From assembly GCA_023664305.1 (NCBI GenBank), contig JAMPFT010000003.1:62001-126000 (forward strand): a stretch of 64,000 nucleotides of DNA. The letters are read 5' to 3'. The notes under the pieces were generated by a model. That model saw only the letters and a list, made by a program, of their open reading frames with translations, was not told where the DNA came from and searched no databases. Of this stretch, positions 1 through 64,000 are shown in pieces; position 1 is the first letter of the stretch, and every line of letters begins with the position of its first letter. Source of the stretch: a bacterium (GTDB taxonomy: Bacteria; Bacillota; Clostridia; Lachnospirales; Lachnospiraceae). The position numbers and the translations under genes were made by a program.

Positions 1-792
1 GATATCCAGATTGCTCTGCAGCCCCGGCAATGCAAGACCCACTACCGCCGTACGCCCGCCATCGTTCATCATTCTGCCTCCGGATATTTCTACATTGGTG
101 AACACTTCATTATCCAACAGCACCCCTGTCATCACGACAAAAGGCACATAGACCCTGGTCCGGACGCCGTCTATCTCAACATATTCATACTGTTCGTTCG
201 TATAATCGAAACGAATCGTCACCTTGCCGCTCTTCCCGGCCAATTCCTCCGGAGAAATTTCCTTCCCGTCCAGCTTATAGGTGATGGATATGCCAATGGG
301 CAAATCCTTTTCTATACTGCCCTGGTAATAGATATCCTTTCCTTTTGCATCCCATATCTTCGCATTGTCTGCCTCTGAGGTAAATCCTTCCTCCCCATTT
401 ACATTCTCCACATCGACCAATTCCGAAACATCCCTCAGCTTATCGGCCCCCTCACCATTCTTCAGCCAGTCGCTGACGATAATCTTCTTAGTATCCCCTC
501 TGGCATCTGCCAGCACATAGACCGTTTCCTCCTTTGCCGGTTTCCCGTCACGGACTGCCGTTTTGGGAGCTGCGGCGTCATCCTTTTCATCCGCATCCGT
601 GCCGGAAGCCCGGTCTGCCGTGCCCTGCGCCGCCCCGTTATCTGCAGCAAAGGCATCCATGGCGGCCCCTGTCCCTCCCAGTGCCAGTGCGGCACACAAT
701 GCCGCTGCGGTAAGCCTTACCGCCTTTTTCTTCCCCATTGCCCTGTTCTTATTCATGCTTTTCATCATTTCCTGAATCATCTTATTTTTCAT
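1..792 (-). CDS. Exported partner protein of MMPL transporter (3' part cut off)
   Basis: The reading frame opens at an ATG whose first bases overlap the TGA of the MMPL gene (ATGA), so the two are translationally coupled. It stays open for 264 codons to the window edge. A basic N-terminus is followed by a hydrophobic Ala/Leu-rich segment ending in AFA at about residue 50, which reads as a signal peptide or membrane anchor. The next part is polar and Asp/Glu-rich with a beta-like region. In Lachnospiraceae, large secreted/membrane proteins of this kind often follow an MMPL gene and a TetR gene; I take it as an accessory component of the exporter. The specific family is not certain because the C-terminal part is missing. 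Confidence 0.75.
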   Translation of the reverse strand, partial: MKNKMIQEMMKSMNKNRAMGKKKAVRLTAAALCAALALGGTGAAMDAFAADNGAAQGTADRASGTDADEKDDAAAPKTAVRDGKPAKEETVYVLADARGDTKKIIVSDWLKNGEGADKLRDVSELVDVENVNGEEGFTSEADNAKIWDAKGKDIYYQGSIEKDLPIGISITYKLDGKEISPEELAGKSGKVTIRFDYTNEQYEYVEIDGVRTRVYVPFVVMTGVLLDNEVFTNVEISGGRMMNDGGRTAVVGLALPGLQSNLDI

Positions 793-2894
793 CCTACTGT
801 AACCTCCATCAATTTCTTTTTTGTTATCTCTTTCTTCCTCATTCCGACCGTTGTCACGCAGACCAGCCTGTCACACAGCAGGAGCAGCGCCGGCAGAATC
901 ACCATGACAGAAATCATGCTCACCACAGCACCCCTTGCCATCAGCATGCACATGGAACGAATGATATCGATATTGGAGTAGAGCGCCACACCAAAGGTTG
1001 CCGCGAAAAGCCCCATTCCAGATACAATAATGGAAGGAATCGAAGCAGCTAAGGCAATCCCTACGGCTTTTTTCTTATCCTTGCCGCCCATGCGCTCCTC
1101 CTTATACCTGGTGGTCATCAGGATGGCATAGTCCACAGTTGCCCCCAACTGAATCGTGCTGATACAGATAGGTGCGATAAACGGCAGGCTCTGTCCCAGA
1201 TAGTGGGGCAGCCCCAGGTTGATGAATATCGCCAGTTCAATCACCGATATCAGGATAAACGGCAGGGATATGCTCTTCTCCACCAGGGCAATAATGACAA
1301 AAATGGCAAGGATGGATACCGCGTTGACTACCTTGAAATCATGATCCGTAGTCTCTATCATATCTTTCATGCAGGGCGCCTCCCCGATAAGCATGCCGCC
1401 CTTGTCATATTTCTTCAAAATATCGTTCAGCTCATTGATCTGGGCGTTCACATCATCGCTGGCCACCTTGTATTCTGAGTTGACGAGCATTAGCTCCCAT
1501 TTTCCGCTCTTCAAAATCTCCCTGACGGACTCAGGCAGGATGTCCTCCGGCACCCTTGACCCGACGACGGATTCCAGCCCCAGCACATATTTCACGCCGT
1601 CCACCTGCTCCATTTCCCTTATCATGCTTCGGACATCCTTCGGGGAGACTTCTGTATCCAGCAGCAGCATATGTGTAGATGCAATATTGAATTCCTCCTG
1701 TAGCTTGGAATTGGCTATAACGTATTCCATATCCTTTGGCAGGCATTCCCCCATGTCGTAATATACTTCGCTGTTAGTTCTGCTGTACCCATAGTATGCA
1801 GGGAATAGCAGCGCCACAAAAAGGATGAGGAACACCGGAAATACTTTCACAATTCCCCGGGAGACTTTTCCCATGTCGGGTATCAAGGATCTGTGCTTCG
1901 TCCTCTGAAGGGGCTTATCCAGCACCAGTATCAGGGCGGGCAGTACCGTGACGCAGCCAGCGACTCCCAGCAGCACTCCCTTCGCCATGACAATCCCCAG
2001 ATCCCTGCCCATGGTAAAGGACATAAAGCACAGGGAGATGAATCCGGCAACGGTGGTAATGGAACTGCCCAACACACTGGTAAGCGTCTCTCGAATCGCT
2101 TCCGCCATGGCGGCCTGCGGATCGCCGCATCTCCCCCGCTGCTCATTGTAGCTGTGCCACAGGAAGATGGAGTAGTCCATGGTGACGGCCAGCTGCAGTA
2201 CGGCAGACAATGCTTTTGTGATATAGGAAATCTCTCCCAAAAAGATATTGGATCCAAGGTTCAGCAGAATCATGATGCCGATTGACGCAAGGAACACAAA
2301 GGGCACCAGCCAGCTGTCCAGAAGGAGCAGCATGGCGGCACAGGCCAGTGCCACGGCTATCCCCACATAAACAGGCTCTTCCTTTTCACACAGATCCTTC
2401 AGGTCTGTCACCAACGCCGACATGCCGGACACATAGCACTGTTTCCCGCAGACAGCCCGCACTCCGCGTATGGCGTCCATGGTAACATCGGCTGAGGTGG
2501 CGCTGTCAAAAAAGACGGCCATCATGGTGGAATGCTCCGTATTGAATTCCCGGTAGATTTTATCCGGCAGAAGCTCCATGGGCACTGACAGATCCATCAG
2601 GGAATCATACCATACCACGGTATCCACATGCTCCACCTTCTCAATCTCTGCCTTAAGCCGGGACACATCCTTTACAGGCATGTCCTCTACAATAATGAAA
2701 GAGAACGCCCCTTTGCCGAACTCCTCCATCAGCTCATTCTGCCCTTTCACGGTATCCATATCCGCCGGAAGATAGTCCAGCATATCATAATTGATCCTTG
2801 TTCCTGCCATGCCGAAGACCGCCGGAACCATCAGTACAATGGCAAGAACCAATATCACGGTTCGGTATTTCACCACTGCTTTTGAAAATCTCAT
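789..2894 (-). CDS. MMPL/RND-superfamily transporter
   Basis: This is a 701-residue polytopic protein with the two-fold repeat of the RND/MMPL family: a first membrane helix, a long extracytoplasmic domain, then a cluster of five helices, all repeated. The second half contains the DYAILMTTRYKEE stretch and the first half DYSIFLWHSYNE, the usual conserved Asp-Tyr sequence of TM4. Members export lipids or hydrophobic compounds using the proton gradient. I chose the ATG giving MRFSKAVV because AAAGGATG lies eight bases upstream; an upstream in-frame start would add 23 residues that do not look like part of the family. It is followed by the overlapping exported partner and preceded by a DUF308 gene and a TetR gene. 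Confidence 0.88.
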   Translation of the reverse strand: MRFSKAVVKYRTVILVLAIVLMVPAVFGMAGTRINYDMLDYLPADMDTVKGQNELMEEFGKGAFSFIIVEDMPVKDVSRLKAEIEKVEHVDTVVWYDSLMDLSVPMELLPDKIYREFNTEHSTMMAVFFDSATSADVTMDAIRGVRAVCGKQCYVSGMSALVTDLKDLCEKEEPVYVGIAVALACAAMLLLLDSWLVPFVFLASIGIMILLNLGSNIFLGEISYITKALSAVLQLAVTMDYSIFLWHSYNEQRGRCGDPQAAMAEAIRETLTSVLGSSITTVAGFISLCFMSFTMGRDLGIVMAKGVLLGVAGCVTVLPALILVLDKPLQRTKHRSLIPDMGKVSRGIVKVFPVFLILFVALLFPAYYGYSRTNSEVYYDMGECLPKDMEYVIANSKLQEEFNIASTHMLLLDTEVSPKDVRSMIREMEQVDGVKYVLGLESVVGSRVPEDILPESVREILKSGKWELMLVNSEYKVASDDVNAQINELNDILKKYDKGGMLIGEAPCMKDMIETTDHDFKVVNAVSILAIFVIIALVEKSISLPFILISVIELAIFINLGLPHYLGQSLPFIAPICISTIQLGATVDYAILMTTRYKEERMGGKDKKKAVGIALAASIPSIIVSGMGLFAATFGVALYSNIDIIRSMCMLMARGAVVSMISVMVILPALLLLCDRLVCVTTVGMRKKEITKKKLMEVTVG

Positions 2895-2937
2895 GATTTC
2901 ATCATCCTTTCTTATCGTTTTCATGAAGCAATACTGC

Positions 2938-3537
2938 TTATTGCCTGACTTCCTGATATTCATTGTCTATGACGTCCGGGCGCTGGTGCCTGACGATTTT
3001 TACGGTACTCAGTACGACGCACAGGTTCAGAATCCCTTCCGCCAGCAACGAAACTCCTAAGAGCCTGGTCAGCACATAGGCGCTTTCTACAGGCCGGAAC
3101 ACCAACAGGAGCCCTACGAATCCTGTCAGGGCCGCCAGCAGGAGAATCAGCCACCATGTGCCAATCCCGAACTTTCGGGAATCCACGGCAATCTGTATTT
3201 TGAAGAGCCCGTCCGCAAGAATCGCTATCCCCAATGCGATAAAGATAAAATTCATCACATTCGCCGCCTTGACCAGGACAATCAAACCCAGGACAATCAA
3301 CAGAATGCCAAATTCCAGGTCATACTGGAACGCCAGCCGGAACAGGTCCTTGGAAAAGTATCCCACCAGCTTAATGCATCCAAATACAATCATGGCAATT
3401 CCAAGAGCCCTGCCGATTATTTTTACTGACAGCTCGGGGCACACCATAAACAGAACTCCGGCCATACAGAACACAATCGACATGACAACGTATCCCGTCT
3501 TTGCTATCTTCATGGGAACTACAGAACGCATTTTCAT
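2938..3537 (-). CDS. DUF308/HdeD-like membrane protein
   Basis: This 199-residue protein consists almost entirely of hydrophobic helices (about six), with the paired-helix pattern and Gly-rich turns of the DUF308 (HdeD-like) family. GGAGG lies nine bases before the ATG. It sits 43 bases before the MMPL start and after the TetR gene, so it probably belongs to the same transcript. HdeD in E. coli is linked to acid resistance, but members near MMPL genes have no firm function. Confidence 0.75.
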   Translation of the reverse strand: MKMRSVVPMKIAKTGYVVMSIVFCMAGVLFMVCPELSVKIIGRALGIAMIVFGCIKLVGYFSKDLFRLAFQYDLEFGILLIVLGLIVLVKAANVMNFIFIALGIAILADGLFKIQIAVDSRKFGIGTWWLILLLAALTGFVGLLLVFRPVESAYVLTRLLGVSLLAEGILNLCVVLSTVKIVRHQRPDVIDNEYQEVRQ

Positions 3538-3722
3538 CTTCCAAAACCTCCTCTCTTCTTCTGATGATTGGAGTATATCAGAAAGAAATCACAGGAAAAA
3601 TGGACAAAAAAAGGCCCTATGCCCAAATTTATGACATAGAGCAGTGAATTGTCTAAAAAACAGACATTTGCCGTAAAATGCCCAAAAAGAAGACTTCCGG
3701 CTTATCTTCACTATTTGTATTG

Positions 3723-4277
3723 TCAGCGCAGACTGCGTTCGACCATCTCCTCTACCATGCCTTTGCGCAGCTCACAGAGCCGTCTGACCTGATCCAGAAT
3801 CCCATCCTTCATTCCGGCATTCATCCATTCCATGACCATACCGAAACATACGCCTTTATAATAATAAATCATCAGCTCCCTGTCCGCATCTTTTACAGGT
3901 TTTCCGGCAAACATCACATCCGAATAAGCAGATACTACATGCTGGCATACCTTCCACAGATACTGCTCGAATATGTCCCTGTTTACAGACTGATAAATAT
4001 GCAGAATGGCACGACGGTTCTTCCTGGCAAATTCCAATGCTGCATTCAGGCAGGTTTCCATAGAGTCGATCGTCTGGTATTCCGCAATGATTTGATCTGC
4101 GTCCTCCGTAACGATTTCTTCAATCAACGTGGGAATGTCCTGAAAGTGGTAGTAAAAAGAGTTCCGATTGACCCCGCATTCTTCCACGATATCTTTTACC
4201 GTGATCCGGCTAAGCGGTTTCTCGTCAAGCAGCCTGATAAATGTGTCCTTGATTGCCTTTTTTGTAAAATTAGCCAT
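3723..4277 (-). CDS. TetR/AcrR-family transcriptional regulator
   Basis: A 184-residue protein with a TetR-type N-terminal helix-turn-helix (residues about 20-47, ending NRNSFYYHFQD) and an all-helical C-terminal ligand/dimer domain. The start is the ATG preceded by AGGAGGTAAAATT. It is the first gene of a same-strand cluster with the DUF308, MMPL and exported-protein genes and probably represses them. The 185-base gap to the DUF308 gene holds a small inverted repeat (TGTCT at 3650, AGACA at 3662) that could be an operator; this is weak. Confidence 0.85.
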   Translation of the reverse strand: MANFTKKAIKDTFIRLLDEKPLSRITVKDIVEECGVNRNSFYYHFQDIPTLIEEIVTEDADQIIAEYQTIDSMETCLNAALEFARKNRRAILHIYQSVNRDIFEQYLWKVCQHVVSAYSDVMFAGKPVKDADRELMIYYYKGVCFGMVMEWMNAGMKDGILDQVRRLCELRKGMVEEMVERSLR

Positions 4278-4432
4278 AATTTTACCTCCTGAAATTATTG
4301 GGGCAGTCTTTCCATCCGCATATATATTTAGTATAGCAGATTCCAATCATCTCACCGTTGCCTGAAACACAATTTTCTTGTACCGTCATGATATCATTTC
4401 AAAAACTTCAGGTCAAATGAATCTCATAAATT

Positions 4433-4745
4433 TCAATTGTTCTCAAAAAACCTGTTCAGGTATTCCTCCATTACCTGATAATACTCTTTTGTCTTATCAG
4501 GATCCCCATTGAGCCCATGTCCGAAATTCGGAAACTCAATATAAATATGCTTTTTGCTCCTCTGTTTCCATGTCCCACAGCTCAGATTCAAACGACGCCG
4601 GGCCGGTTTCTTCAAATACGAATCTGATTGGAAGCCTGTCAGGATCCTTAAATGCCACAAGCATGGCGAGACATCCGCCCGCAGAACCTCCTGTGGTGGC
4701 CATTTCATTCACATGGTAGCCCGGTTCAATTACTGCAAACATCTA
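4433..4745 (-). pseudogene. Alpha/beta hydrolase remnant, frameshifted
   Basis: Two overlapping frames together read as the C-terminal third of an esterase-like alpha/beta hydrolase. The upstream part holds the nucleophile elbow TGGSAGGCLAM (GxSxG). After a shift of one base in an A-rich stretch near 4550, the other frame continues with FPNFGHGLNGD, which supplies the catalytic His, and a C-terminal helix ending RFFENN. No start with a ribosome site is seen, and the lid and N-terminal half are missing. Confidence 0.6.
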
Positions 4746-4849
4746 TACACACATGGATTTCAACAAGAAGATTGCTTCTGCCAATGCGATTATAGAATTT
4801 GGATAATGGAATCTGCCCTTTGATTCCATCATAGAAATATTGGGCATAA

Positions 4850-4890
4850 AAAAAGAATCCACTCAGCTCCCGTCTGAAACTGTGGATTCC
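4850..4890 (-). terminator. Rho-independent terminator after the tRNA genes
   Basis: Read on the minus strand, an 8-bp stem (GAATCCAC/GTGGATTC) with further pairing inside is followed by seven T. It lies directly downstream of tRNA-Leu. Confidence 0.75.
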
Positions 4891-4902
4891 TCTTTAAAGC
4901 AA

Positions 4903-4986
4903 TGCTGGTAGCCGGACTTGAACCGGCACGGGGTTGCCCCCGAGGGATTTTAAGTCCCTTGCGTCTGCCTATTCCGCCATACCAGC
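4903..4986 (-). tRNA. tRNA-Leu (UAA)
   Basis: The 84-base minus-strand sequence folds as a class II tRNA: acceptor GCTGGTA pairs with TACCAGC, anticodon loop CTTAAAA with anticodon TAA, a long variable arm (CGGGGGCAACCCCG) and a T loop with GGTTCAAGTCC. The discriminator base is A and CCA is not encoded. Confidence 0.95.
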
Positions 4987-5101
4987 GCATGGCAATGAGC
5001 TCCGCGCCGTCTGCGCAATCCCGGGAGTATCACTCCCCGGGCATACCGTTTCCGGGCAACGTCGTTTCTTAAGAGTATTACTCCCCGGTACGGCACGCGA
5101 C

Positions 5102-5183
5102 TGGATGGGGGTGGATTCGAACCACCGAAGCAATTTGCAGCAGATTTACAGTCTGTCCCCTTTGGCCACTCGGGAACCCATCC
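5102..5183 (-). tRNA. tRNA-Tyr (GUA)
   Basis: The 82-base minus-strand sequence folds as a class II tRNA: acceptor GGATGGG pairs with CCCATCC, anticodon loop CTGTAAA with anticodon GTA, long variable arm, T loop GGTTCGAATCC. The discriminator is A; CCA is not encoded. It is the first of two tRNA genes in tandem. Confidence 0.95.
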
Positions 5184-5258
5184 ATACAGACCGCCTGAAA
5201 AACACAGGTCTGACAATGTGAAATTGTAGCATAAATTACGGCAAAATGCAACATACAA

Positions 5259-5294
5259 AAAGAAGGAAATCAAATTATTTCGATTTCCTTCTTT
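5259..5294 (-). terminator. Terminator of the MATE gene
   Basis: A 13-bp perfect stem (AAAGAAGGAAATC and complement) with a 10-base loop, followed on the minus strand by T residues, just after the MATE stop codon. The flanking A/T runs may make it act in both directions. Confidence 0.8.
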
Positions 5295-5302
5295 GCATTC
5301 TC

Positions 5303-6646
5303 CTAAGTCCGGGACTTTTCTTCCGCCCCTCTCCACGGCCCGGTGTGGTAGAAAAGTGCCGACAGGGTCATGCCCAGCACCCACCCGATGGGCCATGCGC
5401 TCCAGAGGCCCGTCGTCCCAAAGGGAGCCGCAAACGCGAAAGCCAAAACCACCCGAAGAACCAGATCCGTAAAGGTGGATATCATAAATCTGCCCATCAG
5501 CCCCGCGCCCCGCAGGATACCGTCCGCCACCAGCTTGACGGAGATGATAAAGTAAAAGGGCGATACGATCCTTAAAAACTCCACGCCCGTGTCGATGGCC
5601 GTCCCTGTGATCTCCTCCATAAAAAGATAGACCAGATACCGCCCCGCCGCCAGATAAAGAACCGCAAAGGGAATACAGATCAGCCAGACGATTTTTATGC
5701 CTGCCCGGAAGCCCTGTTTGACGCGGTAAAGCTTTCCGGCGCCGATGTTCTGGGAGGTAAAATTAGAAATGCCGTTGCCCAGGGTTGTCAGGGATGTAAT
5801 CACAAGATTGTTCAGCTTTACCGCCGCGGAATAACCCGCCATGACCGCCGGACCGAATCCGTTGATCACGCTTTGAAGCACGATATTGCCCACAGAGATA
5901 AAGCTTTGCTGCAGAATACTGGGAACCGCGATCACCGCAATCCTTCCGAACAGCTTCCAGGAAAACAGGGCCGCCCTCTTCTCCAGCCGGATTTCCGCCA
6001 GCCGCTTCAGCACAAAGAAAAGCGCCAGGGCGCAGCTGACCCCCTGACAGAGGAAAGTCGCCCAGGCCACGCCTGCCACGCCCATGGCAAAGGCTCGCAC
6101 AAACAGAATATCTATCGCAATGTTGGAAAGGGAGGACGCCGCCAGGAACAGGAACGGCGTCCTGGAGTCTCCCAGAGCCGAAAAGATTCCCGTACATACG
6201 TTATAAAAAAACAAAAAGGGCAGCCCCCAGATATAGATATCCAGATAGAGCAGGGAGTCCGCAAATACTTTATCCGGCGTGTTGATCAGCCGCAGCAGCC
6301 ACTCACAGCCGAACATCCCAAACAGCATCAGCACGGCGCAGAGCACCCCCGTGGAGATCAACGAGGTATACACCGCCGTCTTCATCTCCCCGTACTCTTT
6401 TGTGCCGAAAAGTCTGGATACGATGACCGAGCAGCCGATATTGCACCCAAAGGCAAAGGCGATAAAAACCAGCGTGATCTCATAGCTGTTTCCTACCGCC
6501 GCCAGCGCGTCCTCTCCTACGAATTTCCCGACTACAAAGCTGTCTGCAATATTATAGAGCTGTTGAAAAATAACGCTTCCAAACAGTGGAAGACAAAACC
6601 GCCACAAAACCTTTTCCGGTTCCCCTACCGTCAAATCTCTGTTCAT
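5303..6646 (-). CDS. MATE-family multidrug efflux transporter
   Basis: The 447-residue protein has twelve predicted membrane helices arranged as two six-helix halves and starts with the typical MATE N-terminus (LTVGEPEKVLWRFCLPLFGS, QQLYNIADSFVVGKFVGEDALAAVG). MATE proteins export cationic drugs or metabolites in exchange for Na+ or H+ across the cytoplasmic membrane. It stands alone: tRNA genes follow after its terminator, and the next gene upstream is 115 bases away on the same strand. Confidence 0.93.
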   Translation of the reverse strand: MNRDLTVGEPEKVLWRFCLPLFGSVIFQQLYNIADSFVVGKFVGEDALAAVGNSYEITLVFIAFAFGCNIGCSVIVSRLFGTKEYGEMKTAVYTSLISTGVLCAVLMLFGMFGCEWLLRLINTPDKVFADSLLYLDIYIWGLPFLFFYNVCTGIFSALGDSRTPFLFLAASSLSNIAIDILFVRAFAMGVAGVAWATFLCQGVSCALALFFVLKRLAEIRLEKRAALFSWKLFGRIAVIAVPSILQQSFISVGNIVLQSVINGFGPAVMAGYSAAVKLNNLVITSLTTLGNGISNFTSQNIGAGKLYRVKQGFRAGIKIVWLICIPFAVLYLAAGRYLVYLFMEEITGTAIDTGVEFLRIVSPFYFIISVKLVADGILRGAGLMGRFMISTFTDLVLRVVLAFAFAAPFGTTGLWSAWPIGWVLGMTLSALFYHTGPWRGAEEKSRT

Positions 6647-6761
6647 ATGTCTTTGCCTGCACCTTCCGATCTACGATCCGCCGCCTTGGGATTTTGACGC
6701 CTTCTCCTCCCTCTTTACCGCCGCGGGCCATAACCTCAGTATAGCAAATGACTTTCGTTTG

Positions 6762-8231
6762 TCAATTTATTTTAAACTGAATGGGCGCAACTTCCTCCGT
6801 CAGGGGTTCCATCCTGTATTCCGGGAAGCTGTCGATCAGCTCCTCCAGACAGAGCGTGGTATTATAGACAATATCGTGGGCCAGCATGACGACTTTTTTG
6901 CGGCCCAGCGTGCTCTCCACAGCGTTTTTTATTAGCTGCCCGGGAGTAGATCTGGCTGTCGCGTCCTCCAGGCTTGCGTTCCAGTCAAAATAGATAAAGC
7001 CTCTCTCCGTCATCTCGGCTATGATATCCTCGTATACCTCCTTGTTGTAGCAGTTGACGCTGCCGCCGGGGAACCGAAACAGCTTCACCTCCACGCCGGT
7101 AATCTCGTAGACGGCGTCGTAGGCTTCCTGGAAATCGGCCAGATAGCTCTCCGTACTCTCATAGATTTCGTCATACACATGGCGGTTACAGTGGATACCG
7201 ACGGTGTGGCCCTCCTCCACGATTCTGCGCGCCACCTCAGGGTGCTTCCTCACGTTTTCCCCTACTACGAAAAAGGTCGCCTTGATATTATGGGCCTTCA
7301 GAATATCCAGCACAGCCGTCGTATTTTCTTCCGAGGGGCCGTCGTCAAAGGTGAGATACATGGTTTTAGGGTTAAAATAATACTGAATCCCTTCCGCGAT
7401 TCCCGCCGCAAGCTTCTCCCGATAGTCGGGATCGCAGAGATTTTCCCTCTCCTCCGCATTGGAGAGAAAGCCTGTCTCGATGAGGCAGGAGGGCATGGAC
7501 GTCTCCCGGATCACATAGAGGTTATCGCTCTCGCAGAGCTCTCTCTCCTGCGCCTTCGTCTTCCCCAGAGCGCCCTTATGTATCAGCTGCGCCAGCCGTC
7601 TGCTGTCCCCGTTCCTCTCGCAGTACCAGGTCTCTATCCCCTTTACCGAGGCTTCCTGCTGTTCACAGGCATTCTGATGAATACTGACATAGATGTCAGC
7701 TTTATTGTCTTCCGCAAGCTTCACCCGATCCTCCAGGGACAGAAACGTATCGCTGTCCTCTCTGGTCAGGATCACGTCAAAGCCCATCTCCTGCAGCTTC
7801 CCCGCCAGACTTTCCGCGATCTCCAGATTGATATCCTTTTCCGTCACGTCGCCCCTGCTGCATCCCTCATCCTCTCCTCCGTGTCCCGGGTCGAGGACAA
7901 TCAGCGGAGTTACCGGTTCAGATTCCGGCTCAGGCTCCGGCAGTATGACAATTTCCGGCTCCGCCGCTCCCACAGGATCCGGCTCCGTCCCTGCGGAAAG
8001 GACCTCGCTTCCCGGGACAACCGTCGTCTCCGCCCTGTCGAGCAGACCGTAAAACCGGATTACGCCCATGCAGACCGAAAAAGACGCCAGCATCGACGTC
8101 AGGACGATAAGCGCCCGCTTTACCGTTTTCAGCGGACCGCTCTTCCTTCTTCCTCCGCAGACCCTGCTGTCCCACGGACTCATCCGCACCAGCTTTACTC
8201 CGTACTCTTTTCCCCTGACCTGACCGTACAT
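6762..8231 (-). CDS. N-acetylmuramoyl-L-alanine amidase fused to polysaccharide deacetylase
   Basis: The 489-residue protein has a cytoplasmic N-terminus, one membrane helix (residues about 40-63), an acidic Pro/Glu-rich linker (about 80-107) and two enzyme domains. Residues about 110-285 form an Amidase_3 domain with all zinc and catalytic residues visible: H117 in DPGHGG, E131, H185 in SIHQN, E252 in IETGF. Residues about 290-470 form a NodB deacetylase: TFDDGPS with D296/D297, H347 and H351 in HCNRH, the RFPGG motif at 387 and a late His in MLAHD. Amidase plus deacetylase is the pair (CwlD, PdaA) that makes muramic delta-lactam in spore cortex. GGGGGAAGAGAGC precedes the ATG. It is apparently monocistronic. 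Confidence 0.9.
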   Translation of the reverse strand: MYGQVRGKEYGVKLVRMSPWDSRVCGGRRKSGPLKTVKRALIVLTSMLASFSVCMGVIRFYGLLDRAETTVVPGSEVLSAGTEPDPVGAAEPEIVILPEPEPESEPVTPLIVLDPGHGGEDEGCSRGDVTEKDINLEIAESLAGKLQEMGFDVILTREDSDTFLSLEDRVKLAEDNKADIYVSIHQNACEQQEASVKGIETWYCERNGDSRRLAQLIHKGALGKTKAQERELCESDNLYVIRETSMPSCLIETGFLSNAEERENLCDPDYREKLAAGIAEGIQYYFNPKTMYLTFDDGPSEENTTAVLDILKAHNIKATFFVVGENVRKHPEVARRIVEEGHTVGIHCNRHVYDEIYESTESYLADFQEAYDAVYEITGVEVKLFRFPGGSVNCYNKEVYEDIIAEMTERGFIYFDWNASLEDATARSTPGQLIKNAVESTLGRKKVVMLAHDIVYNTTLCLEELIDSFPEYRMEPLTEEVAPIQFKIN

Positions 8232-8440
8232 GCTCTCTTCCCCCGCTTCCGTTCCACAGACCCTCGGATTTTTGAAGGTCTATAGTTACAGCATACGGGG
8301 GAACCCCGTCAGAATATCATCCTTTTGGCATAATTATTTCATCTTTTTTCCATCTTAATTGCATCATCCGATTTCTGTCCGAATCTGCTCCCGTCAAATC
8401 CGGGCGGCCTGTGAAGCAGTCTGCGGGCCGACGGTACGGC

Positions 8441-9274
8441 TCACCTTGATATCTTCAAAAACAGCTCGTTGATCCCCTCATAAAAGCCTACCGTCACAAC
8501 CGTATTCCCTTCCTCCATACCGTCAAAAACATATTTCTTAAAATACGGCGTGGTCTCAGACAGCGGATTTGTGCCTTCATACTCCTTCGGCTCTTCCAGC
8601 CCCATATACTCCGCCCACTTTTCGATAATGCCGTCCGCGTCGATATCCTCCCAGGCGGAGGTCTCGATTCTGACGTAAAACTCGTAAGCCTTTCCCGTGT
8701 CGGCGTCGATATAGGCGTCCAGGATCCGGTTTTGTCTGTCCGCGTTCTGCGTCCCGGACACCAGCTCGATCTTCCAGACCAGCACGTTGTTTCGCGGCTC
8801 CGGCACGTCGATGGCGGAATACAGCACCGCGCTGTACGCGCGCTCACTTAAGGTATGCACGGTATCCGGGATGATTTCCAGCTCCTTCAGCTCCTTCAGT
8901 GCCTGGTTGCACAGGCTGATTCCCTGACTTTCCGGGATCTCATTGCCGGAGGAATCCTTTCTGTTGACCACCATGGCATAAGTTCCCGTCAATTCCTGAT
9001 AATCCAGATTCAGGCTGTCGTTCCTTGTCATGGCGCTCTGTTCGCTCTCCGGCAGGATTTGATTATTGAGACATTTTGACAGAATATACAGCTTTTCGTT
9101 GCTGCTTAACGCATAGCGGTATCCTTCCGTCCCGGTCTCCGCCTCCCGGTTTCTGATCTGATTTAAAATTCCCGCGTCCCGATACTCGGCCAGAGCCTCC
9201 GGCCCCCAGACCGCGGCGCTCACAATGGCCGCCGCCAGCGGCAGCAGCAAAAGGCTAAGGATTCGTCTTTTCAT
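8441..9274 (-). CDS. Exported protein of unknown function in a two-component operon
   Basis: The 277-residue protein starts with a clear signal sequence or membrane anchor (residues 4-24). The rest is soluble. Two stretches (residues about 145-205) with an Asp-rich DAYIDADTGKAYEFYV segment resemble the PepSY-like fold of extracytoplasmic regulators, but this is only a resemblance. GGGGAGG precedes the ATG. Its start overlaps the 3' end of the histidine kinase by 20 bases, so it is co-translated with it and may modulate the kinase's sensor domain. Confidence 0.7.
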   Translation of the reverse strand: MKRRILSLLLLPLAAAIVSAAVWGPEALAEYRDAGILNQIRNREAETGTEGYRYALSSNEKLYILSKCLNNQILPESEQSAMTRNDSLNLDYQELTGTYAMVVNRKDSSGNEIPESQGISLCNQALKELKELEIIPDTVHTLSERAYSAVLYSAIDVPEPRNNVLVWKIELVSGTQNADRQNRILDAYIDADTGKAYEFYVRIETSAWEDIDADGIIEKWAEYMGLEEPKEYEGTNPLSETTPYFKKYVFDGMEEGNTVVTVGFYEGINELFLKISR

Positions 9275-10685
9275 CGCTTTGCTCCTCCCCTCTCTGCGGC
9301 AGCACGAAGCTCATACAGGTTCCCTCTCCAACCTTGCTCTCGATCCTCAGCTCACTGTGATGCAGCCGCAGGATTTCCACGCAGAGCGCCAACCCCAGGC
9401 CCGCGCCGTTTCGGCTCCTGGATCGGGATTTATCCACCATGTAAAAGGCCTCCGTGACCTTCTTAACCTCCTCCTCCGGGATTCCCATTCCGTAATCCTT
9501 CACACGAAACTCATATCCCTCTTCCAGATTCTTCCCTGTCACTTCCACCATTCCGCCCGGCTCCGAGGCCTTAAAGGCGTTATCTACCAGGTTCAACAGC
9601 ACAGACTTAATCAGATTTACCTCGGCAAATACCGTTCCCTGATTATATCTTATCCGGATGCTCTGCTCCGTATTTCCCGCAAACACACCCTGCAGATAAC
9701 TGAATATTTTCCCTGCCTCCACCGTCTGCGGCAGGATCTGTTCCCGCCTTGTCACAATGATATCCAGCAGGCGGAAGGACATGTTCTCCAGTCTTTTCCC
9801 CTCGGTATAAATATAGTTGGAGGACAGAAAATGCTTCTCCTCGTCCAGCTTTCTGGACCGCAGCATATCCGCGTAACCGATAATTGCCGTCAGGGGCGTC
9901 TTCAGCTCGTGGGCAAAGGCCGCAATAAAGTCTTCCCTTGCACGCACCTCGTCCTTCAACTCCCCGATGGTAGCCTCCAATACGTTGGCCATGCTGTTAA
10001 AGTCCTGTGTCAGCTGGCCCAGCTCGTCGCTGCTGACCTGTCTGGCCCGGTAGCCGTACTCTCCGGCCGCCATCTTACGGGTAGCTCCCGCCAGAATGCG
10101 GATCGGCTTTGTCAGAAAGGTACAGATGACAAACATCGCCACGGCGCTGGCCGCCAGCATGGCAAGCGTCACCTGCCGGTAGACGGAAAAGCCCATGGCA
10201 CGCTCGGCAAACACCTCCGTCACATCCTCCATCGTTTCCAGATACAGCCTTCTGTCCAGGACGCTCACCAGCATGCCCGTCTGTATGTAATAGTGCTCCC
10301 CCTGCCGGATCACCTGCCAGCTTCTGGTGTTTTCCGTAATGCTGTCTAAAAGCGTCATATCCTCCGTAAAGCCCTCGCTGACATAAAGAGCCCTCTTCCC
10401 CTCGCCGCAGATCCTGAGAAGCCGCCCGGATCCCCCGCCGCCGCTCTCCAGCCTGGAGCCGATCTGCTCCACCGCCGTATCCCGGAGCATATTGTATTTC
10501 GTGGGCACATTCAGCGCCGCCGTCTCGAAGGCAAACTGAAGAATGTTGCTGTCGTCCAGCGCCTGCCCGATCTCCCGCTCCAACGCCGTCTCAAAGACAT
10601 AATTTACGAAAAAATATCCGCTCAGCCCAAAAGCCGCCGCCATGATAATAATGGTCCACAGCAGAATCTTGTATAAAAATTTCAT
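9255..10685 (-). CDS. Sensor histidine kinase
   Basis: A 476-residue membrane kinase with TM1 at residues about 5-27, an extracytoplasmic sensor of about 140 residues, TM2 at about 173-195, a HAMP domain (KPIRILAGATRKMAAGEY), the HisKA phospho-acceptor H259 in FAHELKTPLTAIIGY, and an HATPase domain with N box NLVDNAFKAS, DYGMGIP and a GxG lid. The start MKFLYKILL was chosen because AAGGGTGCGGAG precedes it. It sits between the response regulator upstream and an overlapping exported protein downstream. Its signal is unknown. Confidence 0.93.
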   Translation of the reverse strand: MKFLYKILLWTIIIMAAAFGLSGYFFVNYVFETALEREIGQALDDSNILQFAFETAALNVPTKYNMLRDTAVEQIGSRLESGGGGSGRLLRICGEGKRALYVSEGFTEDMTLLDSITENTRSWQVIRQGEHYYIQTGMLVSVLDRRLYLETMEDVTEVFAERAMGFSVYRQVTLAMLAASAVAMFVICTFLTKPIRILAGATRKMAAGEYGYRARQVSSDELGQLTQDFNSMANVLEATIGELKDEVRAREDFIAAFAHELKTPLTAIIGYADMLRSRKLDEEKHFLSSNYIYTEGKRLENMSFRLLDIIVTRREQILPQTVEAGKIFSYLQGVFAGNTEQSIRIRYNQGTVFAEVNLIKSVLLNLVDNAFKASEPGGMVEVTGKNLEEGYEFRVKDYGMGIPEEEVKKVTEAFYMVDKSRSRSRNGAGLGLALCVEILRLHHSELRIESKVGEGTCMSFVLPQRGEEQSDEKTNP

Positions 10686-10701
10686 TCTCCGCACCCTTTT
10701 T

Positions 10702-10735
10702 TGAGAAGAACACCCCTGCACAGGGCATTCTTCCT
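10702..10735. other. Intercistronic hairpin between response regulator and kinase
   Basis: An imperfect stem (GAAGAACACCC with GGGCATTCTTC) lies in the short gap between the two genes. The right arm GGGCATTCTTCC recurs exactly at 42827. Confidence 0.35.
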
Positions 10736-11391
10736 CACTCTATCTCCAGCCGGTATCCCACCTTATAGACCGCCACCAGCTTTTCCTCCCAGCCCATCTT
10801 GCGTCTGAGCCGCTGCACATGGAGATCCAGCGTCCGGCTGTCCGCAAGATACTCGTCGCCCCAGACCTTCTCGTAGAGATTTTCCCGAAACAGCGCAATA
10901 TTTTTATTTCGGATAAAGAGTACCAGCAGGCCGTACTCCTTGTTGGTCAAAACCACCGGCTTTCCCGCCCTTGTCACCTTTCTGGCCTCCACGTCCACCG
11001 TCACATCTCCTGCGGTAAGCACGCTTTCCGTCTTGTTATAGCGGCGCAGCACTACCTCCACTCTGGCTACCAGCTCCACTACGTCGAAGGGCTTCACCAG
11101 ATAATCCTCCGCGCCCAGCTTCAAGCCCTTTACTCTGTCCTTTACCTCATGCTTTGCGGTAATAAAAATCACCGGGATTTTCAGGGGTCTTATATATTCT
11201 ATAATATCGTACCCGTCCGCCCCGGGCAGCATGATATCCAGCAGAATCAGGTCAAACTGCTCCGCCTCGATCAGATCGATGGCCTTCAGCCCGTCCTGCA
11301 CGGAAACGCATTCGTATCCTGCCGCCGACAGATTGATATCGATCAGGTCGCAGATCGGTTTCTCATCGTCCACAATCAGTATTCTAATCAT
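10735..11391 (-). CDS. OmpR-family response regulator
   Basis: A 218-residue regulator: receiver domain with the acidic pair in VDDE, phospho-acceptor D52 in LLDIMLPG, Thr and Lys of the switch (FITAKHE, LVKPFD), then a winged-helix Trans_reg_C domain (DSRTLDLHVQRLRRKMG). Its ATG lies inside the last codons of the upstream FG-GAP-like gene (8-base overlap), showing translational coupling. It is the cognate partner of the kinase that follows. Confidence 0.94.
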   Translation of the reverse strand: MIRILIVDDEKPICDLIDINLSAAGYECVSVQDGLKAIDLIEAEQFDLILLDIMLPGADGYDIIEYIRPLKIPVIFITAKHEVKDRVKGLKLGAEDYLVKPFDVVELVARVEVVLRRYNKTESVLTAGDVTVDVEARKVTRAGKPVVLTNKEYGLLVLFIRNKNIALFRENLYEKVWGDEYLADSRTLDLHVQRLRRKMGWEEKLVAVYKVGYRLEIE

Positions 11392-12487
11392 TTTCTACCG
11401 TCCACCCCCAGTATTCCCGGATAATGTCTACCAGACCGCTCACCGTATCCGCCGCGGTACACTGATAGTAGTCATTAAACTCCGTATCCTCCGAAAATCC
11501 GTCCGTTCTCTGATAGTATATGGAGCACCTCGTATCGACCGTCATCCCTCCCGACGGCCCGGAATAGCTGTACCTTCCCAGCAGCAGAATATCCTTCATG
11601 CCGTCCCCGTCCAGATCTCTGCAGGTCATCCCCTTCAGCGCATACAGATTGTCATAATCTCCCATCGGCTGGAAGCTCCACTCTATGTACCCCTGTTTGT
11701 TCACAAGATAGACCGTAAACACGTTATATTCCGCCATCTTGATCACTCCCGGCACCACCTGCAGAAAACCCTGTTTTTCAAAGCTCCTGAAGTAGCACTG
11801 CTCCTGTATGATCTTGAAGCCGTTGTCCGTCAGCTCGTCCAGCGTAGTCGCCGTATACAGGATCTCCGTGGAGTGGCCGTCCCGGACGTAGGCGGTGATA
11901 AAGTCAATACTCTTGTTCATGCCGAACCGGTTGATTTTATCCGAAATTCTCCAGTCTCTGTAAAAAGAACCGTCTCTCTGGAACAGGACGTCGCCGATCT
12001 TATAATTTTTCCCGGCATACTCCCCCTCCCCGTTGACACAGTCCGTAATCAGGACAATATCCTTGAATCCGTCCTGATTCAGATCCTGGAAGGATACCGC
12101 CGCGATCCCTCTCGTTGGCTGCTCCATGCGGCCCAGCAGCTTGTTGTTGGTCTCCAGCTGGTTCGTCTTGTACAAAACCCTTCCGCTTTCGTCGGTGATC
12201 AGCACGCCCAGCCTGTTATACCGCTCATACATGACAGGGACGAAATATACCTCGGTTTCCCCGTCCAGAAAGGATTCCAACACCACGGGAAAGCTCTGTT
12301 CCTCGATGACATAAAAGCCGTTTTCCTCAATGTCGTCCCTGCTTTTTAGCGCCGTAAAGGCAGCTTCGTAGCGCTCATATTCACGAATCGTCTCCTCCAG
12401 CTCATCCTTTTCCGCCGCGTCTGCGCGGAAAAACGACAGGATGCAGATACCTGCGGCCGCCAGCAGCATTAACCCTCTTTTTCTCAC
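11384..12487 (-). CDS. Secreted FG-GAP/VCBS-like protein, first gene of two-component operon
   Basis: The 367-residue protein starts at GTG (GAGGAGGAATCCG upstream) with a signal peptide (residues about 5-24, ending RADA). Two Asp-rich calcium-like loops, DLNQDGFKDIVLI and DLDGDGMKDILLL, match FG-GAP/VCBS beta-propeller repeats; other blades are more divergent. It is the promoter-proximal gene of an operon with the response regulator, the kinase and another exported protein, so a role as extracellular binding partner or target of the signalling system is plausible. The ligand is unknown. Confidence 0.8.
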   Translation of the reverse strand: MRKRGLMLLAAAGICILSFFRADAAEKDELEETIREYERYEAAFTALKSRDDIEENGFYVIEEQSFPVVLESFLDGETEVYFVPVMYERYNRLGVLITDESGRVLYKTNQLETNNKLLGRMEQPTRGIAAVSFQDLNQDGFKDIVLITDCVNGEGEYAGKNYKIGDVLFQRDGSFYRDWRISDKINRFGMNKSIDFITAYVRDGHSTEILYTATTLDELTDNGFKIIQEQCYFRSFEKQGFLQVVPGVIKMAEYNVFTVYLVNKQGYIEWSFQPMGDYDNLYALKGMTCRDLDGDGMKDILLLGRYSYSGPSGGMTVDTRCSIYYQRTDGFSEDTEFNDYYQCTAADTVSGLVDIIREYWGWTVEND

Positions 12488-12516
12488 CGGATTCCTCCTC
12501 TTTTGTGCGACAACTC

Positions 12517-12552
12517 CAAAAAAACTGGCTTCACGAAAAGCGTAAAGCCAGT
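12517..12552 (-). terminator. Terminator after the GH13 gene
   Basis: Near-perfect stem ACTGGCTT..ACG / CGT..AAGCCAGT followed on the minus strand by seven T, 37 bases after the GH13 stop. Confidence 0.85.
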
Positions 12553-12588
12553 ATAACTCTTAATTGCATCATTTCTGCAAGCATCTTT

Positions 12589-14700
12589 TCAGGCTTCAAA
12601 GAATTTCAGGATAACCGCACAGGTCTGCGGAACCGCCAGGCTGATCTTACCGCCTGTGACCTCAAATTCCTGCCCCTCTCCGTATCCGTTTTCATCCGTC
12701 CAGAGCAGCGCCCTCATAACTCCGTGCTTCCGCGTTCCCAGCTCCCAGACAAAGATCTGCTTTTCCACAGGATGATTATTGTTGTTCACAACGATCAGGC
12801 ACTGTCCCCTGCTGTGAAATCTCCCGTAGATCAGAAGATTATAGTCTCCCTCCACATATTTGATGGAGCCGGTGCGCAGCTCGTCGTTTTCCTTTCGGAT
12901 CCGGATAATTCTTTTATGAAATTCAATCAGCTCATGATCCTCGTTCCCCCAGGGATACGTCCGCCTGCTGTCGGGATCCGTAAAGCCGCAGACGCCGGCC
13001 TCGTCCCCGTAATAAATCGTCGGCGCGCCCGGCCAGGTCATCTGCACGACCACCGCCTCCCGAAAGACCGCCTTGCTGACTCCCTGCTCCGCCGCCTCCG
13101 GCCCCGCGCTGTCCGTCCTTCCAACCCTGTGGTTGGTGCGGGTCAGGAATCTGGAATGGTCATGGTTCGAAAGCTCGTTCATGGCAACCTGCCAGCTCGG
13201 CATGGAAAAGCTCGCGCAGTGATGGCGCATCGCACCCCAAAAGCTTTCCACATTTCCCAGAAGATCCTCGCGGAAGTCGTCGCTGTGCTTCTCCATTCCC
13301 GTCAGAAACCAGGTCAGCGGCTCCATGAACGCGTCATAGTTCATCACGCTGTCCCACTCGTTTCCCTGCAGCCAATCCCTGGTATTTCCGTAATGCTCCG
13401 CCAGAATCAGCGCTTCCGGATTTGCCTCCTTCACCGCCCTGCGGAACTCCTGCCAGAAGAAATGGTTAAACTCCTGACTGTGTCCCAGATCGGCCGCCAC
13501 GTCCAGCCTCCATCCGTCCGCGTTAAAAGGCGGCGATACCCATTTCTTCCCGATCTCCAGAATATAGCTCATCAATTCCCGGGAATCCTCATAACTCAGC
13601 TTCGGCAGGGTATCATGCCCCCACCATCCGTCGTAGGAACCGTTATACGGCCAGCCGTATTCATTGTGGAACCTGAAATAATTCCTGTACGGACTGTCCC
13701 CGCTGACATAAGCGCCCTTTTCATAGCCCTCCGCGTTCTCATAGATGCGCTCCCTGTCCATCCACTTATTGAAGGAGCCACAGTGATTGAACACGCCGTC
13801 TATGATCACCCGGATACCGCGCCTGTGCGCTTCCTCCACCAGCTCGATAAAAAGCCGGTTGCTGGCCTCCAGATTTGCCCGGTTCGTCACCCGGTTGATA
13901 TAGCGGGACGCCTGGCGGTTTTCCCGCTGCCCCCATGCCAGCAGGTCGCCCTTATCGTCCACAATCCTGCCGAAATGCGGGTCTATATAATCGTAGTCCT
14001 GAATATCATATTTATGGTTGGACGGGGACACGAACAGGGGATTAAAATAGATAACCTCTATCCCGAGATCCTGAAGGTAATCCAGCTTATCCATCACGCC
14101 CTGCAGATCGCCGCCGTAAAATTCCCTCACATCCATGCGGGCCGGATAGCGCTTCCAGTCCTCCACCTTATGTACAGGCTCGCCGATATAACTGTACTCG
14201 CCGGTCTCCACATCATTGCCGGGATCCCCGTTGTAAAAGCGGTCCACATAAATCTGGTACATCACCGCGCCCTTCGCCCACTGAGGCGTCTTAAAGCCGG
14301 GGATGACGGAGAAATTATAGTATTCGTTGATCTCCTGCACCAGCCCTCTCGTGTCGTAATAGCCCTTCAGCCTGCCGGACTGTATCTCAAAGCAATAGCT
14401 GATCCTCTCTTCTCCCAGCTGCAGCTCATAGCTGTAATAGTCAAAATGAAGGGTCGTCTCCGCCTTGGTCATAATGTATTTTTCGTTCTGAAAAACCAGA
14501 AGGACCCGATCCACATTATTTTTTGCCGTGCGGAACCGAACCGTAATCTTTCCGTTGATCTCCGGCTCCGGCGGGATCAGATACTCCCCGGTCGTATCCG
14601 AAAACAGCGCCCTCCTGTTAAACACAGGACGCATGTTCGCAATATATAACCTGTTGTTCTCCAAAAGATGTATTTTGTCTAATGCAAGTTTCTCTTCCAC
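12589..14700 (-). CDS. GH13 alpha-glucanase (neopullulanase/cyclomaltodextrinase type)
   Basis: A 703-residue intracellular enzyme (no signal peptide) with an N-terminal beta-sandwich domain (about 1-135, CBM34-like) and a GH13 (beta/alpha)8 barrel from about 142. The conserved regions are visible: DGVFNH (H306), GWRLDVAADL with nucleophile D400, ILAEHYG with acid/base E435, and NHDHSRF with D514. A C-terminal beta domain follows. Such enzymes hydrolyse cyclodextrins, pullulan or short maltodextrins in the cytoplasm. The start is GTG with AGGAG ten bases upstream. It has its own promoter and terminator. Confidence 0.92.
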   Translation of the reverse strand: MEEKLALDKIHLLENNRLYIANMRPVFNRRALFSDTTGEYLIPPEPEINGKITVRFRTAKNNVDRVLLVFQNEKYIMTKAETTLHFDYYSYELQLGEERISYCFEIQSGRLKGYYDTRGLVQEINEYYNFSVIPGFKTPQWAKGAVMYQIYVDRFYNGDPGNDVETGEYSYIGEPVHKVEDWKRYPARMDVREFYGGDLQGVMDKLDYLQDLGIEVIYFNPLFVSPSNHKYDIQDYDYIDPHFGRIVDDKGDLLAWGQRENRQASRYINRVTNRANLEASNRLFIELVEEAHRRGIRVIIDGVFNHCGSFNKWMDRERIYENAEGYEKGAYVSGDSPYRNYFRFHNEYGWPYNGSYDGWWGHDTLPKLSYEDSRELMSYILEIGKKWVSPPFNADGWRLDVAADLGHSQEFNHFFWQEFRRAVKEANPEALILAEHYGNTRDWLQGNEWDSVMNYDAFMEPLTWFLTGMEKHSDDFREDLLGNVESFWGAMRHHCASFSMPSWQVAMNELSNHDHSRFLTRTNHRVGRTDSAGPEAAEQGVSKAVFREAVVVQMTWPGAPTIYYGDEAGVCGFTDPDSRRTYPWGNEDHELIEFHKRIIRIRKENDELRTGSIKYVEGDYNLLIYGRFHSRGQCLIVVNNNNHPVEKQIFVWELGTRKHGVMRALLWTDENGYGEGQEFEVTGGKISLAVPQTCAVILKFFEA

Positions 14701-14731
14701 AATGATCGTCTCCTGATTTGCCGATATTCTT

Positions 14732-14760
14732 ATTGTACTGAATGTGAAGCGCTAATTCAA
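14732..14760 (-). promoter_or_regulatory. SigA-type promoter of the GH13 gene
   Basis: TTGAAT, 17-base spacer, TACAAT, 32 bases before the GTG start codon. Confidence 0.65.
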
Positions 14761-14789
14761 GAGTAAACCGCAAAAAAAATGCGGACATA

Positions 14790-14821
14790 AAAAGGGCAGT
14801 CACTTTCATGGCTGCCCTTTT
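14790..14821 (-). terminator. Terminator between the lipoprotein and GH13 genes
   Basis: Stem AAAAGGGCAG/CTGCCCTTTT with T runs on either side. It lies 160 bases after the lipoprotein stop codon and upstream of the GH13 promoter. The rest of the 281-base gap has no gene I can support. Confidence 0.75.
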
Positions 14822-14981
14822 CAGAGAAGGTATTTCTTTCTTATGGGGTATAGCAAAAACTATACAATGTATTGGGGGGTTACAAGTATTATCATAGCAT
14901 TCCTTCGAAATTTTTGCCATTCTCAAAATTAACAAATATTACAAAAATGTACTTCCGTTTTTATACAATATTACTATATTA

Positions 14982-17261
14982 CTACCTGTGTTCATTCAGA
15001 TACAATTCCACCCGGTTTTTCAGGTGATCGATCACCATATCCTGCGTGATTCCGTCGGCAAAATACTGTCTCAGCTCCTCCAAAAGAATTGCACTGAGCT
15101 CCTTGGGAAAATACTTTTTCGGCTTCGCCTCGCCGATCAGCCGAAGCAGGGTTTCCCGATCCTTCTCCCGGTCCACCCGGTCTCCCAGCGTAATCTGTCC
15201 CCATCCCGACATAGCAGGCATCGAATGCTCATCCATGCGGGCAATCTGCTCCTCCAAGACGTCCCGGCGCACGCTCAGGCCGAAATTAATATCCTTCGAC
15301 GCCTCATACTGCCCTTCGTAGGAGAGGAACATCTCAAGGAACGCACAGGCAATCTCCTTTTCCTCCTTTGTGGCGGTTTTCCGGATCGCCAGCATATTGC
15401 CCGCCACCAGGAAATGCTCCGCCCCGTCCTTTGTGGGATAGCCGATATAATTTATGTCCTCCCCGCCGCAGATGCGGATCAAAGCGATGTCCTCCGGCTT
15501 TTGAACCGTCAGACGGTTACAGAGCACCTTCCCTTCCGTCAGGGAATCGTCCGCCGGAACCGCCTCCTTCCGGACACAGTATTTTTTCGCCATCTCCAGC
15601 ACATCCCGGAACCGGTCGCTGTCAAAGCAGGTTGTCCCGCTCTCCGCATCCAGCAGATAACTGTCCTCCAGACCCTGGTTCAAAAAGTTCATGATAAAAT
15701 AAGTGCCGTAGTCTCCCGCCTCGTCGCAGTCAAAAATCGCTTCCAGCTCCGGTCTCTCCTCCACGCACTGCAAAAAGGTATCGTAATCCCAGTCCTGAAG
15801 CTCCGTTTCCCCCGTCAACAGCGTACTCAGCGTAAAATCGCTGGGCGCCGCGTACAGCGTCCCGTCGATCTTCCCCAGCTCCAAAGCCGAGGGCTCCAGC
15901 TCCTGCGCGATACCGAGCTGCTCAAAAATCTCGTCCAACGGCTGCCAGAGCTTTTTCTGCTCCTCGAAGCCGATCAGGATCGTATCGATCAATACCGGCC
16001 CCTTTCCCGCGATCAGCTCCGTCAAAAGCGCCGTCTCGTCGTATGTACTCTTAATCTCGACGCGGCAGCTGGGATACCTTCTGTTAAACTGCGTGGCAAC
16101 CGTCCGGTAAAAGGAATCCATGTAACTCGGAACCGCCAGCGTGATCTTCCGAACCTCCACCTCCTCCGTGGTAGGCTCAAGACAAAGGTAATTCATCTCC
16201 TCGCCGCTCTCGTAGATCAGCGCGATCCGCTCATCAGACGCCTGCATGGCTTTCACGTCCGCCGCGATGATCCCGTGGTTCGACCACTGATAGAGAAGCT
16301 CGGGATTTTCGCCCGATAAGCCGCTGCGGTAAACGCCCTTCTGATCCGCGTAAAGCAGCGTGTTTTCCTCCAAAAGCGTATAACAGTAAACGCCCGCCGG
16401 CGGCGTCGCAAGAGTAACCGTCCTTCCCGTCTCCGGATCCAGGTACTGCAGCGTCCCAGAATCAAAATCCTGGTTCGCTTTCTTTACCTGAACCGCCACA
16501 CGGCCGTCGTACAGGGGAACAAATCTGCCAAGGCTGGAGCCGAGGGGACTGTAATCCGCCAAAACCTCTCCCTCCGGAGACAGGATTTCGTAGCGCCATC
16601 CTTCCTGCGTCAGCCTTTTCAGGTGAATCCGTCCCGAGCCATCCATCATAAAGCCGGACAGACTTGTTATCACCTCGGCGAACCCGCTGCCGTCAAGGCA
16701 AGTCAACGGAATCCGCCGCAGCGCCTGATCCTCCTCGTCCAGCTCCGTGAGGAAAAAATCATAGGAATCTTCTTCTCGCTTTTCGTACTCCAGCCTCAGC
16801 CAGTGATCCGTCCCGAAAACCGCCCCGACGTCCCAAACCTGGTTTTTTCTTTCAAAAACCTTTTGTCCGTTTTCCTTCTGCACCGTCACATAGGCCAGCT
16901 CATCCCAGCATTCCTCAACGTTCTCGAACAGATGCTTTTGAAAATAATACGCCCGGGTATCTCCGAGAAAAATCTCGCTGCCGCCTCCGGCTATAGCTCC
17001 CTCGGGCCGCTCCGCCCGCAGGGGAAGATTGACCGTCAGGGAGTAAATGTCCAGAGAATTATCCTTTCCCGCAAGGCTCTGTACGGCCATCGCATCGAGG
17101 ACATCGGAGACGTCCTGAAAATCTTCTGTTCCCTCCGGCGAAGACATATCCGCCGTACCCGCCTCGCTGCCGTTCTGCGGAGAATCTGTCTCCGCCCCGC
17201 AGCCGGGAAGCTGCGACAAAAGTAAAAACGCTAAGAGTATACTGCAGATTCTTTTTTTCAT
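14982..17261 (-). CDS. Solute-binding-like lipoprotein with large N-terminal domain
   Basis: The 759-residue protein has a lipoprotein signal (lipobox LPGC, Cys at about 21). Residues about 50-365 look like a beta-rich, propeller-like region. Residues about 370-755 read as a family 1 extracellular solute-binding protein (ITLAVPSYMDSFYRTVATQFNRRYP..., then a C-terminal lobe with FLEMFLSYEGQYEASKD). No ABC permease or ATPase gene is next to it. AGGGAGGTCGCT precedes the ATG. A role in sugar or peptide sensing or uptake with a distant transporter is possible. Upstream ftsH ends 31 bases away, so it may be transcribed with that cluster. Confidence 0.8.
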   Translation of the reverse strand: MKKRICSILLAFLLLSQLPGCGAETDSPQNGSEAGTADMSSPEGTEDFQDVSDVLDAMAVQSLAGKDNSLDIYSLTVNLPLRAERPEGAIAGGGSEIFLGDTRAYYFQKHLFENVEECWDELAYVTVQKENGQKVFERKNQVWDVGAVFGTDHWLRLEYEKREEDSYDFFLTELDEEDQALRRIPLTCLDGSGFAEVITSLSGFMMDGSGRIHLKRLTQEGWRYEILSPEGEVLADYSPLGSSLGRFVPLYDGRVAVQVKKANQDFDSGTLQYLDPETGRTVTLATPPAGVYCYTLLEENTLLYADQKGVYRSGLSGENPELLYQWSNHGIIAADVKAMQASDERIALIYESGEEMNYLCLEPTTEEVEVRKITLAVPSYMDSFYRTVATQFNRRYPSCRVEIKSTYDETALLTELIAGKGPVLIDTILIGFEEQKKLWQPLDEIFEQLGIAQELEPSALELGKIDGTLYAAPSDFTLSTLLTGETELQDWDYDTFLQCVEERPELEAIFDCDEAGDYGTYFIMNFLNQGLEDSYLLDAESGTTCFDSDRFRDVLEMAKKYCVRKEAVPADDSLTEGKVLCNRLTVQKPEDIALIRICGGEDINYIGYPTKDGAEHFLVAGNMLAIRKTATKEEKEIACAFLEMFLSYEGQYEASKDINFGLSVRRDVLEEQIARMDEHSMPAMSGWGQITLGDRVDREKDRETLLRLIGEAKPKKYFPKELSAILLEELRQYFADGITQDMVIDHLKNRVELYLNEHR

Positions 17262-17291
17262 AGCGACCTCCCTCGTACCGTATTTATTTTA

Positions 17292-19115
17292 TCATCCCGC
17301 GGCGAACAGCGCCTCAAACTCATCCCTTCCGATTTTTTCCTTTTCCAACAGAAGCGCCGCGCAGCTGTGAAGCACCTTCTCGTGCTCCAGAATAATCTTT
17401 TTTGCCCTGGAATAGCATCCGTCCACGATGGACTTTACCTCCTTGTCGATCTCGCCGGCCACCGCCTCGCTGTGAGACTTTGCGTGGGCCAGATCCCTGC
17501 CGATGAACACCTCGTCATCATCATCGTCATAGCTGATCACGCCGATATTTTCCGACATACCGAAGCGCGTCACCATCCTTCTGGCCACCTTGGTCGCACG
17601 CTTGATGTCGCTGGATGCGCCGGTGGTGATATCCTGAAAGATAATCTCCTCCGCGATCCGCCCGCCTAAGGACACCATGATATCCTGAAGCATCTGCCCT
17701 TTGGTGATAAACATCTCGTCCTTTTCCGGCAGCGGCATGGTATAGCCCGCCGCTCCCTGTCCCGTGGGGATAATGGATACCGTATAGACCGGTCCAACGT
17801 CCGGCAGCACATGAAACAGGATCGCGTGGCCCGCTTCGTGATAGGCCGTGATCCTTTTCTCCTTGTCGGAGATGATCCTGCTCTTTTTCTCCGTTCCGAT
17901 CCCTACCTTGACAAAGGCCCTGCGGATATCCTCCTGGGACAGATAGTTCTTTCCCCCTCTGGCCGCGTTGATGGCCGCCTCATTCATCAGGTTCTCAAGA
18001 TCCGCTCCCGTAAAGCCCGCGGTCGTCTGTGCCACCTGTTTCAGGTCTACGTTGTCGGACAGTGGCTTATTCTTTGCGTGAACCTTCAGGATTTCCTCCC
18101 TGCCGCTCACGTCCGGCGTGCCGATGGCCACCTTCCTGTCAAAACGGCCGGGACGCATGATGGCGGGATCCAGAATATCCACCCGGTTGGTAGCCGCCAT
18201 GACGATGATTCCCTCGTTGACGCCAAAGCCGTCCATCTCCACCAAAAGCTGGTTCAGCGTCTGCTCCCGCTCGTCGTGTCCGCCGCCCATACCGGTGCCT
18301 CTCCGCCTCGCCACGGCGTCGATCTCGTCGATAAACACGATGCAGGGCGCATTCTTCTTTGCCTCCTCAAAAAGGTCTCTCACGCGCGAAGCGCCGACGC
18401 CTACATACATCTCTACAAAATCCGAACCGGAAATCGTGAAAAAGGCTACGTCCGCTTCCCCGGCGACCGCCTTTGCCAGCAGAGTTTTTCCCGTTCCGGG
18501 AGGCCCCTCCAAAAGCACCCCCTTGGGGATTCTCGCCCCCATACGGTTGTACTTGCCGGGCTCTCTCAGGAAATCCACGATCTCCTCCAGCTCCTCCTTT
18601 TCCTCCTTTAACCCCGCCACGCTGGAGAAATTAATATTCTTGTCCTTTGACGCCAGCTTTGCGCGGCTCCTGCCGAAGTTCATCATCTTGGTGTTGACCG
18701 CCCCGGCCCCGGCGTTCTGGGCATTGATCATCATAAAGAGGAAGAGTCCCACCACAATGATGATCAGCATGGGCACCAGGGTCGTCAGAAACCACCCTTC
18801 CCGCTCCACGTCATAGACCATCGGGTCCAGCCCGTAGGAGCGGACCGTCTTTTCCATCTCGATCACGTCCGACACATACAGCGTCTTCTCCGCGCCGTCA
18901 CGCATCGTGATATAGAGCGCGCCGGTGGGCGTTTCGCTGTTAAGCTGGATCTCCACCGACCTCACCTTTTCGGCTTCCATGTCGGCGATAAACTCCGCCT
19001 TGGAATAGTCCTCCTTCTCCTGCTGCTGTTTCATCACCGCCGCGATAAAAACGATTCCCAGTAAAAGAAGCATCAAAATAAAATACGAATAAAACCTTCT
19101 GCCTTCCTGCTTCAA
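17292..19115 (-). CDS. ftsH: ATP-dependent zinc metalloprotease FtsH
   Basis: A 607-residue membrane AAA protease: TM1 about 10-27, extracytoplasmic domain, TM2 about 111-131, AAA module with Walker A GPPGTGKT (204-211), Walker B IVFIDEID (259-266), second region of homology near 303-328, and the zinc motif HEAGH (426-430). It degrades misfolded membrane proteins and short-lived regulators. The start is TTG, preceded by GGAGG with an eight-base spacer. It follows hpt as in Bacillus and many Clostridia. Confidence 0.96.
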
Positions 19116-19127
19116 CTCGCAAGCCTC

Positions 19128-19655
19128 CTAATTGTCAAATTCCACCACTCCGATGTAAGGGAGATTGCGGTACTTCTGGTCGTAATCCAAACCGTACCCC
19201 ACCACAAATTCGTCCGGAATCTGAAATCCCGTATAATCCACATTCACATCTATGACACGCCTGTCAGGTTTGTCGAGCAGCGTGCAGAGGCGCAGAGACG
19301 CGGGCCCCCTGTCGTTGAGCATCTCCAACAGATAACTCAGCGTCCTTCCGCTGTCTACGATATCCTCCACCACGATGACGTCCTTATCCCGCAGCGGCTC
19401 GTCCAGATCCTTTACGATCTTTACCACGCCGCTGGACTTCGTATCGCCGCCGTAGCTGGATACCGACATGAAATCCATCGTCACGGGAACGCTGATCCTC
19501 TTCGACAGTTCGCACATGAAAAAGCTTCCGCCCTTCAGCACGCATACCAGATGCACCGTTTTTCCCGCATAATCTCTGCTGATCTGTTCGCCGATTTCCT
19601 GGATTCTCCTGTCAACCTCTTCCTCCGGTAAAAGTACCCTAATGTGCTCCGCCAT
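19128..19655 (-). CDS. hpt: Hypoxanthine phosphoribosyltransferase
   Basis: A 175-residue purine salvage enzyme that converts hypoxanthine or guanine and PRPP to IMP/GMP. The PRPP loop VVEDIVDSGRTL (about 94-105) and the KGGSFF loop are intact, and the length is typical. GGAGGAAAAAA precedes the ATG. It overlaps the end of tilS by 17 bases and is 12 bases before ftsH. Confidence 0.96.
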   Translation of the reverse strand: MAEHIRVLLPEEEVDRRIQEIGEQISRDYAGKTVHLVCVLKGGSFFMCELSKRISVPVTMDFMSVSSYGGDTKSSGVVKIVKDLDEPLRDKDVIVVEDIVDSGRTLSYLLEMLNDRGPASLRLCTLLDKPDRRVIDVNVDYTGFQIPDEFVVGYGLDYDQKYRNLPYIGVVEFDN

Positions 19656-21099
19656 TTTTTTCCTCCGTTTCGTTGTCTGCGCAGTCGTCCTTTATTTTTA
19701 CCTGTATAATCCGCCTTGTATTCCCGTCCACCTTATAATATTCGCTGATACGGTATCCTACCAGCCACAGCACATGATTTCCCTCCGCCAGAACGGGGAT
19801 TTTATCCCGAAGCCCGCGCGGTATTTTTTCGTTAATCATGTAGTCCTTCAGCGACTTGCGGCGGCAGCCCCCTTTTCCGTCCGATACGGTGAGATAATCG
19901 CCCGTCTCCCGGAAACGAAGCACCGGCGGCTCTTCTATTTTATCATAATCAAACCATTTCGTATACTGATTTCTGGGAACTTCTTCCCGATTTTTGGGAA
20001 TTATCTCCGTTATTTCCAGCGAAGGCAGCTTTTTTTCCCCCTCGTCCCTTTCCTCCTCCGCCTGAAAGAGAACGCTCCCGTACTGCCTGGCAAACCGGAT
20101 TCCGAAGGGAAGACAGATGCTGCGGTTGCCCTCTCTTTCAAACAATTCGAGGATATCCTCCACATGGACGGCGGCGATATCCTTTCCCGTCGGGGAAAGC
20201 TCCTCCAAAACCGACAGCAGCACCCGCTTGCGGATTGCAGGGTGAAGCTCCAGAAAGGCGGCGACCTCGATTTCCTCCCTGCCCCCGCCCTTTTCCCCGG
20301 CGCTCTTCTCTCCGCCGTCCGTCTCTCCTGCAACGCATCTTTTCCTCGCTGCCGCGGTCTGCTCCCTGAGATAATCCTCCGTCTCCGACAGAATATCCGC
20401 CGTTTTGCACATGTGACTGACCGCTTTGCGGGAAATCCCGTCCTCCGCGTAGGGCAGAATATGGTGCCGGACGCGGTTTCGGGTATAATGATCCTCTTCG
20501 TTTGTGCCGTCCGTGCGCCACGGAATGTTTCTTTCCCGCAGATAATCCTCTATCTCCCGGCGCTCCAGACAAAGCAGGGGCCGTATCACGTCTCCCTGTA
20601 CCGGCTGTATGCCGCAGAGTCCCTTCAGGCCGCTCCCGCGGAACAGATGGAGCAGCATCGTCTCCGCCCTGTCGTCCGCGTTATGCGCCACCGCGATCTT
20701 CGTTCCCTGCAATTCCCGGCAGTACTCCCGAAAGGCTCTGTAACGCAGGCGGCGTCCCGCGTCCTCCTCAGAGCATTTTTCCGCCGCCGCCAGCGCCCTG
20801 ACGTCCCCCTCCACAAGGCGGAAGGGAACCTCCGCCTTGCGGCAGAGCTCTTCCGCGTAACGGGCGTCCTCTTCCGCCGCCGTCCCTCTAAGCCCGTGGT
20901 TGACATGAACAGCCACGATATCAAACGCTGTCCTGCGTCTGTATTCCAGCAACAGAAATAAGAGGCAAACCGAATCTGCCCCTCCGGAAAGCCCGACAAC
21001 AAGCCTGTCCCCGGGCCGCACCATCTCGTTTTTCTCCAGAAAGGAAAAAACTTTTTCCTCCGTATTCCGTCGATCCTTCATAAAAGAATGGTATCTCAT
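19639..21099 (-). CDS. tilS: tRNA(Ile)-lysidine synthase
   Basis: The 486-residue protein carries the PP-loop SGGADS (about 39-44) of the ATP pyrophosphatase family, the NADDRAETMLLHLFRGSG motif of TilS and the C-terminal TilS domain. It converts C34 of the CAU anticodon of tRNA-Ile to lysidine. The start is uncertain: the first ATG (21099) has AAAGGA only one base away, and the second (21081) has the same site 18 bases away. A low-complexity Glu/Gly-rich insert lies at about 250-275. Confidence 0.94.
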   Translation of the reverse strand: MRYHSFMKDRRNTEEKVFSFLEKNEMVRPGDRLVVGLSGGADSVCLLFLLLEYRRRTAFDIVAVHVNHGLRGTAAEEDARYAEELCRKAEVPFRLVEGDVRALAAAEKCSEEDAGRRLRYRAFREYCRELQGTKIAVAHNADDRAETMLLHLFRGSGLKGLCGIQPVQGDVIRPLLCLERREIEDYLRERNIPWRTDGTNEEDHYTRNRVRHHILPYAEDGISRKAVSHMCKTADILSETEDYLREQTAAARKRCVAGETDGGEKSAGEKGGGREEIEVAAFLELHPAIRKRVLLSVLEELSPTGKDIAAVHVEDILELFEREGNRSICLPFGIRFARQYGSVLFQAEEERDEGEKKLPSLEITEIIPKNREEVPRNQYTKWFDYDKIEEPPVLRFRETGDYLTVSDGKGGCRRKSLKDYMINEKIPRGLRDKIPVLAEGNHVLWLVGYRISEYYKVDGNTRRIIQVKIKDDCADNETEEKNGGAH

Positions 21100-21153
21100 T
21101 CCTTTCGAAAAGTCAATAACGGAGCGCGGTCAGACACAGTCCACAAAGGGACG

Positions 21154-21286
21154 CCGTGGTCAGACACAGTCCCCCTGCGGACACGTTTGCACTCGGGTCG
21201 GCACATAGCGGACGCTAAGCTCGGCAGGACCTCGCTAAGCGCCGATGTGCCTTTACGGTCCGCAGGGGGACTGTGTCTGGCCACGG
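21154..21286. repeat. Long inverted-repeat element between spoIIE and tilS
   Basis: Two 29-base arms (21154-21182 and 21258-21286) are complementary at 28 of 29 positions; the sole difference would be a G-U pair in RNA. Inside, GGCACAT pairs with ATGTGCC and CGCTAAGC occurs twice. A partial extra copy of the outer arm (GTCAGACACAGTCC) lies just outside at 21129-21142. The element fills most of the 340-base gap and may be a MITE-like or REP-like hairpin or a structured RNA. Confidence 0.75.
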
Positions 21287-21311
21287 CTGTTATTATAATA
21301 GTCTGCTTTAC

Positions 21312-21344
21312 TTGCCTATATTCGAATAAATTCGGTATAGGCAA
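21312..21344. other. Hairpin downstream of spoIIE
   Basis: TTGCCTATA/TATAGGCAA stem with an inner CGAA/TTCG pairing. It has no clear U-tract in either direction and lies 96 bases after the spoIIE stop. Confidence 0.4.
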
Positions 21345-21439
21345 ATGCAGCATACTAACATACACGGTGCCATTATCATCAGGGAAAGGATAAGCACCTG
21401 CCGTTTTTGTGCTGTTATTATGGCATGGTGCGAAAATAG

Positions 21440-22612
21440 TCAACCGGTCTCCCACACTCCGATGACGCCCACCGTCATGTCGTCGCGGATTCTGCCTCCC
21501 GAGGCGATCAGGGCCTCCCGCAGCAGCTTGTCCGCGATCTCTCCGGGATTCTGCTCCGTTATCCTCGCTATGGCCTTGCACATGGTGTTTTCATAGTCGA
21601 GCTGCCCGAAGGCGTCCACCACGCCGTCGGATACCATAATCAGGTAATCGCCGTCCCCTAAATCTCTGCAGATCGGCTGCACCTGCGTCTGTTGGAAAAT
21701 GCCCAGAGGCAGGGTCCCCTCCGAGAGCTGTTCCACAGACTCCTCCTTTTTTAAAAAAGTGGTGGAGCCGCCCACCTTTCTCAGCTCGCAGTTCCCGCTG
21801 CCAAGATCGATATCGCAGATATCAAGGGTCGGATGGTTCCGGTCCTCTCCCAGGGCAAACAGCGCGGAGTTAATCATTCTTACCGCCGCGTCGGTACTGT
21901 AACCCGCTTCCAGAAATTTTTCCATCAGGTCGAGCACCTGTTCGCTGTCCTTTCCCGCCTGCTCGCCGGAGCCGGTGCCGTCGGAGAGCATGACCGTCAG
22001 CTTCTCCCCGTCGGCCCCGAGAACCGCGTAATTGTCCCCGGATACCGTCTCGTTTTCCTTGACCGCCCTGGCGAATCCCGTCAATGCCAAAAACCGCGCC
22101 TCCCGCTCCAGGATAAAGCTGTGGGGCTTCCGCTCCACCGTAAAGGGACTCGCCGCGGAAAGCTGCAGCCGTCTGTTCAGCAGAACGGATATCATGTCCG
22201 CCGCCTCCTGCGCGGAAAATCCCGCCTTTTTGTCTGTGCTCATCGTCAGCACGATGGCCTCCCCGCCGTTTTCCCGGGAAAGATAGCAGGGATTTTCCAC
22301 CCGGATGCCTTCCTCCCGCATGGCGTGGACGATCCGGCGCTTCCTCTTATCCTCCATCGGCCTGTAGCAGAGTATTTCGCAGGCGATATCCGTCATGATC
22401 TTCGCCATCTCGTTTAAATGGTTTTTCAATACCTGTCTGCTCTCCCAGAGTCTTCTCTCGGAGAGTACGGTCTGCCTGTCCCGCGACGCCGGCGCAAATT
22501 CCCTGTCATAGCTTCTCGCAAGCTCGTAAAAGCTGTCCGCATAATTCAGCAGTTTCCTCCTGCACAGATCCGACACCTGAGCCGTCCGAAGTTCGCTCTC
22601 CTCCGCTCTCAT
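21440..22612 (-). CDS. spoIIE: SpoIIE-type PP2C serine phosphatase lacking the membrane domain
   Basis: The product (390 residues from ATG 22612) contains the region before the phosphatase (ERRLWESRQVLKNHLNEMAKIM) and the whole SpoIIE PP2C domain, including MLSDGTGSGEQA, LDICDIDLGSG, KVGGSTTF and MVSDGVVDAFG. SpoIIE dephosphorylates SpoIIAA and so activates sigma-F in the forespore. Normal SpoIIE has about 800 residues with ten N-terminal membrane helices; here none precede the domain and divIC ends only 174 bases upstream. The frame is open back to a TTG at 22741, but that start has no ribosome site and would lie upstream of the likely promoter; the residues in between (YNRAYRLEKAAERLV) look SpoIIE-like, so the start is uncertain. 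Confidence 0.82.
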   Translation of the reverse strand: MRAEESELRTAQVSDLCRRKLLNYADSFYELARSYDREFAPASRDRQTVLSERRLWESRQVLKNHLNEMAKIMTDIACEILCYRPMEDKRKRRIVHAMREEGIRVENPCYLSRENGGEAIVLTMSTDKKAGFSAQEAADMISVLLNRRLQLSAASPFTVERKPHSFILEREARFLALTGFARAVKENETVSGDNYAVLGADGEKLTVMLSDGTGSGEQAGKDSEQVLDLMEKFLEAGYSTDAAVRMINSALFALGEDRNHPTLDICDIDLGSGNCELRKVGGSTTFLKKEESVEQLSEGTLPLGIFQQTQVQPICRDLGDGDYLIMVSDGVVDAFGQLDYENTMCKAIARITEQNPGEIADKLLREALIASGGRIRDDMTVGVIGVWETG

Positions 22613-22657
22613 CCCGTTTACCAGCCTTTCTGCCGCCTTTTCCAGACGGTAAGCCCG

Positions 22658-22690
22658 ATTATAAAATTGTCCCTCCGCTTTTTTTGTCAA
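22658..22690 (-). promoter_or_regulatory. Candidate Spo0A-activated SigA promoter of spoIIE
   Basis: A perfect TTGACA (22685-22690) and a perfect TATAAT (22658-22663) are 21 bases apart, the unusual spacing known for the B. subtilis spoIIE promoter. The complement of the -35 region reads TTTGTCAAAA, a full match to the Spo0A box, and a second near-match (TTTTGTCGCAAAA) lies 24 bases further upstream at 22714-22726. Confidence 0.6.
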
Positions 22691-22762
22691 AACCGGGAGC
22701 GTCCGGCTTAAAGTTTTGCGACAAAATACGCGCGACGGCAAAGGCGGTTCAAAAAGCGCATC

Positions 22763-22787
22763 AAAAAAGGAGCCTGAGCCCCTTTTT
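22763..22787 (-). terminator. Terminator after divIC
   Basis: On the minus strand AAAAAGGGGCTC..GGCTCCTTTTTT forms a short GC stem with flanking A and T runs, overlapping the divIC stop codon. It implies that spoIIE needs its own promoter. Confidence 0.6.
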
Positions 22788-23106
22788 AATTTTTCTCTTT
22801 AAATAAAATCTCACCTTCATAAACCAGTCCAAGCTTTTCCCGGGCCACGTCCTCAATGTAGCCTTTCGTCTGAACCTCCTTGCCGAACTCCTCCAGCTCC
22901 CGGGCCCTGTCCTTTTCCGCGTCGATCTGAGCGTCCAGCAGCTGCTCCTCCTGAACCTTGGCGTCGATCTTGCGCTGCAGATCCACGCTTTTCACCGCCA
23001 CCGCCACCAGAATCAGTAAAATTACCAGCGATACCAGAAACATGCTGAACCGATTCTGATTTCTTTTGCGGTATGCGATTCTGCGCCTTGTTCTCGTCTT
23101 CGCCAT
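22786..23106 (-). CDS. divIC: Septum formation initiator DivIC/FtsB
   Basis: A 106-residue protein with a basic cytoplasmic N-terminus, one membrane helix (about 22-40) and a coiled coil (about 42-75) followed by the conserved C-terminal REKLGLVYEGE. Together with FtsL and DivIB it assembles the division septum. AAAGGAGAATCT precedes the ATG. It follows yabQ as in Bacillus. Confidence 0.92.
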   Translation of the reverse strand: MAKTRTRRRIAYRKRNQNRFSMFLVSLVILLILVAVAVKSVDLQRKIDAKVQEEQLLDAQIDAEKDRARELEEFGKEVQTKGYIEDVAREKLGLVYEGEILFKEKN

Positions 23107-23129
23107 AGATTCTCCTTTCCCGGGCTCCG

Positions 23130-23615
23130 CTACTTCTTTAAGCTCATTTTAAACATTTTCAGAAAGCGCGTCAACCTGTTTTTTACCCGCTTTCGGATTC
23201 TGCCCGCAATCCGTCTTATCCCGCGCCCGGCTTTCCGGGCCGTTCTCCCGGTCATTCTGCCCAGACCGGCAACGGGCCGAAAGACCCATCCGAGAATCCT
23301 TTTTACCGCTTTTATGAGCCGCCTCAAGGCCTCGGATATGTACTTTACAAACAATTTGCCAAACAGCTTTTTATACAGCGTCATTCCCGCCAGCGCTCCC
23401 AGCACGGCAAACCACCGCAGCGTACCGTTGCTCTCCCGGTACATCAGCAGGAAGACGTCCGCCCCGCAGAAAATCCAGAAGCACAGATCCTCCAGGGACA
23501 CAAAAAAACCGTTGTGCGGAACCACTCTTCGGAGAATCCTCAGGATATCATAGACGAACGTAATAAAAATGCCCGTCAACAGGGCATGCAGCAGAAACAC
23601 ATTCTCGTTTTCCAT
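23130..23615 (-). CDS. yabQ: Spore cortex biosynthesis protein YabQ
   Basis: A 161-residue membrane protein with about four N-terminal helices (YDILRILRRVVPH after helix one, LCFWIFCGADVF) and a long, very basic C-terminal tail rich in Arg/Lys. The fold and position (yabP-yabQ-divIC) match YabQ, a sigma-E-dependent protein needed for cortex formation. Six bases separate it from yabP. Confidence 0.88.
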   Translation of the reverse strand: MENENVFLLHALLTGIFITFVYDILRILRRVVPHNGFFVSLEDLCFWIFCGADVFLLMYRESNGTLRWFAVLGALAGMTLYKKLFGKLFVKYISEALRRLIKAVKRILGWVFRPVAGLGRMTGRTARKAGRGIRRIAGRIRKRVKNRLTRFLKMFKMSLKK

Positions 23616-23621
23616 GGGAGA

Positions 23622-23909
23622 TTACCGAAACAGCCTGGTCAAAAGCGATTCGCTCTTATGGCCTGCTCCGCCGGCGTCGGAATAGGTAAAGCTGTCGATT
23701 CTGCCGTCCACATCCACCTCGCCCTTATCCAGCGTCAGGCGGCTCACATGCAGATCGTCTCCCTTTATCATCAGCATTCCCTGCTCCGTCTCCAAAAGAA
23801 TTTCGTGGATATCAAAGGAAAGCACATCCTTGACTCCGTTTATCGTACCGTTTTTCCGATTTGCCACCGTCACCTTATGCATGCGTGTGCCGCCGCCCAA
23901 TTCCTCCAT
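23622..23909 (-). CDS. yabP: Sporulation protein YabP
   Basis: A 95-residue protein of the YabP/YqfC family: HKVTVANRKNGTINGVKDVLSFDIHEILLETEQG and a C-terminal VDGRIDSFTYSD. It acts with YabQ in spore formation. AGGGAGGGCTT precedes the ATG. Confidence 0.9.
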   Translation of the reverse strand: MEELGGGTRMHKVTVANRKNGTINGVKDVLSFDIHEILLETEQGMLMIKGDDLHVSRLTLDKGEVDVDGRIDSFTYSDAGGAGHKSESLLTRLFR

Positions 23910-23988
23910 AAGCCCTCCCTGTCCGCAAAATGCCGTAATCGCTGCTTCCTTTCCATAAAGCCTATGCGCCGACGGGCCCGTTCATGCA

Positions 23989-24228
23989 TCAAAGATATCG
24001 GAAAAGCTCCTTTGCCTCGTCTTTTTTTACCGTCTCCTGTACGTCCAGAACCTCCACCTTTACCTCTTTATTGCCAAAGGAAATCGTAATCACATCGCCC
24101 TCCTTCACATTTGCCGAGGCTTTAGCGGGTTTCCCGTTGATCATGACGCGTCCGCCGTCGCAGGCTTCGTTTGCCACCGTGCGGCGCTTGATCAGTCTCG
24201 ATACCTTTAAATATTTATCCAATCTCAT
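23989..24228 (-). CDS. rqcP: S4-domain RNA-binding protein RqcP/YabO
   Basis: The 79-residue protein is a single S4 domain (MRLDKYLKVSRLIKRRTVA, then GRVMINGKPAKAS). In Bacillus RqcP assists Ala-tailing in ribosome-associated quality control. The ATG preceded by GGGAGGACGAAA was chosen over one six codons upstream. It lies upstream of yabP as in other Firmicutes. Confidence 0.9.
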   Translation of the reverse strand: MRLDKYLKVSRLIKRRTVANEACDGGRVMINGKPAKASANVKEGDVITISFGNKEVKVEVLDVQETVKKDEAKELFRYL

Positions 24229-24409
24229 TTTCGTCCTCCCGCGCATTCTTCCCCGGCTGCGGCAAAATATTCCGAAAAAGCAGCCTGAGAGAATGCTCCG
24301 CGTTCTTCTTCACAGGGACAAGTATCCCACAAAAACGAACCGCGCCGATAAACCGGCTTGAGAAAATGCTTCCCTCATTTCCCCGCAGAAACAAAAACAT
24401 TCAAAAAAG

Positions 24410-24441
24410 CGAAAAAACGGAGAACCCAGAAAGGTTCTCCG
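24410..24441 (-). terminator. Terminator of the HU gene
   Basis: Perfect 9-bp stem CGGAGAACC/GGTTCTCCG with a six-base loop, followed on the minus strand by six T. Confidence 0.9.
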
Positions 24442-24458
24442 CCGTGATCCGTGTCAAC

Positions 24459-24731
24459 TTAGTTGAGCATGTCCTTCAAAGCCTTGCCAGCCTTAAACTT
24501 AGGCGCTTTGGAGGCCTGAATCTTCATAGCCTTGCCGGTCTGGGGATTTCTTCCCTCTCTGGCTGCTCTCTCGGAAACCTCGAAGGTGCCGAAGCCAACC
24601 AGCTGAACCTTTCCGCCCTTCTTCAATTCATCAGCAACCACGTCTGTGAAAGCCTTCAGTGTCTTCTCTGCGTCCTTTTTGGATACTCCGGCCTGCTCAG
24701 CCATAGCTGCAACTAACTCTGTTTTGTTCAT
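24459..24731 (-). CDS. hup: DNA-binding protein HU
   Basis: A 90-residue HU/IHF-family protein: MNKTELVAAMAEQAGVSKKDAE, the VQLVGFGTFEVSERAAREGRNPQTG arm and a C-terminal helix. It compacts and bends DNA as a dimer. AGGAGGAGTTCAAT-like sequence precedes the ATG. It has its own promoter and terminator. Confidence 0.96.
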   Translation of the reverse strand: MNKTELVAAMAEQAGVSKKDAEKTLKAFTDVVADELKKGGKVQLVGFGTFEVSERAAREGRNPQTGKAMKIQASKAPKFKAGKALKDMLN

Positions 24732-24803
24732 ATTGAACTCCTCCTGTAATGAGTTTTCTAGTTTGTACTCTCGTAGATGCCTCTCGCGAAACGTCTACTA
24801 ATA

Positions 24804-24832
24804 TATATATATGGTTTTGCCCTGTTTGTCAA
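24804..24832 (-). promoter_or_regulatory. Strong SigA promoter of the HU gene
   Basis: Perfect TTGACA, 17-base spacer, TATATA, 73 bases before the HU start. Confidence 0.75.
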
Positions 24833-24936
24833 GGTATTTTCCGCATTCTTATCGCCTTTTGCCGGATTTGGGGCCATTTTTACGCGTTACGCTACGGCAC
24901 GGTTCCGGATAAATTCAAAAAAGAAAATATTTCCGC

Positions 24937-26292
24937 TCAGTTTTGTGAAGAATTGTTTGACACGGTTGTGTTTCCGACGAGATCCGCGAAGGAATAGGAC
25001 AGGTCCTTTTCCTCGCTGTCTACCTGTACGGTATAGCTTCTGGTCTCATACCCGGTTTTGCGCAGGGTGATCACATGTGTCCCGGCGGTCTTCCGGAAGC
25101 TGCAGGGGCTGATTCCCACATAGTTTCCGTCCAGATATACCTCCGCCCCCTCCGGCGCGTCCACATATACCTTATAGTAATCCGTCGCTGTGACCGCCGT
25201 GGAGGACTGGGACGAGCTCTCCTCCGCTGCCGTGTCTCTGTTCGGATCCAGCGATACGTTGATCGCCGCCGATTCCTGCGATACCCGGATATACTGTGTG
25301 ATCGACTGATAGCCTTCCGCCCTCGCGATCATCTGATGGATTCCGTACAGCAGATCGACGGGACCCGAGGTATCTACCTTCGAGCCGTCGATATAGAGCT
25401 CCGCGAAAGACGGATCCAGGGAAAACAGCATGACTCCGTACTGCGGTGCCGGGATCTCCAGATCACCGATATCCAGAGCCGTCTCTTCGTTTCGGTTGAT
25501 CACGACGCTTTTCACGCCGCCCCCGCCTTTGTGGCTGATGCTTACCTGATAGCTTCCCTCCGGCACCAGCAGAAGCATATCGTCGGTAATCTTCTGAATC
25601 TGCTTCTGGCCGATCTCGATCCAGCCTCCCAGGAAATTTTCATCGTTGACCAGTCTTAAATACCCGTGGCCCCTTTCCACGCTCACGGTGAGAATCTGGC
25701 TCTCTATCCCCTGAAAGCTGAGGACATCGGACGGGTTTAAGTCCATGCTGTCGATGCTTCTGCCTTCGGAAAGATACTGCGTATTGGAGGTCAGCTTAAA
25801 GACCTCGGAGCCGATGCTGACCTCGCCCCGCACGGTGTTGATCTCATAATTTTCCACATCCGCGTACGTCCAGGCGGACGGTGAGAGCTGCAGGGTCGTC
25901 AAATGCTTTTTCCCCTTCAGGAAGGTTACGTCCACGATGTCCCCTATCGCGGCCTGATCGGAGGAGATGCTTTCCCCGTACTTATCGTAAAATCCTGTGG
26001 TGCCGTCCGCGGACAGGGTATAACGCTTTCCCAGATCCAGGTTCAGAAAGGTAAACGTTCCCTCCTTCTTGTCGCGGGCCACCAGTATGGCCGTATCCGC
26101 CGAGTCATAGCTGTTCGGCCCCGTGACCACAAATCCTGTGTCCGCCCTTTCCGGAGAGGAAGACGGCGTCTGCTCCGTCTCTGCCCCGTCTCCCCACGGA
26201 AGCCCCTCGCAGGCAGTCAAAACGAGCGCCGTCAGGACGGCAAGAACCGCTATCCGCATACCATGCTTTTTTTTACCTCTTTTGTCCGTCAC
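24937..26292 (-). CDS. PEGA-domain lipoprotein
   Basis: The 451-residue protein has a signal with lipobox LTAC (Cys about 28) and is predicted to be anchored outside the membrane. Two PEGA domains are visible near the C-terminus: PSFAELYIDGSKVDTSGPVD.. (about 310-350) and PEGAEVYLDGNYVGISPC (about 390-440). The N-terminal two thirds are beta-rich and unfamiliar. The start is GTG with AAGGAG six bases before. PEGA domains occur on surface proteins that bind partners or the cell wall. The gene ends 11 bases after the CotS-like gene, so they are probably co-transcribed. Confidence 0.85.
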   Translation of the reverse strand: MTDKRGKKKHGMRIAVLAVLTALVLTACEGLPWGDGAETEQTPSSSPERADTGFVVTGPNSYDSADTAILVARDKKEGTFTFLNLDLGKRYTLSADGTTGFYDKYGESISSDQAAIGDIVDVTFLKGKKHLTTLQLSPSAWTYADVENYEINTVRGEVSIGSEVFKLTSNTQYLSEGRSIDSMDLNPSDVLSFQGIESQILTVSVERGHGYLRLVNDENFLGGWIEIGQKQIQKITDDMLLLVPEGSYQVSISHKGGGGVKSVVINRNEETALDIGDLEIPAPQYGVMLFSLDPSFAELYIDGSKVDTSGPVDLLYGIHQMIARAEGYQSITQYIRVSQESAAINVSLDPNRDTAAEESSSQSSTAVTATDYYKVYVDAPEGAEVYLDGNYVGISPCSFRKTAGTHVITLRKTGYETRSYTVQVDSEEKDLSYSFADLVGNTTVSNNSSQN

Positions 26293-26302
26293 TTTCTACT
26301 CC

Positions 26303-27307
26303 TTACTTTCTCAAAAAAGACACGTCCCGGAACAACTCATCCAGAAAATGCTGCTTCTCCTTTTCCTGTGCTGTCAGTTTCTCCAGTTTTTCCTGATTTT
26401 TTCCGGGAATCCAGGCTTTTCCCGAATTATAATAAAAATTGACAATCTTCCAGAATTTCTCCGGATACGCCAGCCTGTAATACAGGTCGATCCTGCTTCG
26501 AACCGATATCCGCCGTTCCTTTTCGTAAGCGCGGATCAACTCCGACCCCAGCGGAACGGACCAGTTCCCTTTTTCCAGAAGCTTACGCAAAAGCAGATAC
26601 AGATCGCGGATCGGATCGTCCGGCAGACATTTCTCAAAGTTTACAATAAACCATCCTTCTTCCCCGACAAGGATGTTGTGATACTGATAATCGCCGTGGC
26701 AGAAGTCTCTCCCGTCATGCTCTTCCTCTTCCCCGGGAAGACGCCCGCTGTACTGCTTCCAGTCCTCCGTCACCGTCAGCGCCTGATCCAAAAAGTAGTC
26801 GCAGGCCGCCAGCAGACTGATCTCAAACTGCTGCTTCTGCCCTTTTTGCTTCAGGAATTTCCGCACCCTGCGTATTTCCCGGTTGTGCTTTTCGTACTCC
26901 TTCTCCGGCGAAAATGCCGCGGGAAGCTCCGGGGTATCCGCAGGCAGTCTCATCGCTTCATGCAGCCTTGCCAACAGTCTCACTGCCTGTACACATTCGC
27001 CCCTGTCATGAACGCTGCACTCTCTTCCCTCCCGCCAGGTTTTCAGCACATAGGCCGTCCCGTCCCCTTCCCGGACCAGGAGACTGCCTTCCCGCGTGGG
27101 AACAATCTGCTCCGTCTGTACGGCCCCGTCCGCGCCGACTGCCTGCAAAAGCCTGTTTTGCAGCTGCACACGCTCGTTATTGCCCGTATATTCCTTCAGG
27201 ATCAGACATCCCCGATCGGTATCGCAAATAATTGCGCCCCTTCCTTTTCTGGTACGAAGCACCTCTATGTCATACTGTCCCAGTAATTCCGCTGCTCTGT
27301 CGTTCAC
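26303..27307 (-). CDS. CotS-family spore coat protein (kinase-like fold)
   Basis: The roughly 334-residue protein has the aminoglycoside-phosphotransferase/choline-kinase-like fold of CotS/YsxE/YutH proteins: CLILKEYTG in the N-lobe, FCHGDYQYHNIL as catalytic loop (about 203-214) and VNFEKCLPDDPIRDL as the metal-binding segment. The expected Asp in this last segment is Asn (about residue 223), which suggests a weak or inactive kinase. The start is GTG 27307, seven bases from AGGAGG. Neighbours fit a spore envelope role, but the substrate is unknown. Confidence 0.8.
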   Translation of the reverse strand: MNDRAAELLGQYDIEVLRTRKGRGAIICDTDRGCLILKEYTGNNERVQLQNRLLQAVGADGAVQTEQIVPTREGSLLVREGDGTAYVLKTWREGRECSVHDRGECVQAVRLLARLHEAMRLPADTPELPAAFSPEKEYEKHNREIRRVRKFLKQKGQKQQFEISLLAACDYFLDQALTVTEDWKQYSGRLPGEEEEHDGRDFCHGDYQYHNILVGEEGWFIVNFEKCLPDDPIRDLYLLLRKLLEKGNWSVPLGSELIRAYEKERRISVRSRIDLYYRLAYPEKFWKIVNFYYNSGKAWIPGKNQEKLEKLTAQEKEKQHFLDELFRDVSFLRK

Positions 27308-27423
27308 CGTCACCCCTCCTGATAGCTTTGCATCGCTGTCCGTCCGCCGCCGCTTTGCGGCGTCGGGTCCGACCTAATCTATCATATGAAAAGGCGCTTA
27401 AAAGTATGTTGCCGGAAACAGGG

Positions 27424-28785
27424 TCATTCCATCATTTTCTTTACTTCCTCCAACAGTTTTTCTTTTGTGTTCAGGGAAGGCTCCTCCAGCACCAGCTCCA
27501 GCAGCCTGCCCAGCGTCCCGCCCAGTTCTTTGCCGGGCTTCATCCCCGCCGCGATCAGATCCGCGCCGGAAACGGCAAGCTCTCTTAAAGTCACGCACTG
27601 CTTCTGCCGGATCACTTCCGCGTACACGTTCCTCCAGGCCTCCAGCCGCTCCAGCTTTTCCTTTCGCAGATAATCGCTCTGCGCGCAGATATCCGCGTAT
27701 TTTACTTCGAAAAGCGCGGGGAAGGCGTCCTCGCCTATCCGGTTTAAGGCATGTCTCACCACGCGCATCGTCGGGTCCGTATCATTTCCGTAATCATGGT
27801 ACATTACCAGCCTGCATACCGCGGCTGTCGTGTCATTGTCAAATTTCAGCCGCCGCAGAATCTGTCTTGCCAGCTCCGCGCTCACCGCGGCGTGTCCGTG
27901 AAAATGCGTGATCCCGGCCTCATCCGTCGTCTGCACGGCGGGTTTGCCGATATCGTGAAGCAGCATGGTAAGCCGCAGCACGCTGTCCGGTCTCACTTCC
28001 AAAAGGGAATGAAGGATATGCTCCCCCACGCCGTATTTGTGGTGCGGATGATTCTGCGCCGTCTCCATCGCCCGGTCAAATTCCGGCAGGAAAACCTTTG
28101 TAATGCCAAGCCTGTAAGCCTCCCTGAGATAATCGGGATGCGGCGACGTCAGAGTTTTTACCAGCTCCGCCCGGATGCGCTCCGCGCTGATATTGCGCAG
28201 GGCGGGCGCCAGCAGCCGGATTCCCTCTTTGGTCTCCTCCTCGATACGATACCCCAGCTGGGCGGAAAAGCGAACCGCGCGGAGCATCCGGAGCGCATCC
28301 TCGCCAAAGCGCTCCACGGCGTTTCCCACACAGCGGATCACTCCGTCCTCAAGATCCTTCAGGCCGTCATAGAGGTCGATCAGACCCTCTTCCCCGTTGT
28401 AGGCCATGGCGTTCACCGTAAAGTCCCGCCGCCTTAGGTCTTCCCTCAAATCGGGCGTAAACGTGACCTCTTTCGGATGCCTGCCGTCCTCATACGTTCC
28501 GTCGATGCGGTATGTGGTGACCTCATACCCCGTCCGATTCCGCAATACGGTGACCGTGCCGTGCTGCAGCCCCGTATCTACCGTATGGGGAAAAAGCTCT
28601 TTTACCTGAGCAGGCTCGGCGGAGGTGGTGATATCCCAGTCCTGCGGCTCCCTTCCCAGTATGCTGTCCCGCACACAGCCGCCTACCGCGTAAGCCTCAA
28701 ACCCGGCGGCCTGAAGCGTCCCGATAATATAGTTTGCCCCGTCCGGTATTTTAATCCGGATATTATCCTTCACTTGGAAAACCAT
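27424..28785 (-). CDS. cca: CCA tRNA nucleotidyltransferase
   Basis: A class II polymerase-beta-like enzyme of 453 residues: GGCVRDSILGREPQDWDITT holds the active-site carboxylates, followed by the RNA-binding RRDFTVNAMAY motif, the neck/body helices and an HD domain with LLHDIGKP. It adds or repairs the CCA end of tRNAs; the tRNAs in this window do not encode CCA. The ATG giving MVFQVKDN was chosen (GGCGGAAAGG close upstream); an earlier in-frame start has no support. Confidence 0.94.
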   Translation of the reverse strand: MVFQVKDNIRIKIPDGANYIIGTLQAAGFEAYAVGGCVRDSILGREPQDWDITTSAEPAQVKELFPHTVDTGLQHGTVTVLRNRTGYEVTTYRIDGTYEDGRHPKEVTFTPDLREDLRRRDFTVNAMAYNGEEGLIDLYDGLKDLEDGVIRCVGNAVERFGEDALRMLRAVRFSAQLGYRIEEETKEGIRLLAPALRNISAERIRAELVKTLTSPHPDYLREAYRLGITKVFLPEFDRAMETAQNHPHHKYGVGEHILHSLLEVRPDSVLRLTMLLHDIGKPAVQTTDEAGITHFHGHAAVSAELARQILRRLKFDNDTTAAVCRLVMYHDYGNDTDPTMRVVRHALNRIGEDAFPALFEVKYADICAQSDYLRKEKLERLEAWRNVYAEVIRQKQCVTLRELAVSGADLIAAGMKPGKELGGTLGRLLELVLEEPSLNTKEKLLEEVKKMME

Positions 28786-28919
28786 GCCTTTCCGCCGGCA
28801 CTTTAAAGCGCGGCATTCCGTCAAAAAATTCCCGGCGCATGTCCGGCAGACCGCAATGCTGCGGACGGCCCCGCGTCTTCTCAGCAGCCGCATTCACGGT
28901 TTCGGGCAATGCTCGGGAG

Positions 28920-28946
28920 AAAAAGGCGGTGAGAAATCCCACCGCC
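28920..28946 (-). terminator. Terminator of the foldase gene
   Basis: Stem GGCGGTG/CACCGCC with an eight-base loop, followed on the minus strand by TTTTT. Confidence 0.85.
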
Positions 28947-29000
28947 CTCCGTGACCTGTTCTTTTTTGTATGGCGGGACGCATCCTGCACTCCGCCGCTC

Positions 29001-30584
29001 TCAGTTCTCACCGTCTGCGGACGCTCCCTCGCTGCTCTCGGCTTCGTCGCTTCCAGCTGCTGCCAGCGCTGCCTGAACCTTCAGATAGTTCAGATTTCCC
29101 TTCGGATCCTCCACCTCGTAATCCGCCCGGATTTCTGCCATATAGTCGCTCACGGTCTGCTGCAGCAGCGTACTCTGAATATCCAGCCTCCACTCGGGAT
29201 CGTTCGTCCCCACATAATAGACCACATAGGAAGACAGCCCTTCTTCTCCCGCAATCGCCGTGGCATCGCCCTTCACTCTCGCGCTGTCTCCAAGCCATTC
29301 CGCCAGGGCGTCCGTCAGATCGGAGGGAATCAGTCCCTCGTACAATCCGCCCTCGGGCGCGGAATAAGCAGAGTCCGTATACTTGTCCGCGATCTCTGCA
29401 AAGCTGTCCTCCGTGGCTTCTCCGTTCCTCCACTCTTCCAGAATTGCGTCCTCGCGCACCGCCGCGTCGGCGCTCACAATGATAACTCTTGCGTTCTGCG
29501 TAGGCGTTTCGTCCCGATAACGCTTCACAAACTCCGCCACATAGTACAGATGGCTTGTCTCGTTTTCGATAACCGTCGTGTCTCCGGCCTTTCTCTCGCT
29601 GTCAAACATCCAGTCGCGCAGCTGGCTGACCACGCTGGACCGAAGCACGTTTTCCCGCAGCTCGCCGTCCGAAGAAACCGTCTTCAACGCCTCCTCGGCC
29701 TCCTTGCGGGCCTCCGTCATGGCAAAGGCAATCTCCGCCTCGGAGGGCTGGTACGCGGCCTCTTCTCCGTCCGCGGCCTCCGTGCTCTCCGCGTCTCCCG
29801 TTTCCTCTACGGGATCCGCCAGCTCCGTGGGCTCTGTGGGCAGCTGCGCGTTTACCACCGTCAGCCGGTAGTCAACGGAATCGTAGCTGTCCGCATTCTC
29901 CGCATAATACGCGTCAATCTCCTCTCCGGAGGGTTTCTTCTCCTCGGTCACCTGATCATAGTACGCGCTGACCTCCAGGGACTCGCAGATATAATCCTTC
30001 AAACGGGAAGCCGTAGCGTACACTCCGTAGCATTCCTTATAATATTCCTTTAAGGACACGCCCTCTTCCGCGGCCGCGTCCCGGAAATTATCCAGAAATT
30101 CTTCATAATCCTGCGTCACGTCACAGGTAAAGCCCGCCGCTTTTGCCTGATCTCTCAGCGCTTTGTTGCTGGCGATGCTGTCAACCGTCATCTGCTCGAA
30201 GAAATCCTTCCAGGTCATCGTATCGGAATACATCTGTGTGGAGAGATCGCCGCTTAAGTCCAGCCCGAACATGCTCAGATAATATCCGTTCTGCGCAATA
30301 TAGCTGTTTGCGACGATGCTGTAGTTGTAGTCAAATTCCACTCTGGAGATATTTTCTCCCCCTATCTTGATGTAGGTTCCGTTTACGGTGAGATAAGTCC
30401 GGATCGGGAAGCTTGCCACAAGACACGCCAGCGCCGCCACGATCAGAATACCCCCGATCGTACCCGCCTTCTTTTCCTTCTCTGCCCTCTTTTTTTCCTC
30501 GGCTCTTTTCTGCATTTTCAGGTCATACCTGGTCAAAACCTTTTCCTGCTTTTCTTCTGTGTTCTCCGTTACCTTCTTAGACAT
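29001..30584 (-). CDS. Membrane-anchored parvulin-type peptidyl-prolyl isomerase (PrsA/SurA-like)
   Basis: A 527-residue protein with a Lys/Glu-rich cytoplasmic N-terminus, one membrane helix (about 42-62), a SurA/PrsA-like helical N domain and a parvulin-like region near residues 385-470 (NARVIIVSADAA.., EDSFAEIADKYTDSAYSAPEGGLYEGL). It probably assists folding of exported proteins. AAGGAGACGTTTTTTA precedes the ATG at 30584. The C-terminus is a Ser/Glu-rich tail. Confidence 0.85.
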   Translation of the reverse strand: MSKKVTENTEEKQEKVLTRYDLKMQKRAEEKKRAEKEKKAGTIGGILIVAALACLVASFPIRTYLTVNGTYIKIGGENISRVEFDYNYSIVANSYIAQNGYYLSMFGLDLSGDLSTQMYSDTMTWKDFFEQMTVDSIASNKALRDQAKAAGFTCDVTQDYEEFLDNFRDAAAEEGVSLKEYYKECYGVYATASRLKDYICESLEVSAYYDQVTEEKKPSGEEIDAYYAENADSYDSVDYRLTVVNAQLPTEPTELADPVEETGDAESTEAADGEEAAYQPSEAEIAFAMTEARKEAEEALKTVSSDGELRENVLRSSVVSQLRDWMFDSERKAGDTTVIENETSHLYYVAEFVKRYRDETPTQNARVIIVSADAAVREDAILEEWRNGEATEDSFAEIADKYTDSAYSAPEGGLYEGLIPSDLTDALAEWLGDSARVKGDATAIAGEEGLSSYVVYYVGTNDPEWRLDIQSTLLQQTVSDYMAEIRADYEVEDPKGNLNYLKVQAALAAAGSDEAESSEGASADGEN

Positions 30585-30771
30585 TAAAAAACGTCTCCTT
30601 CCATGCTTGCGCGGGCCTCGTCTTCGCCCTGTTTTCCGCGGATGCTCTTGCACGCCTGCCGCCGGAAGCATTCCCCGGTCCGCAGTCCGTTTCCGCCCTC
30701 CGCATGCAGCGGGAACGGATCCCGCGCATGCATCCTACAAATTATACCGCATGGTTTAACGCCTGCGCAAG

Positions 30772-32445
30772 CTATTTCACATATTTTTCAAGTTTTTCCA
30801 CAATATTTTTCATGCAGCCGGGCTCGAAAGGATTATCCAGACCCACCTCCCGGATCATGTTCGTAAAGAAATCGCTGGCGGAAAGCTTGCAGAGCTTCAG
30901 GTAGCTCTCCCACGCCGCTTTGTAGTCCTCGTCCATCTTCACCTTGTACTGCAGAGCGCAGGTCTGCGCCAGACAGTAGTCGATATAGTAAAGCGGCGAG
31001 TCGTAAATATGCGCCTGTCTCTGCCAGTAGCCGCCCTTGCCGAAGAATTTGTCGTCGCCGTAATCCATGTGCGGCCTGTACTCCTTCTCCAGCTTCAGCC
31101 ATGCCGCGTGACGCTCCGCGGGCGTCAGATCAGGATTCTCATAGACGATATGCTGGAACTCGTCCACCATACATCCGTAAGGAATGAACGCCGCGGAATC
31201 CTCCAGGTGCATCTCGATATAATCCTGCGCCCTGTCGCCGAAGAACATCTCCATCCACCCCTGCGTGAAAAACTCCATCGACATGGAATGAATCTCCGCC
31301 GTCTCCATACCGATATCGGAATGCTCCCGGATCGGATCCTTGCCGGACAGGTAGCCCTGGAACGCGTGGCCGCACTCGTGAGTGATCACGTCCACATCCC
31401 CGCTGGTCCCGTTGAAGTTTGCAAACACGAAGGGAGAATTGTAAACCGGCATGTATGTCATATAGCCTCCGGCCCTCTTCGTCTTGCGCCCCAGCACGTC
31501 GAACAGCTCGTTCTCCATCATGAAATCCATAAATTCTTTCGTCTCGGGAGAAAGCTCCCCGTACATCTTCTGTCCCGCCGCCAGAATCTCCTCCGGGGTT
31601 CCGAAGGGCGCGGGATTTCCTTCTTTAAAGTATACCGCATTGTCGATAAACTTCAGCTTATCCAGCCCCAGACGCTGTCTTCTGCGCTCGTGAAGCTCCT
31701 CCGCAAAGGGAACGAAATCCTTCTTCACCTGCTCCCGGAACGCCTCCACCTCTTTCTGACCGTAGCAGTTGCGGCCCATCCGGTAGTAGCCCAATTCCAG
31801 ATAATTCTCATATCCCATCGTCCTCGCCTGGGCGGTGCGGTTCTTTACAAGCTTGTCATAAATTTCGTCCAGCTTCTCCGCGTTTGCCTCAAAAAAGGCG
31901 CTGAACTCCTTGTAGGCAGCCTCTCTGACACTTCTGTCAGGATTCACCATATAAGGACGCAGCAGGGACAGATTCAGCTCTTTGCCGTCAAAATGGATCT
32001 TCGCGCCTGCGATCAGCTTATCGTATTCCATAGTGAGCGCATTTTCCTCCTGCATCAAGGGGATCAGCTTCTCATTCATGGCTTTCTGAGCGATCTCCAT
32101 ATTTTTAAAGGCTACGGGACCGATCTTGCTCACCAGATACTCCCGGTAGGGCGAATCGTAAAGCTTTTTCTCGTATGCAAGCACCATATTGCGGTACAAA
32201 GGCAGCTTTTCGTCGTAATACTCATGCTCCTTCTCATAGAACTCATCCGTGGTATCGATGTCAAAACGGATGTGCGCGATAGTAAACAGGGTTCCCACCC
32301 TGTCGCTCAGCTCATAAAATTTCTGATGCACCGCAAACTGCTCCTCGCCGCTCTTCGCCGCATCAAACTCTTCCATCAGGCCGTTCAGCTCCTTTTCCAC
32401 CTGATCGAAGTCCACTCTCTCATAAGGCATATCCTTAAATTTCAT
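30772..32445 (-). CDS. M3-family oligoendopeptidase
   Basis: The 557-residue protein has the M3 zinc motif HECGHAFQG (about residues 352-360) and downstream Glu in the METAEIHSMSMEFF segment. It is of PepF/M3B type and hydrolyses short peptides in the cytoplasm; there is no signal peptide. The ATG giving MKFKDMPYE was chosen, with AAGAGGAAATG upstream. It is monocistronic. Confidence 0.92.
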   Translation of the reverse strand: MKFKDMPYERVDFDQVEKELNGLMEEFDAAKSGEEQFAVHQKFYELSDRVGTLFTIAHIRFDIDTTDEFYEKEHEYYDEKLPLYRNMVLAYEKKLYDSPYREYLVSKIGPVAFKNMEIAQKAMNEKLIPLMQEENALTMEYDKLIAGAKIHFDGKELNLSLLRPYMVNPDRSVREAAYKEFSAFFEANAEKLDEIYDKLVKNRTAQARTMGYENYLELGYYRMGRNCYGQKEVEAFREQVKKDFVPFAEELHERRRQRLGLDKLKFIDNAVYFKEGNPAPFGTPEEILAAGQKMYGELSPETKEFMDFMMENELFDVLGRKTKRAGGYMTYMPVYNSPFVFANFNGTSGDVDVITHECGHAFQGYLSGKDPIREHSDIGMETAEIHSMSMEFFTQGWMEMFFGDRAQDYIEMHLEDSAAFIPYGCMVDEFQHIVYENPDLTPAERHAAWLKLEKEYRPHMDYGDDKFFGKGGYWQRQAHIYDSPLYYIDYCLAQTCALQYKVKMDEDYKAAWESYLKLCKLSASDFFTNMIREVGLDNPFEPGCMKNIVEKLEKYVK

Positions 32446-32741
32446 ACACATTTCCTCTTTTCTGACGCCCGCAGCGCCGATTTGCTCTCTATTTTACACG
32501 ATTTTGGACGCGCTGTAAATAGGCTTGAATGCTTCCAGGCGTTCCGTTCAGGGGCTATTGCCTTCCTCCCGCCCACTGGCAGGAAACCCGGGATGTCGGG
32601 AAAAATGGAAAGAAAAAATAAATTTCCTGTTTCAAAGTGTAGGTATTTGATGTAAAATTGGTTTGTGCTTTACAACCAGGGATAAAACTCCTGATGGCGA
32701 CGAAGGATTCAGTATATGGCGCGAATAAACAGTAATATTTG
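32446..32741. other. Intergenic region before the YhcG nuclease gene
   Basis: No gene or RNA recognised. Base composition changes here from GC-rich core to AT-rich DNA, which marks the left edge of the accessory region. Confidence 0.5.
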
Positions 32742-32766
32742 ATTTGTCAGACACTGTCTGACAAAT
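32742..32766. promoter_or_regulatory. Perfect 25-bp palindrome ahead of the YhcG start
   Basis: Twelve-base arms ATTTGTCAGACA and complement around one central C. It ends five bases before the ribosome site AAAGGAACTG. The 10-bp inner arms TTGTCAGACA recur in the coding region at 33073-33093. It could be an operator, an RNA hairpin that limits translation, or a protein target site. Confidence 0.65.
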
Positions 32767-32782
32767 TTAGAAAGGAACTGTT

Positions 32783-33799
32783 ATGGATGAATTGGTAAAT
32801 AATTCAAGTTTTGAAAAAATGATTACGGATATTGAAACATTAGTAAATGCATCAAAAGTTGAATTAGTATCATCAATAAATAAAGTGATAACCGTAACTT
32901 ACTGGAGCATCGGAAAATACATTGTCGAATTTGAACAGGACGGTAATGCGAAAGCAGAGTATGGGAAAAATTTGCTTTCCACAATATCAAAGGAACTGAC
33001 ATTGCGCTTGGGGAAAGGATATAGCCGTCCAAACTTAAATAATATGAGAAAGTTCTATTTAAAATATTCAAATTGTCAGACAGTGTCTGACAAATTATCA
33101 TGGTCACATATATGTGAATTGATAAAAATCGATGATGAACTCGAACGCAGCTTTTATGAGAAAGAATGTATTGTGGAAAACTGGAATGTCAGAACATTGC
33201 GAAGGCAGATGGATTCAGCCTTATTTTTGAGATTGGCTTCCAGCAAGGATAAAGAAGGAATTTTAAAATTAGCTCAAAACGGTATTGAGTACCAAAAACC
33301 TGAAGATATCGTAAAAAGTACCTATACATTGGAATTTTTAAATATTCCGGTGCAGGAAAAGTATAGCGAAAAGGATTTGGAGCAAAAAATTATAGACAAT
33401 ATACAGAAGTTTCTATTGGAATTGGGTAAAGGATTTACATTTGTTAAACGGCAATATCCTTTAACAATCAATAATATACATTACCATGTGGATTTGGTCT
33501 TTTACCATAGAATTTTAAAGTGTTTCGTTCTTATAGATTTGAAGAAAAATTCTGTTCAGCATGAAGATATCGGGCAAATGAATATGTATATGGGGTATTT
33601 CGCAATAGAAGAAAATATGCCGGATGATAATCCGCCTATTGGAATTATATTGAGCAAAAATAAGGATGAATTATTAGTGGAATACGCAACATATGGAATG
33701 GACAGTAATTTATTTGTATCTAAATATGAGTTATATCTGCCAAATCGGAAAGAACTGGAAAAATTAGTCAACGAGATTTTAGATGAAGAAGTAAAATAG
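32783..33799 (+). CDS. DUF1016/YhcG-family PD-(D/E)XK nuclease
   Basis: A 338-residue protein: N-terminal DUF1016_N domain (YWSIGKYIVEFEQDG, AEYGKNLL, SRPNLNNMRKFYLKY, TVSDKLSWSHICELI) and C-terminal nuclease domain with HVDLVFYHR and FVLIDLK, the usual D...DxK of the PD-(D/E)XK fold, and a late Gln/Met helix (IGQMNMYMGYF). AAAGGAACTGTT precedes the ATG. YhcG proteins are often found with mobile DNA or restriction loci. Its A+T content is far above that of the neighbours, suggesting acquisition by transfer. Confidence 0.9.
   Translation: MDELVNNSSFEKMITDIETLVNASKVELVSSINKVITVTYWSIGKYIVEFEQDGNAKAEYGKNLLSTISKELTLRLGKGYSRPNLNNMRKFYLKYSNCQTVSDKLSWSHICELIKIDDELERSFYEKECIVENWNVRTLRRQMDSALFLRLASSKDKEGILKLAQNGIEYQKPEDIVKSTYTLEFLNIPVQEKYSEKDLEQKIIDNIQKFLLELGKGFTFVKRQYPLTINNIHYHVDLVFYHRILKCFVLIDLKKNSVQHEDIGQMNMYMGYFAIEENMPDDNPPIGIILSKNKDELLVEYATYGMDSNLFVSKYELYLPNRKELEKLVNEILDEEVK
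33073..33093. repeat. Second copy of the YhcG palindrome, inside the gene
   Basis: TTGTCAGACA, central G, and the exact complement. It encodes the conserved QTVSDK segment of the DUF1016 domain. See the copy at 32742-32766. Confidence 0.8.
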
Positions 33800-33917
33800 G
33801 TGACTATGCGATTGCCCTGACTCCTTGCATAATCCTGTATTTCCCCCTTGCACGTTGGCTTTTCCTATGATAAAATTTCATGTATCGACAAATTTTCTTA
33901 TGGTAAGGAGGACTATC

Positions 33918-35054
33918 ATGCTTGAAGCATTAAAGAAAAAAAGTTTTAAACATTCCCTGATTTGTTCGATTATTCTTCTTGTTATCGGTCTTTCTATCAC
34001 GGTTGTCCACGGGACCAACGCCATTTCCTCCCTCACGGGTTATCAGGATTTTAAAGCGCTTGTCCCCGATGAGATTCGGGATCAGCTGGTCGAGATCGAC
34101 GTGGATGCCAACTACGGAAGCTACATGGAGGAATATACCGAAAACACCAGCACACACCGCCGTACTACTACAGATCTCTACTACATTATCATGACCGGCG
34201 ATGAGTACGCTATCGATTACCGTTACATGACCATCAAGGTTCCCGTGAAATACCAGGACAAGATGGATGCAATTATGGAAGATACCTATAACGGCTATTA
34301 TTCCGACTCCCCGCTCCACTTTGCAGGAAAAATCCGCAGACTGGACAGCGAGGAATACGGCTACTTTGAGGACTTTTTTACTTCAGCCGAATGGACCGCG
34401 GATGAGATCAGCCAGATGACCCTTCCCTACTATATCGACGTGACGGGAACCACCCCGGGAACCGGCTCCGAAGGCGTATCCCTCTTTATGCTCGGCATCG
34501 GCATTATCCTGATCGGCATCGGCGTTTACCGCGTTGTCAAGGGTTCCACCGGCGGCTACATGAAGAAATTCCGCAAGGCTATCGAGGACGCCGGATACTC
34601 AGAGGCTTCCATCGAATCCGACATGGGTTCCGCCACGGCTTACGAGAAAAAGAGCACCGTCAAAATCGGGCGGCTCTGCACCTACTACAGCTTAAACGCC
34701 ACCGTGCCCAGGGCGATCCCCAACAGCAAAATCGTCTGGGCCTACCAGAATACGACGACTCACCGCACCAACGGTATCAAGACCGGCGTTACCTACAGCG
34801 TGATGATTTATGCGGACGGGGAAAAGAACGCACATACGATTCCCGTCTCCACCGAGGCCATTGCCCAGGATATCTTAAAGAAAATGATCGATACCATGCC
34901 CTGGGTGATCGTAGGTTATTCCGACGATCTGAAAAAGCTGTTTAACAAGGACCGCGCGCAGTTCCTGCAGCTGAAATACAATACTGTAGAGCATGTGGCC
35001 GTAGAACCCGGCTTTGGGAATCCTACTCCCGCCGACAGCACCGACAACACTTAA
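33918..35054 (+). CDS. Membrane protein of unknown function
   Basis: The 378-residue protein has a membrane helix at about 17-38, an extracytoplasmic region of about 130 residues, a second helix at about 187-210 and a cytoplasmic C-terminal domain of about 165 residues, which has alpha/beta character with a DMPWVIVGYSDDLKKLF segment. I do not recognise a named family with certainty. AAGGAGGACTATC precedes the ATG, and a strong terminator follows. It is GC-rich like the core genes, unlike the preceding nuclease. Confidence 0.75.
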   Translation: MLEALKKKSFKHSLICSIILLVIGLSITVVHGTNAISSLTGYQDFKALVPDEIRDQLVEIDVDANYGSYMEEYTENTSTHRRTTTDLYYIIMTGDEYAIDYRYMTIKVPVKYQDKMDAIMEDTYNGYYSDSPLHFAGKIRRLDSEEYGYFEDFFTSAEWTADEISQMTLPYYIDVTGTTPGTGSEGVSLFMLGIGIILIGIGVYRVVKGSTGGYMKKFRKAIEDAGYSEASIESDMGSATAYEKKSTVKIGRLCTYYSLNATVPRAIPNSKIVWAYQNTTTHRTNGIKTGVTYSVMIYADGEKNAHTIPVSTEAIAQDILKKMIDTMPWVIVGYSDDLKKLFNKDRAQFLQLKYNTVEHVAVEPGFGNPTPADSTDNT

Positions 35055-35068
35055 CTGATTTTCAAGAG

Positions 35069-35102
35069 AGACACAGGCAAATGAAACGCCTGTGTCTTTT
35101 TT
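35069..35102 (+). terminator. Terminator of the membrane protein gene
   Basis: Perfect 10-bp stem AGACACAGGC/GCCTGTGTCT with a nine-base loop and six T. Confidence 0.92.
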
Positions 35103-35331
35103 CATTATGATAAATTTTTTGTTATGTCCGCACATTTCACTTGAATTTCCGTTATATAGGATAGAGTAGAACCTTGAAGGTCTTTTAAAAAGCGCCCTTC
35201 TGACAGAGTTTGTGCAACCGTTCAGCCATGCAGAAATAATTGTGTAAATTCCTGGCAAGAGGATTCATTGGCCGGCAAAAATATATCTTGGCAGCTTATG
35301 AAGAGCATGGCTGAATGATTACGAATTTTCC

Positions 35332-35406
35332 GCTGCAGGCGGAGGAACCGAGGACTGCACCAAGATCACATCACCCCGTCACAATTTGCTGCACGCGGAG
35401 GAACCG
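35332..35406 (+). repeat. Direct repeat covering the ribosome-site region of the sigma gene
   Basis: GCTGCAGGCGGAGGAACCG (35332-35350) recurs at 35388-35406 with one change, 56 bases apart. Both carry GCGGAGGAA. The rest of the 367-base gap shows no gene and no clear promoter. Confidence 0.65.
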
Positions 35407-35421
35407 GGAAGGAGGAAAGGT

Positions 35422-35859
35422 ATGGCCGTCGATATCGAAGAGCTGTACGACAAAATCTACCGCTACTGCTATTACCGCCTCCAAAACCGGGAGCTGGCGG
35501 AGGACGTGACGCAGGAAACCTTCCTGCGCTGGTTCGCCAGCGACACCTACCGGGAGAAAAACCAGCTGCTCCAATACCTCTATACCGTAGCACGTCATCT
35601 TTGCATCGACGAGTACCGCAGCCCCGTGTCCCAGACTCTCCCGGAGGATACGCCGGACGGGGAGGGCGACCTGTCTTTGTCCGTCGCTCTGCGCTTCGAG
35701 CTGGACAAGCTGCCCCCGGAGGACAGGGAGCTGTTGCTGCTGCGATACGTCAACGGAGAATCCATGGCGGTGCTTTCCAGGCTGTGTGGTCAGTCCCGGT
35801 TTGCCCTGCGGCGGCGGCTGAACGGTATCCTGAAAACACTTCGGAGCGCGTTGGAATGA
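35422..35859 (+). CDS. Small sigma-70-family (ECF-like) sigma factor
   Basis: A 145-residue sigma factor with region 2 (LYDKIYRYCYYRLQNRELAEDVTQETFLRWF) and a short region 4 (LPPEDRELLLLRYVNGESMAVLSRLCGQS). GGAAGGAGGAAAGGT precedes the ATG. It leads a same-direction cluster with a membrane protein, an ABC ATPase and an ABC permease, so it likely controls that operon, possibly from its own promoter. The membrane protein could act as its anti-sigma factor, but nothing in its sequence proves this. Confidence 0.88.
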   Translation: MAVDIEELYDKIYRYCYYRLQNRELAEDVTQETFLRWFASDTYREKNQLLQYLYTVARHLCIDEYRSPVSQTLPEDTPDGEGDLSLSVALRFELDKLPPEDRELLLLRYVNGESMAVLSRLCGQSRFALRRRLNGILKTLRSALE

Positions 35860-35940
35860 ACAGAGGGAAGCCCCGGCACGCCGGCCGAGCGGTATCCTGA
35901 AAACGCTCCGAAGCGCATTGGAATGAGCAGAGGGAAGCCC
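35823..35940 (+). repeat. 51-bp direct repeat at the 3' end of the sigma gene
   Basis: The last 37 bases of the sigma gene plus 14 following bases (35823-35873) are repeated at 35890-35940 with five substitutions. The second copy is non-coding and places its GAGGGAAGCCC just before the short peptide ORF at 35943. Confidence 0.85.
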
Positions 35941-35942
35941 AC

Positions 35943-36008
35943 ATGACGGAATTTATGCCCGCTGAAACAGACATGGGATGTAAATGTGATTACAGAAAGG
36001 CACGGTGA
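35943..36008 (+). CDS. Possible 21-residue leader peptide
   Basis: An ATG preceded by AGAGGGAAGCCCAC opens MTEFMPAETDMGCKCDYRKA plus Arg and a TGA that overlaps the GTG start of the next gene. The sequence matches a repeated motif in the mini-ORF before the permease gene (ELMSAEADKGYKFG). Real translation is unproven. Confidence 0.35.
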   Translation: MTEFMPAETDMGCKCDYRKAR

Positions 36009-36727
36009 TTAAGATGACGAATCAAGAACTGAAACAAGCGTTAAATAACATATACCGCGCCCCGGCTCCGGCGGGAAAGACAGCTTTTCTGAAACGTCGT
36101 CGCCGACGCGAGCTGGGACGGTGGGATCTGATCGCCGTTCAGGCCAGGTATATCCGGCGGCGGGTCTGGGCGGCCTCGCTGGCGCTGTTTGTCCTGATCT
36201 CCCGGAACGCCTCCCTGTCGCCGGAATCAGGCTGGTGGGGAATCGCCGCCTTTACGCCCTTTCTGGCCCTGCTGGCGGTATCGGAAAACGGGCGCGCCAC
36301 GTTATACCGCATGGATGAGCTGGAGTTTTCCTGCCGCATCCCGCGCCGCAGTGTCTTTCTGGCGAGGATGACAGCCCTCGGTCTCTTCCATCTGATTTTG
36401 TTGGCTGGGTTGGCGATACCTCTGTCGGTACAGGGCGCGACAGGCTTCATCCGGGCAGGCGCGTATCTGCTGACGCCCTATCTGCTCACGGCAGCGTTTG
36501 GCATGGAGCTGACCAGACGCATCCGGGGCCGGGAGGGTCTGCTGGCCTGCGGAGGCGCGGCGGCGTCGGTAAGCGCACTCGGGACATTACTGGCAAACAC
36601 ACAGCCCGCCCTGTACCGGCGGGAAAGCCTGCCGCTATGGCTGGCGGCGCTGGCTGCGGCGGCGATCGCCGCCGCGGTGGAAATCAGGCTCAATCTGTGC
36701 GGAACGGAGGAAGTACAATGGAACTGA
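36005..36727 (+). CDS. Six-helix membrane protein of sigma/ABC operon
   Basis: The 240-residue protein has a basic cytoplasmic N-terminus (residues 1-45 with an Arg cluster) and about six membrane helices. It resembles the membrane subunits often coded between ECF-like sigma factors and ABC-2 transporters. The start may be GTG 36005 (AGAAAGG five bases away) or ATG 36014. Its stop codon lies inside the first unit of the 33-bp repeat that holds the ATPase start. It may be a second transporter subunit or an anti-sigma factor; I cannot decide. Confidence 0.75.
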   Translation: MIKMTNQELKQALNNIYRAPAPAGKTAFLKRRRRRELGRWDLIAVQARYIRRRVWAASLALFVLISRNASLSPESGWWGIAAFTPFLALLAVSENGRATLYRMDELEFSCRIPRRSVFLARMTALGLFHLILLAGLAIPLSVQGATGFIRAGAYLLTPYLLTAAFGMELTRRIRGREGLLACGGAAASVSALGTLLANTQPALYRRESLPLWLAALAAAAIAAAVEIRLNLCGTEEVQWN

Positions 36728-36826
36728 CTGTGCGGAACGGAGGAGCTGCAATGGAACTGACTGACCGGAACGGAGGAGCTGCAATGGAACTGACTGACCG
36801 AAACAGAGGAACTGCAATAGAACTGA
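36695..36826 (+). repeat. Four tandem 33-bp repeats, three carrying ribosome site and ATG
   Basis: Units begin at 36695, 36728, 36761 and 36794. Each holds CGGAACGGAGGA-like sequence and then ATGGAACTGA; in the fourth the ATG is ATA. Units are in frame with the ABC ATPase, so any copy number gives an open frame. Confidence 0.95.
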
Positions 36827-37515
36827 CTGTGCGGGATCTGACAAAACAATATAAGGACAAAAAAGCGGTGGATAAGGTGTCTCTGCGGCTGTGTACAGGG
36901 ATCAACGGCCTGCTGGGGGCTAACGGCGCGGGCAAAACTACCCTTATGCGGATGCTCTGCGGCATTTTAAAACCGACGGCGGGAACCGTCGCCCTGGACG
37001 GGATAGACGTCTCCAGCGAGGACTACCGCGCGGCGCTGGGCTATCTGCCCCAGGACTTCGGCTATTATCCCGACTTTACCGGGCTTGACTTCCTGCTGTA
37101 CCTTGCGGCGTTAAAAGGAATGTCCCGCTCCCACGCAAAGCGGAAGGCGGCGGAGCTGCTGGAGCTTGTCTCCCTGCAGGATGCGGGGAAAAAGAAGATC
37201 AAAACCTACTCCGGCGGCATGAAGCAGCGTCTGGGAATCGCCCAGGCCCTGCTGAACGACCCTCTCCTGCTCATTGTGGACGAGCCCACGGCGGGCCTTG
37301 ACCCAAAGGAGCGGGTACGGTTCCGCAGGCTGATCGCCGATCTGGGACGGGATACCATCGTGCTGCTATCCACCCATATCGTGTCCGATGTGGAAAAAAT
37401 CGCCGATCATATGCTGATGATGTCGGACGGAAGGATTATTTTGGACGAGCCCTGGGACAAGGAACGCACCGACCTGGAGCAACTATATATGGAAGAATTT
37501 GAGGATGCAGTTTAA
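36718..37515 (+). CDS. ABC transporter ATP-binding protein with repeated N-terminus
   Basis: A 265-residue ATPase of ABC-2 type: Walker A GANGAGKTT, Q loop YLPQDFGYYPDFTG, signature YSGGMKQRLGIAQALL, Walker B LLIVDEPTAGLDP and H-loop STHIVSDVE. The first 33 residues are three copies of MELT-x-RN-GG-AA made by the 33-bp repeat. The ATGs at 36718, 36751 and 36784 each have their own GGAGGA, so translation may start at three places. The fold itself begins at IELTVRDLTKQY (about residue 34). It works with the permease that follows. Confidence 0.92.
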   Translation: MELTVRNGGAAMELTDRNGGAAMELTDRNRGTAIELTVRDLTKQYKDKKAVDKVSLRLCTGINGLLGANGAGKTTLMRMLCGILKPTAGTVALDGIDVSSEDYRAALGYLPQDFGYYPDFTGLDFLLYLAALKGMSRSHAKRKAAELLELVSLQDAGKKKIKTYSGGMKQRLGIAQALLNDPLLLIVDEPTAGLDPKERVRFRRLIADLGRDTIVLLSTHIVSDVEKIADHMLMMSDGRIILDEPWDKERTDLEQLYMEEFEDAV

Positions 37516-37555
37516 ACATAAGTTTTCATAAAGCAGAATCGAAAGGGTGCTTCTA

Positions 37556-37699
37556 TTGTCAAGTATTATTGAATTGATGTCCGCTGAAGCGGACAAGGGG
37601 TATAAGTTTGGAAGTAAACTTCCAAATATTAAATTGATGTCCGCTAAAGCGGACAAGGGGTATAAGCATGAAAAACTTCGGGACATTGTTTTGCTATGA
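37556..37699 (+). CDS. Possible mini-ORF with two 20-residue repeats
   Basis: A TTG with AAAGGGTG six bases upstream opens a 47-residue frame containing ELMSAEADKGYKFG and, 20 residues later, KLMSAKADKGYKHE. The frame overlaps the permease start and ends at 37699. The same motif occurs before the membrane protein gene (EFMPAETDMGCKC). It may be a leader peptide or a chance product of a DNA repeat. Confidence 0.35.
   Translation: MSSIIELMSAEADKGYKFGSKLPNIKLMSAKADKGYKHEKLRDIVLL
37567..37666 (+). repeat. 40-bp direct repeat with hairpin and ribosome site before the permease
   Basis: Copies at 37567-37606 and 37627-37666 (two differences, 60-base period) each hold a stem GTCCGCT/AGCGGAC and AAGGGGTATAAG. 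The 20-base spacer is itself a palindrome (TTTGGAAGT, AA, ACTTCCAAA). The second copy ends one base before the permease ATG. Confidence 0.92.
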
Positions 37700-38891
37700 G
37701 ATGAAAAAACTGCTGAAACGGAAATTGAACTGGGTGACAATTCTGGCACTGACCGGATTCTGCGTTCTGGGAATCGTCCAAAGCGGCGCTGTCTACCCGG
37801 GATTCCTCGTTTCCCTTTTTGACGAAAGCGGAAACGAAACCGAGAGCCGAATCATCTCCGGCGAGGAGATATACGCTACCTGGCGGGAAACCGCGGGCAG
37901 TCTGGACGGCCGGGTGATGGACGATGCGTTTTTCCAGGAGCTGCGGGAGAACCTGTCGGATTTGGAGGACAGCAATTTAAGCATGCATTTCTGGACGGAG
38001 GACGCGACTTATCACGGCGCATACAACATCATAAAGGGCCTCTTTGCGGAGCCGCTTGATGTGACGGCGGAGGAATTTTATGACGCCCAATGGGAGCAGA
38101 CCCACTATACCTGCGAGACTTTCGGACGCACCGAACAGTCCGGGGGAATCCTTTCCCCGGCGGAGATTGATTATTGGATGGAGCAGGCGGCAAAAATCGA
38201 GCGCCCCTTCGTCTATCGCGACGCCTGGCGTGGCGTCACCGCCCTGATGGACTACTTTCCCGTCCCCTTGGGCCTGCTGCCCGTGGTGGGCGCAATCTGC
38301 GTCTGCGCCGTTTTTTCCGAGGACCGTCGGACGAGGGTGGACGCGCTGGTCTTTACCAGCCGGAAGTGCCGCGTTCCGCTGTATCTGGCAAAAATTCTGG
38401 CAGGAGCCGTCATGGCGGCGCTGGCCGGACTGGTCATCGTGACAGGCATTACCGCAGCTTTCCTTGCCGTCTGGGGAACCCACGGCCTGAATGCCCTCTA
38501 CCAGATGTACGATATCGCCAGTCCCCGGCCCGTTACAATTTGGCAGATTCTGCTGCCCATGCTGGCCCTGTTGGTCCTATACACGCTGTTTTGCGGCTGT
38601 ATATCCATGCTGGTGTCCGCCCTGACGCGCAGCTCCCTCGCTGCCCTCGCCGTGCCGGTGCTGCTGGCGCAGGCGCTGGACCGCTGGCACTCGCCCTCCT
38701 ACGGCTGGGCGGGCTACCTTCCCGACAACCTGATCGGCTGGAACGGGATTCTCAACCTGGAGCCGGTAAACTTTTTCGGCGCACATCTGACCAACCTCCG
38801 GTTCGGGCCGCTGCTGTACTTGGCCCTTACCGCGCTGCTGCTGGCTCTCTGCTGGCCGGGCTGGAGACGGAGCGCGGTGGGAAAGGGATAA
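37668..38891 (+). CDS. ABC-2 type permease
   Basis: The 407-residue protein has one N-terminal membrane helix (about 17-38), an extracytoplasmic domain of about 150 residues and five to six further helices (from about 195). This is the usual ABC-2 permease plan. It follows the ATPase, and AAGGGGTATAAGC precedes the ATG. The substrate is unknown. Confidence 0.88.
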   Translation: MKNFGTLFCYEMKKLLKRKLNWVTILALTGFCVLGIVQSGAVYPGFLVSLFDESGNETESRIISGEEIYATWRETAGSLDGRVMDDAFFQELRENLSDLEDSNLSMHFWTEDATYHGAYNIIKGLFAEPLDVTAEEFYDAQWEQTHYTCETFGRTEQSGGILSPAEIDYWMEQAAKIERPFVYRDAWRGVTALMDYFPVPLGLLPVVGAICVCAVFSEDRRTRVDALVFTSRKCRVPLYLAKILAGAVMAALAGLVIVTGITAAFLAVWGTHGLNALYQMYDIASPRPVTIWQILLPMLALLVLYTLFCGCISMLVSALTRSSLAALAVPVLLAQALDRWHSPSYGWAGYLPDNLIGWNGILNLEPVNFFGAHLTNLRFGPLLYLALTALLLALCWPGWRRSAVGKG

Positions 38892-38914
38892 AAAAGCGTC
38901 CTATCGGACGCTTT
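38891..38914. terminator. Bidirectional terminator between convergent genes
   Basis: Stem AAAGCGTCC/GGACGCTTT with a four-base loop. On the minus strand six T follow, so it ends the 38919 gene; it also lies right after the permease stop. Confidence 0.8.
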
Positions 38915-38918
38915 GCAA

Positions 38919-39392
38919 TTATCGCAGTTTAGTCAAAATTTGGTGCAGTCGATCCATATCCTCACTGCGGAATAGCTTTTCATCCACGCAAAAGCGTTTT
39001 GACAAAAAGGAGATTTCGATTACCTTCTTTTTGGAGAAGAACAGGCGCAGCCCCTGGATGATGCACAGGATTGCGGCGGCGTTTACAAACCAGGAGGTCC
39101 AGTCGGTATCCAGGAAAAAGAGATAATCCCCTATTTTCCCGGCGACCGTGTTAAACACTTCCAGAATACATGCGAGCCCGATAAACTGCAGCAGCTTTTT
39201 CGGGGAGCGCTTCCGCAGGCTCCCCAGCCCCATATATTCCTTTATGCTGCAAGTACCCCTGCCGCCTTTCACCGGGCGAAATTCTTTGTTTACCAGATAG
39301 TAAAAATCCCCCTCTATAACAAAATCCGTCTCCGTAACATGAATGCGGCACTGTTTCTTTTCATCGATACTGTCAATCTGTAGCAATTCCAT
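38919..39392 (-). CDS. bPH-like membrane protein, cassette copy A
   Basis: The 157-residue protein has a beta-rich N-terminal half, two membrane helices (about 65-85 and 95-115) and a C-terminal piece (KKKVIEISFLSKRFCVDEKLF) that looks like the last strand and helix of a bacterial PH-like domain split by the helices. AAGGGTGCAGTT precedes the ATG. It lies 18 bases after the zinc-ribbon gene. The copy at 42313 is almost identical. Function unknown. Confidence 0.7.
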   Translation of the reverse strand: MELLQIDSIDEKKQCRIHVTETDFVIEGDFYYLVNKEFRPVKGGRGTCSIKEYMGLGSLRKRSPKKLLQFIGLACILEVFNTVAGKIGDYLFFLDTDWTSWFVNAAAILCIIQGLRLFFSKKKVIEISFLSKRFCVDEKLFRSEDMDRLHQILTKLR

Positions 39393-39410
39393 AACTGCAC
39401 CCTTTGCACA

Positions 39411-40739
39411 CTATAGCCCCAAAATTTTCTTTTTCATGGCATCGTATTCTTCCTGGGAAATCAGACCTTCCTTTAACAGATCGGCGTATTTCCGCAAATC
39501 GTCCGGCACGCTGTTTTGTGCCGCGGCTGCGGGCTGCACAGGCGCTTCCAGGACAGAGGCTTTTGAAGCGGATTCCTCCGCTAAATCCTTTGCCCGTCTC
39601 AGCTGCTTTTGGAAATCGTCAATTTCCGCCTTGGCGTAGTAGGATACATTGAACGCGATACAGCCTCCGGCGTATTCAATTCGAAATAATGTTTTTCGCT
39701 TCGATAAATATTTGCTTAGTACGATAATATCATAAATCATCAAACCAAACAGAGAAAACACAACATATACATGTATGGATGCCGTAGACAAATGTTTCTT
39801 GAGAGCATTTGATACCGAACGATCTATTTTATTTTTAAAATTACTGTCCGTTTGGTATAGTAATATAAATTCATCCGATGATGAAAAAGTTTGAGATAAA
39901 CGAACGCTTATAAACGAGGCTCCGGAACCTGCAGCCGGTAAATGACGGTTAGGGGATATGTAAAGAGTGAGTGTGTTGTCATGAATCGAATATCCTCTTT
40001 GCGCAGCCTGATCATAAGCGATATTAGACATAAATATACCAATAGATTCATCATATGCGGACAAATAATCCCTATGAGAGCGTTCAAAATCTTCGAGTGA
40101 TTGTATTCCCTCAACGGCAAATCCCAAAAGAAGGAGAATAAAAACCAATATGACAGTTATCAAAATACTTAGATATCTATGATATATAAATCCGCTCCCG
40201 GTGATATCCTTGATATCAACCGTGCGCTCCTCATTTGTCTTAACCAGAGTTTTTCCCTCTCCGCTAAGGCAGCTTCCGCGAAAATAAACTCTTTTATCGG
40301 TAATAACGGAAAAGCCCTCGCTGAAGCTCCCGTTGATCAGATAGTTCATAATATACCCGTTCCCCAGAGAGGAAACAAATTTTTCGTCTCTGCTTATAAA
40401 ATACTGCGCAAGCTTTTGGATCTCTTTGTCGGATAAGGTCTGCTGCTCGACCTCCTGCGTGTCCCGGTTCTTCTTTTTGCGCCAAAGCTTGAGGCACACG
40501 GTAAGAACAACGATAAATAAGAGCAGAGGAATTGCTATCGCTGAAAAAACCGGAACTACGATACTCAAAATCACGATTACCACAACGGCTAAAGCACAAA
40601 AAGTAATCTCCTTTGAAAGTACCGGTTTCGTGAAGTTTTTCGCGCCTTGAGATCCCGACACGCCGGATACTTCTGCCCCACAGTCAGGACAGAATTTGTC
40701 CCCCTTCTTAACTTCTGTGCCACACTTTTCACATTTCAT
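39411..40739 (-). CDS. Zinc-ribbon/bPH-like/SHOCT membrane protein, cassette copy A
   Basis: The 442-residue protein starts with a zinc ribbon (CEKCGTEVKKGDKFCPDCG, four Cys), then a hydrophobic region (about 45-85), a bPH-like domain (about 100-185, VITDKRVYFRG), a membrane helix (about 190-210), a loop of about 115 residues, a second helix, the strand-helix end of the bPH-like domain (LFRIEYAGGCIAFNVSYYAKAEIDDF) and a C-terminal SHOCT motif (YADLLKEGLISQEEYDAMKKK). GAAGGAGAAAAGAC precedes the ATG. Flanks match copy B almost exactly, but the inter-helix loop does not. Confidence 0.78.
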   Translation of the reverse strand: MKCEKCGTEVKKGDKFCPDCGAEVSGVSGSQGAKNFTKPVLSKEITFCALAVVVIVILSIVVPVFSAIAIPLLLFIVVLTVCLKLWRKKKNRDTQEVEQQTLSDKEIQKLAQYFISRDEKFVSSLGNGYIMNYLINGSFSEGFSVITDKRVYFRGSCLSGEGKTLVKTNEERTVDIKDITGSGFIYHRYLSILITVILVFILLLLGFAVEGIQSLEDFERSHRDYLSAYDESIGIFMSNIAYDQAAQRGYSIHDNTLTLYISPNRHLPAAGSGASFISVRLSQTFSSSDEFILLYQTDSNFKNKIDRSVSNALKKHLSTASIHVYVVFSLFGLMIYDIIVLSKYLSKRKTLFRIEYAGGCIAFNVSYYAKAEIDDFQKQLRRAKDLAEESASKASVLEAPVQPAAAAQNSVPDDLRKYADLLKEGLISQEEYDAMKKKILGL

Positions 40740-40808
40740 GTCTTTTCTCCTTCATGTTATATTTTTCGCGCAGCAAAGGATGCTTCCTGTTTCCTCTCCC
40801 GCTTTTAC

Positions 40809-40836
40809 AGTTTACGTCCCCCCGTCTTTATGTCAA
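40809..40836 (-). promoter_or_regulatory. Promoter of zinc-ribbon gene, copy A
   Basis: TTGACA, 16-base GC-rich spacer, TAAACT. A 43-base block including it is conserved in copy B at 44426-44468. Confidence 0.5.
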
Positions 40837-40870
40837 CGGAAAAATGTTTATGCGCTTATTTTTTCATGCC

Positions 40871-40899
40871 TTGAAATAAGCACTAAAATATAGTACGAT
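40871..40899 (+). promoter_or_regulatory. Promoter of the mini-ORF/MNT locus
   Basis: TTGAAA, 17-base spacer, TACGAT, 20 bases before the ATG at 40920. It is divergent from the zinc-ribbon promoter. Confidence 0.5.
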
Positions 40900-40919
40900 A
40901 TATTAAAGTGGAGACTTAT

Positions 40920-41066
40920 ATGAGACGCGCTATGAAAAAATATAGTTTCCGGAATTTCAAGTTAAACTTGACGGGGATGCTGCAAAGGCGTAGTATACCA
41001 AATCAGAGAGATGGAGCTGTAATTGTAGCCACCGCCGAAACTTCAAAGAAGGGACAGACAAAATGA
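40920..41066 (+). CDS. Possible 48-residue protein coupled to mntA-like gene
   Basis: An ATG with GTGGAGACTTAT upstream opens a basic 48-residue frame (MRRAMKKYSFRNFKLNLTG..., ending TSKKGQTK) whose stop overlaps the MNT start as ATGA. I do not recognise the family. The coupling and the promoter upstream suggest that it is translated. Confidence 0.4.
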   Translation: MRRAMKKYSFRNFKLNLTGMLQRRSIPNQRDGAVIVATAETSKKGQTK

Positions 41067-41365
41067 ATAGTAGCGTATTTACAATTAAGGATATTGAAAA
41101 TTTAGTACAACCCATCGCTAAAAAATATAAAGTGAAAGCAATCTATTTGTTTGGTTCTTATGCCAGAGGGGAAGCAGATGAACGCAGTGATTTAGACTTT
41201 CTTGTGTACGGCGGGGAAAATTTTAAACTTACGATGATTTTTTCACTTGCTGAGGAGTTGAGGATGATTTTGAAAAAAAATGTTGACGTATTTGAGATAA
41301 ATGAAATCAACCGGGACAGTGATTTTTATAATGCAGTTATGAGAGAAAGGCTGTTGATAGCATGA
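41063..41365 (+). CDS. MNT-type minimal nucleotidyltransferase (MntA-like antitoxin)
   Basis: A 100-residue nucleotidyltransferase with FGSYARGEADERSDLDFLV, the GSxxRG and DxD motifs of the pol-beta fold. In MNT/HEPN systems this protein AMPylates and neutralises the HEPN RNase. The partner gene overlaps its stop (ATGA) but is truncated. AAGAAGGGACAGACAAA precedes the ATG. The locus is AT-rich. Confidence 0.88.
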   Translation: MNSSVFTIKDIENLVQPIAKKYKVKAIYLFGSYARGEADERSDLDFLVYGGENFKLTMIFSLAEELRMILKKNVDVFEINEINRDSDFYNAVMRERLLIA

Positions 41366-41508
41366 AATATTCAGATGAGCAGAGAATTAAAAGGATTTAC
41401 GAGAATGCCATAAAGCTGCATGAGTATATTGTTAATAAAAAATTATGCTTGACACCTAACACCCGTATACCCTATACTGTAAAAAAGAAATGGGTTTTTG
41501 CCAAGTAA
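41362..41508 (+). pseudogene. Truncated HEPN toxin gene
   Basis: The frame begins like a HEPN protein (MKYSDEQRIKRIYENAIKLH) but diverges after about 28 residues and stops at 48, without the RxxxxxH catalytic motif. At the breakpoint (41449-41478) lies a promoter-like TTGACA, 18 bases, TATACT, so foreign DNA appears to have replaced the rest of the gene. Confidence 0.7.
41449..41478 (+). promoter_or_regulatory. Promoter-like sequence at HEPN breakpoint
   Basis: Perfect TTGACA, 18-base spacer, TATACT. No intact gene follows on this strand; it points into the antisense of the gene at 41513. Confidence 0.35.
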
Positions 41509-41512
41509 AATC

Positions 41513-42052
41513 TTATGATTCGAAAGGGTTGCTCGTTTCTTTTTTTATGTCCATGACATCATAAAGATACATTTTCCCGTCTGCATCATGTCTTATCAGC
41601 ATAGAAGCGTGGAATACATTATACCGCTCCACTTCCCCGTTTTCATCATAAACGGGCAGCGCAAAGCGGGAATTGTACCGGTACCAGCCATTTGCGGCGT
41701 TCCTGATATGCTTTTCCCCGGAATTTTCTCTGAAATGCTTTCCCGTTGCAATCTCCAGCATTTCCGGTATGCCCTGTGATGCGTTTGCCTTCGCTTTCGC
41801 ATTTGCCCCTTTCAGCGAATATGTATACCGTGAACCTGTATATTCGTCCGGCAGTTCTTTCCCAATATACACAATGTCCTTTGTGTCAGCGATTTCGTAA
41901 AGTTCGCCCACATAAGTTTCAAGGTAATTCTTTACATCATCCCATTTCACTGACCGTTTCCCCTTGAATATAATATCGTTAATCAGCACAATCTTATTTC
42001 CTTTTAAGTCAGTGATTATATTTACATTCCTATCCAAAACCGTTCCCTCCAT
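41513..42052 (-). CDS. Small protein resembling phage/mobile-element polyvalent-protein domain
   Basis: The 179-residue protein has a central region (LYEIADTKDIVYIGKELPDEY) and a C-terminal RYNVFHASMLIRHDADGKMYLYDV..IKKET. Ends of this type are familiar from small domains attached to phage MuF or conjugative-element proteins, where they can be toxins or immunity modules; this is memory, not a search. It has no partner gene. No strong ribosome site is visible. Confidence 0.5.
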   Translation of the reverse strand: MEGTVLDRNVNIITDLKGNKIVLINDIIFKGKRSVKWDDVKNYLETYVGELYEIADTKDIVYIGKELPDEYTGSRYTYSLKGANAKAKANASQGIPEMLEIATGKHFRENSGEKHIRNAANGWYRYNSRFALPVYDENGEVERYNVFHASMLIRHDADGKMYLYDVMDIKKETSNPFES

Positions 42053-42312
42053 CAGAATGTCTGTTTCTGTAAGAATTTGACAGCCTTTACCGAATTATAG
42101 CAAAAAAACTCCCGCCTATCAATGAAAAGCCGGCTGCTGATAAATTTTAAGGAATTTTCGTATTCTTCGCTTCACTGAATTACGGAATGACTTGTTTTTC
42201 CTGATGTACCGTCCAGCACGTTCGAGATTTTAAATCCCTCTGCATTATTAGAAAGTTTTGAAAGCTTATAGACCTATGAAAACATTGCAGTAAGAACATT
42301 ATCACATTGCAA

Positions 42313-42786
42313 TTATCGCAGTTTGGCCAGAATCCGGTGCAGTCGATCCATATCCTCACTGCAGAATAGCTTTTCATCCACGCAAAAACGTTTTGACAAA
42401 AAAGAAATTTCGATTACCTTCTTTTTGGAAAAAAACAGGCGCAGCCCCTGGATGATGCAGAGAATTGCGGCGGCGTTTACAAACCAGGAGGTCCAGTCGG
42501 TATCCAGGAAAAAGAGATAATCCCCTATTTTCCCGGCGACCGTGTTAAACACTTCCAGAATACATGCGAGCCCGATAAACTGCAGCAGCTTTTTCGGGGA
42601 GCGCTTCCGCAGGCTCCCCAGCCCCATATATTCCTTTATGCTGCAAGTACCCCTGCCGCCTTTCACAGGGCGAAATTCCTTGTTTACCAGATAGTAAAAG
42701 TCGCCCTCTATGACAAAATCCGTCTCCATAACATGAATGCGGCACTGCTTTTTTTCATCTATACTGTCAATCTGTAACAATTCCAT
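42313..42786 (-). CDS. bPH-like membrane protein, cassette copy B
   Basis: The 157-residue product differs from the protein at 38919-39392 at only a few positions (for example M for T near residue 20, C for R near 143). The near identity over the two membrane helices and the bPH-like C-terminus shows a recent duplication. The gap to the zinc-ribbon gene is 147 bases here instead of 18, because of an inserted hairpin element. Confidence 0.7.
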   Translation of the reverse strand: MELLQIDSIDEKKQCRIHVMETDFVIEGDFYYLVNKEFRPVKGGRGTCSIKEYMGLGSLRKRSPKKLLQFIGLACILEVFNTVAGKIGDYLFFLDTDWTSWFVNAAAILCIIQGLRLFFSKKKVIEISFLSKRFCVDEKLFCSEDMDRLHRILAKLR

Positions 42787-42809
42787 AACTGCACCCCTTG
42801 CGCGAGACC

Positions 42810-42939
42810 GGAAGAATGCCTGTTTTGGGCATTCTTCCGTGTGAGATTAGAATTTCTCCGCGAAACAGCCAGGCCTGAGAATCAGGCCTTTGGCTGCTGA
42901 GCGGAAATTGCCAAAGGCAATTAGAAATTCTTCTCACAC
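42810..42939. repeat. Multi-hairpin element inserted in cassette copy B
   Basis: Outer arms GTGTGAG..AGAATTTC (42839) pair with GAAATTCT..CTCACAC (42924), enclosing hairpins CAGCC/GGCTG with AGGCCTGA/TCAGGCCT and ATTGCC/GGCAAT. A separate perfect 11-bp hairpin GGAAGAATGCC lies at 42810-42838. Copy A lacks all of it. The right end supplies the last codon and stop (GTG TGA) of the zinc-ribbon gene. Confidence 0.8.
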
Positions 42940-44121
42940 TAACCCCAAAATTTTCTTTTTCATAGCGTCGTATTCTTCCTGGGAAATCAGGCCTTCCTTT
43001 AACAGATCGGCATATTTCCGCAGATCGTCCGGCACGCTGTTTTGTGCGGCGGCTGCGGGCTGCACAGGCGTTTCTATGACAGGAGCTTTCGAAGCGGATT
43101 CCTCCGCTAAATCCTTTGCCCGTCTCAGCTGCTTTTGGAAATCGTCAATTTCTGCCTTGGCGTAGTAGGATACATTGAATGCGATACAGCCTCCGGCGTA
43201 TTGGATTTGGAAGAAGGTTTTTCTCCTCATCAGGTAGTCCAGGAAGATGAGGATACAGGTGACTGCAAGGGATAAGCATAGACCCAGGATTGAGGCGATT
43301 GTGGCGACTTCTTGCCGATACTCTTCAGCCCTTTGCTGAGCCTCTTCAGCCTCTCTCTGATACTCTTTAGCATAATACTGATCGCTTTGCCTTTCAGCCG
43401 CTTGCTGATACTCTTCAGCCTTTTGCTGATATTCTTCAGCCATTTGCCGCCAGGCCTGATAATCCCTCCATGAATATCGCGTCCTGTAGCCCATTTCAGG
43501 AACCCCCGCCGCAAACACAAGAAATGCCGTTATCAGCCCCAGCAAAATACCGATATACCGCTTATAGATAAATCCGCTCCCAGTGATATCCTTGATATCA
43601 ACCGTGCGCTCTTCATTCGTCTTAACCAGAGCTTTTCCCTGTCCGCTGAAGCAGCTTCCGCGAAAATAAACTCTTTTGTTGGTAATGATGGAAAAGCCCT
43701 TGCTGAAACTCCCGTTGATCAGATAGTTCATAATATACCCGTTCCCCAGAGAAGAGATAAATTTTTCATCTCTGCTCACAAAATACTGCGCGAGCTTTTG
43801 GGTCTCTTTGTCGGATAAGGTTTGCTGCTCAACCTCCTGTGAATCCCGGTTCTTCTTTTTGCGCCAGAGCTTAAGACACACGGTGAGAACAATGGCAAAT
43901 AAGAGCAGAGGAATTGCTATCACTAAAAAAATCGGAAATACGATACTCAAAATCACGATTACTACAACGGCCAAAACCCAAAAAATAATCTTCTTTGGAA
44001 ATACCGGTTTCGTGGAGCTTTTCGCGCCTTGAGATTCCGACGCGCCGGATACCTCTGCCCCACAGTCAGGACAGAATTTGTCTCCCTTCTTAACTTCTGT
44101 GCCGCACTTTTCACATTTCAT
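42934..44121 (-). CDS. Zinc-ribbon/bPH-like/SHOCT membrane protein, cassette copy B
   Basis: The 395-residue paralogue of 39411-40739 has the same zinc ribbon, hydrophobic region, bPH-like domain, two helices and SHOCT tail at high identity. The segment between the helices is wholly different: about 70 residues of Glu/Gln/Tyr-rich coiled coil with AEEYQQ-like repeats. GGAGGAAAAGAC precedes the ATG. The last codon and stop come from the inserted hairpin element. Confidence 0.78.
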   Translation of the reverse strand: MKCEKCGTEVKKGDKFCPDCGAEVSGASESQGAKSSTKPVFPKKIIFWVLAVVVIVILSIVFPIFLVIAIPLLLFAIVLTVCLKLWRKKKNRDSQEVEQQTLSDKETQKLAQYFVSRDEKFISSLGNGYIMNYLINGSFSKGFSIITNKRVYFRGSCFSGQGKALVKTNEERTVDIKDITGSGFIYKRYIGILLGLITAFLVFAAGVPEMGYRTRYSWRDYQAWRQMAEEYQQKAEEYQQAAERQSDQYYAKEYQREAEEAQQRAEEYRQEVATIASILGLCLSLAVTCILIFLDYLMRRKTFFQIQYAGGCIAFNVSYYAKAEIDDFQKQLRRAKDLAEESASKAPVIETPVQPAAAAQNSVPDDLRKYADLLKEGLISQEEYDAMKKKILGLV

Positions 44122-44158
44122 GTCTTTTCTCCTCCAAATCTGACTTTTGTTACACTAC

Positions 44159-44362
44159 TTATAATATCGATACATCTCCCATGCGCTTATCAGCATATTC
44201 TAAAAAATCGAGAGGATAACGGCTTGCTGCTTTGTCAATTTCGCTTCCGGTAGTACGTTCGCGGCATTCCAATAATGATTCTGCTGTTTCATCATTAAAA
44301 CAGCGATTTGCCTTCCAGGCATTATAAGCATATTCGTATTTCATTTCCATACTGGTTTTCAT
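44159..44362 (-). CDS. Small hypothetical protein
   Basis: A 67-residue frame from the ATG preceded by GAAAGGATATAAATTT: MKTSMEMKYEYAYNAW, rich in Glu, Ala and Tyr. It lies between the zinc-ribbon gene of copy B and the conserved promoter block, and copy A lacks it. No family recognised. Confidence 0.5.
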   Translation of the reverse strand: MKTSMEMKYEYAYNAWKANRCFNDETAESLLECRERTTGSEIDKAASRYPLDFLEYADKRMGDVSIL

Positions 44363-44426
44363 AAATTTATATCCTTTCACTTTATATTTTTACAAGGCGG
44401 AGAATGCTTTACATTGTCTCCTCTAC

Positions 44427-44454
44427 AGTTTACGCCCCCCCGTCTTTATGTCAA
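44427..44454 (-). promoter_or_regulatory. Promoter of cassette copy B
   Basis: TTGACA, 16-base spacer, TAAACT, the same 43-base block as in copy A. Here it drives the small gene at 44362 first. Confidence 0.5.
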
Positions 44455-44526
44455 CGGAAAAATGTTTACCCGCTTCATATTTCCCGAAAATTACATGCTT
44501 AAGCGGCGGATTGCTTCTCTTTTTAG

Positions 44527-44570
44527 CGCAAAAAAGACGCATAACCGCGTTTTGCGGTTTTCATGCGCCT
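44527..44570 (-). terminator. Terminator-like hairpin
   Basis: Nested stem (GGCGCAT..AACCGC/GCGGTT..ATGCGTC) followed by six T on the minus strand, downstream of the transposase remnant. Confidence 0.65.
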
Positions 44571-44633
44571 TTTCTAATGCGTTTTATAGATATATTTCTG
44601 TTGTAATATTCAATTTCTCTGCGGATCACCCGA

Positions 44634-44885
44634 TTATGCTGACTGCATTATTTCTGCTTCCAGTTTCTTTAACTCGTCAAGTGACAAGGTTGGAACACAA
44701 TCCGCAATTTCATCAAGCGACATTTTTCCTTTTTTAATCAGCCTTGCTGCCGTTTTTCTTTCTGTTTCTCTTACTTTATTATCCTCACGTTCCTTTGCAT
44801 ATGCCTCCAAAACATATTCATCATCAAACAATGTCATCATAATATCTACAACCTCCTGTTCCGGACTAAGATAAAAAGATTTTCC
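44634..44885 (-). pseudogene. C-terminal fragment of a PD-(D/E)XK (Rpn-like) transposase
   Basis: The frame SPEQEVVDIMMTLFDDEYVL..., a charged helix, then KTAARLIKKGKMSLDEIADCVPTLSLDELKKLE reads as the C-terminal tail seen on Rpn/PD-(D/E)XK nuclease-type transposases. The catalytic part is missing and a stop interrupts the frame just upstream. Confidence 0.5.
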
Positions 44886-44895
44886 TTCTTAATTT

Positions 44896-45185
44896 TTATC
44901 CAAAATGTTTTCTCTCCAATTCTGCAAAAACTACCTCCGCATCGACTGCTTCTGCTCCGTTCGCCATTTTCTGTTCGGACTCGGAAATCGCCTGATCAAT
45001 GCGGTTAATTTTTGCAAACGGATCAGGGGTCTGGCAGATTTCAAAGGGAATACGGTTTTCGCGTAAAACCGCTTTCACAAAAAGGTTAATTGCGGTGAAG
45101 GTATTTAAGCCGACATTAGAGCAAAAAGCGTCAAAGCAGGCTTTGTCTTTTTCATCCCCCTTGCAGTTAAGGTTGCCAGCGCCAT
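44896..45185 (-). pseudogene. Frameshifted RelB/DinJ-type antitoxin
   Basis: An ATG with AGGAGACATCCCT upstream (45185) starts a frame that stops early, whereas another frame reads LNCKGDEKDKACFDAFCSNV, then TFTAINLFVKAVLRENRIPFEI, the ribbon-helix-helix of DinJ/RelB antitoxins, down to ELERKHFG. A one-base loss near the start explains this. No toxin gene is adjacent. Confidence 0.6.
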
Positions 45186-45293
45186 AGGGATGTCTCCTTT
45201 CATATTCATTGTGCCCTTATTATGGAATTTTGATAATAGAGCCGTTTTTGGCTCTATTATGTGTCTATTGTGTGCCGAAAGCAAACAATTGTA

Positions 45294-46808
45294 TTACAAA
45301 AAAATAGTCAGCACCGCCAACACCGCCGCAATCACCGCCGGCACACTGACGGTATCGTTCCCGTTGTGGGAAAAAAGCTCCGCGGCTGCTGCCGCCGGAG
45401 CCGCCGCCAGAGACAGCAGGGCGCACTGATACAGGGGAAGCGGAGAAGCGGCCGCGAGCACTGCCGTCCCGACGGCAAAGCAGGCTGCGGTCATGGCGCA
45501 GGAGCCCTCCCAGGTCTTAAGGGGATCCGCGTGAGGCAGGGTGATTTTATGCTTTCCGAAGCGTTTGCCGACCAGCGCCGCAACGGTGTCGCCCACTCCC
45601 CACATAATGATCGACGCGTACACGAGGTACGGCTTGCCCAGCCAGCCCCAGCAGACGGCAATCAGAACGGCATGAGTCACAAACATCAGCCAGAGACTTT
45701 TTCTCACTTCTCCGTCCCTTCGCTGCACAAAAAGATCCGCGTAACCCTTCCAGCGCTCCGCGAGGCGCAAAACCGGATAGACAACGACGCAGAACAGCAC
45801 GCAGCAGACGCAGGAAACCAGCCAGTCGCCGGAAATCAGCATCATGCAGATGGCGGAGGTATAGGCCACAAGATGAAGGGCTTTGCGCCACACCTCCCGG
45901 GGAATCCTGACAAGAAACCGCAGAACCAGCAGCGTCAGGACGCAGCAGGCCAGATAAATCAGATATCCGCCCAGACAGGAGAGCACCTTCCACAGCAGCT
46001 CGATCCCCTGAAGAAATTCCCTATATTGCAAAATCAGCATAGCGGCTCCCAGCACGGTCAAAATCGCGCCTGTCACCAGACCTACCGTCCTGTTATCCAC
46101 CCTGTTGGCAAACCGGGCGGAGACGACGGAGGCCGCGGTAGCTACGGTGATGCAGATGATCAGCACGTCCCACCGCTCCAGCGCGATGGCGGGGTCGATC
46201 ATGATGTGGCTGACGGAGGCAATCAGGGCGGTGAAGGTCATAATAAAGGTACTGGTGCCCACGGCGGGCTTCCGGTCCATCCCCAAAAAAGCGGTAAACA
46301 CTACCAGCATCATCATACCGCCGCCGGAGCCCACAAAGCCAGTGCCAAAGCCGATCGTCAGACCGAAGAACAGGGAGATAGCCACTCCCTTCCAGTCAAG
46401 CCCCGCGCCTTTCTCTACGGTGTGCTCCCGCTGTGTGTCCGGCTTCAGGAGGAACCGGATGCCGATGAAGAAGGTCAGGAACAGGGAAAAGCCGCCCAGC
46501 ACTACATTCCCCGCCGACCAGGCGGCAAAGCTGCCCGCAATGCACATCCCGACGATGCAGGTCAGCATGATCCAGCCGCGCTTCAGGTCGATGTTTTTAT
46601 GCCGGATGTAGATTGACGTCGTGACGGCGGAGCCCAGAATATCGGAGGCCAGAGCGATCGCCGTAGCGTGGTAGGCTCCTGTCTCCCCCGCAAAGGACGG
46701 ACACAGCACAATCAGGATGGGCACCATCACCGTGGCGGCGGACAACCCCGCCAGCCCGGTGCCCACGCCTGCCCCCAGGGCTGCAATAATATACCAGAAA
46801 TATTCCAT
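45294..46808 (-). CDS. TauE/SafE (TSUP) transporter fused to dolichol/phytol-kinase-like domain
   Basis: The 504-residue polytopic protein has two parts. Residues about 1-265 are a TSUP anion exporter (GVGTGLAGLSAATVMVP, GFGTGFVGSGGGMMML repeats). Residues about 280-504 read as a polyprenol-kinase/CDP-diglyceride-synthetase-like membrane domain: KALHLVAYTSAICMM, GVGDTVAALVGKRFGKHKI and KTWEGSCAM, similar to VTE5/dolichol kinase motifs. No frameshift is seen. It ends up alone between remnants and leuA. Confidence 0.8.
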   Translation of the reverse strand: MEYFWYIIAALGAGVGTGLAGLSAATVMVPILIVLCPSFAGETGAYHATAIALASDILGSAVTTSIYIRHKNIDLKRGWIMLTCIVGMCIAGSFAAWSAGNVVLGGFSLFLTFFIGIRFLLKPDTQREHTVEKGAGLDWKGVAISLFFGLTIGFGTGFVGSGGGMMMLVVFTAFLGMDRKPAVGTSTFIMTFTALIASVSHIMIDPAIALERWDVLIICITVATAASVVSARFANRVDNRTVGLVTGAILTVLGAAMLILQYREFLQGIELLWKVLSCLGGYLIYLACCVLTLLVLRFLVRIPREVWRKALHLVAYTSAICMMLISGDWLVSCVCCVLFCVVVYPVLRLAERWKGYADLFVQRRDGEVRKSLWLMFVTHAVLIAVCWGWLGKPYLVYASIIMWGVGDTVAALVGKRFGKHKITLPHADPLKTWEGSCAMTAACFAVGTAVLAAASPLPLYQCALLSLAAAPAAAAAELFSHNGNDTVSVPAVIAAVLAVLTIFL

Positions 46809-46841
46809 AGCTCTCCTCCCCGCCCACCTCCGGCAAGCGCT

Positions 46842-46877
46842 GATTCATGACAATAGAAGCCTCGCGAAGCGTGAATC
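46842..46877. repeat. Short hairpin repeat, copy 1
   Basis: GATTCA..TGAATC enclose CATGACAATAGAAGCCTCGC and GAAGCG. The core ATTCATGACAATAGAA recurs at 56337, likewise next to a gene end. Confidence 0.45.
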
Positions 46878-46966
46878 CCACTGTTTCAAGATTTGGAAGC
46901 CGCTCCGGACTTCTCCTCCCTGCAGGAAGACGGCGCGCCCCTTACGAGCCGCACCGCCTCCCTATA

Positions 46967-48967
46967 TCACCCCTGCTTCCGATACTGCACGGGCGTCATT
47001 CCATAGCTCTTTTTAAACAGCCTGTTGAAGTGCTCCACATTTTCGTAGCCCACCTCCGCCGCGATGGTTTCCACCGTCTGGTTGGTCTCCTTCAGCATCG
47101 TCCGGGCTCTCTTCATCCGCTCCTTCTTAACGACCTCCTGGAAGGTCATCCCCGCCTTTTCCTTGATGTACTTGGAGAGGTACGGCTTGGAAAGATGGAA
47201 GCTTTCGGAAAGCGTCTCCAGCGTCACGCTCTTATAATCGTTGCGGATATGGCTGATGATCTCTACGATGCGTTCCTCCCGGCCCGTGGTGATATGCTGC
47301 TGCTCCGCCAGCTTGTTCACGGCGGAAGTTAGGGCCGCGATGGACGCCTTGATGATATCCTCGTCCACGCCCACGCCCCAGTAAGGCGTTCCCTCCTGCA
47401 AAATCTCCACATAAGCCGCCGCCTTGGAGCTGGAGCCCTTGGAGATCGCGTGCTCCTCATAAACCGACAGCTGATAGCTCATTCCGAAATAAGTCTTGAT
47501 TGCGTTGCTCACCGCGTCCAGGCGGCCGTTTCCGGAGGTACGGATCACTCGGCGGGTCTCGTTCTGCTCGATCGTTACCTCCGCCTGGATTCCCCTCTCC
47601 TGCTTGAAGTGGCACTCGGGGATCCGGAACACGTTCCGGGGATTGATGTAATGCTCCTCAAAGATCGCATAAATCTCCGCGGGCAAAAGCTCCTGGTGGC
47701 GCTTGTCGGAAACGCCCTTGATCAGATAACCCACCTCTTCCTTCATGGCCGTCGGCAGGGAAAATCCGAACTGCTGCTTCAGCACAAAGGCCACACCTCC
47801 CTTGCCGGACACACTGTTGATCCGGATGACGTCGGACTCGTATTCCCTTCCCACATCCTTCGGGTCGATGGGCAGATAAGGCACATCCCAGCGATTTCCG
47901 CTCTTTCCCTCTTTTAACCAGGTCATTCCCTTGCTGATAGCGTCCTGATGGGAGCCGGAGAAAGCGGTGAACACAAGATCTCCCGCGTAGGGCGTCCTCT
48001 CGTGTACCCTCATGCCGGTAAAATGTTCATAGGCCTCCCGGATCTTCATGATATGGCTAAAATCAAGCCCGCTGTCTACGCCGTGGCTCATCATGTTCAC
48101 GGCCACGGTGACGAGATCCACGTTTCCCGTCCGCTCCCCGTTGCCGAAAAGGGTGCCCTCCACCCGGTCCGCGCCCGCCAAAATCCCGAACTCCGCGTCG
48201 CTGACGCCGCAGCCCCGGTCGTTGTGGGGATGGACGCTCAACACCACATTTTCCCGGTATTTGAGATGCTTGTGCATATATTCCACCTGAGCCGCGAAAA
48301 CGTGAGGCATCGCCACCTGTACCGTCGTCGGAAGGTTGATGATGGCCTTGCGCTCCGGGCAGGGCTTCCAGACGTCCAGCACCGCGTTGCAGACCTCCAG
48401 CGCGTAATCCACCTCGGTCTGGGAAAAGCTCTCCGGGCTGTACTCAAAGGTAAAATTGCCCTCCGTCTCCTCCGCCATCTCCTTTAAAAGCTGCGCGCCG
48501 TCCACCGCCAGCTTCTTGATGGCCTCCTTATCCTTCTGAAACACCTGCTCGCGCTGCTCCACGGAGGTGGAATTATAGAGATGCACCACCGCGTGAGGCG
48601 CGCCCTTCACCGCGTCGAAGGTCTTGCGGATAATATGCTCCCTGGCCTGCGTCAAAACCTGAATCGTCACGTCCTCCGGAATCATCTCCTTCTCGATCAG
48701 CGCCCGGATAAAATTGTATTCCGTATCGGAGGAAGCGGGAAACCCCACCTCGATCTCCTTAAACCCGATCTTCACCAGCAATTTAAAAAATTCCAGCTTA
48801 TCCTCCAGACTCATGGGATCGATCAGCGCCTGATTGCCGTCCCGCAGATCCACGCTGCACCACACGGGCGCTTTCTCGATACAGTCCTTCGTCACCCAGT
48901 CATAGGTTACCTCCGGGGGCATGTGATAGGTCTTGGCATATTTCCTTTTGATTTCTTCTCCGTTCAT
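46967..48967 (-). CDS. leuA: 2-isopropylmalate synthase with C-terminal AraC-type DNA-binding domain
   Basis: The 666-residue protein contains the LeuA barrel (VDLRDGNQALIDPM, GFPASSDTEYNF, HPHNDRGCGV, LFGNGERTGNVDL) and the LeuA dimer/regulatory domain (about 450-560). About 100 further residues form a full AraC/XylS DNA-binding domain: first helix-turn-helix VTLETLSESFHLSKPYLSKY and second ETIAAEVGYENVEHFNRLF, ending YGMTPVQYRKQ. The frame is continuous. LeuA makes 2-isopropylmalate from 2-oxoisovalerate and acetyl-CoA and is normally inhibited by leucine. CAGGGAGGACAAC precedes the ATG. No other leu genes are near. Confidence 0.92.
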   Translation of the reverse strand: MNGEEIKRKYAKTYHMPPEVTYDWVTKDCIEKAPVWCSVDLRDGNQALIDPMSLEDKLEFFKLLVKIGFKEIEVGFPASSDTEYNFIRALIEKEMIPEDVTIQVLTQAREHIIRKTFDAVKGAPHAVVHLYNSTSVEQREQVFQKDKEAIKKLAVDGAQLLKEMAEETEGNFTFEYSPESFSQTEVDYALEVCNAVLDVWKPCPERKAIINLPTTVQVAMPHVFAAQVEYMHKHLKYRENVVLSVHPHNDRGCGVSDAEFGILAGADRVEGTLFGNGERTGNVDLVTVAVNMMSHGVDSGLDFSHIMKIREAYEHFTGMRVHERTPYAGDLVFTAFSGSHQDAISKGMTWLKEGKSGNRWDVPYLPIDPKDVGREYESDVIRINSVSGKGGVAFVLKQQFGFSLPTAMKEEVGYLIKGVSDKRHQELLPAEIYAIFEEHYINPRNVFRIPECHFKQERGIQAEVTIEQNETRRVIRTSGNGRLDAVSNAIKTYFGMSYQLSVYEEHAISKGSSSKAAAYVEILQEGTPYWGVGVDEDIIKASIAALTSAVNKLAEQQHITTGREERIVEIISHIRNDYKSVTLETLSESFHLSKPYLSKYIKEKAGMTFQEVVKKERMKRARTMLKETNQTVETIAAEVGYENVEHFNRLFKKSYGMTPVQYRKQG

Positions 48968-49049
48968 GTTGTCCTCCCTGTTGATATCTTCTAAAATTTC
49001 AGGCTTTCTGTTGCAACGCTTCCGCCGCTTTCGTATGTGACGCCTTTTT

Positions 49050-49078
49050 ACCTTAACATACATCAATCTATTTTGCAA
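49050..49078 (-). promoter_or_regulatory. Candidate leuA promoter
   Basis: TTGCAA, 17-base spacer, TAAGGT, giving a leader of about 75 bases. I see no T-box or leader peptide rich in Leu codons. Confidence 0.45.
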
Positions 49079-49133
49079 TGACATATTTTATGCATACTCA
49101 TGACTTTTTTTGCCCTTTAGAAAAATACAAAAA

Positions 49134-49175
49134 CCCGAAACGCGCGTTTTTACAGCATTTTCAGCGCGTTTCGGG
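49134..49175 (-). terminator. Terminator upstream of leuA
   Basis: Perfect 12-bp stem CCCGAAACGCGC/GCGCGTTTCGGG followed by TTTTTGTATTTTT on the minus strand. It ends transcription from the HEPN/MNT loci before leuA. Confidence 0.85.
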
Positions 49176-49251
49176 TTGATATTTTATTTCTTCGGTGTTT
49201 GAATTATTTTCTCCCTTTTTATACTGCCTCTGATCCTAAAGCAATTACGGG

Positions 49252-49528
49252 TTACAGATAAATATTCCAATATCCTTTTCTATCAGAACCTATTCTTTCT
49301 ATGATACCTTTCTCCCTTAATTTTTTAAGCTTAACAGATACCGTCTTTCGGCTTACGGCAAGCTTTTCGGCAAGTTCAACAGTTTTATATTCAGGATTAT
49401 CTTTCAATAACTTAAGAATCTTTTTTTCTGTAACTTTCTTTTTCCAAAAGCGCTTCTGCCTCCAACACAAGTTCTGCCGCCCGTTCCAGCCTGATCCTCG
49501 CCAATTCCGCACAATGCCTATTTTCCAT
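49252..49528 (-). pseudogene. HEPN remnant joined to a winged-helix fragment
   Basis: A frame from ATG 49528 reads MENRHCAELARIRLERAAEL, the start of a HEPN toxin, and stops at 49412 after 38 residues. In another frame the DNA continues as VTEKKILKLLKDNPEYKTVE..AEKLAVSRKTVSVKLKKLREKGIIERIGSDRKGYW, a winged-helix domain like the end of AlbA_2/Schlafen-type or Fic-type regulators. A deletion seems to have fused two genes. Confidence 0.6.
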
Positions 49529-49871
49529 AGATGCTTATTCCCTCCTGACTTATATTTTTAAAATATGGATACCACTCCTTTTTTTCATCATATTCTTCTT
49601 TGGGAAGGCACACAAAATTCACAATAGCAAAATATTTTAATGCAAATGCTGTTGCGATTTGTGCCAAGACATGTCCGTATTTGTTACTTTCTATCCTGCC
49701 GCACTTTGTCAAAAGCGCGATGTCTATATCTGAATCCTCATTGAAATCCCCTCTTGCGCACGACCCATAGAGAATAATATCATACAGATCGTCTCCCAAA
49801 GCCCTTTTTACTATTGGCACAGACTCATGTTTAATCTTTTCTATTACACTGTCGGTTAAATCTGTTATCAT
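49518..49871 (-). CDS. MNT-type nucleotidyltransferase with broken HEPN partner
   Basis: A 117-residue protein with LYGSCARGDFNEDSDIDIALL (GSxxRG and DxD). It overlaps the start of the HEPN remnant by 11 bases, the usual order. The antitoxin frame is intact. The DNA is AT-rich. Confidence 0.85.
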   Translation of the reverse strand: MITDLTDSVIEKIKHESVPIVKRALGDDLYDIILYGSCARGDFNEDSDIDIALLTKCGRIESNKYGHVLAQIATAFALKYFAIVNFVCLPKEEYDEKKEWYPYFKNISQEGISIYGK

Positions 49872-49961
49872 AAACTCATCCCTCCTGGCGGTTTATCCTA
49901 AAATGTTACTACCATCCCCAATAGTAAAATCCTGTCCCCTTACACACATTCAAATTCAATA

Positions 49962-50396
49962 TCACTTATTATGGTTGTTCTCATTCTTTCCCACCCTGTT
50001 TTTACAATACTCTTCAACCATTTTTATCAATTCTTCTGCTGCTTCTACCAATTCCTGTGTTTCCCTTTTGTCTGCTATATAGAAATCATCATAATCGCTT
50101 GCATGTCGAATTTCTTCTGCGCGTGAAATTTTTCTGCCTATATCCCTCGGAAAAATCTCCGTTTTTATATAATCTTTGTTAAAGTTTCCTATTGCATCTT
50201 TATGTCTTTTATATGCTTTTTCGTCCAATGCATGAACCGCCGATATGGCATGAAAAATAGCATAATACGCTCTATTATTTGCGGTTCTGTATTCTTTGGA
50301 TTGTATCAATAATTTTGCAACTCTCAAATCACTTTCTGCGGTTTCCAATCTATATTTCATCAAATCGGTTTTATTTCCCTCATCATGCTGCTTCAT
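49962..50396 (-). CDS. HEPN-domain toxin
   Basis: A 144-residue all-helical protein: YRTANNRAYYAIFHAISAVH, KRHKDAIGNF and the catalytic type RHASDYDDFY (R-x4-6-H family). It is predicted to be an RNase held in check by the adjacent MNT protein through tyrosine modification at the DYDDFY segment. It overlaps the MNT gene by 14 bases. This is the only intact pair of the three MNT/HEPN loci in this region. Confidence 0.85.
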   Translation of the reverse strand: MKQHDEGNKTDLMKYRLETAESDLRVAKLLIQSKEYRTANNRAYYAIFHAISAVHALDEKAYKRHKDAIGNFNKDYIKTEIFPRDIGRKISRAEEIRHASDYDDFYIADKRETQELVEAAEELIKMVEEYCKNRVGKNENNHNK

Positions 50397-50724
50397 ATAG
50401 TTTTATTCCTTCTCTCTCAACATTTGCATAAAACGGATATGCATTTAACCAATATCTGAAATGTTCCTGGCATTTTGCAATCGGTTTAATATCCACATCA
50501 TGATCCATATTAAAATCATAAGTCATATACGAAAGATCGCGTCCAAAGTTTTTAATTTCCAGCTCTTCAATGTCAAGTAAAATCATGATATCAATGTCAG
50601 AATCTTCTCTGTAATCACCACGCGCATAAGAACCATACAATATAACTGTTTTTAAATGAGACCCATAGATTTCCTTTATTTTATTTACATATTGTTTTAA
50701 CAAATCATCTATTCCGATTGGCAT
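50383..50724 (-). CDS. MNT-type nucleotidyltransferase antitoxin
   Basis: A 113-residue protein with LYGSYARGDYREDSDIDIMIL and a third carboxylate in DHDVDIKPI. The start MPIGIDDLL was chosen, with GGAGGGATAATGAT upstream. It pairs with the HEPN gene that follows. Confidence 0.88.
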   Translation of the reverse strand: MPIGIDDLLKQYVNKIKEIYGSHLKTVILYGSYARGDYREDSDIDIMILLDIEELEIKNFGRDLSYMTYDFNMDHDVDIKPIAKCQEHFRYWLNAYPFYANVEREGIKLYEAA

Positions 50725-50767
50725 ATCATTATCCCTCCTACCTCCCACAAAACAAAAGTATTTTATC

Positions 50768-52069
50768 TCAAATCACCCCATCATCCAGCAAAAAATCGAT
50801 CAGCCCGATATTCAGCACACCGTTTTCATTATACCACCGTTTCCGGACGTCGTGCCGGACAATGATTTTCGGAAAAGAGTCCCCGGCGAGGGAGAACGGC
50901 TTATTTTCAGCAATCACTTTTTCCTCAGCGCCGAGCGCATAGGCGGATTGAATATAGACCTTCTTCCCGCCGAGAGTGGCAACGAAATCGATCTCCCGCG
51001 ATACCTGCGAGGGTTTCCCTTTCCCGTTTTTCTCGGTCGAGATCACGACGCCTACATCCACTGACCAACCGCGAACCACCAGGTCATTGTAGACGATATT
51101 CTCCATGATGTGAGTCATTTCCTGTTGGCGGAAACCGATCCGGGCGTTACGAAGACCAATGTCCTCGCAGTAATACTTGTTGGGGTAGTCAAAATAGTTC
51201 TTTCCCCTCACATCGAAGCGCTTGCACTCGCTGAACAGGAACGCATCTGCCAGATGATTCATGTACGCCTTCACTGTGTTATTTGCTACCACATTTCCCC
51301 CGGTGCGCTTCTGCTTCGAGTTTATGGCGTTGGTCACATTGGTGGGATTGGTGAGCGAGCCCACAGAGGAGCAGAGCAGATCAAGAATAGACGCCAACAC
51401 ATCCTCCCGTTTCACTTTTTTGCGCTCTATAATGTCCTTCAGATAGACCTCTGAGAACAGCGATTGCAGATAGTTCATTTTGGCCTCGTCAGTAGGGCGG
51501 GACAGCACAAGGGGCATACCGCCGTAAAAGGCGTAGCTTTCAATGGCATCCTCCTTGTCTCCTCCCACAGCAGAATAAAATTCGGCAAAGCACAGCGGGT
51601 GAACTCTGATCTCGTCGCTGCGCCCTCTAAACTCCGTGAGGATATCGCTGGACAACATTTTAGAGTTACTGCCGGTCACATAGATATCCAGATTAGACAG
51701 GGATTTCAAATCGTTAAGCGCATCATAGAAGGTGATCGCTTTGCCGTTCTTATTGTAGGGATTCGGCACCTCGTCCGACATCTGGATCTCGTCCACAAAA
51801 AGATAAAACTGTTCGCTGCTGCCCCCCACGATGTTGCGGACATGGCTGGCCAGCTCCAAAGGATTACGGTAGCGGATGTCCTTTGCCAGATCCAATTCAA
51901 AACACAGAATATTGGTGTCAGGAACGCCCTTCTCCAGCAGATACTTCTTAAACAGCGTCCGAAGGAGATAAGACTTTCCGCACCGACGAATACCGGTGAT
52001 GACCTTGACCTGCCCGTCCCACATATACGAAATAAGCTTCTGCAAATACCGATCACGTTTGATTTCCAT
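50768..52069 (-). CDS. AAA ATPase with DUF4143 domain
   Basis: A 433-residue protein: Walker A TGIRRCGKSYLL, Walker B FYLFVDEIQ, arginine/sensor region (YVTGSNSKML), then a DUF4143 domain with a PD-(D/E)XK-like end (REIDFVATLGGKKVYIQSAYAL). Such orphan ATPases are common in anaerobes and are often found in accessory regions; the role is unknown. The ATG with GGAGATCGTT upstream was chosen. Confidence 0.88.
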   Translation of the reverse strand: MEIKRDRYLQKLISYMWDGQVKVITGIRRCGKSYLLRTLFKKYLLEKGVPDTNILCFELDLAKDIRYRNPLELASHVRNIVGGSSEQFYLFVDEIQMSDEVPNPYNKNGKAITFYDALNDLKSLSNLDIYVTGSNSKMLSSDILTEFRGRSDEIRVHPLCFAEFYSAVGGDKEDAIESYAFYGGMPLVLSRPTDEAKMNYLQSLFSEVYLKDIIERKKVKREDVLASILDLLCSSVGSLTNPTNVTNAINSKQKRTGGNVVANNTVKAYMNHLADAFLFSECKRFDVRGKNYFDYPNKYYCEDIGLRNARIGFRQQEMTHIMENIVYNDLVVRGWSVDVGVVISTEKNGKGKPSQVSREIDFVATLGGKKVYIQSAYALGAEEKVIAENKPFSLAGDSFPKIIVRHDVRKRWYNENGVLNIGLIDFLLDDGVI

Positions 52070-52285
52070 AACGATCTCCATTGAAAACTTGGTCGAAATA
52101 CTATTGTAAATTATCAATGCATTTATTATACCCGCTTTTCGGCTCAGACGCAAGGCCTTAGTGTAATATGCTTCTCCTCTGCACTTCAGCCTCTGCACTT
52201 CAAGGCTCTTTGCGATACGACGGAAAAACCTGTTACGGGTACATACAGCGGCGAAAGTTCAGACACAGACGTATCTTCCGGTAAC

Positions 52286-52313
52286 AAAAAGCCGGGGACG
52301 TTATACCCTCGGC
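52286..52313 (-). terminator. Terminator of the DUF1576 operon
   Basis: Stem GCCGGGG..CCC(T)CGGC followed by five T on the minus strand, 34 bases after the stop at 52347. Confidence 0.7.
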
Positions 52314-52346
52314 CTGTTTTTGTATCTCTTTCGTGTTTTCTATTTC

Positions 52347-52793
52347 TCAGCCAAGCGCAAGCTCCAACGCCGCCCTGAGCTCTTCGCTCGGATCCGGCAG
52401 GACGAGTACCGCCGTGGCCTTCGCGCCCGCATCCAGCGCGGCCTTTTTCACCTCTTCGGGGTTTTTGATTCCGTTGTCCTTCACGTCCGTCCTGAACTCG
52501 GCGCCGCAGGCGATGACCGCTATCTCCGGGTGCTTTGCCGTCAAGTCCCTTATGAACGCCAGCCCCTCATACGACGGATCCGCAATTACCGCTGCCGCCT
52601 GGTACTGATTGCAGAGTTGGACGGTCTCCTCCCACCGCATCGGCAGATGCTCATAGGGGTGATCTTTTGCCCACTGCGGGTCGGGCGTGGGCAGATCCTG
52701 TTTAACGCCCTCGTATCCGATCTTTTTGAGAGCCGATACAATCACGTTGCGCATAAACACCGCTCGGTGCGCGACAATTACATATTTTGCCAT
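52347..52793 (-). CDS. Hypothetical protein, receiver-like alpha/beta fold
   Basis: The 148-residue protein begins MAKYVIVAHRAVFMRNVIVSA and alternates strands and helices like a receiver or flavodoxin-like domain (AAAVIADPSYEGLAFIRDL, AVIACGAEF). The acidic cluster of true receivers is not visible. AGGAGGACTTTTT precedes the ATG. It lies 71 bases after the 117-residue gene and may belong to that operon. Confidence 0.65.
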   Translation of the reverse strand: MAKYVIVAHRAVFMRNVIVSALKKIGYEGVKQDLPTPDPQWAKDHPYEHLPMRWEETVQLCNQYQAAAVIADPSYEGLAFIRDLTAKHPEIAVIACGAEFRTDVKDNGIKNPEEVKKAALDAGAKATAVLVLPDPSEELRAALELALG

Positions 52794-52864
52794 AAAAAGT
52801 CCTCCTGTACTCAATATTTTCCGAAAGGTAGTTCTTTTCCTTTTTGATTATACCATGATTCCCT

Positions 52865-53218
52865 TCATCGGTCCAACTCCTTATACAGCTTAATATGAAC
52901 CCTGCCGTCCTCAATCCGGATTTCCGCGTCATCCACCATGGATCCGACCACCAGCAGCTGGCTGGTCTCCCCGGGGTCCCCGGTTCCGGCGAGCTCCCAG
53001 TAAAAATCTCCCACCGCCTCGTTTTTCGGCATCTTGAGATATTTTTCCAGCGACAGCAGCCTTTCCTCATGTTTCCGGTTATAATCCGCGTCAAATTCCA
53101 CCGTTCCCGTGTTTTCACGGATTTTTATGGAGGAACGAACGTCGGTCGCGCCTATCGTAAAGAAAAACATGGTCAGCTCCTCCACGATATTCGACAGCTT
53201 TTTTTCATTGTGCATCAT
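52865..53218 (-). CDS. Hypothetical protein in DUF1576 operon
   Basis: A 117-residue soluble protein, helix at the N-terminus (KLSNIVEELTMFFFTIGATD), then beta-rich. No family recognised. Its ATG lies inside the 3' end of the DUF1576 gene (14-base overlap), so the two are co-translated. Confidence 0.75.
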   Translation of the reverse strand: MMHNEKKLSNIVEELTMFFFTIGATDVRSSIKIRENTGTVEFDADYNRKHEERLLSLEKYLKMPKNEAVGDFYWELAGTGDPGETSQLLVVGSMVDDAEIRIEDGRVHIKLYKELDR

Positions 53219-54500
53219 TTTCGGTATGTCCTTCCTTTCTTCTGTCCCTCTTTGTCTTTCTGTCCCGATACCGCCTGATAAAGCTCTCCAGCGTGGGCAC
53301 CATAAAGATGGCCACCCATCCGGCGCTGAAGCCGTTATTATAAAGATTCAGGCCGCCGTACATGTCCGCCGTACACATGACGATGGCAGAGTGCAGCATC
53401 CCCGTCAGGATCCCGGCTATCGGCCCGAACTGTCCGGAGATGGGCGACAGGCCCACGCCGAATATAGCCGCCAGCTGGATTCCCGGAGCGGTAGGCTCAT
53501 GATGACTCAGGTAGGTAAATAAGTATACCCCTAAAAGCACCGGAAAATAATTTTTCAAATGCGCTCCAAAGGCCGCGAATCCGAAAGCCATCAGAATCGA
53601 CCCCACCACCGGCCCCGAAAGGTCTCCGCCGATCAGCAGGATATAGGTGGTGCAGAGCGCCCCCACAAGCCCCATGTTCATCAGCGCGGGGCCCGCCCCG
53701 TCCATCAGGATAAAGTCCGTCACCGAGCGCCCCGGCCTGCGGGACAGGCTCTTTAACCCGTCAAGCTTTCTGTCGGCGCAAAGCCAGCCCGTCAGAAACG
53801 ACGCCGCGAAGAACAGATACAGCCCTGCGGCGATCCCCGGCGGGCGTCCGGCCTGCCAATGCAGCACCTGGCTGCTTTCTATCCCGAAGGATTTCAGCAC
53901 ACATACAATCACGAAGGCCAGAATCCCCGCCGAAAACCCTATGTTAAACAGATTGTAGCCCATATGCATGGTCGGCGTCTGCATAGACAGGGGAGGCAGC
54001 AGAAATCCGGCCAGTATCCCCACCAGAACCGCCGTGATCACCCGCCCCCACACGGGAAAGGGAAGAAGATAGCTGAGCTCTGTGACAAAGGGCGCAAGGC
54101 AGGTGCCGAAAAGCGCCGTGTAAATATGCCTTCCCAGTTTGACACGATGAACCGCCGCGTATATCCAGACGCCGCAGAGAATCGGCAGGATGTTCAGCGG
54201 ATTTTTCCCCCACAGCCCGTACCCGGCGTTGATGTACAGCGCCGCCATGGTGGGCCCGGTAAAGGGAATCTTCTGCGCCAGAACAATGATCTCGCATATC
54301 GTCAGGATCAGGGCCGCGTTGAAAAACGAAGCCCCCATGCCTCCCACCGTGAAGAAATCCGTAATCAGCATATTGTGGGACCAGAGGATCCGTTTCATCC
54401 CCTCCAGAATCCCTCTCGGAGTATCGCATAAAAAGGCCGCCGCCACAAGAGCTGCGACCGAGAAATTGACAAGGTACTTCATGACGTTTTCTTTTTTCAT
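53205..54500 (-). CDS. DUF1576 multi-helix membrane protein
   Basis: A 431-residue protein with about twelve membrane helices and the conserved segments of DUF1576 (MGASFFNAALIL, PFTGPTMAALYINAGYGLWGK, YLSHHEPTAPGIQLAAIFGVGLSPISGQFG, LYNNGFSAGWVA). The two-fold repeat of GFSAG segments suggests a transporter-like fold. AGGGGAGCTGTC precedes the ATG. Function unknown. Confidence 0.85.
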   Translation of the reverse strand: MKKENVMKYLVNFSVAALVAAAFLCDTPRGILEGMKRILWSHNMLITDFFTVGGMGASFFNAALILTICEIIVLAQKIPFTGPTMAALYINAGYGLWGKNPLNILPILCGVWIYAAVHRVKLGRHIYTALFGTCLAPFVTELSYLLPFPVWGRVITAVLVGILAGFLLPPLSMQTPTMHMGYNLFNIGFSAGILAFVIVCVLKSFGIESSQVLHWQAGRPPGIAAGLYLFFAASFLTGWLCADRKLDGLKSLSRRPGRSVTDFILMDGAGPALMNMGLVGALCTTYILLIGGDLSGPVVGSILMAFGFAAFGAHLKNYFPVLLGVYLFTYLSHHEPTAPGIQLAAIFGVGLSPISGQFGPIAGILTGMLHSAIVMCTADMYGGLNLYNNGFSAGWVAIFMVPTLESFIRRYRDRKTKRDRRKEGHTENDAQ

Positions 54501-54531
54501 GACAGCTCCCCTCCGCGCTTTCCTCGAAATT

Positions 54532-54663
54532 TCATTCTGTTCCATCCATCCGGCTTTCCACAGGCTCAACGGGCCCGGCAATCTTTCTGCGATACTGCGC
54601 AGAAACGCGATGCGGGCCGGACTCACCGTTAAATTCCGGTTCACACATACGGTATTGTTCCAT
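54532..54663 (-). CDS. Possible 43-residue protein before the DUF1576 gene
   Basis: ATG with a strong GAGGAGACAAA upstream opens MEQYRMCEPEFNGESGPHRV... and ends at TGA 32 bases before the DUF1576 start. Composition is polar with no membrane helix. The ribosome site is as good as that of the neighbours. Confidence 0.4.
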   Translation of the reverse strand: MEQYRMCEPEFNGESGPHRVSAQYRRKIAGPVEPVESRMDGTE

Positions 54664-54719
54664 TTTGTCTCCTCATTTCTGCGCTACGGACTCCGCTTTT
54701 TCCCGTACACGGTTTTTGT

Positions 54720-54741
54720 CCGGCAGCTTCCCGCTGCCGGA
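54720..54741. other. Hairpin in the 54.5-54.9 kb intergenic region
   Basis: CCGGCAG/CTGCCGG stem with a seven-base loop, T-rich on one side and A-rich on the other. The rest of the 436-base gap between divergent genes holds the 43-residue ORF and the MFS promoter; I see nothing else. Confidence 0.45.
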
Positions 54742-54852
54742 GGAAAAACCGCTCTGTACCGTACAGAATATCATAAAATCCCTTTTTTGAAAACATGCTT
54801 TTGCCGCGGTTCCGCGGTTTCGGTCCGCGCCTCATAAATTCACGTCAAAATC

Positions 54853-54881
54853 TTGCATTTTGCCAAAAAAAGTCGTATGAT
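54853..54881 (+). promoter_or_regulatory. Promoter of the MFS gene
   Basis: TTGCAT, 17-base spacer, TATGAT, 55 bases before the start codon. Confidence 0.6.
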
Positions 54882-54936
54882 AATTACGGTTTCAAAACTC
54901 ATTAAAAACTGCAACAATAAAAGCGAGGGATTTATC

Positions 54937-56232
54937 ATGAAAATTCAAAACAAATGGATTCGTGCGGCGATTCCGGCGCTGCTGCTCCATTGCAGCATCG
55001 GCACCGTGTACTGCTGGTCGATCTTCAGTCAGGAAATCGCGGACTATATCGGATTTTCCAAAAGCGCTACGGAATGGGCCTTCAGCTTTGCCATCTTCTT
55101 TCTGGGCATGTCGGCGGCATTTCTCGGCAATATCGTGGAAAAGGATATCCACCGCTCTTCCCTGATCGCCGCGATCTGCTTCGCCGCAGGTATGGCGGGA
55201 ACCGGACTCTTTATCTGGTACGGCGGTGCCCATAAGGGAAGCCCGGTTGCTCTCATCGGCATCTATGTCTGCTACGGCTTTATCATGGGAATCGGACTTG
55301 GCACCGGTTACCTGTCTCCCGTCAAGACCCTGATGCTCTGGTTCCAGGATCGCAAGGGATTGGCTACGGGTCTTGCGGTTGCGGGATTCGGCGCGGCAAA
55401 GGCCATCGCAAGCCCGATCATGCAGGGTATGCTGAACTCTCTGGGCGACGGCGGTATTTATAAAATGTTCCTGATTCTGGCGTGCGTCTATTTCGTCATG
55501 ATGTTTGTGGGACATTTGCTGCTGGCAAAGCCTGCCGACTGGCATGAGCCCGCTTCTCAGGAAAAGGGCGCGAGGGCCATCGACGTCATCAAAACAAAGC
55601 CCGTCGTATTCGTCGGCATCTGGCTGATGTTCTACCTCAATATTACCTGTGGCCTGGCGCTGATTTCTCAGGAGAAAATGATTATCAAGTGTATCGGCTT
55701 GGCGGGCATGGCGGGGATTCTTTCTTCCGTTACCGCAGTGTTCAACGCAGGCGGGCGTCTCGGCTTCTCCGCGTGGGCTGACACCATGAAGGACAGAAAC
55801 ACGGTTTACAAGGTCATCTTTATCTTATCCATTGCGGCTACCGGCCTTGTTATTTTGACCCAGGGTATCACCAACATGGGCGCAAATACGCTGTTTATGA
55901 TTCTGGTTCTGATCCTGCTCTTCGTTGTCAACGCGGGTTACGGCGGCGGCTTCAGCAACGTTCCCACCCTGCTGTCTGACCACTACGGGATGCAGAATAT
56001 CAGCGCGATCCACGGCATCACCCTTTCCGCTTGGGCCATCGCCGGTCTCACGGGGAATCAGGTGGCAACCTTTATCGTGAACCATGTCGGCTCCTTTGCC
56101 GACGACGGACACGGCAACCAGATCAACCCGGTAGGTTATCAGTCGGTGCTGTATCTGACGGTTGTGCTCTACATTATTTCCCTGCTGATCAGTATCTTTA
56201 TGGTAGGGGGAAAGAAAAAGAAGGAAGTATAA
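54937..56232 (+). CDS. MFS transporter, oxalate/formate antiporter (OFA) type
   Basis: A 431-residue protein with twelve membrane helices. The start (NKWIRAAIPALLLHCSIGTVYCWSIF) and GIGLGTGYLSPVKTLMLWFQDRKGLATG are typical of the OFA family, which exchanges small carboxylates. GAGGGATTTATC precedes the ATG. It is monocistronic with a terminator downstream. The substrate cannot be deduced. Confidence 0.9.
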   Translation: MKIQNKWIRAAIPALLLHCSIGTVYCWSIFSQEIADYIGFSKSATEWAFSFAIFFLGMSAAFLGNIVEKDIHRSSLIAAICFAAGMAGTGLFIWYGGAHKGSPVALIGIYVCYGFIMGIGLGTGYLSPVKTLMLWFQDRKGLATGLAVAGFGAAKAIASPIMQGMLNSLGDGGIYKMFLILACVYFVMMFVGHLLLAKPADWHEPASQEKGARAIDVIKTKPVVFVGIWLMFYLNITCGLALISQEKMIIKCIGLAGMAGILSSVTAVFNAGGRLGFSAWADTMKDRNTVYKVIFILSIAATGLVILTQGITNMGANTLFMILVLILLFVVNAGYGGGFSNVPTLLSDHYGMQNISAIHGITLSAWAIAGLTGNQVATFIVNHVGSFADDGHGNQINPVGYQSVLYLTVVLYIISLLISIFMVGGKKKKEV

Positions 56233-56235
56233 AAA

Positions 56236-56278
56236 AGCGTCTCTTCGCGACGCTTAGAAGAATGCTTCGCATTCTTCC
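56236..56278. repeat. Two short hairpins after the MFS gene
   Basis: AAGCGTC/GACGCTT (56236-56256) and GAAGAATGC/GCATTCTTC (56258-56278). The second is the same motif as the hairpin at 42810. Confidence 0.6.
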
Positions 56279-56298
56279 CTAACTACAGCAAAATGTTC

Positions 56299-56332
56299 AA
56301 CCCCGCCCCGGCAAGAAAGCTGGAGCGGGGTT
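56299..56332 (+). terminator. Terminator downstream of the MFS gene
   Basis: Stem AACCCCGC/GCGGGGTT with inner pairing CCGGC/GCTGG, followed by TTTCTC. Confidence 0.6.
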
Positions 56333-56336
56333 TCTC

Positions 56337-56378
56337 ATTCATGACAATAGAATTTTCGCGGAGCGTAAATTCTATTGT
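56337..56378. repeat. Short hairpin repeat, copy 2, overlapping a stop codon
   Basis: Twelve-base arms ACAATAGAATTT (56344-56355) and complement (56367-56378), with ATTCATG in front as in the copy at 46842. The right arm overlaps the stop codon of the kinase gene. Confidence 0.6.
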
Positions 56379-56956
56379 TGCGCATGGGGCTTTGTCTCAA
56401 GTCCAAGCCTTTCGATAATCCGGTCTGCGGCCTCGTCAGGCGTCAGCTTTGTGTTATCGATCTTCACATGGTTCTCAAACCAAACCTCGCCGGGATTTGT
56501 ATTAAGCCTGTGCTCCTCCGCCGTTTTCAGAAGGTCCGCGTTGCTCCATTCAATATTCCGTTTTGTCGCTTTCATCTCCATTCGGTGCGGCGTTACGTTT
56601 CTCTCAAGTCTGGTCTGCAGATCGGCGCTTAGCTCGACAAAATAGAAATTTCCCCCGCCCTCCTCAAATAGACAGGCTAATCCCGTCAGGTAATCTCTTT
56701 CCTCCTGCAGCTCAAACGCGCAGACATAGGTAAAAAGCATGTCTATATTGTACTTGATCGCCAGTTCAAACGCTTTTTTCCGGAAGGCCGCGTTAAACTC
56801 CTTCTGTGCAGGCGTACCAAAACCGAATATCTTGTCCGACACCTCGATACTGTCATGATTCGTCATCAGATGATAATTTGTTTTATCTCTTATGCTTTCC
56901 GCGACCGTCATCTTCCCCACCGCCTGCGGCCCGCATATTACAATTAAATCAGCCAT
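56372..56956 (-). CDS. P-loop nucleoside/small-molecule kinase-like protein
   Basis: A 194-residue protein with Walker A GPQAVGKMT at residues 9-17, a DSIEV segment, a lid region with RLERNVTPHRMEMKATKR, and a C-terminal TPDEAADRIIERL helix. It resembles shikimate/adenylate-type kinases and the small AAA_33-like ATPases; the substrate is unknown. It is monocistronic. Confidence 0.8.
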   Translation of the reverse strand: MADLIVICGPQAVGKMTVAESIRDKTNYHLMTNHDSIEVSDKIFGFGTPAQKEFNAAFRKKAFELAIKYNIDMLFTYVCAFELQEERDYLTGLACLFEEGGGNFYFVELSADLQTRLERNVTPHRMEMKATKRNIEWSNADLLKTAEEHRLNTNPGEVWFENHVKIDNTKLTPDEAADRIIERLGLETKPHAQQ

Positions 56957-57136
56957 ATTCCCTCCCGTGAAATCCGTCGAATTGCTGTTATCTTACCACA
57001 GGCAGTCCCTTTTGTCTATTGCTGAATGACTTTTGCCCGGCTCGATTCAAAGCTGCTTCCGCGCGCGCAAATCCGCATCGCCTTTCCGCGCAGCCCGGCA
57101 TCCGTCAGGTTGCATCTGCTCCTCCTTTACAGCCCC

Positions 57137-59017
57137 TTAAAACCAAATAAGATATACCAGTGTCAGGGCAAGTCCCACGCCGAATAAAAGCAGTCCGAAA
57201 GAGAGACTGCGGCCGATGATTCGGTTGGTCTCCTTGATCTCCTCATACTTTACCGCAAAGACATGGGAATAATCCGTTCTTCTCGGCGCTTCTCTGTGCC
57301 ATGTGAGATTTCCGATCCTCTCCCACCCGTTCATAAGCTTTCCGAGAGCCTCCGTAAACACGTTCCCTTCCGGTCTTTCGTGAGGCAGCGGGCTGTCCCG
57401 GTAGACGGTCTTGCGCAGCGCCACCGTCAAAGTATCCGTCAGGCAGTCCGGAATCCTGCAGAGCACCCCGAATACGGCGGGCAGAATCTTCAGCAAAAGA
57501 GGTCTGTAGATCAAATCCTCCAGATCCAGCTTCTCCGGCCACCTGTCTACATACCGGTTCTCCTTTTTCAACACTCCGCGGACAAACAACAGATATACTG
57601 CGGCTCCTATGCCGAGAGAAATCAGTCCTCCCGCCAGGCATTCCGGAGAAAAGTATGCCACAGCCTCCCCATGCTCCCTCAATCTCATAAAGCTTTCCCC
57701 CAGCCTTGCGGCCCGCTCCATGATTCCGTGGGGAAAAAGCCCCCAGATCAGCAATACCAGGGCGCTGCCTGTCAACGCAAAGCCTGCCCGCCATCCCATA
57801 TAGCTCTTCTGTCCGTCATAAAATTCCTGCAGGGATGCATCCTGATTTTTTTCCACAAAGACGGCGATAAAAAGCTTTGCCATGTAAGCCGCCGTCAGTC
57901 CGCCGCAGAAGAGAAAAATCCATTCCGCCGCCTTCATCAGACCCCCGCCGCCGTACTTCAGGATCGCCTCATGGAGCAGAGTCTTGCTGATGTAGCCTCC
58001 GAACAGCGGCACTCCCGCGATGGCTAAAGCGCCGATTAAAAAGCATCCTGCCGCCAGCGGCTTTTTCCTGCCCCAGCCCCGGATCCGGTTCAGCTCCAGC
58101 GCATGAGCGCTCCTGTAGACAACGCCCGCGGCCAAAAACAGTATTAGCTTGATCAGGGAATGATTCACCATGTGAAGCAGCGTGCCGTGTACCGCCGGAG
58201 CATTCTCCTCCCCCAGCATTCCCTGCATCCCGATGCCCGTGAGGATAAATCCGATCTGAGACATGGAGGAACAGGCCAGCGTCCGCTTCAAATCCACGGA
58301 TAACACCGCCAGAACCGCTCCCCATGCCATAGTGACCAGGCCCAGCAAAAGCACTGCCTTTCCCCACATCGCATCGTGCCAAAAGAGGTGACAGCTCAAA
58401 ATCAGGATCCCGTAAATTCCTGTCTTGGTCAGTGCGCCGGACAAAAGAGCCGATGCAGGTGCCGGAGCGACGGGATGCGCCTTTGGCAACCAGATATGCA
58501 GAGGAAAAGCTCCCGCTTTCGCGCCAAAGCCAAAGAGCAGACAGCCTCCCGCCGCATAGAGAACACCTTTGTTTTCACATGCGGCCCCCGCCGCAAAAAG
58601 CTCGTCGATCACCAGCGTTCCCAGATGATGATAGAGCAGGAAAATACCCATCAGCATCACAAGGCCGCCGATCACCGCTACCGCCAGATAAGTACACGCC
58701 GCCCGCAGGGACGGGCCGTTTTCCTCCTGCGCCACCCACACATAAGAGGTGAAGGACATGATCTCAAAGAAAAGGAAGGTGGTATAAAGGTCTGCGGACA
58801 AAAACACTCCCAGCACCGCACCCAGGGTCAAAAACAGGAACAGGTAAAAGCGGCGCGTGTTTTTCTCCCCTTTAAAATATTCCCCGGAAAAAATTGCCGC
58901 CATCAGCCACATAAACGCCGCGACACAGGCATAAATCAGCCGAAAGCCGTCCACCGTAAAACGCAGTCCCATGCCGCAGATCTCCGGAACAGAAAACGAC
59001 AGAAAGCCAATTATCAT
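57137..59017 (-). CDS. NuoL/MnhA-like antiporter subunit of ion-translocating complex
   Basis: The 626-residue protein has about fourteen to sixteen membrane helices with the proton_antipo_M core. The TM5 Glu (FLFFEIMSFTSY) and the TM7 Lys (FGAKAGAFPLHIWLPKAHPVAPAPASALLSG) are conserved. It has a C-terminal extension of about 200 residues with two helices, longer than the other three paralogues, as in NuoL/HyfB-like subunits. GGGAGGAGACAAGGGA precedes the ATG. It is the last gene of the operon. Confidence 0.88.
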   Translation of the reverse strand: MIIGFLSFSVPEICGMGLRFTVDGFRLIYACVAAFMWLMAAIFSGEYFKGEKNTRRFYLFLFLTLGAVLGVFLSADLYTTFLFFEIMSFTSYVWVAQEENGPSLRAACTYLAVAVIGGLVMLMGIFLLYHHLGTLVIDELFAAGAACENKGVLYAAGGCLLFGFGAKAGAFPLHIWLPKAHPVAPAPASALLSGALTKTGIYGILILSCHLFWHDAMWGKAVLLLGLVTMAWGAVLAVLSVDLKRTLACSSMSQIGFILTGIGMQGMLGEENAPAVHGTLLHMVNHSLIKLILFLAAGVVYRSAHALELNRIRGWGRKKPLAAGCFLIGALAIAGVPLFGGYISKTLLHEAILKYGGGGLMKAAEWIFLFCGGLTAAYMAKLFIAVFVEKNQDASLQEFYDGQKSYMGWRAGFALTGSALVLLIWGLFPHGIMERAARLGESFMRLREHGEAVAYFSPECLAGGLISLGIGAAVYLLFVRGVLKKENRYVDRWPEKLDLEDLIYRPLLLKILPAVFGVLCRIPDCLTDTLTVALRKTVYRDSPLPHERPEGNVFTEALGKLMNGWERIGNLTWHREAPRRTDYSHVFAVKYEEIKETNRIIGRSLSFGLLLFGVGLALTLVYLIWF

Positions 59018-59035
59018 TCCCTTGTCTCCTCCCTT

Positions 59036-60517
59036 CTATCTGCCGAACGCCGCCAAAGCGGCCTCCTCCAGCAGCCCGATCACCGGCCCCGAGTGCAGGC
59101 CGAATCCAAACATGGCAATCGCGGATACCGCAAGAGGCAGCCACATCTGCCACCCCGGATCCTTTACATCCTGCAGAGCGCTATAGTCAAAGTCTTTGCC
59201 CGGAAACCAGGCACGCACTACAATACTCAACATATAAACCGCCGTCAGGAGGGCGGAGATCATAAGCGCCGCCACCCCGGCATAAGCCAGTCTGCTTCCG
59301 CTGTCTGCCGCCGCCTCCGCCAGCCGCCATTTGCCGACAAAGCCGCAGAGCCCCGGCACCCCCGTCAGGGCAAGGGCCGATACGGTAAACGCCGCAAACA
59401 CCTTCGGCATCCGGAAGCCGAGACCGTCCAATTCATGCACATAATTCCTGCCGGTTTGATGGATGACCGCACCCGCGCAGAAAAAGGAGCAGATTTTCAT
59501 GACAGAATGAAAAATCATATGAGCCATGCCTCCCACAAAGCCAAGAGGCGTCATCATTGTCAGCCCGAATAAAACATAGGAGAGGTTGCTGACAGTAGAC
59601 CATGCCAGCCTCCTTTTGAGGTGCGTCTCCTTCAAAGCCCGGCTGCATCCGTAGACGATCGTGATCACCGTAAGCCCCATGACCACTCTCTGGGCCCAGG
59701 TCCCGCGGACCGTCTCCACGCCGAAGCTGTAATAGGTCACGCGCATCACCGCAAAGGCGCCTGTATTCACCACCGCCACCGCGTGGAGCAGGGCCGTCAC
59801 CGGCGCCGGCGCCGCCCCGGCCTTCGGGAGCCATGCCGAAAAGGGCCAGACGGCAGTCTTCACCGCAAACCCGCAAAAGCACAGCACAAAAATCACCAGC
59901 GGCATATTGGTTTTGTCGCCGATCAGGGCGGGGTCCAGCACACCTCCCGGCAAAAAGGAAGAGGTGCTTCCGTAGGTCAGGACAAAAGCCATTCCCGCGA
60001 AGGCAAAAGCCGCGCCGCCCAGCATGTAATACAGATAGGTACGGCTGGCAAGGATCGCCTGCCTTGTCCTGGTATGCATGACCAGCGGCAGCGTCACCAG
60101 ACTCAGCATCTCAAAAAAGAAATACATGGTCAGAATATTTTCCGACAGCGCGACGCCCAGCGTGACGCCGTAAGCCACCATATAAAACAAAAAGAAGGTT
60201 TTTTCATTGCGCTCCTTTTCCATATATTCAAAGGAATACAGCATGGCAAAGGGCCAAAGCGCCGCCACAAGCCCTGCGTACACTCCGCCCGGCCCGTCAA
60301 GCCGCAGAGTAATGCTTAAATTACCCGTAAAACGGAACAGCGTCAGCGTCCCCTCCGGCCTGTAAAGCAGCAGACAAAACACCAGGACGGAGGTCAGGAT
60401 CACCGCCGTTTCCATATAGATCAGCATTACCCGTCTGCTCCGGAAGGACAGCAGAGGAACAAGGATCCCGCCAAACATCGGAATCAGCACTACAGCCATC
60501 ATCACAATTTCGTTCAC
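59036..60517 (-). CDS. MnhD/NuoN-like antiporter subunit
   Basis: A 493-residue polytopic protein with the proton_antipo_M core: TM5 Glu in MYFFFEMLSLVTLPLV, TM7 Lys in AVKTAVWPFSAWLPKAGAAP. The start is GTG, with GGAGGAGAGTGC upstream. It lies 18 bases after the preceding paralogue. Confidence 0.88.
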   Translation of the reverse strand: MNEIVMMAVVLIPMFGGILVPLLSFRSRRVMLIYMETAVILTSVLVFCLLLYRPEGTLTLFRFTGNLSITLRLDGPGGVYAGLVAALWPFAMLYSFEYMEKERNEKTFFLFYMVAYGVTLGVALSENILTMYFFFEMLSLVTLPLVMHTRTRQAILASRTYLYYMLGGAAFAFAGMAFVLTYGSTSSFLPGGVLDPALIGDKTNMPLVIFVLCFCGFAVKTAVWPFSAWLPKAGAAPAPVTALLHAVAVVNTGAFAVMRVTYYSFGVETVRGTWAQRVVMGLTVITIVYGCSRALKETHLKRRLAWSTVSNLSYVLFGLTMMTPLGFVGGMAHMIFHSVMKICSFFCAGAVIHQTGRNYVHELDGLGFRMPKVFAAFTVSALALTGVPGLCGFVGKWRLAEAAADSGSRLAYAGVAALMISALLTAVYMLSIVVRAWFPGKDFDYSALQDVKDPGWQMWLPLAVSAIAMFGFGLHSGPVIGLLEEAALAAFGR

Positions 60518-60535
60518 GCACTCTCCTCCTTCCTG

Positions 60536-62086
60536 TCAAAACAGCGCCGACGCCAGTCCGGCGGCGTATCGGATCAACGGATTCGGAACCAGACCTGCCA
60601 AAAGGGCAGCCAATGCCAGTATCACGAGAGGAACCAGCATACACGGAGACGGCTCCTGCCTTTGCACCGGCTTCTCCGCTTCCTCTTTTCCCGGGAAAAA
60701 TCCCGCCATGACCACGGGCAGCAGATAACCCGCCGTCAAAAGCGCGCTGATTAACAAAATCACCGGCCCAAGCCAGGAAAACACCCCGGTCCCCGACTGC
60801 AGGGCCCCTTGGGCCAGATACCACTTACTGATAAACCCGCCGGTAGGCGGTATACCGATCAGCGCCAGGGAAAATACGGTATAACACCACAGGGTTTTCG
60901 GCATCTTCCTTCCGATTCCCGAAAGCTGCTCTACCCGCGTAAAGCCACACTGATGCAGAAAAACTCCGGCTGTGAGGAACAGGCCGCTCTTCACCAGCGC
61001 GTGCGACAACACATGCAGCATCGCTCCCGTAAAACCGTCCGCCGTCAACAAGGCAAGTCCGAACAAAATATAAGAAACCTGACTGACGGTGGAATACGCC
61101 AGCCTCTTTTTCAGCACCGGCTCCCGAAAGGCCAGAAGCGACCCCATAAACACCGTCAGCAGCGTAAGCGTAAGCCAAGTATACTGCACCCATGTCCCCC
61201 GGATAAAATCCGGCCCCACAACATAGAAAACCGTGCGGATCACCGCCAGCACGCCGCATTTCACAATGATTCCCGACAAGAACGCGGACGCGGGGGAAGG
61301 CGCTACGGGGTGGGCTGTCGGCAGCCAGGCGTGGAGGGGAAACATACCCGCCTTTGCGCCAAAACCCAGAAGCATGGCAAAAACCGCCGCCAGCACCAGA
61401 CCTTTGTGTCCTGCTGCCGCCGCAAGGTTCAAAACGCCCCCCTGCGTAAAGGTCAGCGAATCACAGAACCGATACAGGAAAAAGATTCCAAACAATCCGG
61501 CGTAGGCTCCGCAAAGAGAATAAAACAAATACTTTAACGCCGCCATCACCGCCTCCTTCGTGCCGTTATGGAGCACAAGCGGAACGGAAACCAGCGTCAT
61601 CAGCTCATAAAACAGGTACATGGTAACCAGATTCCCGGAAAAGTCCAGCCCCGCCAGCACACCGTACAAAAGCAGGTAGCATCCGAAATACCGCTTCTCC
61701 TTTCCTTCCCGCCTCATGTAGGGAAAAGCATAAAAGCCTGCTGCCACCCAGACCGCCGTGACAACGGTTACAAACCATCTGCCGACCCCGTCGATGCAAA
61801 AGAACACCGGGATCCTGTCTATCAGCGTAAAAAGCGTCAGGCTTCCGCCGGTTCCCCAGGCGGCCGTCAGCGTGGAAGCTGCACATAAAATCAACGCTGC
61901 TCCCATGAATAAATGCAGGCCCCGGCCTCGTATTGCGGGGTGGCTTCCGGCAATCTCTTTTGCTCCTGCCTCTTCGTCTCCGGCGCTTCCCGTCGAAACC
62001 CCGGCTTCTCTATATCCTTCCAGGAAAGAAAGCGCCAGCAGCAGGATTCCCGCCACTGCAGGCAGCAATATGGAAATCAGAATCAT
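60536..62086 (-). CDS. MnhD/NuoM-like antiporter subunit
   Basis: A 516-residue polytopic protein with TM5 Glu in YLFYELMTLVSVPLV and TM7 Lys in GAKAGMFPLHAWLPTAHPVAPSP. The ATG giving MILISILLPA was chosen because GAGGAGGAGC lies just upstream; a TTG five codons earlier overlaps that site. An acidic loop lies at about residues 30-55. Confidence 0.88.
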   Translation of the reverse strand: MILISILLPAVAGILLLALSFLEGYREAGVSTGSAGDEEAGAKEIAGSHPAIRGRGLHLFMGAALILCAASTLTAAWGTGGSLTLFTLIDRIPVFFCIDGVGRWFVTVVTAVWVAAGFYAFPYMRREGKEKRYFGCYLLLYGVLAGLDFSGNLVTMYLFYELMTLVSVPLVLHNGTKEAVMAALKYLFYSLCGAYAGLFGIFFLYRFCDSLTFTQGGVLNLAAAAGHKGLVLAAVFAMLLGFGAKAGMFPLHAWLPTAHPVAPSPASAFLSGIIVKCGVLAVIRTVFYVVGPDFIRGTWVQYTWLTLTLLTVFMGSLLAFREPVLKKRLAYSTVSQVSYILFGLALLTADGFTGAMLHVLSHALVKSGLFLTAGVFLHQCGFTRVEQLSGIGRKMPKTLWCYTVFSLALIGIPPTGGFISKWYLAQGALQSGTGVFSWLGPVILLISALLTAGYLLPVVMAGFFPGKEEAEKPVQRQEPSPCMLVPLVILALAALLAGLVPNPLIRYAAGLASALF

Positions 62087-62110
62087 TCTGCTCCTCCTCA
62101 AAAATTACAC

Positions 62111-63640
62111 TCATCCAAACATCCCCAGCCCGGTTTCAATCAGCCCGACGATCGGCTGAGAGTTCAGACCCAGAATCAGATTCAGGACAATAAAAAGGAT
62201 CAGCGCCGCAGATTTCAGCGGCTGCTCCGTCAGGGGAACGCTTCTCCCCTCTGTGGCGGGCAGGACATTGATCTCCGCATCCGGCGTTTTCGGCACCGGC
62301 GTATAGATGCGGATCACCGTCTTCATAAAATAGACCGCGTTCAATATCGTGCTGATCGCCAAGGCGATCAGCGTCGGCAGCATTTTATGGGCGTGTCCCA
62401 TGGCCGCCTGGGCAAACAAGATCTTCGAGATAAAGCCGGAAAACATCGGTATGCCCACCATGGAAAGAGACCCTACGGTAAACGCCACCCCCGCCAGCTT
62501 ATTCCGATACCCTGCTCCCGTCAGATCCCTGAACTGCCTGCTGCCGCCGGAAGCGTCGGTAATACCGGACGCCGCCGTAAAAAGCAGAGCCTTTGTCGCC
62601 CCGTGGGACAGTATGTGATAAACGCTGGCCACCACCGAAATCTGCGTCCCCAGCCCGAAGCCCATGTAAATATAACCGATCTGCGCCACCGAGGAAAAGG
62701 CGATCATCCTGCGAATGTCCTTTTCGTGGATTGCGCTGACGGAGCCCATGATCATGCCGATGATCCCGAACACAAACAGCACATGTACCACTTTGCTCTC
62801 ATAGACCACCTCAAAGCCGATCACCCGGTAAAAAATCTTCACCAGCAGCAAAATGTATCCTTTGGAGACCAGAGATGACAAAATCGACGCGGAGGACAGC
62901 GTGGAATATCCGTAAGCGTCCGGCAGCCACGCGTGGAAGGGATACAGGGCGCTCTTGATGGCAAGTCCTACCGACATCAGTCCCAGTGCCACGATTAACG
63001 GCACATGATACTGTCCCGAGTCCGCCAGCAGCTGCACCTGTTCCCGGATATTGCTCATCAGAAGATGTCCCGTCAGATCGTATAAAAAGCAAATCCCCAG
63101 CAAGAGCAGTCCCGAGCCTAAAAGGCTCATGATCATGTATCTGGTGGCGGCTTCGATGGTCCGCCCGTTCTGTTTTATCATGATCAGCCCGCAGGCAGAG
63201 ATCGTGTTGATCTCCACAAACACATAGGCCGTAAACAAGTCGTTGGTATAGATCAGCGCCAGCAGCGAACAGAGCAGAAGATTGACCATGATATAATATA
63301 AATTCTGCTTGCCTTCCTCGATCTCCCGCTCTCTTTCCGCCGCGCCGCTTATCATGCACAAAAGCATGACGGCGCAGAAAAACACCGCCATCAGCGCCTC
63401 CAGCACTCCTACCCGGATCTCGTTTCCCCAGGGAGCGGAAAAATGCCCCATGCGGTAGACAAAGGGCTCTCCCCTACCCGCCGTATAGACCAACACCGCC
63501 CCGGACATAAGCCCGACCGCCGAGATCACAAGCAGATTGACCCGCTTTGCCCACTTCCCGTTTAACACCGAAGAAAGCGGCCCGGAAAACATGGACAAAA
63601 GGATGGAGATAAAGGGCAGATTCTGCACAAAATCCATCAT
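62111..63640 (-). CDS. MnhD/NuoN-like antiporter subunit
   Basis: A 509-residue polytopic protein with TM5 Glu in YVFVEINTISACGLIMI and TM7 Lys in AIKSALYPFHAWLPDAYGYS. AAGGAGGGGAA precedes the ATG, which overlaps the stop of the small subunit gene (ATGA). Confidence 0.9.
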   Translation of the reverse strand: MMDFVQNLPFISILLSMFSGPLSSVLNGKWAKRVNLLVISAVGLMSGAVLVYTAGRGEPFVYRMGHFSAPWGNEIRVGVLEALMAVFFCAVMLLCMISGAAEREREIEEGKQNLYYIMVNLLLCSLLALIYTNDLFTAYVFVEINTISACGLIMIKQNGRTIEAATRYMIMSLLGSGLLLLGICFLYDLTGHLLMSNIREQVQLLADSGQYHVPLIVALGLMSVGLAIKSALYPFHAWLPDAYGYSTLSSASILSSLVSKGYILLLVKIFYRVIGFEVVYESKVVHVLFVFGIIGMIMGSVSAIHEKDIRRMIAFSSVAQIGYIYMGFGLGTQISVVASVYHILSHGATKALLFTAASGITDASGGSRQFRDLTGAGYRNKLAGVAFTVGSLSMVGIPMFSGFISKILFAQAAMGHAHKMLPTLIALAISTILNAVYFMKTVIRIYTPVPKTPDAEINVLPATEGRSVPLTEQPLKSAALILFIVLNLILGLNSQPIVGLIETGLGMFG

Positions 63641-64000
63641 TTCCCCTCCTTCTTAATCAGCGCGGAGATCTCGTCCAGATCCAGGGTGCGGTATCTGCGG
63701 TACAGCCGGATCGTCAGGGAAAGCATCAGCGCCGTCACCGACACGGAGACCACAATACCCGTCAGAACCAGTCCGCTGGGAATCGGGTTCACATACGCCT
63801 CCACACTCTGGACCCCGTTCACCACTACAGGCGCTTTTCTTCCCGCAACATACCCCTTCAGCGCCAGAAACAAATAGGTTGCGGTATCCATGATATTCAG
63901 CCCGATAATCTTTTTGATCAGGTTTTTCTGGAGCAGCAAATTCGAAAATCCGACGCCGAAAAGAATCATGGCAACGGCCTCCGGATAATTGCTCAAAAGA
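63637..64000 (-). CDS. MnhC/NuoK-like subunit (5' end at window edge)
   Basis: At least 119 residues with three membrane helices: NYPEAVAMILFGVGFSNLLLQ, MDTATYLFLALKGY and SGLVLTGIVVSVSVTALMLSL, matching MnhC/MrpC and NuoK. A TTG is present at 63996, but the frame is open to the window end, so the true start may lie outside. It is the first visible gene of the complex operon. Confidence 0.88.
   Translation of the reverse strand, partial: LLSNYPEAVAMILFGVGFSNLLLQKNLIKKIIGLNIMDTATYLFLALKGYVAGRKAPVVVNGVQSVEAYVNPIPSGLVLTGIVVSVSVTALMLSLTIRLYRRYRTLDLDEISALIKKEGK

Follow-up and report, generated by a model that had tools for sequence, protein, structure and literature searches.

The minus-strand reading frame that ends at position 46967 of the window (the whole 64,000-nucleotide stretch of DNA that was analysed) is a single unbroken ORF, as judged from the ORF list and the sequence. 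The encoded protein comprises, in order, a complete 2-isopropylmalate synthase (LeuA), a coil of approximately 8 residues and a complete seven-helix AraC-type DNA-binding domain (Table 1). The curated Pfam cut-offs were passed by all five of the domains identified, which bears out the proposal in the earlier note that a complete LeuA and both AraC helix-turn-helices are held in one frame. In the numbering of the longest version of the ORF (705 amino acids from 49084) the matches are to HMGL-like (residues 74-350, 1.7e-69), IPMS_D2 (369-436, 1.2e-31), LeuA_dimer (466-592, 2.1e-27), HTH_18 (625-704, 2.9e-23; 82.4 bits against a cut-off of 33.6) and HTH_AraC (667-703, 9.5e-15; 54.8 bits against a cut-off of 26.6). 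The start at 49084 was rejected since it is located upstream of the predicted -35 and -10 elements. ATG 48967 is the likely start of the fusion, being favoured because starts are found at or near the same place in relatives, because it is preceded by GGGAGG, and because the predicted promoter falls between 49084 and 48967; residue numbers given hereafter are those of the resultant 666-residue protein. By eye, the GGAGG near 47279 is not closely followed by a start codon from which a separate AraC domain might have been translated.

Table 1. Features of the leuA locus in the window, listed in the direction of transcription
Feature	Positions	Strand	Residues	Basis and details
GC-rich inverted repeat with T-run, just 5' of the operator	49128..49177	minus		By eye
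Predicted operator, 39-bp core, abutting the leuA -35 box	49075..49113	minus		Matrix score 20.2
Predicted leuA promoter	49050..49078	minus		-35 TTGCAA 49078-49073, 17-nt spacer, -10 TAAGGT 49055-49050, TGT before -10; by eye
Ribosome-binding site GGGAGG	48973..48978	minus		Sequence
leuA-araC fusion gene, 666 aa	46967..48967	minus		ATG 48967, stop TGA 46969-46967; ribosome-binding site and ATG
HMGL-like catalytic barrel	48035..48865	minus	35-311	PF00682; barrel strands and helices in model
IPMS_D2 post-catalytic domain	47777..47980	minus	330-397	PF22615; low-confidence in model
LeuA_dimer, leucine-type allosteric regulatory domain	47309..47689	minus	427-553	PF08502; alignment with M. tuberculosis LeuA
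8-residue coil from last helix of regulatory domain to AraC domain	47276..47299	minus	557-564	AlphaFold2 secondary structure
AraC-type DNA-binding domain, seven helices	46973..47275	minus	565-665	HTH_18; model
HTH1 helix taken as recognition helix, KPYLSKYIKEKA	47153..47188	minus	594-605	Model
HTH2 helix taken as recognition helix, VEHFNRLFKKSY	47003..47038	minus	644-655	Model

The enzyme portion is of the long LeuA type, matching NCBIfam NF002991 (PRK03739) with 797.9 bits against a cut-off of 455; the narrower TIGR00970 model of the yeast LeuA scored below its cut-off (665.3 against 697.4). Among solved proteins, M. tuberculosis LeuA (1sr9, E 5.6e-152) is nearest in sequence and, including the leucine-bound form 3fig, also provides the top structural matches in Foldseek, with 44-46% identity in full-length matches. 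The barrel, IPMS_D2 and leucine-type regulatory domain are common to both proteins, but M. tuberculosis LeuA ends after the regulatory domain, whereas LeuA-AraC continues into the AraC DNA-binding domain. The motifs DLRDGNQ, HPHNDRG and GNGERTGN, which we take to be the catalytic motifs of LeuA, are invariant in 48/48 fused proteins and align also with the M. tuberculosis enzyme, while the GNG, EHA and WGVG motifs of the regulatory domain align to leucine-bound 3fig in a sequence alignment that concerns whole motifs as opposed to ligand contacts.

An AlphaFold2 model of the single chain, calculated from a 48-sequence alignment, has a mean pLDDT of 78.6 and a pTM of 0.52, with values below 50 at residues 322-351 and 358-389 and of about 79-90, by blocks, in the AraC domain. 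The helices of the latter span residues 565-576, 583-590, 594-605, 609-627, 632-638, 644-655 and 659-665, the third and sixth being presumed, from knowledge of the AraC family, to be the recognition helices. The C-terminus on its own matches AraC-type domains, such as that of YesN (3lsg).

2-Isopropylmalate synthase is the committed enzyme of leucine synthesis. LeuA-AraC is the sole LeuA found in its own genome (94.6% completeness), the other 21 matches comprising 20 AraC-domain matches and one weak match of 122 residues, and since that genome also holds leuC and ilvD, the fusion probably catalyses this step of leucine synthesis there.

Several neighbouring genes were noted also. Two small nucleotidyltransferase-like proteins (49518-49871 and 50383-50748) flank a HEPN protein (49962-50396) just upstream of leuA, and the 49518-50748 stretch would appear to comprise MNT/HEPN toxin-antitoxin-like modules. 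An AAA_14/DUF4143 ATPase encoded at 50768-52198 is a strong match to the PADLOC candidate PDC-S01 (7.4e-104). Just downstream of leuA, the protein encoded at 45294-46808 has a TauE/SafE permease domain at residues 6-257 and a C-terminal half of about 250 amino acids that gave no Pfam match, and which presumably resembles a phytol/dolichol-kinase-type membrane protein; this gene is possibly another fusion.

Distribution and conservation of the fusion

The same in-frame fusion is present in 80/80 of the relatives' loci that were kept (the best 80 of 201), among them a locus in a complete genome of 4.08 Mb. An assembly error that joined two genes, which the earlier note had named as grounds for dismissing the fusion, or a chance join, is ruled out by this recurrence. 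Absence from close relatives, which the earlier note had coupled with a lack of DNA binding as its other ground, was likewise not what was observed: 42/61 genomes of the same genus carry the fusion, a count that includes the window's own genome and also G012 and G058, in which the fusion is in two pieces. A search for the domain pair in other Lachnospiraceae, as the earlier note had suggested, revealed the fusion in at least 60/250 genomes from 249 genera of the family, with at least one more in a genome where the gene is cut by a contig end; the survey counts are of full-length fusions read from the match rows. Outside the family the fusion is sparse, being found in 0/38 genomes of other families of the order, in 14/392 genomes of the class (11 of the family, and three from two other families) and in 4/398 genomes of the phylum, one of which (G981) lies outside the class. 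The fused leuA of G981 (locus L346) is 68% identical, and has both an upstream site of the type described below (score 30.1) and a T-box signature; gene and operator have probably moved together in this case.

Pairwise distances of the LeuA and AraC parts of 64 proteins are correlated (r 0.83), a value reached in 0/2000 permutations. This correlation between the two parts speaks for a single fusion event, followed by inheritance by common descent.

Whether the AraC part is maintained was judged from codon position 2/position 3 differences in 60 close pairs. The ratio for the HTH region, 0.090, matches that of the enzyme, 0.091, while it is higher (0.201), and constraint thus weaker, in residues 554-579, which form the coil and AraC helix 1. 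The AraC domain is not decaying, and is under purifying selection as strong as that on the enzyme. Within the helices taken to be recognition helices, Y596, S598 and I601 of HTH1 and E645, H646, F647, R649 and F651 of HTH2 are identical in 109/109 fused proteins, the more distant L325 having N in place of H646. It is conceivable that the domain has become vestigial, or serves a purely structural purpose, and does not bind DNA, and several lineages do seem to have lost it with retention of LeuA; however, the equal constraint on the two parts of the protein and the invariance of the key recognition-helix residues render this explanation very improbable.

A predicted operator and its promoter context

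A word count over the sequences upstream of 78 fused genes revealed that AAATAAATC occurs in 36 of them, where shuffled sequences would lead one to expect 1.3. A position matrix was constructed from these 78 upstream sequences, that of the window among them, the core of which reads TTAAAATAAATCAATaaAwtgATwAAAAtnnncCTTG. Scores above 17 were obtained in 77/80 loci scanned (3-14 kb each), always in the 570 nt that precede the fused gene, with a second match there in six loci. In the window, the predicted operator is the best match in 64 kb and the next best scores 8.0, although the window is itself in the matrix; its score marks it as a diverged member of the set. Fused loci of other genera (67-82% identity), which are independent of the matrix apart from L278, a locus encoding exactly the LeuA of training locus L094, have the site in 27/28 cases. 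Outside the family it is present upstream of the fused genes L325, L326 and L327 from other families, and of L346 from another class.

None of 1120 shuffled upstream regions reached a score of 10, and in the final table a site was defined as a score of at least 10 within 700 nt upstream of the gene. By this definition a site precedes 115/120 fused leuA genes (78/81 near, 37/39 distant) and 0/27 unfused leuA genes (0/10 in close relatives, 0/17 in others), the latter sample covering at most a minority of the unfused leuA genes in the 250-genome survey; the counts take loci singly, regardless of shared ancestry, and include the near-duplicate pairs window/L040, L094/L278 and L131/L132. Of the five fused loci in which no site scored, L055 and L079 run into a contig end, L068 falls below the threshold with half-sites that are displaced or degenerate, L284 has an unrelated leader, and L328 scores 1.3, with a site that is visible but diverged.

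Examination of 38 sites from distant loci revealed a direct-repeat peak at 22 bp and an equally strong inverted peak at 20 bp; because the operator has both kinds of symmetry, the layout of its half-sites is ambiguous. The GC-rich inverted repeat and T-run immediately 5' of the operator in the window are probably the terminator of the upstream gene; a terminator scan with a loop limit of 8 did not list this repeat.

The spacing between the start of the core and an extended -10 element (TGnTAnnAT-like) was measured over 105 sites, and is 57, 58 or 59 in 92 of the 96 that match the -10 pattern. The window is among the nine non-matching sites, but its distance, measured by eye, is 58, as the spacing in relatives predicts. 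Its leuA promoter was not listed by a sigma-70 consensus scan and TAAGGT lies outside the -10 pattern, so the promoter would seem to be a weak one. Activated promoters are often weak, and an operator that adjoins the -35 box, with near-constant spacing to the -10 element, appears to occupy an activator-like position. The suggestion in the earlier note that the protein controls transcription from its own promoter is accordingly strongly supported by comparison: a conserved operator-like site does abut that promoter, and is found together with the AraC domain, from which we infer the control itself. Binding of LeuA-AraC to its own promoter is, on these sequence patterns, very probable. Given such binding, activation is the likely consequence, a view that derives from the position of the site only.

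AraC-type proteins can also repress. The fusion might bind the site as an autorepressor or roadblock, lowering leuA expression when leucine or substrate is bound, and two observations are in keeping with this: the site reaches the -35 box with the half nearer the promoter, and in five loci from distant genera (L283, L286, L288, L298 and L299) the site overlaps a hairpin and T-run, as seen by eye. Against it, the site lies 5' of the -35 box with the rigid spacing described above, and the promoter combines a poor -35 box with an extended -10, as activated promoters usually do; repressors tend rather to bind over the -10 element or the start. Autorepression is on balance unlikely. The overlap itself, in which a terminator-like hairpin of the GGAAAGTGA...TCACTTTCC type with its T-run is located at the -35, was observed by eye in L292 and L304 as well as in the five loci just named.

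Leucine T-boxes and unfused leuA genes

In a tree of 95 sequences based on LeuA only, nine of the ten close unfused leuA genes fall at several places inside the fused clade, and the tenth (L343) at its base, giving a minimum of 7 changes between the fused and unfused states in a tree with weak support at many of its deeper nodes. Since the nine nested genes all lack the site, repeated joint loss of the domain and the site is suggested; alternatively, the fusion may have been gained by transfer. In two further loci, unfused at first sight, the AraC domain is encoded in another frame directly downstream of the LeuA stop and the operator is kept (L337, score 21.3; L342, score 6.3); these may be natural splits or frameshifts. 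Locus L338 was classed as fused and is cut by a contig end.

The six genomes with two leuA genes (G004, G016, G024, G033, G038 and G045) have a second, unfused copy (L145, L137, L144, L139, L146 and L138, respectively), the product of which is approximately 50% identical to the fused LeuA. None of the six unfused copies is preceded by the site, which is present before the fused copy in five of these genomes, the sixth fused copy (L079) being cut by the contig end. Recognition of the site by some other regulator would require that the AraC domain has a different role, and that domain and site are retained and lost together by chance or through a shared lifestyle. The window's own genome does offer candidates in its 20 further AraC-domain matches. 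However, domain and site are found together in distant genera as well as in other families and another class, are absent together in close unfused lineages, and differ between the two copies within single genomes, all of which make this explanation improbable.

A T-box signature precedes 8/10 close unfused leuA genes (L336 and L343 lack it) and 18/120 fused loci, of which 17 also have the site; in the word count, T-box words were found in 14 of the 78 fused upstream sequences. When 20 loci were scanned with the Rfam T-box model (RF00230), 11 scored above the gathering score before leuA, comprising six unfused (L130, L131, L339, L340, L341 and L344) and five fused genes (L101, L104, L289, L290 and L332), while L113, L119, L133, L134 and L335 have the signature yet score below gathering. 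In the T-box alignments of L289, L344 and L332, the first and last of which are fused loci with both controls, the specifier, at what we take to be its position, reads CUC, CUC and CUA, respectively, all leucine codons. In two unfused loci a Clostridiales-1 RNA (RF01699) was detected between the T-box and leuA (L344, 2222-2385; L341, 2259-2417). The window contains no T-box at the gathering score, and its leuA leader no other Rfam element either; of 10 T-box matches in its own genome (3 above the cut-off), the targets of which were named by eye, none precedes leuA, leuC or ilvD.

The retained regulatory domain, together with the leucine-type T-box that is in place at most close unfused relatives, would by analogy point to leucine as the signal sensed by the fusion. 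If the protein binds and activates its promoter, leucine is fairly likely to be the main effector. Alternatively the effector might be the catalytic state of the enzyme, with 2-ketoisovalerate, acetyl-CoA or product in the barrel reporting substrate supply. The invariance of the catalytic motifs would be compatible with this, but in the model the AraC domain is approximately 8 residues from the regulatory domain, most close unfused leuA genes are preceded by T-boxes, and the three specifiers examined read leucine codons; an effector of this kind is rather unlikely.

Proposed regulation and relation to known systems

Other possible targets were examined also. A half-site scoring above 9 is present within 300 nt upstream of leuC in 9/23 fused genomes versus 0/22 unfused, with a threshold that was picked after seeing the scores; column-permuted matrices averaged 0.4/23 and never gave 9 in 500 trials. 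Since the half-site is missing from most fused genomes, rank tests did not reach significance (p 0.19 against all unfused genomes, 0.40 against unfused genomes of the genus). The count includes L186, which lacks the TCA core; L191 has a half-site just outside the limit, and three loci were left out, namely L202 (contig-cut, with its front part, on L248, counted instead), L273 (a truncated gene) and L274 (short of the family cut-off). No leuC was found in 4/27 fused and 3/27 unfused genomes. The leuC of the window's own genome has a half-site with a score of 17.2. No site was detected before ilvD, the one ilv gene scanned (29 loci, best score 1.6). The idea that distant ilv/leu genes are targets is hence sustained, with the reservation of the rank tests, for leuC in a subset of genomes, and finds no support at ilvD.

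At the genome scale, a pattern searched with two mismatches gave 87 matches in 27 fused genomes versus 40 for the reversed control, and its exact matches number four, all at leuA. A stricter pattern, which was designed with the leuA and leuC sites already known and is informative as to specificity only, gave 19 matches in 18/42 fused genomes, with 15 at leuA, 2 at leuC and 2 elsewhere, versus 1 for the reversed control; it has no match in the window's own genome. A broad regulon was rejected on these counts. With this distribution of strict-pattern matches, and with ilvD lacking a site, the regulon of LeuA-AraC is probably small.

These observations make it reasonably probable that LeuA-AraC is a self-regulating enzyme that activates its own promoter, a reading that leaves the effector open. 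A dimer of the protein would bind the element via two half-sites separated by approximately two turns of the helix, of which the one nearer the promoter would reach the -35 box, and the bound protein would contact RNA polymerase, giving class II activation of a weak promoter. Less certainly, leucine filling the regulatory domain would inhibit catalysis and move or release the DNA-binding domains, such that leuA expression falls; scarcity of leucine would then turn leuA on, by the same logic as in a T-box. In some genomes leuC would be a further target. The fusion would thereby do the job performed by a leucine-type T-box in most close unfused relatives, the window showing the fusion device only. 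The fuller proposal, that a committed enzyme, a leucine sensor and an own-gene activator are united in one protein, which arose once, is present in about a quarter of the Lachnospiraceae genera sampled and supplants the leucine T-box, is tentative, and falls a little short of being probable.

Several known systems invite comparison. AraC/XylS regulators (MarA, AraC and the YesN type) share with LeuA-AraC the seven-helix domain with two HTH motifs, and a predicted site that abuts the -35 box and has a direct-repeat component alongside the inverted one. Such regulators mostly have a cupin or a receiver as the sensor half, or lack one, whereas in LeuA-AraC an entire biosynthetic enzyme, allosteric domain included, takes this place. 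In the trigger enzymes PutA, BirA and NadR, an added DNA-binding domain makes a pathway enzyme a transcription regulator also, but the enzymes and the DNA-binding folds differ from those of LeuA-AraC. We know of no trigger enzyme in branched-chain amino acid synthesis, or with an allosteric amino-acid domain beside an AraC domain. Ada/AdaA combines an AraC-type domain with a DNA methyl-transfer repair protein and is positively autoregulated; unlike LeuA-AraC, Ada functions in DNA repair, responds to covalent methylation as its switch and lacks a site for a metabolite. The leucine T-box (RF00230) is also found before leuA, but is an RNA element that senses uncharged tRNA. A description of LeuA-AraC was not found in searches of published open-access papers, and the passages of PMC5171806 that were consulted do not mention leuA. 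Enzymes with added DNA-binding domains are already known, and LeuA-AraC would be a new case among them.

If the proposal is true, a committed-step biosynthetic enzyme joins the short list of enzymes that double as DNA-binding regulators. The fusion is common in a major gut family, and the annotation model that it matches names it as 2-isopropylmalate synthase only. It could also serve synthetic biology as a compact part that may respond to leucine. Domain and operator are missing together from unfused genes, mostly with a T-box instead, which constitutes a natural experiment on the exchange of RNA and protein control; and, if the proposal is true, the repeated joint losses and the intermediates with both controls would line up as a natural series of steps in that exchange.
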